Source: a virus
Strand: one strand, 5' to 3'
IMG/VR virus record: IMGVR_UViG_3300045454_000071
Coordinates: 1-32,388 of that record
Length of the DNA stretch: 32,388 nucleotides
Positions 1 through 32,388 of the stretch are shown one piece after another. The position numbers and the translations under genes are program-made. Each line of letters begins with the position of its first letter. The first letter of the stretch is position 1. The notes under the pieces were generated by a model that saw only the letters and a list, made by a program, of their open reading frames with translations, did not search any database and had not been told where the DNA came from.

Positions 1-123
1 GCGCGCCCGCGGCTTTACCCGCTTCTCCACCATCAGAACCGTCATCTTCCTGATCGCCGGCAAGCTCGAATTCCAAACCATCAACCCCCATGCCGCTTAA
101 CCCACTCGAAATTCAACAGAGCC
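1..123 (+). mobile_element. Right end of an insertion sequence
   Basis: The first 123 bases look like the end of an insertion sequence. A rightward reading frame closes at 98-100, followed by about 23 bases ending CAGAGCC (117-123), which on the other strand begins GGCTCTGTTGAATTTC, the form of a terminal inverted repeat. The tail tube frame runs from phage sequence into this end and stops within it. The other end lies outside the window, so the family and the target duplication cannot be determined. Confidence 0.6.
2..100 (+). CDS. Transposase, C-terminal fragment (5' end outside window)
   Basis: An open frame enters from the left edge and ends at TAA 98-100, giving 32 residues that include FTRFSTIRTVIFLIAGKLEF. 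The hydrophobic segment followed by GKL close to the C-terminus resembles the ends of DDE transposases, and the frame stops just inside a terminal-repeat-like sequence. This is recognition by overall appearance; no catalytic motif lies in the window. It could instead be the end of an unrelated gene. Its orientation opposes the phage late operon. Confidence 0.5.
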   Translation, partial: RARGFTRFSTIRTVIFLIAGKLEFQTINPHAA

Positions 124-790
124 ACTTGTTAAGGTCGTTCGAGATGATGTCGAACTTCTTCAACGGGTCGAACGCCACTCGGTAGAGTTCGATCAGTACC
201 TTGGCGTTGCCGGCGGCGGTGTTCACCCCTTCAAGGCGCAGGAAGCGCTCCGGCAGCGGCTGCGTGAAGATGCCGATCTCGGTCACCGCGCCGAAGGTGT
301 AGCTCGCCTTGAAGGGGGCGGTAAGGCCGGTGACGTCCAGAAACTGGATGGCACCGAAATCCTCGTCAGCCGTGAAGTGCGTGCCTGCCGTCAGGGTCGC
401 CGGCGTGCCGGCGGAATCGACCACGGTCAGGGCCGACACCTTGGGGTGGGCCAGGAAGTAGCGGTCGCCCACGACTGGCGCCGTCCCGCCGACCGGCTCG
501 TCGGTGACGCTGCCGCCGGCATCGGTGACATGGCTGCCATAGAGTGCAAGCGACAGGTTCTCCTTGGTGAACTCCTCGATGGTGAGCGCGACCGTGGCGG
601 ATTTCTGCTTGACCAGGCGCAGGTCGACCGCGCGCTGGCCGGTCTGGCTCTCGTAGTGCTCGATGACGTCGGTCTTGAGCGAGAGCGACAGATCGGCGAC
701 GTTGCCCGGCGAACGGACGTTGATGGGTTCGCCATTGGTGTTGCGTTCGCCGAGATAGACCCGGCCTTGGAACGAAGCGTAGTAGGACAT
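113..790 (-). CDS. Major tail (tail tube) protein, C-terminus replaced by IS sequence
   Basis: This is the last readable gene of the late operon and encodes 225 residues. The N-terminus MSYYASFQGRVYLGERN and the alternating beta-strand pattern are typical of siphoviral tail tube proteins, which stack as rings to form the DNA channel of the tail; its place after head-tail joining and terminator genes agrees. The start is ATG at 790 with GGAG upstream, six bases after the preceding small gene. The final residues (W-L-C) and the stop at 113-115 lie in the insertion-sequence end, so the native C-terminus is lost. Family assignment rests on order and sequence character, not on a diagnostic motif. 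Confidence 0.7.
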   Translation of the reverse strand: MSYYASFQGRVYLGERNTNGEPINVRSPGNVADLSLSLKTDVIEHYESQTGQRAVDLRLVKQKSATVALTIEEFTKENLSLALYGSHVTDAGGSVTDEPVGGTAPVVGDRYFLAHPKVSALTVVDSAGTPATLTAGTHFTADEDFGAIQFLDVTGLTAPFKASYTFGAVTEIGIFTQPLPERFLRLEGVNTAAGNAKVLIELYRVAFDPLKKFDIISNDLNKWLC

Positions 791-796
791 GATGGG

Positions 797-994
797 TTAC
801 TCCTTGAGGGTCTTGGCGGTCTTCACCGAGGCATCGGGGGCGTCCGGTGCAGGCTCGGGGCGATGGCTGGCCGGTTCGCCGATCTGGTGGTCGGTCAACC
901 AGCGGGCGGTGTGTTCGTCCACGTCGATGACGTGTCCGGCGGGATAGGCCACTCCGGCATGGGTGTGGGTGACTTTGAGTTTCAGCTTGGGCAT
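797..994 (-). CDS. Small phage protein between tail terminator and tail tube genes
   Basis: A 65-residue protein starting MPKLKLKVTHTHAG. ATG at 994 is chosen over longer frames because AGGAGG lies six bases upstream and the next gene ends at 996. The first 40 residues include AGVAYPAGHVIDVDEHTARW, resembling short phage proteins (DUF7210-like) found beside tail or head-completion genes; the rest is a charged, proline- and alanine-rich tail without obvious fold. No enzymatic motif is visible. It is probably co-translated with its neighbours and may be a minor structural or assembly factor. Confidence 0.6.
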   Translation of the reverse strand: MPKLKLKVTHTHAGVAYPAGHVIDVDEHTARWLTDHQIGEPASHRPEPAPDAPDASVKTAKTLKE

Positions 995-995
995 A

Positions 996-1427
996 TCAGC
1001 CTCCTTGAGTGATGTCGGATACGCGGGTGCGGTAGGTGATGCGGTAAATGACTGGAATAGCGATGGCCTCGACGTCAGCGTCCTCGGCCTGGTAGTCGGC
1101 CTCCATCTCGGCGACCCCAAGCACGAGTCCGCCAAGAGAGGGCTCGGACAGCAGGGCCGCGTGTGCCCGGCAGATCAGATCGTCGGCCACGGCATAGCCA
1201 TCTACCGAGTCGCGGGCATGGCCGACGATGCGCAAGACGAGGTCGCGCTCCATGAGTTCATTGATGCGCTTGACCGGGGCATCGGATTCGATGAGCACGA
1301 CGAGTGCCGGCGCCTGTTCGCGAGGAATGGCAGCAGTCGGCTGGCGCAGCACGGTGACGGGTGTTACCGCCGTCTGACAACGCACCATCACTTCACGCAC
1401 GATCTGCTCGCGCCTGGATTGGGGCAT
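996..1427 (-). CDS. Probable tail terminator/completion protein (gpU-like position)
   Basis: This gene encodes 143 residues starting MPQSRREQIVREVM. A longer frame exists, but ATG 1427 with GGAG eight bases upstream avoids running into the divergent gene at 1469. The order (N-terminal helix, then VTPVTVLR, LVVLIES, LVLRIVGHA, IPVIYRITYRT strands) is what minor tail or tail-completion proteins show between head-tail joiner and tail tube. In lambda-type phages this protein caps the tail tube and meets the head connector. It is separated from the rest of the head genes by the reversed pRiA4b-like gene, so it may need its own promoter in the 41-bp gap at 1428-1468. Assigned by position and fold-like pattern. 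Confidence 0.55.
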   Translation of the reverse strand: MPQSRREQIVREVMVRCQTAVTPVTVLRQPTAAIPREQAPALVVLIESDAPVKRINELMERDLVLRIVGHARDSVDGYAVADDLICRAHAALLSEPSLGGLVLGVAEMEADYQAEDADVEAIAIPVIYRITYRTRVSDITQGG

Positions 1428-1468
1428 AGGGACTCCGATACAATGAAACCGATAAAGGGAGATGCCGT

Positions 1469-2104
1469 TTGGCAACGGAAACCAAAACCAAGAAACACCG
1501 CAGCAGTCAGTCAACGCCCGACCACTACGTCCTGCGCGTCGAGCTCATGGGTATCCAGCCGTCCATCTGGCGCCGCATCCACCTCGATGGCCGCACGCGG
1601 CTCGATGCCCTGCATCACATCCTTCAGGCCGCCATGGGCTGGTCGGATTCCCACCTGCACAAATTCGAGATTCGCGGCAAGCATTACGGTGTCCCGGATC
1701 CCGAGTTCACCGACCCCGGCTGGGAAGTGCTCGACGAAAAGAAGTACCGCCTCAACCAACTGCTGGCCGAGGGAGATACCTGCGACTACCTGTACGACTT
1801 TGGCGATAGCTGGATGCACCGCATCACGGTCGAGACGATCAAGGACGTCAAACCGAGTCCAAGCGACGGCGGCTTTGCCTGGGTCGAGGCTGGCGAGCGC
1901 GCCTGCCCGCCCGACGATGCGGGTGGTTCAGGCGGCTACCAGGACTTTCTGGATCGGTTGAACGACGATCCCTACGGCGACGAAACCAAGGCCTTCCAGG
2001 AGTGGGCCGGACTGGATTTCGATCCAGAGCGCTTTGACCGTCAGGCCGTGAATGCCACAATCAGTCGCATGCTCTGGAACCGCTGGATCAAGATCGGCCC
2101 CTGA
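1469..2104 (+). CDS. Plasmid pRiA4b ORF-3 family protein
   Basis: This gene encodes 211 residues and belongs by sequence to the PRiA4_ORF3 family: YVLRVELMGIQPSIWRRIHL near residue 20, then LHHILQAAMGWSDSHLHKF, and DYLYDFGDSWMH near residue 110 are its characteristic blocks. The biochemical role of the family is not established. Translation must start at TTG 1469: AAAGGGAG at 1454-1461 is placed correctly for it, and the nearby ATGs (1443, 1462) are in other frames. It is transcribed against the late operon and ends six bases before the convergent joiner gene. It looks like a cargo gene (moron) inserted between head and tail genes. Confidence 0.85.
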   Translation: MATETKTKKHRSSQSTPDHYVLRVELMGIQPSIWRRIHLDGRTRLDALHHILQAAMGWSDSHLHKFEIRGKHYGVPDPEFTDPGWEVLDEKKYRLNQLLAEGDTCDYLYDFGDSWMHRITVETIKDVKPSPSDGGFAWVEAGERACPPDDAGGSGGYQDFLDRLNDDPYGDETKAFQEWAGLDFDPERFDRQAVNATISRMLWNRWIKIGP

Positions 2105-2109
2105 TCGGC

Positions 2110-2391
2110 TCACAGCCGAGCCAGACGCGCCCGGCACTCGTTTCCGTCCCGCAAGGCAATCACCTCCCGCACGCGGTAGGGCTGCCCTGCGATCTCGACC
2201 GTATCCCCGACGACGAGCAGCAGGCGCTCGGTCGGGAACTCGATCTCGTAGTCGCGGGAGAGCGCCAGGCCATCGAGCACCATCTCGTCGGGTGCGCGGA
2301 AGCCGCACTCGACGATCAGGGTGCCGACCTTGACGGGGGTGAGCAGTCCGGCGCGGGCGGCCGCGTCGTACAGATCAGCCACGCCTACCAT
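2110..2391 (-). CDS. Head-tail joining protein (FII-like position)
   Basis: This 93-residue protein starts MVGVADLYDAAARAG. Its ATG overlaps the TGA of the capsid gene by one base (TGATG at 2389-2393), indicating coupled translation, so the upstream methionine inside the capsid gene is not used. The C-terminal half (VGDTVEIAGQPYRVREV) is a compact beta-rich segment of the kind found in lambda FII-type attachment proteins, which sit on the gpW ring and receive the tail. Length and place just after the E-type capsid gene fit. No catalytic motif is present. Downstream in its own direction lies the end of the convergent pRiA4b-like gene. Confidence 0.6.
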   Translation of the reverse strand: MVGVADLYDAAARAGLLTPVKVGTLIVECGFRAPDEMVLDGLALSRDYEIEFPTERLLLVVGDTVEIAGQPYRVREVIALRDGNECRARLARL

Positions 2392-3395
2392 CAGGCGCTC
2401 GTCAGCTTCACCAGCACACCGGGGCGGTGACACATCGGCAGCGGGTTCGACTGGGTGTGCAGATCCGTGCCGCGCTCGAACTTCCTCGGTTCCTGCTTGG
2501 CATAGAGCGGCTGGCCGAGGGTGTTGACCGTCTCGTTGAAGTCCGCCGGGGCCAAGTAGGTGCCGAAGGTGTCGACCGTGCCCAGCGGGAAGGCGTGAGC
2601 CTCGCCCGAGGCGATGAACTTGCGCACCGTACCGTTGATGTCGCTCGCCTGGCCGCGATACTCCTCGAAGGTGATGCCGCCGAAGGTGAAGCCGGAGCGC
2701 ACGTCGTTGATCAGGATTGCCCCTTGCTGCCAGTTGGTATAAGCCTCCTTGACCGCCTTATGGGTGGTGAGCGCCCGGAAGAACTGAGGCGAGCAGAGCA
2801 CGTGCACATCGGTCATGAACTCGCCCTTGAGGTTGTCCTCGATTTCGGCGAGCACGTCGTAGCAGTGGCCCTTGATGTCGCTGTTGGCATTCGCAAGATC
2901 GAAGTTGATCGACGTCTGGGAGAGGCCGAACTCGGTGTAGAGATCGTAGATGGTGCTGCCGTCGGCATCGAGGATTTGGCCCTTGAGTGCCCCCATGCGC
3001 AGGTGTTCCAGGGTGATGGCGTGCTTGTTGCGCATGGTTTCCAGGTGGCGTGCCATCACGCCGGCAATCGCCTCCATCTCCGTCTCCGAGCCGAAGGCAC
3101 GGATGCCCTGCACCTCCTCGGGTAGCACCACGTCGTCGTGCGGGATGTGGGGGATGACGAAGGATCGCAAGGTGCGCGTGCCGCGCTCGCCCACGGTGCC
3201 CGGCGAGCCGGGCGGTTTCGTCGGCAGGAGGTTCAGTCGCCCGGCGTACTCCTCGACGATGATCTGCCGGGTGCGCACCGGCTTGGCCGGAAAGAGACCC
3301 AGCTGCTCGATGCGGCCGTAGCGGTTGGGGATAAGGTTGATGGCCGTGGTGAGGCTCGCCATCGAGAAGCCGGGATTGTCGAACGGGTTTTGCAT
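2391..3395 (-). CDS. Major capsid protein, lambda gpE family
   Basis: This gene encodes 334 residues, close to the 341 of lambda gpE. It begins MQNPFDNPGFSMASLTTAIN and contains segments typical of the Phage_cap_E family such as LNLLPTKPPG and the region around MRNKHAITLEHLRMGALKG. It would form the hexamers and pentamers of the icosahedral shell. ATG 3395 has GGAG nine bases upstream. A hairpin with a T-run lies directly before that ribosome site, between decoration and capsid genes, so part of the transcript may end or be processed there. Upstream neighbours are the decoration, protease/scaffold and portal genes, matching the lambda C-D-E order. Confidence 0.9.
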   Translation of the reverse strand: MQNPFDNPGFSMASLTTAINLIPNRYGRIEQLGLFPAKPVRTRQIIVEEYAGRLNLLPTKPPGSPGTVGERGTRTLRSFVIPHIPHDDVVLPEEVQGIRAFGSETEMEAIAGVMARHLETMRNKHAITLEHLRMGALKGQILDADGSTIYDLYTEFGLSQTSINFDLANANSDIKGHCYDVLAEIEDNLKGEFMTDVHVLCSPQFFRALTTHKAVKEAYTNWQQGAILINDVRSGFTFGGITFEEYRGQASDINGTVRKFIASGEAHAFPLGTVDTFGTYLAPADFNETVNTLGQPLYAKQEPRKFERGTDLHTQSNPLPMCHRPGVLVKLTSA

Positions 3396-3410
3396 TTTTG
3401 GATCTCCAAA

Positions 3411-3438
3411 AAACGAAACCCGCCGTGTGGCGGGTTTT
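3411..3438 (-). terminator. Intrinsic-terminator-like hairpin between decoration and capsid genes
   Basis: A perfect 9-bp stem (AAACCCGCC at 3416-3424 with GGCGGGTTT at 3429-3437, loop GTGT) is followed, in the leftward direction, by GTTTTTT at about 3409-3415. It sits between the decoration protein stop and the capsid ribosome site, so leftward transcription of the late operon must cross it to reach the capsid and tail genes. It may be a partial terminator or a processing site that tunes the ratio of products. Confidence 0.7.
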
Positions 3439-3458
3439 CGGGGGATGAAAGGGGCTGC

Positions 3459-3836
3459 TTACGCTGCGTCGCGCACCAGGATGCCGAGGGCGACCAGTTG
3501 CGCTTCGGTAGCGGCCTTCTGTGGTGCGGTGATGCCAGCCGGCCAGATCAGGGCGTTGCGCGCGACGATCGCGTGACGGGCCACCGTGATGGCATCGTCC
3601 CGATCGATCAGAGTCGCGTCGGTGTCGGTGGCCAGAACGCTCACGGCGGCTTCGGTGCCGTCAGTGGCGGCCGGTGCCAGCGCATACAGCTTGCCGTCGG
3701 CGGTCTTCCTGCCGAGTACGGTACCGAGTTGCAGGTTCTGTCCGGCGGCGACCGTCGCGGCCTCGCGGGAATAGAGATTCGGCGCCTCGTACTTGAGGAG
3801 GTCGCCGAGGTTCTTGCTCTGGGTGATTGAGGGCAT
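3459..3836 (-). CDS. Head decoration protein, lambda gpD family
   Basis: This gene encodes 125 residues, slightly longer than lambda gpD (110). It has the layout of the HDPD family: a short N-terminal arm (MPSITQSKNLGDLLKYEAPN), then SREAATVAAGQNLQLGTVLG and a beta-rich core ending near ALGILVRDAA. Such proteins bind as trimers on the outside of the expanded head and stabilise it once DNA is packed. The start follows three bases after the protease/scaffold stop, with AAGGAG upstream, so translation is probably coupled. The gene is followed by the hairpin at 3411-3438. Confidence 0.88.
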   Translation of the reverse strand: MPSITQSKNLGDLLKYEAPNLYSREAATVAAGQNLQLGTVLGRKTADGKLYALAPAATDGTEAAVSVLATDTDATLIDRDDAITVARHAIVARNALIWPAGITAPQKAATEAQLVALGILVRDAA

Positions 3837-3839
3837 GTC

Positions 3840-4169
3840 TTACTCCTTGTGGATGAGTTTCTTGACGGCGGCGACCACGGGTGACGCATCGGGTCGCTCG
3901 GGGGCAACGGTGCCGGCTTCCGGCGTGATGGTGGAATGGATGGGCGTAGCCTCGGATCGTGCGGCCTTGGCCTCACAAAGCACTCGGCGCACATCCGCTT
4001 CGCTCTTGCCCTCCGCAATGAAGGCGGCGGCCTTGTCGGGGCAGCCGGCGATCAGACACAACTCGGCGATGGCCTGAGCGGATTGGGTAACTTCGCGGCG
4101 GGCCTCGGCAACCAGGACGGCTGCCTGATCCACACCGATCATTTCCATTTGGGTTTCTTCGAGAGACAT
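3840..4169 (-). CDS. Scaffolding protein from an internal in-frame start (Nu3-like)
   Basis: Inside the S49 gene, in the same frame, ATG 4169 is preceded by AGGAGGACGAC, one of the best ribosome sites in the operon. The product would be 109 residues starting MSLEETQMEMIGVDQ, largely helical and charged, and sharing the C-terminus of the protease. This copies the lambda C/Nu3 arrangement, where the nested product is the internal scaffold around which capsid protein assembles. The internal start is seen directly; its use and the scaffold role are inferred from that parallel. Confidence 0.75.
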   Translation of the reverse strand: MSLEETQMEMIGVDQAAVLVAEARREVTQSAQAIAELCLIAGCPDKAAAFIAEGKSEADVRRVLCEAKAARSEATPIHSTITPEAGTVAPERPDASPVVAAVKKLIHKE

Positions 4170-5075
4170 GTCGTCCTCCTGTAGGTGCGTCGCCCCGGGT
4201 CGTGCAACTGCCCGAGTCGGGGACGCCTTGCGGCCTCGGGAGCTGAGGTAAATCGAGAATTCAGTGAGCGTTGCCTCCAGCGTGCCGACGGCATCGGCCA
4301 GACCGGCCGCCGTTGCGTTCGGGCCGAAGTAGAGAGCGGCCTCGGTGGCGCGTACTGCCATTTCCGGCAATCCGCGCATGGCGGTCACGTGACCGACGAA
4401 GATGTCGTAGAGGCGATCGACCTCGGCCTGGAGTTCGCCTTTCGCGGTATCGGTGAGCGGCTCGTGGGGAGAGAAGTCGTTCTTGTGCCGGCCCGCCGTG
4501 ATCGCGGTGTAGCGGTAGCCGTCGTTGGCGTCCTTCACCGACTGATCGATGTGCAGCGCGATCACGCCGATCGAGCCGACACCACCTGTTTCGGTGACGA
4601 CGACACGTTCGGCTGACGATGCGATGGCGTAGGCCGCCGAGAAGGCAGCGTCGTTGGCTACCGCCCAGATGGGTTTCACACCGGTGGCCTCGCGCACGCG
4701 GCGGGCCAGTTCGAAGCTACCCGATGCCTCGCCACCCGGCGAATCGACATCCAGCAGAATGCCGGTGACACTGGGGTCGGCTAGCGCCGCATCGAGCATC
4801 GCGCCGATGTCCTGATAGCTCGTGAGCCCCGAGGCCGCCTCCAACCCCAAGGTGCGCTTCACCAGCGTGCCGTGGATCGGGATCACGGCGATGCCGACAG
4901 CACCTTGCATGTTCGGACGGGTTGCGGGTACTGCCGCCAGCAGTTCCTTGGCATCGGCAGGGATCGGGCTGTCGATCCCCAATCGTGGCCCGAGGGCGGA
5001 CAGGATCACGTCGAGCTTGGCGCGATGGACGAGCAACGGCGTCCCGAAGATGCGGGAGGCGATATGTGGCAGCAT
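3840..5075 (-). CDS. Head maturation protease, S49 (SppA/gpC) family, with scaffold tail
   Basis: This gene encodes 411 residues. Residues 60-205 form an S49 serine peptidase: beta strands around AVIPIHGTL, the oxyanion-type segment VDSPGGEASG (110-119), the probable nucleophile Ser146 in DAAFSAAYAIAS, and the probable base Lys198 in AGRHKNDF. The last 109 residues are a helical, charged scaffold-like region that can also be made separately from an internal start. In lambda, the gpC protease enters the prohead with the portal and scaffold and trims head proteins. The gene follows the portal by three bases. Family and role are clear; the two catalytic residues are assigned by motif. Confidence 0.88.
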   Translation of the reverse strand: MLPHIASRIFGTPLLVHRAKLDVILSALGPRLGIDSPIPADAKELLAAVPATRPNMQGAVGIAVIPIHGTLVKRTLGLEAASGLTSYQDIGAMLDAALADPSVTGILLDVDSPGGEASGSFELARRVREATGVKPIWAVANDAAFSAAYAIASSAERVVVTETGGVGSIGVIALHIDQSVKDANDGYRYTAITAGRHKNDFSPHEPLTDTAKGELQAEVDRLYDIFVGHVTAMRGLPEMAVRATEAALYFGPNATAAGLADAVGTLEATLTEFSIYLSSRGRKASPTRAVARPGATHLQEDDMSLEETQMEMIGVDQAAVLVAEARREVTQSAQAIAELCLIAGCPDKAAAFIAEGKSEADVRRVLCEAKAARSEATPIHSTITPEAGTVAPERPDASPVVAAVKKLIHKE

Positions 5076-5078
5076 GAA

Positions 5079-6554
5079 TTACTCCGTGGGTTGTTCGGTT
5101 TGTGGAGGCGGCACGACGGCCGGTGCCTTGTCGTGCCGTGGATCGGAATCGAAGACGAGGCCCAGCGCGTCGGCGCGGGCGTTATCGGTCGCGATCTCCC
5201 GGTCGACATCCTCGGCGTCGTAGCCATAGGCCGAGATCGCCTCCGAACGGCTGGTGAGTCCTGCCCGGATGGCGAGCTTCATGGCGTTGAACTCCTTCTG
5301 CGGGTCGACCCACTGCCAGCCCTGCGGGATCCACTTGGCAACTTGGTATTCCCGCCGACGGCGGCTGTAGCCGGGGAACGCGAGCGAACCTTCGAGCACT
5401 GCCTGATCCATCCACGCCCGCCAGATCGGGCGACACAACTGGTGGACGATCACACCGTGCTGGATCACCTCGCAGCGGCGGCGGAACTCCAGTAGGCCGG
5501 CGCGGATCGAGGAGTAGTTCACCTGAGTGAGATCACCGGTCAGCATCTCGTAGGTGATACCCATGGCGGCCGCCACTGCCCGGAACTGCTGGCGCATGAA
5601 CTCGGCGTAGGAACTGCCGACATCGGCCGGGGCCGAGAACTTGATGTCCTCGCCCGGCTCCAGAATTTGCAGGGTGCCCGGTTCGAGCCCGGCCAGTGCC
5701 ACGCCATTGGCGTCGGCCAGTCCCTCGCCCATCAGGTTGTCTTCGGGGGCCAGGCGCGTGATGAAACCGGCGAACATCGCGGCGGTCTTCTTGCGCACCA
5801 GTTCGGCGTCGTCGTACTGGTCGAGCTCGTTGAGCTTCACGAGCGCCCGGGCGAGCCACGGTTCGCCCCGAATCTGGCCAGGACGCAGCGGTCGGAAGAG
5901 ATGAATCACTTCCTCGGCCGGCACGCGAACCGTTTCGACACCGCCAGCCCCGGACATGGGGCCGAGACTTCCGTCGTTTGGGTGCGAGCGATACAGGTGG
6001 TAGGCGACGCGCCGTCCCAGGCGGTCGAACTCGATGCCGGCACGGATGACGTTGCCGTTTTGCAACTCCCGGTTCATCGCCAGCGGCAGGTGCTCGGCCT
6101 CCAGCACCTGAATTTGGAGCGCCACCGGCAGCCCGTCCTCGGGACGCCGCCAGCGCAGTCGCACAATCGCCTCTCCTCCCTCCAGCATGGCCCGGCAGGC
6201 AAGCGACTGCAGCCCGTAGAAATCGGTGAGCCCCGCTGAATCAGCGGCCTCGCACCAGTCCCACCACAAGCGTTGGATGGTTTCGCGACGGGCCGCATCT
6301 TCCACCATGCTCTGCGGCTTGATGCCGGTACCGATGGCGTTGGCAACGAAGGCCTCGATGCCGGCGGCGGCCCAGGCGTTGCGCCGCACGAGGTCGCGGC
6401 TCTTGGCGCGCAACTGCTCCTGCGTGTAGGCGAGTGCCGCTACCGCTCCGGGATTGGCCACCGTCCAGGCGAGCGTGCGCCGGCCGAGGCCTGCACCGTC
6501 GTAAGTGGGTGTGCCGCCGAAGACGCGGCGTTTGATGGTTCCGATCCAGCCCAT
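5079..6554 (-). CDS. Portal protein, lambda gpB family
   Basis: This gene encodes 491 residues, the usual size for Phage_portal_2 (lambda gpB is 533). It opens MGWIGTIKRRVFGG and shows family blocks such as RRNAWAAAGIEAFVANAIGT near residue 57, AEEVIHLFRPLRPGQIRGEP near 212 and LTGDLTQVNYSSIRAGLLEF near 340. Twelve copies would form the ring at one head vertex through which DNA enters and to which gpW and the joiner attach. The ATG at 6554 overlaps the stop of the gpW-like gene, and the protease gene follows after three bases, so head genes are translated as a coupled series. Confidence 0.92.
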   Translation of the reverse strand: MGWIGTIKRRVFGGTPTYDGAGLGRRTLAWTVANPGAVAALAYTQEQLRAKSRDLVRRNAWAAAGIEAFVANAIGTGIKPQSMVEDAARRETIQRLWWDWCEAADSAGLTDFYGLQSLACRAMLEGGEAIVRLRWRRPEDGLPVALQIQVLEAEHLPLAMNRELQNGNVIRAGIEFDRLGRRVAYHLYRSHPNDGSLGPMSGAGGVETVRVPAEEVIHLFRPLRPGQIRGEPWLARALVKLNELDQYDDAELVRKKTAAMFAGFITRLAPEDNLMGEGLADANGVALAGLEPGTLQILEPGEDIKFSAPADVGSSYAEFMRQQFRAVAAAMGITYEMLTGDLTQVNYSSIRAGLLEFRRRCEVIQHGVIVHQLCRPIWRAWMDQAVLEGSLAFPGYSRRRREYQVAKWIPQGWQWVDPQKEFNAMKLAIRAGLTSRSEAISAYGYDAEDVDREIATDNARADALGLVFDSDPRHDKAPAVVPPPQTEQPTE

Positions 6555-6784
6555 CAGAATCCCTTCCCGGTGGTCACGCGGATCTGGCGCGGTGCGCGCG
6601 GATACAGGCCAGTGGAAACGGCATCCTTGTGCATCGCGGCTTCGACCTCGGCGATGGCTTGCTTCAGTTCCTCGACGGTGCGGTACTCGACCGTCTTGTC
6701 GCCGAAGGTGACGCGCTTCTCGCCCTTCGCCAGCGCGTCACGCAGGGCCTGTAACTGGGCTTCGGTGTAGGTCGGCGTGCTCAT
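6554..6784 (-). CDS. Head-tail joining protein, gpW family
   Basis: This 76-residue protein starts MSTPTYTEAQLQALRDALAK. Lambda gpW is 68 residues and has the same order: a helix, the short hairpin VTFGDKTVEYRTVEELKQAI, a second helix and a basic C-terminal tail (PRAPRQIRV). gpW seals the portal after packaging and provides the surface for FII. The gene lies directly before the portal, as in lambda, and its ATG overlaps the upstream stop in the ATGA form. The hairpin segment and position make this assignment firm. Confidence 0.85.
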   Translation of the reverse strand: MSTPTYTEAQLQALRDALAKGEKRVTFGDKTVEYRTVEELKQAIAEVEAAMHKDAVSTGLYPRAPRQIRVTTGKGF

Positions 6785-7173
6785 CGATAGACCACCAGGC
6801 TGATCTCGGGTGTGTCGGCGAGCGACGCCGCAGCACTGGTACAGACCAGTTCGAGGGTGTCGGCGGTCTTGCCGTCGGTGGTGCCGCGTGCTGCCGCGAA
6901 GCGGATGGTTCCCGTCGCGGTGTTACTCCTGCCCGTGGCGACCCAGCAGTACTTGGCATCGGGAAACGGCGCCTCGAACTCGATCCGGTAGCGACCCGTT
7001 CCCAAGCGGGTCACCGAGGCGACGTTGTAGGCGGCGCGAAGCTGGATCGCCCCGCCCACGTAGCCGAAGTTCACCCAGGCCCGGGCAAGTCCGGGATGGT
7101 CGGGGCGAATCAGCCCCTTGATCTCGGTACCGATACGGGTGGCGAGCGCCGACAGTTGGGCGACGAGGCTCAT
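6781..7173 (-). CDS. Fibre-like structural protein inside the packaging operon
   Basis: This gene encodes 130 residues starting MSLVAQLSALATRIG (ATG 7173; a GTG one codon upstream is also possible). After a short helical segment comes a beta-rich domain: AWVNFGYVGGAIQLRAAYNV, SVTRLGTGRYRIEFEAPFPD and KYCWVATGRSN. This pattern (a WVNF-like entry, YNVASVTR, then G-Y-x-I-x-F) is common at the C-terminus of phage fibre or receptor-binding proteins. Finding it between terminase and gpW, not among tail genes, suggests a head fibre or a misplaced host-range module. It overlaps the gpW start by four bases and follows its probable partner by three bases. Confidence 0.65.
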   Translation of the reverse strand: MSLVAQLSALATRIGTEIKGLIRPDHPGLARAWVNFGYVGGAIQLRAAYNVASVTRLGTGRYRIEFEAPFPDAKYCWVATGRSNTATGTIRFAAARGTTDGKTADTLELVCTSAAASLADTPEISLVVYR

Positions 7174-7176
7174 CAC

Positions 7177-7668
7177 TTACACCAGGGCCGCATTGAAGAT
7201 CGCGACGAAGTCGATGGTGGTGTCGCCGATGTCGGTGGCGGCGACGGCGCCGATGTTGCTGCGCGCTTGCATCTGCTCGGGGATGGTCAGCGCCTGAGCG
7301 GCATCGAAGCGCACCCGCTTGTCGATGGCAGCAGTGAGTGCCGCAATGCCGGTCTGATCGTTCTGCAGCGCTTGCTGGAGTTCCAGCAGGGTGTCGTAGG
7401 CCGGGTCGGCACCGCCCAGGATGTCGGCCTTGAGGGCATCGAGCACCGAGACGATCTTCGACGACGAGTAGGTACTGGTCGTGGCAACCGTCAGATCGTC
7501 AATGGCCACTGCCGTCAGGATGGCGGCCTTCAGTTCGTTGATTGCCGCCACCAGACTCGACTTGTCGGTGGTGGTCAGCGCGGTCAGCGTGCCGGTACGC
7601 CCCTTGACGGTGTTGAATTCCTCGGCGACGCGCAGGACGAAGCTGTTGAGTTGGGTTTGCAGACTCAT
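7177..7668 (-). CDS. Fibre shaft-like protein beside large terminase
   Basis: This gene encodes 163 residues starting MSLQTQLNSFVLRVAEEFNT. It has the look of a trimeric fibre stalk: TDKSSLVAAINELKA and similar heptad-like stretches alternate with short strands, and the segment DPAYDTLLELQQALQNDQTG is frequent in phage tail fibre and fibre-adaptor proteins. It opens with the same MSL dipeptide-helix style as the next gene, and the two probably form one fibre as shaft and tip. The start has GGAG ten bases upstream. It lies 26 bases after the large terminase gene. Function is inferred from composition only. Confidence 0.65.
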   Translation of the reverse strand: MSLQTQLNSFVLRVAEEFNTVKGRTGTLTALTTTDKSSLVAAINELKAAILTAVAIDDLTVATTSTYSSSKIVSVLDALKADILGGADPAYDTLLELQQALQNDQTGIAALTAAIDKRVRFDAAQALTIPEQMQARSNIGAVAATDIGDTTIDFVAIFNAALV

Positions 7669-7694
7669 GGTGGGGTTCTCCAGTGGGGGTGTGA

Positions 7695-9644
7695 TCAGTT
7701 GAACCAGCGGCTACGGATGACGCGCCGGCCGGCTCTCGGTGTTCCAGAAACAGCGAGGCCACCGCGTTGGGTGGCCTCAGTGGGTTGCTCGATTTGCGGA
7801 TCGGAGTCGCCGGGCGGCGAGCGTCCGACCTGTCGTTCCAGTTCGCGCCAGTGCCGCTCCTCGAAGCGGTCGAGGCCGGCAGCACTCGCCGCCGCGCGGG
7901 CATACACGTAGCAGTCCAGGGCTTCGTTCCTCTCGCGCATCTTCTGCCACTCGCGCACCGGGTAGCCGTTGCGATCGCGCCGGGTGATCAGCTGCTCGGC
8001 GCACAATTGCTGCAGGTACTCGGCATCCACCTTGGGCAGATGGACGAAGCCGGTGGGGTAACGAATCGTGATGCCATCATCGGCCACCTCAGGCACCTTC
8101 CTCAGGCTGTTGTAGAACTCCAGCTTGGCGATGCCGACCGCGACGGTGAACAGCTTGATGCCCCGGCGCAGTTTCTTGCCGCCCGTCGTGGCGTCCACCG
8201 CCGTCGGCGAGCCCACCAGAGCCGGGCCCTTGGCAGAGCCCTTGACCGCCATCAAGCGAAAATCACGCGCCAGCCGCACGAAGGCATAGGCTTCCTGTGT
8301 CGCAAAGCCGGTGTCCAGCGCGAAGCGCGCCAATGGCATCAGCGCGCCTGTTTCGTGCTCCCATTGTTCGCCGAGCATTGCGCCAAGCTGCCGCCACACC
8401 TCATCGCGGGCGGTGTCGCCCATCAACACGCGATGCTCGACGAGCCACGATTCCTTGCCGCGCCCGAAGGCCCAGATGGAGACCTCGATGCGATCCTTCT
8501 GTACGTCGGCTCCACCCACGAGCAGCAAACCGCCCGCAGGCACAGAGCCAATGCGGTAATCCTCACGGCGCTCCAACAGGCGCTGCCAGTCGGGGGCTTC
8601 GCCCTCCTCGACCCAGGCCTCGCCCAGTTCCGAGTTCTTGAATGCCTTGATGGTCGCCACCGAGCGGCTCTCCGACATGGCGGCCTTCTCCCACGACGCC
8701 GCAATCTCACGCCACTTGCGCCAGGGGCTGTAGAGGCTCGACAGGTGAAACCCTGCGCTCGTTCCAATTCCTTGCGCCATCCATTCCCCAAGTTCCAGCA
8801 TCCGGGGTTTGTGATGCTCGGCAATCGCTGTTTCGCAGTCCTCGCAAAGATAGGCGGCGGTTTCCGGCTGCCCACGATCCCAGCGCAACCGTTCGAACCT
8901 CAACCACTGGCGGTGACCACAATGCGGGCACGGCACAAAGTAGCGGCGCTGGTCTGACGCCTCGTATTCCCGCTCGATGATGCTCGCCCCGGAGATGGTG
9001 GGCGTGGACACCAGCAGAATCTTGCGCCGCGCAAACGTCCGGGTGCGCGCTTCGGCCAGGTGGATCGCGTCGCCCTCGCCATCGACGTCCAGCGGATAGG
9101 CATCCACCTCGTCGAGGAAGAGATAGCGCACCGGCATCGAGCGCAGACCCACTGCCGAGTTGGCCCCGGTCATCACCAGCACGCCGCCGCGAAACTCCTT
9201 CATCAGCACCGTGTTGCCGGAATCTCGACTCCTCGGCGGGGCGATGATGTCCTTCAGTACCGGTGACTCCTCAATGAGGGGATCGATACGGTGCTTTGAG
9301 TTCCTCTGCGCCATCTCGGTTGTCGGCCAGACGATCATCATCGGGCCGGGCGCGTGATGGATGGCATAGCCCACCCAGTTGAGACCCAGTTCCGTGCCGC
9401 CCACCTGCGCCCCTTTCATGAGCACCACCCGCTCCACCTTTGATGCCGGGGACAGGCAGTCCATGATCTCGCGCAGATAGGGCGTGCGCGCATTGCGCCA
9501 GCGCCCGGGCTCGGCTGATTCCTTGGTCGAGAGCATCCGGTAGCGCTCGGCCCATTCGGATACGGTCAGGCGCGGATCCGGCCGCAGCCCTTCGCGCCAG
9601 GCGCGTTCGATCTCAAGCGCCCCTTCGTAATCATCCGCCTTCAT
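7695..9644 (-). CDS. Terminase large subunit, lambda gpA family
   Basis: This gene encodes 649 residues, as expected for Terminase_GpA (lambda 641). The N-terminal ATPase has MKGAQVGGTE (76-85) as the Walker A region and LFLDEVD (175-181) as Walker B. A zinc-binding insert has Cys239, Cys242, Cys267 and Cys270. The C-terminal nuclease begins near GADVQKDRIEVSIWAFGRGK and includes FALDTGFATQEAYAF. It cuts concatemeric DNA and pumps it into the prohead through the portal. GpA-type enzymes usually cut at cos sites, so this phage probably has cohesive ends; no cos site was identified. ATG 9644 overlaps the small-subunit stop (ATGA). Confidence 0.95.
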   Translation of the reverse strand: MKADDYEGALEIERAWREGLRPDPRLTVSEWAERYRMLSTKESAEPGRWRNARTPYLREIMDCLSPASKVERVVLMKGAQVGGTELGLNWVGYAIHHAPGPMMIVWPTTEMAQRNSKHRIDPLIEESPVLKDIIAPPRSRDSGNTVLMKEFRGGVLVMTGANSAVGLRSMPVRYLFLDEVDAYPLDVDGEGDAIHLAEARTRTFARRKILLVSTPTISGASIIEREYEASDQRRYFVPCPHCGHRQWLRFERLRWDRGQPETAAYLCEDCETAIAEHHKPRMLELGEWMAQGIGTSAGFHLSSLYSPWRKWREIAASWEKAAMSESRSVATIKAFKNSELGEAWVEEGEAPDWQRLLERREDYRIGSVPAGGLLLVGGADVQKDRIEVSIWAFGRGKESWLVEHRVLMGDTARDEVWRQLGAMLGEQWEHETGALMPLARFALDTGFATQEAYAFVRLARDFRLMAVKGSAKGPALVGSPTAVDATTGGKKLRRGIKLFTVAVGIAKLEFYNSLRKVPEVADDGITIRYPTGFVHLPKVDAEYLQQLCAEQLITRRDRNGYPVREWQKMRERNEALDCYVYARAAASAAGLDRFEERHWRELERQVGRSPPGDSDPQIEQPTEATQRGGLAVSGTPRAGRRVIRSRWFN

Positions 9645-10189
9645 CCGTCCACCTTCGGCACAAACTCGCCCAGTTCCTCGAGATGCACGCGCACGGCGAC
9701 GTCGAGCGCCACGAACAGGGTGTGTTCATCGATGCCCAGTTCCGCCGCGAGGATCGGCGTGATGCGATTCGGCCAGTTGATCCACGCCTCCCGTTCGGCC
9801 CGCGCCAACTTGAAGACGTGGGCGATGGCCTGCGACCGGTCGACCAGTTCCCCCTTGAGCTGCGCCAGGCGCACCTTGTTGGTCTGCGCCTTGACCACCT
9901 CGTTGACCGTGCGCGCCTGCAGCAGGGACGCGCCGCCGGCGGGCAAGGCAGTGTGGGTGTCGCCTGCGGGCGCGCTGGCGGCGGTCTCCTGCGGCACGGC
10001 GGCCCTGACGGGTTTGGCGCGAGTGCCCGCACGCGGCGCTTCGGTGTTCTTCGCCCATTCGGCGTCAGCCCGTTGCGGGTCGAGGGTGCCATCGGCCTCG
10101 GGCGTGATGCGCCCGCTATCAATCGCCTTCTTGACCGCCACGTGAGAGACGCCGCGATGCCGGGCGTAAGCGCGTATCGACAGACCCAT
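9641..10189 (-). CDS. Terminase small subunit (Nu1-like)
   Basis: This gene encodes 182 residues. The first 45 form a winged-helix or HTH segment, MGLSIRAYARHRGVSHVAVK then KAIDSGRITPEADGT, the pattern of Nu1-type DNA recognition subunits. A low-complexity alanine/proline linker follows, and the C-terminal half (VNEVVKAQTNKVRLAQLKGE onward) is helical and would contact the large subunit. It is the first gene of the late operon, so its promoter should lie in 10190-10302, shared with a divergent accessory gene. The ribosome site before ATG 10189 is weak. Confidence 0.8.
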   Translation of the reverse strand: MGLSIRAYARHRGVSHVAVKKAIDSGRITPEADGTLDPQRADAEWAKNTEAPRAGTRAKPVRAAVPQETAASAPAGDTHTALPAGGASLLQARTVNEVVKAQTNKVRLAQLKGELVDRSQAIAHVFKLARAEREAWINWPNRITPILAAELGIDEHTLFVALDVAVRVHLEELGEFVPKVDG

Positions 10190-10238
10190 GATCTACATCA
10201 AGCCCATCGCAGATGTTCCCGAACGTCGCGATTCAGAG

Positions 10239-10302
10239 CTTGGCTTTCCTCCACAGAAGCGCGTTCATGCCATCACCATCAACCACATTGCGGGAGACAA
10301 AC
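10239..10302 (+). repeat. Start-associated leader repeat, copy 1
   Basis: The 30-bp core is 10239-10268: CTTGGCTTT, six bases, then CAGAAGCGCGTTCAT. It is the most divergent copy in its middle but has the exact length. ATCAAC and GGGAG follow before ATG 10303, 34 bases after the core. It lies in the divergent gap upstream of the small-terminase gene. Confidence 0.8.
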
Positions 10303-10572
10303 ATGTACGCCGACAAATTGGACACCCTTGGCAAGAAACTGGCCGATACCGCCCTGACCCTGCTGGTACGCCTTTATCCGGAAGTGCGCACCGCGAGCAC
10401 CACGGAACTCGATGCCGCCTGCGCGGCGATGCGCGCCAGGTCAAGGTCGGTGATCGACGAGTTGATCGATGACGCCAAGGATGCACCCGGGGTGGCGCAC
10501 ATCGCGTTTCAGACCGCAGCCCTGACGCTCGCCCACGAAGGCATCCAGACACTCAAGGCAGGACGCAAATGA
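10303..10572 (+). CDS. Small accessory protein of unknown function (first of the leader-repeat set)
   Basis: This gene encodes 89 residues starting MYADKLDTLGKKLADTALTL. ATG 10303 is chosen because GGGAG stands eight bases upstream and because the repeated leader ends there; the longer frame to 10213 runs back through the leader. The protein appears all-helical (LADTALTLLVRLYPEVRT, then AACAAMRARSRSVIDELIDD) with no membrane segment and no catalytic motif. I do not recognise a family. After its TGA the same frame continues open through the next leader repeat and closes on the next gene's ATGA, which may be a relic of how the cassette arose. Confidence 0.7.
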   Translation: MYADKLDTLGKKLADTALTLLVRLYPEVRTASTTELDAACAAMRARSRSVIDELIDDAKDAPGVAHIAFQTAALTLAHEGIQTLKAGRK

Positions 10573-10596
10573 ATCTGCGAAGCCAGGCAGAAAGAG

Positions 10597-10661
10597 CTTG
10601 GCTTCCTGTTCGAACAGCGCCTGAATGCAATCGCCATCAACGCCAACCCAAGGAGACGACC
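10597..10661 (+). repeat. Start-associated leader repeat, copy 2
   Basis: The core is 10597-10626: CTTGGCTTC, CTGTTC, then GAACAGCGCCTGAAT, where the usual GTTCAT is replaced by CTGAAT. AGAAAG lies just upstream; ATCAAC and AAGGAG follow, and ATG is at 10662. Confidence 0.88.
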
Positions 10662-10850
10662 ATGACCAAGCAAGCCGCCCAAACCCTCGACCAGCAGATG
10701 CAGCAAATCGCGCTCGATCACCTGTCCATCGAAACCCTGGAAACCCGCAACAGCGACCGGATGGACTTCCACGAGGTCAGCGTCTGGGGCGTCAAGAGCG
10801 CCCTGATGGCCGCCTACGAAGCGGGCCGGCAGGCCGCGAAGCAGGACTGA
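10662..10850 (+). CDS. Small conserved protein, DUF6900-like
   Basis: This 62-residue protein starts MTKQAAQTLDQQMQQIALDH. The central block HLSIETLETRNSDRMDFHEV followed by WGVKSALMAAYEAG matches, as I recall it, a small widespread family annotated DUF6900 in plasmids and integrative elements; no activity is known. The start has AAGGAG eight bases upstream within the leader repeat, and a longer frame back to 10569 would pass through the leader and is rejected. There is no transmembrane segment. Both its neighbours carry the same leader, so the genes may be expressed together although each has its own ribosome site. Confidence 0.8.
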   Translation: MTKQAAQTLDQQMQQIALDHLSIETLETRNSDRMDFHEVSVWGVKSALMAAYEAGRQAAKQD

Positions 10851-10867
10851 AAAAGAAGCAGAAAGCG

Positions 10868-10931
10868 CTTGGCTTCACTCTCGAACAGCGCGTTCATGAC
10901 TACACCATCAACCACCACGAAGGAGCATCAA
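10868..10931 (+). repeat. Start-associated leader repeat, copy 3
   Basis: The core is 10868-10897: CTTGGCTTC, ACTCTC, GAACAGCGCGTTCAT. AGAAAGCG precedes it, giving a GCGCT/AGCGC pairing around TTC/GAA. ATCAAC and GAAGGAG follow and ATG is at 10932, 34 bases after the core, the same spacing as copies 1 and 4. Confidence 0.9.
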
Positions 10932-11480
10932 ATGACCACCATCCAACTGACCCCTGCCCAGCACGCCATACTCGCCTACGCCATCGAACACACCGGCGGC
11001 AAGATCGAACGGTTCCCCGACAACATCAAGGGCGGCGCCCGCACCAAGGTGCTGGATGCCCTGTTCAACAAGGCCCTGATCACCCGCGACAGCACCGACT
11101 GGTTCGTTGCGGCCGAGGGCTACGACGCCCTGGGGCGCGCCCGGCCGACGCCGGCCACCATTCACCCCGACCCCGAGGTCGAGGCCGCCGTGTCGGCCGC
11201 AGAGGCCAACTGGGCGCAAGAAAAACAGGACGCGGCCAAGCGCCTGCTCAAGGTCGGCGTCGAGGGCAAGCCCCGCACCCGCGAGAACAGCAAGCAGGCT
11301 GCCGTGATCCAGATGCTGCAGCGTCCCGAAGGGGCGACCATCAACCAGATCTGCGCGGCCACCGGCTGGCAGGCGCACACGGTGCGCGGCACCTTTGCCG
11401 GCGCGTTCAAGAAGAAACTCGGACTCACCATCTCCTCGGAAAAGTCCGAGGGCGGCGAACGCATCTACCGGGTCGGTTGA
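10932..11480 (+). CDS. DUF3489 domain protein (HTH-like C-terminus)
   Basis: This gene encodes 182 residues starting MTTIQLTPAQHAILAYAIEH. The C-terminal 60 residues, QMLQRPEGATINQICAATGW then AHTVRGTFAGAFKKKLGL, are the DUF3489 domain, which looks like a winged helix, so DNA binding is likely. The N-terminal 75 residues form a second small helical domain (LTPAQHAILAYAIEHTGGKI) and a charged linker joins the two. ATG 10932 has AAGGAG eight bases upstream. Such genes are common in plasmids, prophages and integrative elements, usually near other small orphan genes as here. A GC-rich hairpin follows the stop codon. Confidence 0.85.
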   Translation: MTTIQLTPAQHAILAYAIEHTGGKIERFPDNIKGGARTKVLDALFNKALITRDSTDWFVAAEGYDALGRARPTPATIHPDPEVEAAVSAAEANWAQEKQDAAKRLLKVGVEGKPRTRENSKQAAVIQMLQRPEGATINQICAATGWQAHTVRGTFAGAFKKKLGLTISSEKSEGGERIYRVG

Positions 11481-11489
11481 ATTCGAGAT

Positions 11490-11516
11490 GGGGTGGCGGC
11501 ATATCCACGCCACCCC
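11490..11516 (+). terminator. Strong hairpin after the DUF3489 gene
   Basis: A perfect 9-bp stem, GGGGTGGCG (11490-11498) with CGCCACCCC (11508-11516) and a 9-base loop, lies ten bases after the DUF3489 stop and 19 bases before leader repeat copy 4. There is no T-run after it, so it may be a Rho-type pause or a stabilising 3' end rather than an intrinsic terminator. Confidence 0.55.
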
Positions 11517-11535
11517 AACGCGATCCCTGAAATAG

Positions 11536-11599
11536 CTTGGCTTCCAGATTGAACAGCGCGTTCATACGAGCGTCATCAACGCAACCAGGAGCAACGACC
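11536..11599 (+). repeat. Start-associated leader repeat, copy 4
   Basis: The core is 11536-11565: CTTGGCTTC, CAGATT, GAACAGCGCGTTCAT. A TAG codon directly precedes it in the LGF frame, so this copy cannot be translated as part of a leader peptide from upstream. ATCAAC and AGGAG follow; ATG is at 11600, 34 bases after the core. Confidence 0.9.
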
Positions 11600-11932
11600 A
11601 TGAACACCGAAACCACCTGCCAAACCGGCCCACTCCGGGTTCGCTTTACGCGCAAGCCCGTCGACCTGCAGGAGGTGCTGACGGCCACGCCCTACGACGA
11701 ACGCCCGGAGCCGGTGGTGATCAGCGAAACCCGCGAATTGACCACCGCCGAGTACGATGTCTTCGCCAACACGCTGCTGCAGGATCGCGACTGGCTGGCC
11801 GGCAAGGGTGGGTACCCCGACCAGACCACTCGGCACGTCGTCGAAGTCAAGGCAGAAGATCGCAAGACCCTGTACGTCGACCCCTCGGGCAGCGCCTACG
11901 GGCGTTACGTCGGAATTGCCGTAGAAGCCTGA
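11600..11932 (+). CDS. Accessory protein of unknown function
   Basis: This gene encodes 110 residues starting MNTETTCQTGPLRVRFTRKP. ATG 11600 has AGGAG upstream in the repeated leader. The sequence suggests a small alpha/beta protein: VVISETRELTTAEYDVFANT, then LLQDRDWLAGKGGYPDQTTR and a C-terminal strand pair HVVEVKAEDRKTLYVDP. No Cys/His metal site, nucleotide motif or membrane segment is seen. I do not recognise a characterised family. The frame remains open after the TGA stop through the next leader, one ATG (11936) lying only four bases beyond the stop. Confidence 0.75.
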   Translation: MNTETTCQTGPLRVRFTRKPVDLQEVLTATPYDERPEPVVISETRELTTAEYDVFANTLLQDRDWLAGKGGYPDQTTRHVVEVKAEDRKTLYVDPSGSAYGRYVGIAVEA

Positions 11933-11950
11933 AAAATGATTCAGAAAGCA

Positions 11951-12016
11951 CTTGGCTTCTCAATCGAACAGCGCGTTCATACGGGTGTCGCAACGATCAA
12001 CCCGAAGGAGAAAACG
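11951..12016 (+). repeat. Start-associated leader repeat, copy 5
   Basis: The core is 11951-11980: CTTGGCTTC, TCAATC, GAACAGCGCGTTCAT, preceded by CAGAAAGCA. ATCAAC and GAAGGAG follow and ATG is at 12017, 36 bases after the core. Here the LGF frame is in frame with the downstream gene, with an ATG at 11936. Confidence 0.9.
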
Positions 12017-12385
12017 ATGACCACCACCAACACCATCCCCGCCACCCAAAACGAAGCCTGGGGCTTTTGGGGCACGATGAACAACGACGCCCAAGCCGCC
12101 TGGCCCATCGCGATGACTGCGATCTCGGACGCCACCTGCCAGCCCCTCGAATCGGTCAGGGCCTTCCTCGACAGCCGCCACGGGCGGCACTTTGCCGACG
12201 ACGTGCTCAACGAGATGCTCCGGGGCCACGCGATCCAGCAGGCGGTCGACGCGGCAGTTGCCCGCTGGATGGGTTGGACGATTGGCCGCCAGACCAGCAG
12301 GGAGTACGGCATCCCCAAGGGCCTACCCTACCTGACGGGCTTTGTGATTCACTGCGAGATCGTTGATGAGGCTCTAGCCGCCTGA
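12017..12385 (+). CDS. Conserved accessory protein of unknown function
   Basis: This gene encodes 122 residues starting MTTTNTIPATQNEAWGFWGT. Conserved-looking blocks are AWGFWGTMNNDAQAAWPIAM, FLDSRHGRHFADDVLNEM and GIPKGLPYLTGFVIHCEIV; I have seen this type of protein as an uncharacterised neighbour of DUF3489 genes in mobile elements. ATG 12017 is preferred over the in-frame ATG 11936 because AAGGAG lies seven bases before it and the upstream segment is the repeated leader. Its last 12 bases overlap the end of the opposing regulator gene, so the two transcripts converge. Confidence 0.8.
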   Translation: MTTTNTIPATQNEAWGFWGTMNNDAQAAWPIAMTAISDATCQPLESVRAFLDSRHGRHFADDVLNEMLRGHAIQQAVDAAVARWMGWTIGRQTSREYGIPKGLPYLTGFVIHCEIVDEALAA

Positions 12386-12751
12386 GTCGCGTCCCGGGCT
12401 ACCTTGATGCCCGGGCAGAAAGTGGGTTTCGATATCGCGCAATGCCTTGCGGCCAAAGTGAGGGATGCCGAGCAGTTCCCCCGCGACGTATTTTGCGACC
12501 ACTTGCTCGACTGTCGTCAGTCCTGCCAATTCCAGCGCCCGTGCCGTGTGCGGCTTGATTCGATCAAACGGATCGGCGCTCCGCTCCAATTGCTGTTGCC
12601 GCAGGGTGTATCGGATACGCATGGGCACACTGCTCTGGCTGAGTCCAAACTCCCGTCCGATTTCCGCGTAGGTTTTACCCTCGGCTCGCGCGGCGACCAT
12701 TGCTTCATCACGCTTGCGGCGACGCATTCGCTCACGGGCAATGGCATCCAT
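12374..12751 (-). CDS. Putative transcription factor: HTH plus RNAP alpha-CTD-like domain
   Basis: This gene encodes 125 residues from ATG 12751 (TTG 12766, overlapping the methyltransferase stop, would add five). Residues 10-50 contain an HTH like sigma region 4: AEGKTYAEIGREFGLSQSSV. Residues 65-110 resemble the C-terminal domain of RNA polymerase alpha: HTARALELAGLTTVEQVVAK, then ELLGIPHFGRKALRDIETHF, with the helix-hairpin-helix glycine and basic residues in place. In alpha this domain binds UP elements and activators. A phage protein pairing both modules could steer host polymerase to phage promoters. It is the last gene of the methyltransferase operon. Domain calls are by pattern. Confidence 0.7.
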   Translation of the reverse strand: MDAIARERMRRRKRDEAMVAARAEGKTYAEIGREFGLSQSSVPMRIRYTLRQQQLERSADPFDRIKPHTARALELAGLTTVEQVVAKYVAGELLGIPHFGRKALRDIETHFLPGHQGSPGRDSGG

Positions 12752-12762
12752 CGTACTCGGGC

Positions 12763-14010
12763 TCAATTTGAAAGGTGGTCAAAGCTTACGCCATCGTGGG
12801 CACGCACTGCGCTTTTTCCGGCCCATTCTTGCCAGCGGCGCACGATCACATCCACGTACTTCGGGTCGAGCTCGATGAGCCGCGCCCGCCGCCCCGACTT
12901 CTCGGCAGCGATCAGCGTGCTGCCGGATCCGCCGAACGGGTCGAGCACCACGTCGCCCGGACGGCTGGAGTTGCGAATCGCCCGCTCCACCAGTTCCACC
13001 GGCTTCATGGTCGGGTGGAGATCGTTCTTGGCCGGCTTCTTGATCTGCCAGACGTCGCCCTGGTCGCGGTCGCCGCACCAGTGACGCTCGCCACCCTCTG
13101 GCCAGCCGTAGAGGATCGGCTCGTACTGGCGCTGGTAGTCGGCGCGCCCCAGGGTAAAGGTGTTCTTGGCCCAGATGATGAACGTCGACCAGTGACCACC
13201 GGCTGCCCTGAAGGCTGATTGCAGCGTATCCAATTCGCTGGATGACATCGCCACGTAGACGCCGCCCCGGCAGCGCGCCAAGGCGGGTGTCAGTGCCGCC
13301 AGCAGGAAATCGTAGAAGCCCTCGCCGAGATTGTCGTTGAGGATCGCGCGGTTCTTGCCGCGCATCTTGTCCTTGGCGCTGTTGGCGTAGTTCACGTTGT
13401 AGGGCGGGTCGGTGAACACCATGCTGGCCATTTCGTCGCCCAACACGGTGGCGTAGGCATCGGCGTCGGTGGCATCGCCGCAGAGCACACGGTGCTCGCC
13501 ACAAATCCAGACGTCGCCCGGACGCGAAACGACGGTCCCGGAGTCTTCCGGTACCGCATCCTCGTCGGTCTCGCCTTCGGTGGTCGTCTCCTCGCCAGCC
13601 AGCAGGTCGGCCAGGGCATCGGCATCGAAGCCGGTCAGGGCCAGGTCGAATTGATCGTCCTGCAACGCGGCCAGTTCGACCTGCAGCATGGCCTCGTCCC
13701 AGCCGGCGTTCTCGGCAATGCGGTTGTCCGCGATCACCAGGGCTCGGCGCTGGGTCGGCGTCAGGTGGTCGAGCACCACGACCGGCACCATCGCCAGCCC
13801 GAGCTTCTGGGCAGCGGCCAGACGACCGTGACCAGCAACGATGACGCCATCGCCCCCGGCCAGGATCGGATTGGTGAAACCGAACTCGGCGATCGAGGCG
13901 GCGATCTGGGCGACCTGGGCGTCGGAGTGGGTGCGCGAGTTACGGGCATATGGCACCAGTTTGGCCGTGGGCCATTGCTCGATCTTGTCGGCGAGCCAGG
14001 AGATCGTCAT
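12763..14010 (-). CDS. ParB-domain DNA methyltransferase (DPPY type)
   Basis: This gene encodes 415 residues. Residues 10-110 are a ParB/Srx-like domain (VPYARNSRTHSDAQVAQIAA, then VIVAGHGRLAAAQKLGL). The methyltransferase begins near residue 170 with the order motif IV first, DPPYN near residue 209, and motif I last, DPFGGSGSTLIAAEKSG, which is the beta-class arrangement; DPPY suggests N6-adenine methylation. No restriction nuclease is nearby, so it is an orphan enzyme that may protect phage DNA or set regulatory marks. ATG 14010 overlaps the stop of its paralogue. Such ParB-methylase fusions are common in prophages. Confidence 0.9.
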   Translation of the reverse strand: MTISWLADKIEQWPTAKLVPYARNSRTHSDAQVAQIAASIAEFGFTNPILAGGDGVIVAGHGRLAAAQKLGLAMVPVVVLDHLTPTQRRALVIADNRIAENAGWDEAMLQVELAALQDDQFDLALTGFDADALADLLAGEETTTEGETDEDAVPEDSGTVVSRPGDVWICGEHRVLCGDATDADAYATVLGDEMASMVFTDPPYNVNYANSAKDKMRGKNRAILNDNLGEGFYDFLLAALTPALARCRGGVYVAMSSSELDTLQSAFRAAGGHWSTFIIWAKNTFTLGRADYQRQYEPILYGWPEGGERHWCGDRDQGDVWQIKKPAKNDLHPTMKPVELVERAIRNSSRPGDVVLDPFGGSGSTLIAAEKSGRRARLIELDPKYVDVIVRRWQEWAGKSAVRAHDGVSFDHLSN

Positions 14011-15416
14011 GCCGGCGCTCCCAGGCGCTCGCTGGCCACCGCTGAGAAGGTCTGCCCCGTCGATACCAGCGTCACCGGCACCTCGGGATAGTTCTGCTGG
14101 AAGCGCTTCACGGCGACATCCACATACTCCGGGGCGATCTCGGTAGCACGCACCTTCCGTCCAGTCCGCTCGGCGGCCAGCAGGGTCGTGCCCGAGCCGC
14201 AGAAGGGTTCGAAGACGAGTTCGCCGGCATCGGTGTAGGACTCCAGGACGAACTGGGGCAGCGCCACCGGGAACACGGCCGGGTGGTCGATGTCCTGCCC
14301 GATCTTGCCCTTGTGGCGCATGATGCGAATCACGGAATCCGGAATCTTGGTCTCCTGCGTCACCTGGCCGACATGGTTCCAGGCGGTCTTGCTGCCATCC
14401 TTGTTGCGCATGCCGCCGGCACTGGTGCCGTCGCCGCGCAGATGGGTGTCACGCCCGGCATAGATGCAGGGCACAAACTTGTTCGGGCGCCTTGCCTCGG
14501 AGTCCTTCCGGTTGAAGTGGAAGACGAATTCGAACGAAGGGGCCAGCCGGCCATTCCAGTCGCCGGGCAATCCCGGCCCCTGGTCCCAGACATACCAGGC
14601 GAAGCGCCGCCAACCTTGAGTACGCATCCAGTCGAGCCAGCCGTCCCAGTAGGGAATGACTTCCTGCTCGCGGTGAATGAGGCCGAGATTGACCAGCACC
14701 TGGCCGTTCGGGGCCATGGGCAGGTTGGTGAAGACACCCAGCATCAGGGCATCCCAATCAATGATGGTATTCGTGTAGTCCCGCTGGTTGCCATAGGGTG
14801 GCGAGGTGAAGCACAAGGCGGCCAGCTCGCCGGCCATCAGCGTTCGGACGACGGCCGGATCGGTGGCGTCGCCGCAAATCAGGCGGTGCGCGCCGATCTG
14901 CCAGACATCGCCGGGACGCGAGACCGGGTTCGATGGCACCTCCGGTACATCGTCGGCAGCATCATCCTCGCTCTCACCCTGGCTTTCGTCCTGCAGTGCC
15001 TGCTCGGCACCGACTAGCAGTTCCTCGATCTCCTCGTTGGAGAAGCCGGTCATGGACAGGTCGTATCCCGCCTCGGACAACTCAGCCAGTTCCAGCGAAA
15101 GCAGTTCCTCGTCCCACCCCGCGTCCAGCGCCAGGCGGTTGTCGGCAATCACGTAGGCCCGCTTCTGTGCCGGCGTGAGATGACCAAGTTCGATGACCGG
15201 AACTTCTGGCAGATCCAGCTTGCGAGCTGCCGCCAGACGGCCGTGACCGGCAATGATGCCGTTGGCGCCGTCGACGAGGATGGGCTGTGTCCAGCCGAAC
15301 TCGACGATGCTGGAGGCCAGCTTGGCAATCTGCGCTTCGGAATGCGTGCGCGGATTGCGGGCGAAAGGGATCAGCGTCTCGATCTTGCGATATTCGACGC
15401 GCAGTTGTTCGCTCAT
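14007..15416 (-). CDS. ParB-domain DNA methyltransferase (TSPPY type)
   Basis: This gene encodes 469 residues from ATG 15416 (GTG 15437 is possible; neither has a clear ribosome site). The N-terminal ParB-like domain (LIPFARNPRTHSEAQIAKLA and GIIAGHGRLAAARKLDL) is plainly paralogous to that of the next gene. The methyltransferase carries TSPPYG near residue 210, usual in N4-cytosine enzymes, and FEPFCGSGTTLLAAERTG near residue 425. A long insert between the motifs (about 200 residues) probably carries the target-recognition part. A terminator-like hairpin stands eight bases before the start codon. Substrate base and site are inferred from motif type only. Confidence 0.88.
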   Translation of the reverse strand: MSEQLRVEYRKIETLIPFARNPRTHSEAQIAKLASSIVEFGWTQPILVDGANGIIAGHGRLAAARKLDLPEVPVIELGHLTPAQKRAYVIADNRLALDAGWDEELLSLELAELSEAGYDLSMTGFSNEEIEELLVGAEQALQDESQGESEDDAADDVPEVPSNPVSRPGDVWQIGAHRLICGDATDPAVVRTLMAGELAALCFTSPPYGNQRDYTNTIIDWDALMLGVFTNLPMAPNGQVLVNLGLIHREQEVIPYWDGWLDWMRTQGWRRFAWYVWDQGPGLPGDWNGRLAPSFEFVFHFNRKDSEARRPNKFVPCIYAGRDTHLRGDGTSAGGMRNKDGSKTAWNHVGQVTQETKIPDSVIRIMRHKGKIGQDIDHPAVFPVALPQFVLESYTDAGELVFEPFCGSGTTLLAAERTGRKVRATEIAPEYVDVAVKRFQQNYPEVPVTLVSTGQTFSAVASERLGAPA

Positions 15417-15424
15417 TGGAATGC

Positions 15425-15448
15425 AAAAACCCGCCACGAGGGGCGGGT
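15425..15448 (-). terminator. Terminator-like hairpin at the methyltransferase start
   Basis: ACCCGCC (15429-15435) pairs with GGCGGGT (15442-15448) across a 6-base loop; leftward, five T residues follow. It ends eight bases before ATG 15416, leaving no space for a promoter or a ribosome site between. It may end transcripts from the right, act as an attenuator, or control translation. Confidence 0.6.
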
Positions 15449-15459
15449 CATCAAAGGGT

Positions 15460-15510
15460 GGTAACTCGGTTCAGGTGGTAACCGGGGTGGTAACTGGTAA
15501 CCCTGGTAAC
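15460..15510. repeat. Five GGTAAC repeats
   Basis: GGTAAC occurs at 15460, 15477, 15489, 15496 and 15505 (start positions), all in the same orientation within 51 bp and mostly as TGGTAAC. They lie upstream of the leftward methyltransferase gene, just beyond its hairpin. A multi-site operator is the likeliest reading. Confidence 0.6.
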
Positions 15511-15726
15511 CTCGTTTCGGGATCGGACGCTAGCGAAATGCCGCGCTCGCGCCCCCCGCATGGGATTTTGGACAGGAAGGACCCGTCGAATTTTCTGACC
15601 GGAAGCGATGTGGGCGTCACACCCACACCGCTCGCCAGATCATAGCTGTCATCCTATCAAAATCCGGCCTTTGTGTTGCATGCCGAATTCATCACAAAAC
15701 GCCCAAGAGCCAGAATCCACGGACAT
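15511..15726. other. Intergenic stretch upstream of the methyltransferase operon
   Basis: No gene is supported in this 216-bp stretch; the overlapping frames on the plus strand lack ribosome sites. It holds a 6-bp stem hairpin (TGTGGG at 15609-15614 with CCCACA at 15622-15627) and an AT-richer patch at 15646-15700 that could contain the leftward promoter, though no convincing -35/-10 pair was found. Confidence 0.5.
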
Positions 15727-16164
15727 TCACGGCATGCATTGCTCTACTTGACCCTCTAGTTTGGAAGGATGGCCGGCGACTCCAATCTGGTGGCCGTTCA
15801 AATGATCGACAACGATCTGTAATGCCTTCTGCCACCGCCGCCAGGCCGTCGTGCGGTCGCGCCCGAGGCGACGGCAAATGAACTTCCACTCGTAGTGCTT
15901 GGCGCGCATCCAGACCAGATGCCGCTGCTCCACCTCCAGCCACTGCATCCAGCGCATCGACTCCAGCATCCGTTCGATGGCATCGGGGGTTGGGGGAAGC
16001 GGCCGGTATTGGTAGTCCTTGTCGTCGAAGCCTTCCCACCCATCGCGAACGAAGGCCGGCCATACGTTGAAGTAGCCCTGCACCCTGACCCGGGGGAGTC
16101 GCCGTCCCGTCTCGGCCGCCTCGGCAAACCGAGCCGCCACGTCGTCCATCGTCCACTCAGCCAT
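15727..16164 (-). CDS. DUF6362-type HTH protein
   Basis: This gene encodes 145 residues starting MAEWTMDDVAARFAEAAETG, with GGAGGG seven bases before ATG 16164. The blocks LPRVRVQGYFNVWPAFVRD, RMLESMRWMQWLEVEQRHLV and KFICRRLGRDRTTAWRRWQK are those of the DUF6362 family, whose C-terminal HTH resembles sigma region 4. A role in late-gene or packaging regulation is plausible but unproven. It overlaps the upstream small gene by eight bases and is the last gene of the early operon; about 310 bp without a gene follow. Confidence 0.85.
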   Translation of the reverse strand: MAEWTMDDVAARFAEAAETGRRLPRVRVQGYFNVWPAFVRDGWEGFDDKDYQYRPLPPTPDAIERMLESMRWMQWLEVEQRHLVWMRAKHYEWKFICRRLGRDRTTAWRRWQKALQIVVDHLNGHQIGVAGHPSKLEGQVEQCMP

Positions 16165-16357
16165 GGCGTTTCCCTCCGTACAGGCGCTCTCCGAGTCGCC
16201 GCACGAACTCGCGCTCGACGAAATCCAACCGCTTGTCCTCTTCGGACACCACGAGGATGTGCTGGTCGCGCCAGCCTTTGCGCTTGATGTCTTCCGGATC
16301 ATCGCGATCGTCACGCCGTCCCAGGGGGCATCGGTATTGGTAGGAGGGAATCTTCAT
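16157..16357 (-). CDS. Small conserved phage protein
   Basis: This 66-residue protein starts MKIPSYQYRCPLGRRDDRDD. The blocks DIKRKGWRDQHILVVSEEDK and LDFVEREFVRRLGERLYG recur in phage operons beside DUF6362-type genes, as far as I recall, without a known role. It is charged, probably helical in its second half, and carries one cysteine. ATG 16357 overlaps the upstream stop (ATGA) with GAGG upstream, and its end overlaps the next gene by eight bases, so it is clearly translated as part of the operon. Confidence 0.8.
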   Translation of the reverse strand: MKIPSYQYRCPLGRRDDRDDPEDIKRKGWRDQHILVVSEEDKRLDFVEREFVRRLGERLYGGKRHG

Positions 16358-16713
16358 TCGAATACCTCATCAACTTTGTCATAGGATCGATCAAGCTCGT
16401 CCAAGGCATTCGCCAGCACCTCTCTCAAGCCGGCCGTTGCCTCCAGATATGCGTAGTACCGTGCGCGATTTGCACGGACTGCATCCCTGTATCGGGGAAA
16501 ATCCGATTTGCGAAAGGGGATCGGATATTTGACCTTTCGCAGAATGAGGTCGGCTGCGTGGTGGGTCAGATGAGTTTCCTCAAGCACATGGCGAACTTTG
16601 CGTGCGACGCACAAACGTTCCACCAGTTCGTCGGGATCGAACTCTTCAACGTATCGCCGAACCTCCATCCATTTGTCCCAATGGCTTTTCGCAATGAAGT
16701 CATTGGATGTCAT
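16354..16713 (-). CDS. Unknown early-operon protein
   Basis: This gene encodes 119 residues starting MTSNDFIAKSHWDKWMEVRR from ATG 16713, which overlaps the resolvase stop in ATGA form; the longer frame inside the resolvase gene is a shadow. The protein is predicted helical and highly charged (YVEEFDPDELVERLCVARKV, then PIPFRKSDFPRYRDAVRANR and a C-terminal acidic helix). The pair of histidines in THLTHHAADL is the only notable cluster. I do not recognise a family. Base composition is a little lower in GC than its neighbours, which may mean recent gain. Confidence 0.7.
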   Translation of the reverse strand: MTSNDFIAKSHWDKWMEVRRYVEEFDPDELVERLCVARKVRHVLEETHLTHHAADLILRKVKYPIPFRKSDFPRYRDAVRANRARYYAYLEATAGLREVLANALDELDRSYDKVDEVFE

Positions 16714-17180
16714 GCCGAAACCTCTTCCTGATGAATGGCCCAGTGCAGCAATGCCAGGGCATCGGCTTCGTTGTCGTCGACAGGCTGGTGGCCACGCGCC
16801 CGGATGGATGCCACCATCTCGTCCTTGCTCGCGTTGCCCTTGCCGGTCGCGTGTTTCTTGATCGTGCCGACTGGCACACCCTGGTACGGGATCTGGTGGT
16901 GCTCGCACCACGCGGTGAGCGTGGCGAGAAACCCGCCGTAGGCGTGAGCCGCGTCGGTCGAGACATGGCGGCGCACCTCCTCGAAGTAGAGGCAGTCGAT
17001 GCCGTCGCAGGATTGCTTGATCTCCGTGAGCCAGCGCTTGAAGCGCAGGAAGCGCATGCCGCCCCCCTCAAAGCGTTGTGGGCGAAAGCTCGCGGAGCCG
17101 CTCGTGATGTGGCCGTCGTTGCCGCGCAGCGCCCAGCCGGTAGTGGTGCCCAGATCGAGGGCGAGGATGGTCGTGGTCAT
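16710..17180 (-). CDS. RuvC-like Holliday junction resolvase
   Basis: This gene encodes 156 residues with an RNase H/RuvC fold: ILALDLGTTTGWAL (Asp9), YFEEVRRH (Glu67/Glu68) and PVDDNEADALALLHWA (Asp136 and Asp140) give the expected acidic residues; KKHATGKGNASKDEM is the usual loop before the last motif. It would cut four-way junctions formed during recombination and replication before packaging. ATG 17180 has AAGGA upstream; the frame back to 17462 overlaps the primase gene and is not used. A 130-bp gap with a large inverted repeat separates it from the primase-helicase. Confidence 0.88.
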   Translation of the reverse strand: MTTTILALDLGTTTGWALRGNDGHITSGSASFRPQRFEGGGMRFLRFKRWLTEIKQSCDGIDCLYFEEVRRHVSTDAAHAYGGFLATLTAWCEHHQIPYQGVPVGTIKKHATGKGNASKDEMVASIRARGHQPVDDNEADALALLHWAIHQEEVSA

Positions 17181-17206
17181 GGTGTCAGTCCTTGTTTGTG
17201 CTTGGC

Positions 17207-17299
17207 CTGACGGATCGGACGGGTCGTATCGAAACTGTCCGTGACGCGCGCACGCACGCGCGTATACGGAGTTACGATGTAGTCCGTCCGATCCGTCAG
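17207..17299. repeat. 16-bp perfect inverted repeat in the primase-resolvase gap
   Basis: CTGACGGATCGGACGG (17207-17222) is perfectly repeated in reverse complement at 17284-17299. Between them, ACGCGCG (17244-17250) pairs with CGCGCGT (17257-17263). The stretch lies between the primase-helicase stop and the resolvase start. It could be a replication origin, a protein-binding site or an mRNA structure. Confidence 0.65.
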
Positions 17300-17310
17300 A
17301 CGTGGTTGTT

Positions 17311-19593
17311 TCAGTCATCGGCGTACGGGGTGTAGGACGGCGCAGGTGGATCCTTGAGACCCACGCCCTGAAACCCGCGCAAACCCATGCCATTGCGCCA
17401 TTTATCCAGGCCTCGGGTGAGCAACAGATCGGCAAAGCGCTTTTGCGAGCCTGTGAATTCACCGGCGGCCTCGGCCCACTGTTTCCAGTCGTTGAAAAGT
17501 TCGGCGGTTAGCGACTTGGCGTTGGCCTCGCGCACGCAGCGTTCATCCAGCCAACGGCCCAGCGCGTCCTCGGCTTCGAAATACTCCTCGGTAGCCTCCA
17601 CCACACGCCGGGGCGGATCGAGTCGTCCGTGGCGCTGCCAGTCGAGACAGCCCTGCACCGCCCAGGCCAGGATGCCGTCACGCTCGGCCAGCAATTTCTG
17701 CTGCAGATGCTTGTCGCGGCGCTCGGGCGGCACGGTGATCGTGAACGGGATCAGGTGCAGCCGTCGCTTCATGGCCTCGTCGATGTTGCGAATCGCCGGC
17801 TTGTGATTACCTGCGACGAACAACTTGAACTGCGGGAAGAACTCGAAGAAGTCCTGGCGCATGAAGCGCGCGGAGATCTTGTCGCCTCCGGTCAGGTTCT
17901 TCAGCTTCGATTCCGCCCAGCGTCGCCCCTGCTCGGTTTCGATGGCCGCCACAAAGCGCGCACCGCGCAGCCCGGCCATGTCGGTCGGATGCCGGTCGGT
18001 GCGCGTTTCCATGAAGGTGTCCATGGGCGCGTTGGTGGCGTAGTCGCCGAGAATGGTGGCCAAGGTATTCACGAACACCGACTTGCCGTTCGCGCCCGTG
18101 CCGTAGAGGAAGAACAGGGCATGCTCCTGCGTCGAGCCGGTCAGCGCATAGCCCACCATCCGCTGCAGGTAAGCCTGCAACTCCACGTCACCGCCTGTGA
18201 CCTCATCGAGGAAGCGTCGCCAGGTCGGGCAATCACCTCCCGGTGTGGCCGTGGTGATTTTCGTCATCCGGTCGGAACGGTCATGTGGACGCTGCCGGCC
18301 GGTTTTCAGATCGACCACGCCGCCCGGAGTATTGAGCAGCCACGGGTCGGCATCCCACTCCTCCGTGGTGGCGGCATGCCTGCGATCGGCCCTGGCCAGC
18401 CGTTCCACACCGCCGACCGTGCTCGAGCTGGCGAGCTTGGCCGCCACCTTGGGATTCTCCGCACGCACGGCGGCATGCCGGCAAACGCTGCGGATCAGAT
18501 CGGTAGCAGCGAGGGTGTCCTCGGTGCGCCATCGATTGCCGTCCCACACCAGCCAGCGCCCCCAGCCTGCAACGTAGCGCCAGTCGCGGTGATAGCGACG
18601 GGTAAAGGCCAGCGCCAGCGCGTCCTCCGTCCCCCACACCGATTCGTCACTGCTGACGACTGGCTCTGCCTCATCGGCCACGTCGTGCATCTGCAGACGC
18701 GGGCCATGGGCGAGGAAGGCGGCAACATCGAAGCCCTCGGCAATGGCGTCGGCGGCATCCCAGCCGTCCGCCGCCTCCTCGGGCGGGTACAGGATGAAGC
18801 ACGACTTCGCACCCGCCGACAGGATGGCTTGTGCCGCCTGTGTCGCGTACTCCCAGCCCGGTTTGTCGCGATCAGGCCAGATCAGCACCGACTTGCCGGC
18901 CAGCGGCGACCAGTCGGTCTTTTCGACCGGGGCGTTCGCGCCGTGCATCGCCGTGGTCGCCACGATGCCGACATCGATCAAGGCCTGCGCGCACTTCTCG
19001 CCCTCGACCAGAACGACCTGCGCGGCATCCTTCATCCCCGGCTGGTTGTAGAGTGGGCGCGGGTCAGGCGGAGCCATCTTGCGGCGCTTGGCATCCCAAG
19101 GCCGGAACTGCTTCTTTTGTCCGGGCGGGTCGTAGCGGTAGACCACCGCGATCAGGTGCCCACTGGTGTCCAGGTAGTCCCACTTGGCCGTCGCTGGGCC
19201 CAGATCATCGACCGGGGCTTCCTTCTTGGCTTTGCGTGTCGGCGCTGACCTGGCCCGTCCAAGCAAGTCGGTGGATTGCTCCAGCACCCGATGGAAGTCG
19301 GCATGGACATCGATGCCGAAATGCCCGCCGATCAGCGTGAAGATGTCGCCGCCGTCACCGGTAGCGCGATCGGTCCACAGCCCCGCCTTCTCGCCATCGA
19401 GTACCACCTCGAGGCTGTCACCCGGACTACCCAGTGCATCGCCGATGAGGAATCTCCCCTTGCGCTTTTTGCCTGCCGGGAACAGCGTGGCCAGCACCGA
19501 CTCCAGGCGAGCGAGCAGTTCGACACGAAGCTCGTCGCGGTCTGACTCTCGGCTGTGCTCTGCCGTTTGAGTTGTGTCGTTGAAGTCGATCAT
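17311..19593 (-). CDS. Primase-helicase of the phage P4/D5 type
   Basis: This gene encodes 760 residues. The first 110 resemble the front of P4-type primases (GLWTDRATGDGGDIFTLIGG) without zinc cysteines. Residues 190-265 are a Toprim domain (VVLVEGEKCAQALID, then LIWPDRDKPG). After a D5-type linker domain (WLLNTPGGVVDLKTGRQRPH) comes an SF3-like helicase with Walker A GTGANGKS (498-505) and downstream FVAAIETEQGRRW and KLFVAGNHKPAIRN. It would unwind DNA and lay primers at the phage origin. ATG 19593 overlaps the AlpA-like gene stop. It is the largest gene of the early operon. Confidence 0.92.
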   Translation of the reverse strand: MIDFNDTTQTAEHSRESDRDELRVELLARLESVLATLFPAGKKRKGRFLIGDALGSPGDSLEVVLDGEKAGLWTDRATGDGGDIFTLIGGHFGIDVHADFHRVLEQSTDLLGRARSAPTRKAKKEAPVDDLGPATAKWDYLDTSGHLIAVVYRYDPPGQKKQFRPWDAKRRKMAPPDPRPLYNQPGMKDAAQVVLVEGEKCAQALIDVGIVATTAMHGANAPVEKTDWSPLAGKSVLIWPDRDKPGWEYATQAAQAILSAGAKSCFILYPPEEAADGWDAADAIAEGFDVAAFLAHGPRLQMHDVADEAEPVVSSDESVWGTEDALALAFTRRYHRDWRYVAGWGRWLVWDGNRWRTEDTLAATDLIRSVCRHAAVRAENPKVAAKLASSSTVGGVERLARADRRHAATTEEWDADPWLLNTPGGVVDLKTGRQRPHDRSDRMTKITTATPGGDCPTWRRFLDEVTGGDVELQAYLQRMVGYALTGSTQEHALFFLYGTGANGKSVFVNTLATILGDYATNAPMDTFMETRTDRHPTDMAGLRGARFVAAIETEQGRRWAESKLKNLTGGDKISARFMRQDFFEFFPQFKLFVAGNHKPAIRNIDEAMKRRLHLIPFTITVPPERRDKHLQQKLLAERDGILAWAVQGCLDWQRHGRLDPPRRVVEATEEYFEAEDALGRWLDERCVREANAKSLTAELFNDWKQWAEAAGEFTGSQKRFADLLLTRGLDKWRNGMGLRGFQGVGLKDPPAPSYTPYADD

Positions 19594-19844
19594 TCGGCCT
19601 CCTCGACAGAGGCGGCAGTATCCTGGGCATCACGATCCTGGGCGGCTGTGCTGCGCGCGGCCCAAGCTGAGAGTTCAGAAAGGCGATAGCGCACCAGGCC
19701 ACCCATCAGGTAGTGCGGAATCCGGTACTTGGTGCGCATCGCATGGTCGGCGAACCAGTAGTACGGCAGGCGTAGTGCGGCCGCCGCCTGCTTGGCATCG
19801 ATCATCGGCTCGATGCGGTTTTCGGATGTGTTGTTTTCAGTCAT
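19590..19844 (-). CDS. Small HTH protein (AlpA/excisionase-like)
   Basis: This 84-residue protein starts MTENNTSENRIEPMIDAKQA from ATG 19844, overlapping the nuclease stop. MIDAKQAAAALRLPYYWFAD followed by the turn MRTKYRIPHYLMGGLVRYRL is the layout of MerR-like winged HTH proteins of the AlpA/excisionase group: a helix pair, a strand-like wing, then the R-Y-R-x-S-E-L element. Such proteins bind DNA as accessory factors for excision or as small regulators. Directly before the primase, it could also help load it at an origin. Confidence 0.75.
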   Translation of the reverse strand: MTENNTSENRIEPMIDAKQAAAALRLPYYWFADHAMRTKYRIPHYLMGGLVRYRLSELSAWAARSTAAQDRDAQDTAASVEEAE

Positions 19845-20578
19845 GATTGCATCCTCCAGCAGCGGTCTTGCCATGCGCACATCCGGCATTCGAAGTGGGT
19901 CGAGTCATGGACGGCGCGCGGCAGGAGTTCTCCCGCCTCAGTCGCCGTGATGACCTTCACCGCCCGATCCGACATGCGCTGTGCCAGGGCCGCATCAAAG
20001 GGCACGAGCTCGGTGTAGATCTCCATCGTGTCGGCGTTCAGCGCCGTGAAGATCGCCGGGTGCTCGTGTAGTTCGAGATAGGCTTGGTAGATCGCCACTT
20101 GCGCGGCATAGACGGGTTTAGCGATTGCCAGTCCGATCTTCTCCAACTCGCGCCAGGATTTGTTGCCGAGGCACTTGCATTCCCAGAGCGCGGGATAGGC
20201 GAAGCCCTCCGGGCCACTGACGATGACGCCGTCGATATGGCCCTGCAGACGGCCCTCGGCCACGGAAAAGCCGAACTGCTCGCCGTCGGCCTTGCGGGTG
20301 CGCAGATCGAACCCTGCATCCCGCAGCCACGCGACCATGCAGTCCTCCATGACGTGGCCGCGCTCGAAGATGCGCAGCATCCGTCCGGGGACGTCGCGCC
20401 CAAGGTCAACGGGCGCCTTGGCGTACTCGAACTGCAGTGCGCGCTCGCATGCCACCCCGAGTCGCGATGCTCCAAGGTACTGGCGCTCGGACTGGCGGGC
20501 ACGCGCCTGCAGCATCCCGGCATCGACCAAAGCGGTGAGTTGCCCGGAGATGCTCGAAGAGGAGTTGAAGTCCATCAT
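19841..20578 (-). CDS. Cas4-like PD-(D/E)XK nuclease with four cysteines
   Basis: This gene encodes 245 residues. The nuclease core shows GHIDG (Asp116) and LWECK (Glu133, Lys135), the D...ExK signature. Cys44 and the C-terminal Cys231, Cys234 and Cys240 (FECRMCAWQDRC) match the iron-sulfur layout of Cas4 and AddB nucleases. It is probably an exonuclease producing 3' tails for phage recombination, working with the ATPase and the single-strand-binding candidate in the same operon. ATG 20578, with GGGAGGGA six bases upstream, overlaps the preceding stop. Cas genes or CRISPR repeats are absent, so a CRISPR role is unlikely. Confidence 0.82.
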   Translation of the reverse strand: MMDFNSSSSISGQLTALVDAGMLQARARQSERQYLGASRLGVACERALQFEYAKAPVDLGRDVPGRMLRIFERGHVMEDCMVAWLRDAGFDLRTRKADGEQFGFSVAEGRLQGHIDGVIVSGPEGFAYPALWECKCLGNKSWRELEKIGLAIAKPVYAAQVAIYQAYLELHEHPAIFTALNADTMEIYTELVPFDAALAQRMSDRAVKVITATEAGELLPRAVHDSTHFECRMCAWQDRCWRMQS

Positions 20579-21054
20579 GACTTCCCTCCCCTCGGATCTT
20601 CCCACGGCAGGTCATCCTTCAGATCGGCGAACGGATCACGGACAATCTCGGCTGCAGACACGCCGCGCAGCGGCGGCGTGCTTGCCCGTTCGTGATGCTC
20701 GGTCAGCGCCTCGGTGTAGCGAGTAACGATGGCATCGATCACCGCCATCGCCTCCGCTTCCGAATACGTCCCGAGCGGCTTGTCGAAGCCGATGTGCCCG
20801 GCCGCCGCTCCGAAGGCCTTGAGGCAATCGCGCATCGCCGCGATTTCGATATCGCTCGCATCAACCATGAGTGCCTCCCCGCGCTCCTCGGCCGCCAGTC
20901 GCCGACCGTAGAGCGTGTGGAAGATGTCCTGGCAGCGACGGCTGCAGAACACCCACTCGAGCGGATAGCGCCGGGGGTCGGCGATCTTGAAGCGACCATC
21001 CGAATGACCGAACCCCCGCGCCTGCCGTTTGCATACCCAGCATTTGCCGCTCAT
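20575..21054 (-). CDS. DUF6511-type zinc-finger protein
   Basis: This gene encodes 159 residues starting MSGKCWVCKRQARGFGHSDG. CWVC at 5-8 and FCSRRCQD near residue 37 give a CxxC...CxxxC zinc site; the second half (GFDKPLGTYSEAEAMAVIDA) is helical. This arrangement fits the DUF6511 family of phage early operons. Function is unknown; the zinc ribbon suggests nucleic-acid or protein contact. The gene overlaps both neighbours by four bases. Confidence 0.8.
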   Translation of the reverse strand: MSGKCWVCKRQARGFGHSDGRFKIADPRRYPLEWVFCSRRCQDIFHTLYGRRLAAEERGEALMVDASDIEIAAMRDCLKAFGAAAGHIGFDKPLGTYSEAEAMAVIDAIVTRYTEALTEHHERASTPPLRGVSAAEIVRDPFADLKDDLPWEDPRGGKS

Positions 21055-21263
21055 GCATGGCAGCCTCCCGGCTGCGCGCCCTGCCGGGGACGGACTTCGT
21101 GCCCGGCGCAGCAGGCATCGAGCTCCACATAGTTGTTGCGAATGGCGGTCGTCCCGATGCGCACACCCCTCGGATGGCGGCAGCGGGCGATGCGCAAACC
21201 GCCGATGTCGCTGGCGCTCGACCGGTCGAGATGGCGACAGTTGCCGCAGCGTTTTCCTGTCAT
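21051..21263 (-). CDS. Small cysteine-rich protein
   Basis: This 70-residue protein starts MTGKRCGNCRHLDRSSASDI from ATG 21263, which has GAGGAGG six bases upstream. CGNC (6-9) and later RCRHP and DACC supply a likely four-cysteine zinc site, a form common in small phage proteins. It is basic and has no recognisable enzymatic motif. It overlaps the next zinc-finger gene start (ATGA), and the two cysteine proteins may act together. Confidence 0.75.
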   Translation of the reverse strand: MTGKRCGNCRHLDRSSASDIGGLRIARCRHPRGVRIGTTAIRNNYVELDACCAGHEVRPRQGAQPGGCHA

Positions 21264-21274
21264 GACCGGCCTCC

Positions 21275-21892
21275 TCACTGCGCCCAGGCGGGCTTGCCGG
21301 GAACGGGCGGACGCTGCGTGGTCGCCTGTTGAGGTGCCGCCGGCGCGGGTGCTCCGGAATTGCCGCCGCCGGCCGGCGCCTTCGTGGCTGTGCCCATCAG
21401 GGCCGCGTAATCCTTTTGGTCGGGCTCGATGACGAGCTTCACCACGTTGCGGTCCTCGCCCTTGGCATCCTTCTCGACATCGACGCGGGCCAGGAACTCG
21501 ATGCCGTCAAGTTCGTGGAAACCCTGGATGCGGCGGGCGGACGCAGCCTGGGGGGAGTTGTCCTGGGGATGGACGTTGCGGGCCGAATTGAGGATGCCCC
21601 GGATCATGCTGCGCCCCATCTGGCCCCAGGTCGGCCCCTTCCGGGACTGTAGGCCGATGTTCGACCACATCTTGCGTTTGGCGAACGGCCCATCCAGCAC
21701 GACGAACTCGCAGGCGAGGTAGACGCTGCCGGTGTCGAAACTCTCGGTGGCGTAACCCCCGGTCCAGCCCTGCGCCGGATCGTCATGGCCGCCCGGCTTG
21801 ATGGTCATGCGCACCTTGACGGTGGTGCCCTTCGGGATGAGATCGAAGCCCTGCTGTTGTTCGGCGTCGTTGAAATCGGTCCAGGTGTTCAT
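21275..21892 (-). CDS. Possible single-stranded DNA-binding protein
   Basis: This gene encodes 205 residues starting MNTWTDFNDAEQQQGFDLIP, with AAAGGA before ATG 21892. The first 160 residues appear beta-rich (KGTTVKVRMTIKPGG, SVYLACEFVVLDGPFAKRKM, EFLARVDVEKDAKGEDRNVV), and the last 45 are a Gly/Pro/Ala/Gln-rich flexible tail ending PGKPAWAQ. That fold-plus-tail plan is typical of phage single-strand-binding proteins and of DUF669-like proteins next to recombination genes. Placed between an AAA ATPase and a Cas4-like nuclease, a role in strand handling is likely. Direct sequence proof of the fold is lacking. Confidence 0.6.
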   Translation of the reverse strand: MNTWTDFNDAEQQQGFDLIPKGTTVKVRMTIKPGGHDDPAQGWTGGYATESFDTGSVYLACEFVVLDGPFAKRKMWSNIGLQSRKGPTWGQMGRSMIRGILNSARNVHPQDNSPQAASARRIQGFHELDGIEFLARVDVEKDAKGEDRNVVKLVIEPDQKDYAALMGTATKAPAGGGNSGAPAPAAPQQATTQRPPVPGKPAWAQ

Positions 21893-21903
21893 TACGTGTC
21901 CTT

Positions 21904-22725
21904 TCAGTGATGGATGGCGGCGTTGTCGCCAGCGCATTTGCGGATGAGCTTCAAAAGGTTCGGCTCCTCGACGAGGTCGAGTCGGCCGGATCGGTCTTTG
22001 GCGGGATAGCCCCAAGGATTGAGCGTCTGGCAGACGAAGGCGCGGTAAAGCTCTCCCTCGTCGGTCTTGAGTTCGGCCAGCGTCACGACCTCATCGACGA
22101 TGCCGGGCAGTTCCAGCGCGGTCTTCGAGCCCTCGATCTGCGGCACGAAGACCCTGCGGTTGAAATCGTCCAGGCGCTCGTCGAGGATGGCGACGAAGAT
22201 GACGTTCTTGTCCCGCGCGTGCTGCAGATGGGTCAGTGCGGCGATCATCTCGGTGCCGAGCAGCCCGTAGGCGCCCCGGGTGTCGGGCTTGCCGGTGCGG
22301 TCGGAGAAGGCCTGCGGCTGCGCCTTGGCCCAGGTCAGGCACAAGCGCGAGAGCACGGTGATCGAGTCGACGAAGTAGGTGTCGTACTTCGCCAGCCGGG
22401 CCGGGTCGCCGTAGCCTTCGCAGACGTGCCGGTAATGCGCATCGGAGAACGGCGCATCGGGCGGCAGTGCCAGATTCGGGCCGGCGAGGAAGACCACCAG
22501 GTCGCGGAACTCGGGCCAAGTGGCAGGCCGCACGCAGTCGCCACGCCAGGCCTTGACGGCAAGATCGCCGGCCTCGAGATCGACAAACAGCGTCGACGCC
22601 TCGGGCAGGGTGCGTAGCTGGCTGGTCTTGCCGATACCACTCTTGCCGAGCAGCGTCAGCTTGGCTCCGCTCTTTTCCGCGAACCGTTCGTCGGCGGTGA
22701 TGATGCGAAGAGGCTTGTCCATCAT
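21904..22725 (-). CDS. RecA-like/AAA ATPase (AAA_24 type)
   Basis: This gene encodes 273 residues starting MMDKPLRIITADERFAEKSG. The Walker A motif GKSGIGKT lies at 27-34, STLFVDLEAGD near 45 is typical of phage nucleotide-binding proteins of the AAA_24 family, and DTYFVDSITVLSRLCLTWAK near 135 holds the Walker B aspartate. It would load or move a recombination protein on DNA. GGGAGG stands four bases before ATG 22725, which overlaps the BRO gene stop. Confidence 0.85.
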   Translation of the reverse strand: MMDKPLRIITADERFAEKSGAKLTLLGKSGIGKTSQLRTLPEASTLFVDLEAGDLAVKAWRGDCVRPATWPEFRDLVVFLAGPNLALPPDAPFSDAHYRHVCEGYGDPARLAKYDTYFVDSITVLSRLCLTWAKAQPQAFSDRTGKPDTRGAYGLLGTEMIAALTHLQHARDKNVIFVAILDERLDDFNRRVFVPQIEGSKTALELPGIVDEVVTLAELKTDEGELYRAFVCQTLNPWGYPAKDRSGRLDLVEEPNLLKLIRKCAGDNAAIHH

Positions 22726-23483
22726 GCCGCCTCCCGGATCTGCTCGGTGACGGCCGGATTCCAGAGGATCTGGTAGCCGGAATGACCGTTGCGCGAGTAC
22801 GGCATGGCCTCGGCCCAGGCTTCGCCGGCCTCGGTCAGTTCCCACTCGTCGCGATCATTGCGAAACTGCAGGCCGTGGTCTGCCAGGAGCCGGTTGGTAC
22901 CCTTGGCGGAACGGCCCAGCAGCTTGCCGAGTTGGGTGGCATTGAGCGAGCAGATCGGATCGGCGGCGGCGGGAAGGGTGCGACGCAGCGTCTCGACGGT
23001 GAGGCCGGTGTTTTCCTGGATGCAGGTCAGCGTCGCGGCCATCGCGATGCCGGTTTTGACGCCGGGCACCTTGGCGATGGCTTCGCCGATCAGCAGGATG
23101 GCGCTCACCCGATCCTGTGTTGGCGCAGGCAGGGCGGCCACCGCGCCGGGCACGGAGTACGCGCCGGTCTTGCGGATAGCGGGCAGTACCTCACTGGTCA
23201 CCCAGCGTTTGAAGCGCTTGGCGGCATCCTTGGTGCTGCCGAGGATCAGGGCGTAGAGTCCAGATTCGTTGATGAAGTTGGCGCGCTGCGGGCGGCCGAG
23301 CGTGTCGATGACCTCACGTTTCGTTAGGTCATCGGCATCGATGTGATCGGCAACGGCCTTGTGCGGGTTGGCGAACTCCAGCGCCGAGCACACATCATTG
23401 GCGTTGAACCACGGCAGACCCAGATCGTCGACCTGGACGCGCACGGCGTGCGCGTCGAACTGGAAGGGAATGATCGCGCTCAT
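22722..23483 (-). CDS. BRO-N family antirepressor-like protein
   Basis: This gene encodes 253 residues from ATG 23483, the best fit to GGAGG at seven bases; ATG 23489 is too close to it. The first 110 residues form a BRO-N domain: LPWFNANDVCSALEFANPHK, then ADDLTKREVIDTLGRPQRAN, NESGLYALILGSTKDAAKRF and KRWVTSEVLPAIRKTGAY. The C-terminal half contains an HTH-like stretch (LNATQLGKLLGRSAKGTNRL) and a basic end. Phage BRO proteins bind DNA or repressors and can trigger lytic growth. It lies early in the replication operon. Its partner may be the XRE regulator at 27-28 kb; that is inference. Confidence 0.85.
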   Translation of the reverse strand: MSAIIPFQFDAHAVRVQVDDLGLPWFNANDVCSALEFANPHKAVADHIDADDLTKREVIDTLGRPQRANFINESGLYALILGSTKDAAKRFKRWVTSEVLPAIRKTGAYSVPGAVAALPAPTQDRVSAILLIGEAIAKVPGVKTGIAMAATLTCIQENTGLTVETLRRTLPAAADPICSLNATQLGKLLGRSAKGTNRLLADHGLQFRNDRDEWELTEAGEAWAEAMPYSRNGHSGYQILWNPAVTEQIREAA

Positions 23484-23485
23484 GG

Positions 23486-23965
23486 TCATTCCTCCGAATC
23501 GATGGAGAGGGTGAAAGACGGCTTGCCGGCATCCACGGTGCGGGCGGCGGCGAACTGCTGTTGCAGGGCCGGAGGCCAGTTCGTGTAGCGGGATTCCGAG
23601 ACGGACAACTTAATGTCGAGGTAGCCCTCGACCTTCTCGCCCGAAGTCACGATGCGCTCGGCGATCTCGGCCAGTTGCTTTTGATCCCAGCTGACCTTCT
23701 TGGGCAACTCGAACTTCAGGTGCAGCGGGCCATCGTTGATGTGGGCAGTGCCGAAGTCACGGCCGGACTCACGCAGCGCGGCGCGTGCCTGTTCGCCGTA
23801 GCACTGATCCAGCGCCGCATCGAACTTGGTCCGGGCCATTTTGAGCCAATCGATGGCCGCATCGAGGTTCTTGTCGATCTCGTGCTTCTGCGCGGCCGGC
23901 AGCGCGGCCAGTTGGCTGATGGACATCTCGGCAATGTCGGCGGGGAAGATGGTCAGATCGTTCAT
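23486..23965 (-). CDS. Unknown early-operon protein
   Basis: This gene encodes 159 residues starting MNDLTIFPADIAEMSISQLA from ATG 23965 with a GAGGGGGTGG ribosome site. The N-terminal half is helical (LPAAQKHEIDKNLDAAIDWL and MARTKFDAALDQCYGEQARA); the second half is mixed, with the basic block LHLKFELPKKVSWDQKQLAE. Similar proteins appear in phage recombination operons, but I cannot name a function. It is followed without a gap by the BRO-type gene. Confidence 0.7.
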   Translation of the reverse strand: MNDLTIFPADIAEMSISQLAALPAAQKHEIDKNLDAAIDWLKMARTKFDAALDQCYGEQARAALRESGRDFGTAHINDGPLHLKFELPKKVSWDQKQLAEIAERIVTSGEKVEGYLDIKLSVSESRYTNWPPALQQQFAAARTVDAGKPSFTLSIDSEE

Positions 23966-23975
23966 GGCCACCCCC

Positions 23976-24239
23976 TCACTGGTAAGCACGAACCGAAGTC
24001 GAATAACGCGAGACGCGCCGTTCGAAGGCTTCGATTTCGGAGATCAGGTAGGTGACGCGCGCCCCGAGCTTGCAGAAGACGGGGCCGAGCTGTTCCTGCC
24101 GCCAGCGGCGCAGGGTTTTGACGGAGAGCCCCCAACGGGCGGCGAGCTCATGTTCGTCAAGAGCGATGCGCGTGGCACCGCCCGAGAGTTGCCGGATGGC
24201 GTTCCGGCCAGGTTGAACGGATGGGGCTTGGTTTTGCAT
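23976..24239 (-). CDS. HTH regulator, first gene of the early operon
   Basis: This gene encodes 87 residues starting MQNQAPSVQPGRNAIRQLSG from ATG 24239. LDEHELAARWGLSVKTLRRW followed by RQEQLGPVFCKLGARVTYLI is a MerR/AlpA-like winged HTH, like many phage excisionases and small regulators; it ends with a helix, SEIEAFERRV. Its leader forms an 8-bp hairpin that takes in part of the ribosome site, and three 11-bp direct repeats lie upstream, so it probably controls its own operon and may also take part in excision. Confidence 0.8.
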   Translation of the reverse strand: MQNQAPSVQPGRNAIRQLSGGATRIALDEHELAARWGLSVKTLRRWRQEQLGPVFCKLGARVTYLISEIEAFERRVSRYSTSVRAYQ

Positions 24240-24241
24240 TT

Positions 24242-24268
24242 GGAGCACTCCTTTTGTTGAAGTGCTCC
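24242..24268 (-). promoter_or_regulatory. 8-bp hairpin over the ribosome site of the first early gene
   Basis: GGAGCACT (24242-24249) and AGTGCTCC (24261-24268) are perfect inverted repeats with an 11-base loop. In the leftward mRNA the AAAGGAG ribosome site spans loop and 3' stem, three bases from the ATG, so the fold would block translation. It may also serve as a DNA operator. Confidence 0.7.
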
Positions 24269-24298
24269 TACTTTCTTGCAGCAGGGCTTGCGATATTT

Positions 24299-24331
24299 CG
24301 CAGTGATCCCGCAGAAATCACGCAGGAATTA
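24299..24331. repeat. Three 11-bp direct repeats upstream of the early operon
   Basis: CGCAG starts at 24299, 24310 and 24321, each followed by two bases and AT, so the unit is CGCAGnnATnn with a period of exactly 11 bp (one helical turn). It lies upstream of the leftward early operon, within its probable promoter region. Binding sites for a regulator stacked on one face of the DNA are likely. Confidence 0.65.
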
Positions 24332-24345
24332 CATAACCATGTTCC

Positions 24346-26628
24346 TCATGCAATTTCGGGCTCGACAGGGGTTGCGTCTGTGCTTTGCGCGGCACCGATG
24401 TGCTCGGGTGTGCCGATGTTCAGCTCCCACAAGCGCGGCTTGTCGTTGCCGTCCGCACCCCGGAAGTAGGTTTGCCATTCGGGTGCGCCGCGGAAGAGCT
24501 CGGCCATCGTTCGGAACGAGACGCCAGACGCCGACTCGATCTGCGAACGTGTCCATTTGCGTCGGCCGGATTCCCACCCGTTGACGAAGACCTCGACTAC
24601 GTCGATCCATTCCTTCTTGGTCAGCGTCCACGAGTCTGGCCAAGGCCCTACGAGCACACCGCTGCGTGCGTCGTCCTTGATCAAACGCGGAACATCGGTC
24701 ACGACGGCTGCACTCTGGCGGCGGCGTATCTCGCCGTCGACCCGGGACAGGTCAATCGAAACCTGCCCATTGACGTCCTGTGCCAATGTGTCCAGTGACA
24801 CGACGATGCCGGGTCCGAGGAATCGGCGCGACAACCCCGACGAGGTAGTCAGCACGATGGTCAAACCCAGATTCGACTGCCGCAGCGCGGTGTCCATCTT
24901 GTCGGCATGCTTCGACTCCCCGAGGCGCGACACGAGTGCGACCGGCAGACGTTGATCGCCCATGCGGTAATTGCCGAGTACGTAGGGTTCCTGCTCATCC
25001 ACGGTCAGTGGCACATCGACCAGTTGCTGCTTGAGCAGTTGATCCAGCCGTTCGCGCAGGTAGGACTTCTCGACCGTATACCGGCACAGGTCCCCGTCTG
25101 AAAGGTCGTAGCGTTCACCCGTAAGGTCGTCCAGCGCCCAGGTGTTGGTACTGTTGAAACTCACCTTGAGGCGTCGGAAGCCAGGCTGACCCTCCTCGTC
25201 CTCGACGGGCACGGTGATATGGTCGCCGGGTGCTTTCCGTTTCAGCAGTCCCTTGCTGACGAGATCGGCGGCAGGAAGATCAAGCGCTGTCAGCAGATGG
25301 CCATCGATCTCATCGACCGCGAGATCAAGCAGTTTCATCTCGGCGCGAAACAGCGCCAGATCAGCTCCAACCTTGGCCGGTTGCACCCGCTTCATGACAC
25401 CCAGCGAGGTCAGGATGTCTTCGCCGCACCTGCGCAGTCGCGGATCAGGTAGCGCGTGCAGGTTGCAGGAACCGCGCTGGTCCACGGTGATGTCGAGCGC
25501 GCGCGCATCCTCCTCGCCGTCAAAGCGAATCACGAATGACAACTTCACTTCAAGCACAGAACGGCAGCACGAAAGCGGGTTGTGATCACCAAAATGCTGA
25601 TTGGAAACCCCCCAGACGTTGTCGCTGTTGGCCAGTGCCAACGTGATGCTGTGGCGGGTATGACCGAGGGTCACGGAGAGCGAAGAAATCCAGGCGTTCA
25701 AGATCACCGCACCAGTGGCCGTGGCATCCTTGAGATTCACAGGCTGTTTGAACATGGTCAGCTCGTAGCTCACGGCATCCACGGGCTGCTTCGATAGGGG
25801 CTTCTCGAAGCCAATCGCTGCGAACTGATCCGCGAGGCGCTTCGCGGTGCTCCGCTTGTCAGAAAGCACATGCACCTTGTTCTCGGCAGGGTCGTATACC
25901 AAGGTTGCTTCGAGCGCGGGCGTGAACAGGAGCAGGTCGCGCCGCCGATCTTTCATCTGGCGCAGCAACTTCATCTTGCCCGGGTGGTAGACGACCAGAT
26001 AGTGCAGGCGTCGCTTGGTGGCTTCGTCGCCGTCATCCATCTCGAAGTGGATGACCTCACAGCTATTCTTGGACTCTTCGTCCAGACCCAGAATCTCGCC
26101 GACACCCTTGTGCAACTTGTCGGCTACCTCTTGCGTCCACTCAAAGTCACGGCCATCGCCGTCGCGCACGGTGAACCCGAGAAATTTCTTGTGGCCGTGG
26201 AAATGGTGCGTGAGGTAGATCGTCTCGATCTGATCGAAGATACGGGGGGCTTTCACGCGCAACCAGATCAACCGGGTCATCGCGTCGGCCTCGCGGTCGA
26301 AGGTGCCGATCTCCGGGTGGTTCTCGAATTCGATTTCCCCGTAGGCGTGCTCCAGCATCTCTTCGGTACGGAAGCGCACCAGTTGAAGGAGACGAACCGC
26401 CTCCTGATCAGCGATGGTGATATCTTCGCGCTTGACGGATGGAATGCATTCAAGCAGCTCGGAGCGAGCCTGATGTTCCGGCTTGGTCGCATCGAGAACG
26501 CCAAGAAATGCGAACTTGTCGACCTGTGCCAGCAGCGAAAGGGCTGGCAGGGTCGCCGAATTGATCAGGTCGGCGACGTGCTTGCTGTTTTTCTGAGACT
26601 TCTTGGCCACTCGATGCTCCTTGAACAT
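24346..26628 (-). CDS. Large protein of unknown function in the ImmA/PIN cassette
   Basis: This gene encodes 760 residues from ATG 26628; GTG 26610, six bases after AAGGAG, is an alternative giving 754. No nucleotide-binding, nuclease or membrane motif is obvious. Visible features: an N-terminal helical region (VADLINSATLPALSLLAQVD), a long mixed alpha/beta middle with YLTHHFHGHKKFLGFTVRDG and RRLHYLVVYHPGKMKLL, a region with CCRSVLEVKLSFVIRFDGEE, and a C-terminal segment like a winged helix (TRSQIESASGVSFRTMAELF). I do not recognise the family. It follows the PIN gene by 53 bases in the same direction, so the three genes form an operon. A 106-bp regulatory gap separates it from the early operon. 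Confidence 0.8.
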   Translation of the reverse strand: MFKEHRVAKKSQKNSKHVADLINSATLPALSLLAQVDKFAFLGVLDATKPEHQARSELLECIPSVKREDITIADQEAVRLLQLVRFRTEEMLEHAYGEIEFENHPEIGTFDREADAMTRLIWLRVKAPRIFDQIETIYLTHHFHGHKKFLGFTVRDGDGRDFEWTQEVADKLHKGVGEILGLDEESKNSCEVIHFEMDDGDEATKRRLHYLVVYHPGKMKLLRQMKDRRRDLLLFTPALEATLVYDPAENKVHVLSDKRSTAKRLADQFAAIGFEKPLSKQPVDAVSYELTMFKQPVNLKDATATGAVILNAWISSLSVTLGHTRHSITLALANSDNVWGVSNQHFGDHNPLSCCRSVLEVKLSFVIRFDGEEDARALDITVDQRGSCNLHALPDPRLRRCGEDILTSLGVMKRVQPAKVGADLALFRAEMKLLDLAVDEIDGHLLTALDLPAADLVSKGLLKRKAPGDHITVPVEDEEGQPGFRRLKVSFNSTNTWALDDLTGERYDLSDGDLCRYTVEKSYLRERLDQLLKQQLVDVPLTVDEQEPYVLGNYRMGDQRLPVALVSRLGESKHADKMDTALRQSNLGLTIVLTTSSGLSRRFLGPGIVVSLDTLAQDVNGQVSIDLSRVDGEIRRRQSAAVVTDVPRLIKDDARSGVLVGPWPDSWTLTKKEWIDVVEVFVNGWESGRRKWTRSQIESASGVSFRTMAELFRGAPEWQTYFRGADGNDKPRLWELNIGTPEHIGAAQSTDATPVEPEIA

Positions 26629-26640
26629 TGCTGAGTGGCC
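26605..26640 (-). promoter_or_regulatory. Inverted repeat across the start of the 760-residue protein gene
   Basis: GGCCACTC (26605-26612) and GAGTGGCC (26633-26640) are perfect inverted repeats with a 20-base loop. The fold encloses the ATG at 26628 and AAGGAG, and the GTG at 26610 is in the stem. It could govern start choice or translation, but an 8-bp repeat with this loop could also be chance. Confidence 0.4.
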
Positions 26641-26681
26641 TTCCTCCCGTTATCGGACGCGCCCTCAGCGTCAGACGACTC

Positions 26682-27203
26682 TCACGGGATGATTCCCAAC
26701 TTGATTTTGGTCTTGATGCTGGACAGCCAGTCCTCCCGGTACTGCAGGGCGAGCGCATCAAGATTGACCCGGCCGACGCCCGCTTTGCGCGCCAGATCTT
26801 CCAGCGAAGTCATGCAGTCGAGCCAGCCCAACCCATTCGAGGCCACCAAGGCGGCCTTGTCTGCGGTCGTGACCACGATGACCTGGGACGGCAGCAGCTT
26901 GTTGGCGAACAGCCAGGCGAAGAGATGCTTTTCGCCATCGTCGAGGGTGCTGCACGACGGATTGCTCAACACCAGCGTGGCAAGTTCCTTGCGGGTGACC
27001 GGATGCTGCCCGGCGAGTCCTGCCGTCAAGTCGCCGGGAGGTACAACGACATGACGGGGATCGCCCGGATTGCCGGTCAGCGTTTCCTCAACGCATTTCT
27101 CGACTGTCTCGATGGCGAAATGGTTGCTGATGGCCGTCCAGCAACCCGTGCGGAACGACTCGAGGATGACATTGGTGTCCGCGAATACCCGGATTTTCGG
27201 CAT
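26682..27203 (-). CDS. PIN-domain protein (probable toxin or ribonuclease)
   Basis: This gene encodes 173 residues starting MPKIRVFADTNVILESFRTG. Acidic residues fit a PIN nuclease: Asp9 in FADTNVI, Glu39/Glu40 in KCVEETL, Asp88/Glu91 in LDDGEKHLFAWLFANKLLP and Asp115 in VIVVTTADKAAL. PIN proteins cut RNA and often serve as toxins, but this one is longer than VapC (about 130). It lies 12 bases after an XRE-ImmA/IrrE gene, a pairing known from toxin-antitoxin-like loci, with GAGGTGAG before ATG 27203. An endoribonuclease controlled by the neighbour is the likeliest reading. Confidence 0.8.
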   Translation of the reverse strand: MPKIRVFADTNVILESFRTGCWTAISNHFAIETVEKCVEETLTGNPGDPRHVVVPPGDLTAGLAGQHPVTRKELATLVLSNPSCSTLDDGEKHLFAWLFANKLLPSQVIVVTTADKAALVASNGLGWLDCMTSLEDLARKAGVGRVNLDALALQYREDWLSSIKTKIKLGIIP

Positions 27204-27215
27204 ACGGTGCTCACC

Positions 27216-28337
27216 TCACAGCTCGAACGGTGCGGTGAGGTCGTACTGAGCGAACAGCTCCGTCAACCCACCGAGACCAAGACCCATGGCCTTGGCCGCT
27301 TTGCGGGCCGACAGCCTTCCGTTCTCCAGGGCTTCGTGAAGCATCTTCACGAAGGTGGGGGAGAACCGTTTAGGTGGGCCTGACACAGATGGCCGCTGCG
27401 TCTCCTGCGAAAGGTTGCGCCGCGTGTCGTCACCGATGAGCTTGAGGTTGAACAGCCGCCATGCCAGCGTGACGGGAGCGACCCGCAGCAGGGCAGCAAC
27501 TTCACACAAATGAGCGATGTCGTCGAGACGATTCCGGTCGATCAGCTTGTCGAGGGAGATGCGCGGCATGAGAAGGGCAGCGGCGAAACTGTTCGCCAGC
27601 TGCTCGATGCGCTTACCCTTGTTGCGATCTTCGACGGAGTTGGACTCCCTGTGATCCGGCTTCATCGCATCCCAGGTCAGGGCATGAAAGAGTTCGTGCG
27701 CCAGATCGAAGAAACGCCGGGCTTCGTTCTCGTTGCGGTTGATCAGGATGACGCCCATATCTTCAAGGTGACAAGTCGCCCCCGAGATGGACTGGCCATC
27801 GGCAGATTCCACCGTGTCGACGAACAAGACCGGGATGTCCAGCTCTCGCTCGATCTTGTCGATCAGACCCTCGGCCGGAATGACGCCAAGATCAAGTTCA
27901 GCAACCAGACTTTCCGCGCGCTCCTGTGCATCTTCGTAGGAAGACTGGGCGGATAGCCGCAGTGCCCGCTTGAGCACACTCGCCCGGCTGTCCTGCTGCT
28001 CACGTAGCCAGCGCAGCAGACCGATCCATTGGCCCGCTTTGAGCTCGAACCCATCCAGACTGTCCTCCGGCACCTCGGGCGCAGCGCGCCACGAGAACTG
28101 CGCCTCTCCGGCGACGGCGAACGGATCAATGAAGAACTCTATGTCGCGGTCGAGCAGGTCGGACAGCGACATCATCTCGTCAGGCTTGAGTGCGCGCTTG
28201 CCGTTCTCGATATCGGACACCGATTGGCGGTCGTTGAGGCCGAGCCCCTGGGTGAGCTGATCCTGCGTCCAGCCCTTGGACTCGCGCGCCGCTTTGACGC
28301 GATAGCCGATCAGCTTTTGCGAGATTTTTTCGAGCAT
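27216..28337 (-). CDS. XRE-family regulator fused to an ImmA/IrrE metallopeptidase
   Basis: This gene encodes 373 residues from ATG 28337 (AGGAGG eight bases upstream; the GTG at 28346 lies on that site). Residues 10-65 are an XRE HTH (RESKGWTQDQLTQGLGLNDR, then SVSDIENGKRALKPDEM). Residues 160-265 are an ImmA/IrrE peptidase: HELFH at 217-221 supplies two zinc ligands and the catalytic Glu218, and RIEQLANSFAAALLMP supplies the third ligand, about Glu248. The C-terminus (RKAAKAMGLGLGGLTELFAQ) may be a second small helical domain. It is probably the cassette's repressor and protease, binding the two operators upstream of its own promoter. Confidence 0.9.
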   Translation of the reverse strand: MLEKISQKLIGYRVKAARESKGWTQDQLTQGLGLNDRQSVSDIENGKRALKPDEMMSLSDLLDRDIEFFIDPFAVAGEAQFSWRAAPEVPEDSLDGFELKAGQWIGLLRWLREQQDSRASVLKRALRLSAQSSYEDAQERAESLVAELDLGVIPAEGLIDKIERELDIPVLFVDTVESADGQSISGATCHLEDMGVILINRNENEARRFFDLAHELFHALTWDAMKPDHRESNSVEDRNKGKRIEQLANSFAAALLMPRISLDKLIDRNRLDDIAHLCEVAALLRVAPVTLAWRLFNLKLIGDDTRRNLSQETQRPSVSGPPKRFSPTFVKMLHEALENGRLSARKAAKAMGLGLGGLTELFAQYDLTAPFEL

Positions 28338-28359
28338 AGCAGTCACCTCCTAAACCGGC

Positions 28360-28388
28360 ATTTTAGTCTTGCGAATTAACGAACGCAA
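28360..28388 (-). promoter_or_regulatory. Sigma-70-type promoter of the XRE-ImmA/PIN cassette
   Basis: On the minus strand TTGCGT (28383-28388) and TAAAAT (28360-28365) are separated by exactly 17 bp, a good -35/-10 pair. The expected start of transcription is about 15 bases before the ATG at 28337. Operator 1 (28367-28390) covers the -35 and spacer. Confidence 0.75.
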
Positions 28389-28390
28389 GA
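28367..28390. promoter_or_regulatory. 24-bp operator 1 of the XRE-ImmA cassette
   Basis: TCTTGCG (28367-28373) and CGCAAGA (28384-28390) are perfect inverted arms of a 24-bp site, with AATTAACGAA between. It lies over the promoter -35, so a bound XRE dimer would block transcription. Confidence 0.75.
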
Positions 28391-28393
28391 TAG

Positions 28394-28417
28394 TCTTGCA
28401 TATGTTAATGCGCAAGA
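28394..28417. promoter_or_regulatory. 24-bp operator 2 of the XRE-ImmA cassette
   Basis: TCTTGC (28394-28399) and GCAAGA (28412-28417) bound a second 24-bp site beginning 27 bp after the first. With operator 1 in reverse complement, the two agree at 18 of 24 positions, including GTTAAT in the centre. It is on the side toward the rightward recombinase operon, so it may also control that. Confidence 0.7.
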
Positions 28418-28439
28418 TCGACGATTACCCTGCATTGCC

Positions 28440-28455
28440 ATCCTCTTCGGAGGAT
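28440..28455 (+). promoter_or_regulatory. UUCG tetraloop hairpin in the recombinase-operon leader
   Basis: ATCCTC (28440-28445) and GAGGAT (28450-28455) pair around TTCG, which in RNA is an unusually stable tetraloop. It lies about 40 bases upstream of the small ORF at 28498 and could stabilise the leader. Confidence 0.4.
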
Positions 28456-28497
28456 CAGGCCCACTATCCGTGACGGTTTCAATTCTGTGGAGCTGTC

Positions 28498-28689
28498 ATG
28501 AAGAACCTCGAACTCGCATCACCCTCGGAGATGTCCGCCAGCGCCCGCGCAGGCGAAATCACCTCCATCCTTGCTGCCGCCATCGTTCGCACACTCGTCG
28601 CGGATGAGCCAAAACAGAGAGCAGTTGGACTTGGCTTCCTGCCCGACCAGCGCGTTCATACAACCCCCTATCAACAGGAGAAGTTGTGA
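28498..28689 (+). CDS. Small ORF before the DUF2924 gene; C-terminus is the repeat core
   Basis: This 63-residue protein starts MKNLELASPSEMSASARAGE, with GGAG seven bases before ATG 28498. AGEITSILAAAIVRTLVADE is a helix like that in small proteins often seen just before DUF2924-recombinase operons, which end in a similar LDF..EQ.GH sequence. Its C-terminus LGFLPDQRVHTTP is encoded by the core of leader repeat copy 6. Its TGA (28687-28689) overlaps the ATG of the DUF2924 gene, so translation is coupled. This may be the ancestor of the leader repeats. Function is unknown. Confidence 0.65.
   Translation: MKNLELASPSEMSASARAGEITSILAAAIVRTLVADEPKQRAVGLGFLPDQRVHTTPYQQEKL
28630..28688 (+). repeat. 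Start-associated leader repeat, copy 6
   Basis: The core is 28630-28659: CTTGGCTTC, CTGCCC, GACCAGCGCGTTCAT. ATCAAC and AGGAG follow; the ATG at 28689 is 29 bases after the core. It is 16.6 kb from the cluster and is the only copy within a plausible reading frame. Confidence 0.88.
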
Positions 28690-29138
28690 TGAACGAGAAA
28701 CAAGCATCCATCGCCGCCCGGATCTCCGAGCTGGCCTGCCTGCCGATGTCCGAACTCTGGTCGCTCTGGGATCGGTACTTTCCCCGCCGCCCGGATTATC
28801 CGAATCGCACGCACGTCGAGTCGCGCATTGCCTACAAGCTGCAGGAGGAAGCCTTCGGCGGCCTCGCCCCCGAGACAAAGCAGCGGCTGGAAGCCATCGG
28901 TGCAAAGCACTCCAAGATCAAGCTGCGCGCCAAGCCACGTGAATTCAATTTCGCGCCGGGCACGGTGATTCTGCGCGAATGGGGTGAGCGCGAGCACCGG
29001 GTAACGGTCAATGCCGAGGGCCGTTTCGAGTACGAGGGCCACACCTTCAAAAGCTTGACGGCGGTGGCCCGGCACATCACTGGCCAGCACTGGAGCGGGC
29101 CGCTGTTCTTCGGCTTCGGCAAGGGAGGTACGCGATGA
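28689..29138 (+). CDS. DUF2924 protein
   Basis: This gene encodes 149 residues starting MNEKQASIAARISELACLPM. LPMSELWSLWDRYFPRRPDY, VESRIAYKLQEEAFGGL and the C-terminal region FNFAPGTVILREWGEREHRV with EYEGHTFKSLTAVARHITG and HWSGPLFFGF are typical of DUF2924. This family regularly stands immediately before large serine recombinases in prophages and may help DNA recognition or integration; the role is not proved. The start is ATG 28689 (GTG 28686 in frame is possible), with AGGAG eight bases before it. Its stop overlaps the recombinase ATG. Confidence 0.88.
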   Translation: MNEKQASIAARISELACLPMSELWSLWDRYFPRRPDYPNRTHVESRIAYKLQEEAFGGLAPETKQRLEAIGAKHSKIKLRAKPREFNFAPGTVILREWGEREHRVTVNAEGRFEYEGHTFKSLTAVARHITGQHWSGPLFFGFGKGGTR

Positions 29139-30514
29139 ACGAAATCGCCAGCACCAAGACTCGCAAGCGCTGTGCCGTCTATTGCCGGGTATCCACGGAC
29201 GAACGTCTCGATCAGGAATTCAACTCCATCGACGCACAGAAGGAGGCGGGCCACGCATACATCGCCAGCCAGCGAACCGAGGGCTGGATTTCGGTCGCGG
29301 ACGACTACGACGACCCCGGATTCTCCGGCGGCAACACCGACCGCCCGGCCCTCAAGCGATTGCTGACCGACATCGAGCGAGGCCAGATCGACATCGTGGT
29401 GGTCTACAAGATCGACCGCCTGACGCGCAGCCTTGCCGACTTCTCCAAGATGGTTGAGGTGTTCGAACGCAACGAGGTGTCCTTCGTATCGGTCACCCAG
29501 CAATTCAACACCACCACCCCGATGGGGCGGCTGATGCTGAACGTCCTGCTGTCCTTTGCCCAGTTCGAGCGCGAGGTCACCGGCGAGCGTATCCGCGACA
29601 AGATTGCGGCTGCCAAGCGCAAGGGAATGTGGATGGGTGGAGTGCCATCCATCGGCTACGACGTCGTGAACCGCCAACTGGTCATCAACGAAGCCGAGGC
29701 GGCAGTGGTACGCCGCATCTTCGAGGAAATGCTGACCATCGGCTCGCCGACCCAGATCGCCGCCAACCTAACCGCCGAAGGCATCACCACCAAGGCCTGG
29801 ACGACACAGGAGGGCCAGACCCGCAGCGGCACCCGCATCGACAAGAAGTATCTGCACAAGCTGCTGCGCAACCGCATCTATCTGGGCGAGCTGTCGCACA
29901 AGGGAAACTGGTACCCCGGCGCGCATCCGCCGATCATCGACCAGGCGCTCTGGGACAAGGTTCACGCGGTGCTGGCCAAGAGCGGCCATGCCCGGTCGGT
30001 GGAAACCAAGATCCGGTCACGTACTGACGCCTTGCTGCGTGGCCTGCTGTACGCCCCTTCGGGCGAACGCATGTACCCGACCTACTCGAACAAGAAGGGA
30101 CACAAGTATCACTATTACGTGTCCAAGTCCGAAAGCCGCTTCGGCGCGCCGGGTAAGAGCTACGAGCGCCTGCCTGCACCGGAGATCGAGGCAGCGGTGG
30201 TCGCCCAAATCCGCACGGTGCTGACCAGCCCGGAATCCATTGCGTCGGTGGTTCGCCACATTCAGCGCAACGGGGCTGAAATTGACGAGGCCAGCACGGT
30301 GATGGCGATGGGTCGTCTCAACGACGTGTGGGATCACCTGTTCCCGGTCGAGCGCCACCGCATTGCCAACCTGATGATCGAGCGCATCGACCTCGTCCAC
30401 ATCGGCGAGGTACAAGGTATCAAAGTGAAGTGGCGGGAACTGGGCTGGGACAAGCTGATCGGCGAGTTCGCACCGAGGGAGATAGGCGCGGAACTGATGG
30501 AGGTCGAGGCCTGA
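29135..30514 (+). CDS. Large serine recombinase (probable prophage integrase)
   Basis: This gene encodes 459 residues. The N-terminal resolvase domain has the catalytic Ser20 in VYCRVSTDE and conserved GFSGGNTDRPALKRLL and YKIDRLTRSLADFSKMVEVF. From about residue 155 the recombinase domain follows (GMWMGGVPSIGYDVVNRQLV). The zinc-ribbon position reads LLRGLLYAPSGERMYPTYSN: its cysteines are absent, which recurs in this subgroup. It would exchange DNA between attP and attB by a serine-linked intermediate, requiring a directionality factor for excision. It overlaps the DUF2924 and the next gene, so the operon is coupled. Confidence 0.93.
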   Translation: MNEIASTKTRKRCAVYCRVSTDERLDQEFNSIDAQKEAGHAYIASQRTEGWISVADDYDDPGFSGGNTDRPALKRLLTDIERGQIDIVVVYKIDRLTRSLADFSKMVEVFERNEVSFVSVTQQFNTTTPMGRLMLNVLLSFAQFEREVTGERIRDKIAAAKRKGMWMGGVPSIGYDVVNRQLVINEAEAAVVRRIFEEMLTIGSPTQIAANLTAEGITTKAWTTQEGQTRSGTRIDKKYLHKLLRNRIYLGELSHKGNWYPGAHPPIIDQALWDKVHAVLAKSGHARSVETKIRSRTDALLRGLLYAPSGERMYPTYSNKKGHKYHYYVSKSESRFGAPGKSYERLPAPEIEAAVVAQIRTVLTSPESIASVVRHIQRNGAEIDEASTVMAMGRLNDVWDHLFPVERHRIANLMIERIDLVHIGEVQGIKVKWRELGWDKLIGEFAPREIGAELMEVEA

Positions 30515-30876
30515 TGGATAGCTCGCTGGAAACTTTCGTGCCCCTCCAGTTCAAGCGGAAGAAGGGAAAGCTGCTGGTCGACGGGAGGGAATCTGCCCAC
30601 GACGTCCGGATCATCGAGGCCGTTGCTCGGGCCATGTACTGGCACGACCTGCTCGACTCCGGGGCGTTCAAGAGCGTGGTCGAGATCGCCCGGGCCGAAG
30701 GTTTGATGCCGACCACGGTAGGCCGACTGCTGCGGCTGGCGCGGCTGGCCCCCGACATCATCGAGCAGTTGATGCAGGGATGCCAGCCACGAAGGCTGAC
30801 CCTGCTGTGGCTGATGCGAAACGACATCCCGGCCCTCTGGCCTGAACAGCGCCAGATGCTTGAACGATTCCGGTAG
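30514..30876 (+). CDS. Recombinase-operon HTH protein A
   Basis: This gene encodes 120 residues starting MDSSLETFVPLQFKRKKGKL. Its ATG overlaps the recombinase TGA (TGATG). The HTH SVVEIARAEGLMPTTVGRLL then RLARLAPDIIEQLMQGCQP looks like the KorB/ParB-type HTH. LETFVPLQFKRKKGK is repeated in the next gene, which is paralogous. It may be an accessory or directionality factor for the recombinase, or a regulator. Confidence 0.8.
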   Translation: MDSSLETFVPLQFKRKKGKLLVDGRESAHDVRIIEAVARAMYWHDLLDSGAFKSVVEIARAEGLMPTTVGRLLRLARLAPDIIEQLMQGCQPRRLTLLWLMRNDIPALWPEQRQMLERFR

Positions 30877-30884
30877 GAGGCGAA

Positions 30885-31361
30885 ATGACCAGCAAGAAAC
30901 ACTATGGCAAGCAGACAGGTCGCCCCATCACCCATGAACTCCCTACGCCCGCCGGTGGTGTGCGACTGGAGACCTTCGTCCCCTGGACGCTGGTAAGGCG
31001 AGGGTTGAAGAAGCGGGTCATCACGCCATTGGACGCGCCGCAGGAATTCTTGGCAGAGGCCAAGCAGGAGCGTGCGGCTCAGGCGGCGGCGCAGGATAGC
31101 GCGCTGATGCGGGCGCTCGGACTGGCACACCATTGGCAGCGCCTTCTGGACGAGGAGCGCGTCACCTCGTTGACCGAGATCGCAATGGCCGAGGGTATCG
31201 ACCTAGCTCAGGCCAGCAGGATCATCCGTCTGACACAGCTCGCCCCCAGTCTGGTCGAGGCCATTACGGCGGGCCACCTCGAAGTGGGTGTAAGTCGATT
31301 GCTGCGCGGCAAGCTGTTCGAATCCTGGCAGGCCCAACGCAAGGAACTAACAGGTTGCTGA
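30885..31361 (+). CDS. Recombinase-operon HTH protein B (paralogue of A)
   Basis: This gene encodes 158 residues starting MTSKKHYGKQTGRPITHELP. RLETFVPWTLVRRGLKKRVI and the HTH SLTEIAMAEGIDLAQASRII then RLTQLAPSLVEAITAG parallel those of protein A in order and spacing; the N-terminal 25 residues and an Ala/Gln-rich insert are extra. GGAGG precedes ATG 30885, eight bases after the protein A stop. Tandem duplication with divergence is the simplest origin; they may form a heterodimer. Function is not known. Confidence 0.78.
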   Translation: MTSKKHYGKQTGRPITHELPTPAGGVRLETFVPWTLVRRGLKKRVITPLDAPQEFLAEAKQERAAQAAAQDSALMRALGLAHHWQRLLDEERVTSLTEIAMAEGIDLAQASRIIRLTQLAPSLVEAITAGHLEVGVSRLLRGKLFESWQAQRKELTGC

Positions 31362-31384
31362 AACCCCTGTGTCCGAATTGAATC

Positions 31385-31401
31385 TTGCGAATCCCTCGCA
31401 A
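31385..31401. terminator. Small dyad between convergent genes
   Basis: TTGCGA (31385-31390) and TCGCAA (31396-31401) form a 6-bp stem with loop ATCCC, 24 bases after the end of the rightward operon and 18 before the end of the opposing gene. No good T-run follows on either strand, so termination is uncertain. TCTTGCGAAT (31383-31392) also equals the start of operator 1. Confidence 0.35.
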
Positions 31402-31418
31402 CAGGATAGCGGACGTCC

Positions 31419-32105
31419 CTATCCATCGACCCATTCGGTACGCATCTCCCCTTCGGGCGCCTCCCAGTACTCGGTCTGGCTGACCTGGCGCATCGGAACC
31501 TGCTCACCGTCACACCATTTTTCAGCGGACGGAAGTGGTCCCGCTTCGATCATTTCAGGACGCTTGGGCAAAGTGCCATGGCCAAGCAGACGGGAGATAA
31601 CGATCTCCCGGGTGTATTGGGACAGTTTGATACCCACATGGTCCGCCAGCGCCTGGAGGTCTGACCGCATCCGAGCCGGAATCCAGACCTTGACTGGCAT
31701 AACGTTCTTTCCGAGCTCAGGCACCCAATAGGTGTCAACGCGCTTCTTTCCGGGCGGAAGCTCAGCTCGTGCCCGTGAAAACATCGGTGGCGCTGGGTCT
31801 CGGAACAGACCTGGGCTTGCCTCGTTCATGAACTGGAAGGCGTAAATCCCATAGCAGTGCTGTGCGAAGAACTGGCGCAGTGCCTCACTCATGGAATCGC
31901 CGTTGCGTTCGCAAAGCTCTTTGATCGCCTCGGCAGCAGGTTCGGGCAACCAGAATTTGAGCGCCGTATCGTGATTGCCGAGATCCCTGAAGTCACCAAT
32001 CCCCTCGACCAGTTGGGCAAAGCGCATTGGACGCGGGCGATGATCAAGCGCGGCGGGGTAACCCTCCGAGTTGCTTTTCTTCTGGCGGCGCAAGAATGGC
32101 CACAT
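31419..32105 (-). CDS. Protein with two ribbon-helix-helix-like segments
   Basis: This gene encodes 228 residues starting MWPFLRRQKKSNSEGYPAAL from ATG 32105, with GGGAGGAG upstream. Two segments look like ribbon-helix-helix: ALKFWLPEPAAEAIKELCER then DSMSEALRQFFAQH, and MPVKVWIPARMRSDLQALAD then IKLSQYTREIVISRLLG. It has no membrane segment. Probably a DNA-binding regulator belonging to flanking mobile DNA or to the chromosome; its membership in the prophage is unclear. Confidence 0.7.
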   Translation of the reverse strand: MWPFLRRQKKSNSEGYPAALDHRPRPMRFAQLVEGIGDFRDLGNHDTALKFWLPEPAAEAIKELCERNGDSMSEALRQFFAQHCYGIYAFQFMNEASPGLFRDPAPPMFSRARAELPPGKKRVDTYWVPELGKNVMPVKVWIPARMRSDLQALADHVGIKLSQYTREIVISRLLGHGTLPKRPEMIEAGPLPSAEKWCDGEQVPMRQVSQTEYWEAPEGEMRTEWVDG

Positions 32106-32221
32106 ATCTCCTCCCAAAAAAGTAGGGGAATTTTCGTTATTGGAATCCCGTAAGCGTAACGTTTGATACGGCAGAAGGAAATGCCATATGCACACATTCC
32201 TGACCGAACCGGAGGTAATCC

Positions 32222-32388
32222 ATGTACTTCGAAATCTATCAACAAACGCAGGGACTCATTTCAGCCTCTCTCAAATTTCGAGTGGGTAGCATGATGAAGA
32301 TGGCCGGCATCGCGGCGGGGTCAAGGGCGGGCGCAGCCCGGCGCAGCGAACCCTTGACGCTGCTGGGATGCCGATACGCTGATGTCGG
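32222..32388 (+). CDS. Partial ORF with a YegP/DUF1508-like beginning (runs off the window)
   Basis: ATG 32222 has GGAGG six bases upstream, and the frame remains open for 55 codons to the window edge. The start MYFEIYQQTQG resembles the N-terminus of DUF1508/YegP proteins, but the following residues (LISASLKFRVG) and a low-complexity GC-rich stretch do not continue the fold. It may be a broken copy whose 3' part was lost. The frame passes through the inverted repeat at 32320-32358. Confidence 0.4.
   Translation, partial: MYFEIYQQTQGLISASLKFRVGSMMKMAGIAAGSRAGAARRSEPLTLLGCRYADV
32320..32358. repeat. Perfect 8-bp inverted repeat at the right edge
   Basis: GTCAAGGG (32320-32327) and CCCTTGAC (32351-32358) are perfect inverted repeats around a GC-rich 23-base loop, which holds a smaller CGGGC/GCCCG stem. 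It could be an element end, a structured regulatory RNA or part of a mobile-element leader. Confidence 0.5.

Follow-up and report, generated by a model that had tools for sequence, protein, structure and literature searches.

A 30-nt repeat ahead of small phage genes, and over the end of a small gene before DUF2924, as a probable promoter element

Why should one short sequence stand, always in the same orientation, ahead of several small phage genes and again within the end of another gene? The question is raised by the window (the whole 32,388-nt stretch of DNA analysed here), a virus record of 32.4 kb from IMG/VR whose genes include those for phage head and packaging.

Copies of the core in the window and beyond

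A pattern scan of the window locates six copies of a 30-nt core, CTTGGCTTNNNNNNNNAACAGCGCGTTCAT, all on the + strand and differing slightly from one another: five precede the small genes of an accessory array (10239–12385), and one lies within the 3′ end of an ORF at 28498–28689. The 30-nt pattern itself has 5 matches in the window against 0.01 expected by chance. The array is antiparallel to its neighbours, with methyltransferase/ParB-like genes and terminase genes as its flanks. An earlier note on this DNA had read the six cores as variants of a peptide LGF..QRVH, and each was recovered with the translation given there.

10239..10268, +, core 1, first of the accessory array, reads LGFPPQKRVH
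10303..10572, +, array gene 1 (phrog_36268), start 34 nt after core 1
10597..10626, +, core 2, variant CAGCGCCTGAAT, reads LGFLFEQRLN
10662..10850, +, array gene 2, DUF6900 (PF21841, by Pfam), start 35 nt after core 2
10868..10897, +, core 3, reads LGFTLEQRVH
10932..11480, +, array gene 3, DUF3489 (PF11994, by Pfam), start 34 nt after core 3
11536..11565, +, core 4, reads LGFQIEQRVH, with a TAG abutting its 5′ side in the LGF frame
11600..11932, +, array gene 4 (phrog_21303), start 34 nt after core 4
11951..11980, +, core 5, reads LGFSIEQRVH
12017..12385, +, array gene 5 (phrog_8020), start 36 nt after core 5
28498..28689, +, small protein gene, 63 aa, unnamed family (by homologues, dN/dS and a kept frame), core in its 3′ end
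28630..28659, +, core in the 3′ end of the small ORF, before DUF2924, reads LGFLPDQRVH, start codon 29 nt downstream
28689..29138, +, DUF2924 gene (PF11149, Pfam 4e-47), start overlapping the small ORF's stop
29135..30514, +, large serine recombinase (Resolvase, Recombinase and zinc ribbon, by Pfam), in one operon with DUF2924

Beyond the window, pattern scans place the core in at least 120 stretches of viral contigs, plus many genome contigs among the matches listed, the genome contigs having been scanned with a looser pattern that includes chance matches. About 390 distinct copies were analysed, and leaders were also gathered through the proteins that they precede, as a guard against bias from the search pattern. 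In the leaders of array-gene families the core scored in 504 of 578, against 0 of 578 shuffled sequences. Of the 74 core-less leaders, 51 sit within 40 nt behind an upstream stop, and among the other 23 several have a miscalled start or a diverged core; array genes have either a core of their own or a place just after the gene before them. Cores are present in every one of the 24 long DUF3489 records searched, and in most of those that also contain DUF2924 a core lies shortly upstream of it. The position relative to start codons, seen directly across the ~390 copies, is mostly 33–37 nt from the end of the core to the start.

Two settings recur. The first core of an array often has a divergent gene beside it, with the start codon ~50 bp away, in the window that of the terminase small subunit (9641–10189, −) beside the 10239 copy, and this short distance leaves little room for another promoter. 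Other cores come directly after the stop of a co-directional gene, as the earlier note had remarked for the 10597 copy, which begins 24 nt past its neighbour's stop codon.

The small gene before DUF2924 and the coding question

The proposal that the stop of the small ORF is coupled to the DUF2924 start is borne out by the overlap of its TGA with the ATG at 28689 (TGATG), and the ORF has a plausible ribosome site. Homologues ahead of DUF2924, which the earlier note had asked for, were collected from Acidithiobacillus phage AcaML1 (Gp5), ~70 viral contigs and many proteobacteria: their indels are whole codons that leave the frame intact, and the N-terminal part has a dN/dS of 0.33. The frame is also kept in strongly diverged phage operons, where the small ORF ends LGFxxx[QE]RV[HN]x[ND]P, and in DUF2924 operons of other proteobacteria outside the core lineage, where the homologue reads MTxEERLDExAxILAxG..RL and ends LDKxxxQ[CSRW][PV][YH]G in unchanged register. 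Profile comparison with these core-less relatives gave 98% probability and an E value of 1e-13, a figure that spans the whole protein and would be weaker for the C-terminal part by itself. At the thresholds used, no family of Pfam, NCBIfam or PHROG covers the small ORF. This comparative evidence indicates that ORF 28498–28689 is a true small gene, coupled to that of DUF2924, and that its product is one of a widespread family of unnamed proteins of 60–75 aa. In many proteobacteria the genes of this family immediately precede DUF2924, and the family is here revealed as tied to DUF2924 and serine recombinases.

The arrangement in AcaML1 is that of the window: gp5, which encodes a homologue of 63 aa, contains the core at its 3′ end, three further cores each head a small gene, and gp3/gp4 are the counterpart of the window's operon, in which the DUF2924 gene adjoins that of the large serine recombinase. 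From 22209 downwards on the − strand, AcaML1 also has an unannotated 80-aa ORF, with a core ahead of it at 22244–22273, that by eye resembles the DUF6900 gene of the window; the published annotation of this region is a terminase small subunit gene on the opposite strand. Several genomes have DUF3489 immediately ahead of DUF2924, in the place taken elsewhere by the small ORF. Beside the large serine recombinase of the window stand two adjacent small genes (30514–30876 and 30885–31361), each matching phrog_14161, annotated as recombinase, and likely a duplication.

Are the leader copies, then, decaying relics of this gene, its 3′ end and coupled ribosome site having been copied as a ready-made translation leader? 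The leaders do share sequence with the 3′ end of the small gene. That gene is real, its conservation runs deep, and the profile comparison given above aligns its C-terminal LxxxxxQxxH with the core-less relatives. The leaders themselves, however, are not decaying: every codon position is conserved. Across ~390 copies the frame of the next start relative to the core is random (125/113/129), and in 184 of 390 an in-frame stop lies no more than 60 nt upstream; in the window, the TAG directly before the 11536 copy was confirmed in the sequence. Codon-position bias across many copies, which the earlier note had named as the sign to look for, is absent. In the protein-anchored leaders an excess of third-position variation was sought and not found, third positions being conserved like the others: minor-base frequencies at codon positions 1/2/3 are 0.007/0.004/0.012 in DUF3489 leaders and 0.117/0.079/0.056 in those of the 12017 gene family. 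The conservative substitutions once taken as a trace of protein selection are what any frame of a strongly conserved nucleotide string gives. Because next-start frames are random, stops common and third positions conserved, the relic reading fails: the leader copies are not coding relics and carry no mark of past or present protein selection, and the proposal of a copied translation leader that left decaying coding relics is very improbable. Of the view that only the 28630 copy lies in a good ORF, the real 63-aa ORF stands, but the 11951 copy lies in an open frame as well, and may be part of a 149-aa ORF that begins at 11936 and continues into the next gene.

Even within the real ORF, selection on the core acts mainly at the nucleotide level. 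Among 58 distinct small ORFs gathered via DUF2924, synonymous diversity falls from 0.356 at the N-terminus to 0.083 in the core and 0.013 in QRVH, where non-synonymous diversity (0.032) exceeds it; these values are pairwise counts on related sequences, which show the contrast and not exact rates. It is this drop that places the constraint on the core mainly in its nucleotides.

Promoter-like anatomy of the core

Anatomy was derived from 109 diverse leaders, in which conservation of sequence and fixed spacing are directly visible. The core runs G-CTTGGCTTY, 6–7 variable bases, GAACAGCGC and then a hexamer, GTTCAT or GTTACT, whose last T (T29) is invariant. TTGGCT and the hexamer are separated by a 17-nt spacer, in which GAACAGCGC is almost invariant; a near-invariant GAACAGCGCGTT likewise falls in the spacer region. 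Positions 35–37 are Y-R-Y in 97/88/91% of leaders, and past the core end follows T-poor sequence with a ribosome site. Upstream, AT-rich peaks at −6..−4, −18..−15 and −29..−25 of the core are ~11 bp apart. With position 36 as +1, TTGGCT occupies −35 to −30, the hexamer −12 to −7, and the AT tracts lie near −41, −52 and −63.

This is the geometry of a −35 element, 17-nt spacer and −10 element, although GTTCAT is a poor σ70 −10 (T where A−11 is expected), and a simple σ70 scan does not call the core sites. A plain σ70 promoter, moreover, would not need the near-invariant GAACAGCGC. The poor −10 together with the nearly invariant spacer block makes a special sigma factor or an activator likely. 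Promoters of the σ54, σ32 and ECF types were rejected on unfit spacing or invariant bases. Among the papers listed in a literature search for the motif letters, the only match was the unspecific CTTGGCTTC, and the right-hand block (GAACAGCGCGTTCAT or AACAGCGCGTTCAT) appears in none of them.

The core could instead work as RNA: once transcribed, it would be the binding site of a phage or host factor in antitermination or translational control, much as a dispersed mRNA operator would be. Its fixed orientation, near-fixed distance to the start codon and frequent place straight after a co-directional stop would suit such a role, and a protein-read single-stranded RNA motif would, as an argument against a promoter, likewise give unstructured conservation in fixed orientation. 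An inverted repeat GAAGCCAAG..CTTGGCTTC lies upstream and forms stems of at least 10 bp in 93 of 390 copies against 2 of 390 shuffled, which also speaks for this role. RNA folding of the leaders, by contrast, gave nothing (z 0.06) and no consensus structure; a candidate GAAC/GTTC hairpin within the core is broken without compensation in the DUF2924 copies (A17 to C, T25 fixed); and a spacer of fixed length and variable sequence, with helically phased AT tracts, is a feature of DNA. We consider an RNA leader unlikely. Nor could a role as translation leader, as first suggested, be demonstrated, RNA fold z being ~0 and the conserved geometry promoter-like; Rfam has no family matching the core. 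The inverted repeat spans −18..+8 of the core, which forms its 3′ arm, and is not an intrinsic terminator, since no T-run follows.

Counterpart elements and comparable systems

Core-less DUF2924 operons show a nucleotide constraint of their own at the corresponding place: across diverse sequences the H/Y-type codon has T as its third base in 90%, compared with 40% in comparable ORF codons. In core-less genomes the leaders of some DUF3489 genes are non-coding and contain the counterpart element in the register of the core, made up of TTGATA or TGGATA, 17 nt, then CTATAT, CTTAAT, CTGTAT, CTTCAT or CCTTAT (in combinations such as TTGATA-17-CTTAAT, TGGATA-17-CTATAT and TTGATA-17-CCTTAT), and the idea that such genomes carry it only at the DUF2924 junction (25/25 sites) was dropped when these leaders were found. 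Their TTGATA is near the −35 consensus; these elements appear closer to a textbook promoter and support promoter function. Because this second lineage has its own version at both the gene end and the non-coding leader, either site could have come first, and copying could have run in either direction. Six sequences of another DUF3489 leader lineage have another motif in common, GCTTGGGGTCGTAGAAGG.CGC, which may represent a third form of the element.

The same counterparts bear on whether the core, without being a promoter itself, is an operator at which a phage repressor or regulator binds the DNA. The near-invariant GAACAGCGCGTT would agree with an operator, but the orientation is strict, as is the register relative to the start codon, and the homologous elements resemble −35/−10 hexamers at 17-nt spacing; these features argue against it, and we regard this as the least probable of the readings considered.

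The repeat is probably a dispersed promoter, or a promoter with a bound activator, of a temperate-phage regulon that comprises the accessory array and the DUF2924–recombinase operon. RNA polymerase would engage the AT-rich tracts centred near −41, −52 and −63 and contact the −35 element (TTGGCT here; other lineages have TTGATA or TGGATA); beyond the 17-nt spacer would come the −10-like hexamer (GTTCAT/GTTACT here; CTATAT, CTTAAT, CTTCAT or CCTTAT elsewhere), with transcription starting at the YRY ~7 nt downstream, the putative start site, to give an unstructured leader of 25–30 nt with a ribosome site. That transcription initiates here, its exact start, and the reading of the core by a sigma factor or activator are what we infer from sequence. 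At sites other than DUF2924 the promoter would be non-coding; at DUF2924 it would overlap the 3′ end of the real small gene, an overlap of core and gene that is itself directly observed, and those codons would therefore be doubly constrained, a clean case of a regulatory element over coding sequence. Hundreds of motif copies would mark a regulon of small phage genes (DUF3489, DUF6900, DUF2924 and others), and a known promoter would show when they act and help to find unannotated ones. More tentatively, many proteobacterial phages and integrated elements might share this regulon, a dedicated transcription factor or sigma-like specificity reading the promoter before each accessory gene and the DUF2924–recombinase operon, element and reader co-evolving by lineage (TTGGCT/GTTCAT versus TTGATA/CTATAT), with the DUF2924 copy embedded in the end of the conserved small gene.

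Cluster K mycobacteriophages have SAS/ESAS, asymmetric repeats just upstream of the starts of many unrelated small genes and mostly in one orientation, about half with an extra upstream inverted repeat and with function unproved (PMC3203893). The core is similarly an asymmetric, one-orientation repeat ahead of unrelated small phage genes. It differs from SAS in both sequence and position: SAS is GGGATAGGAGCCC, in other hosts and immediately upstream of the start codon, whereas the window core lies ~34 nt upstream, at promoter spacing.

Mobile regulatory cassettes of T4-type phages (PeSL), reportedly described by Arbiol et al. in 2010, are said to consist of an early promoter and a stem-loop repeated between small accessory genes and are proposed to ease gene shuffling. 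The core likewise is repeated between such genes, as a probable promoter element. The T4 promoters, however, are recognisable early σ70 promoters of a lytic phage, whereas the −10 of the core is unusual, and one core overlaps a gene. Each PeSL copy is said to have a stem-loop along with its early promoter; among the cores only the minority of copies noted above has a long stem. Bacteriophage morons are accessory genes with their own promoters among late genes; the window differs in having several consecutive genes with one common element, which is also present at the recombinase operon.
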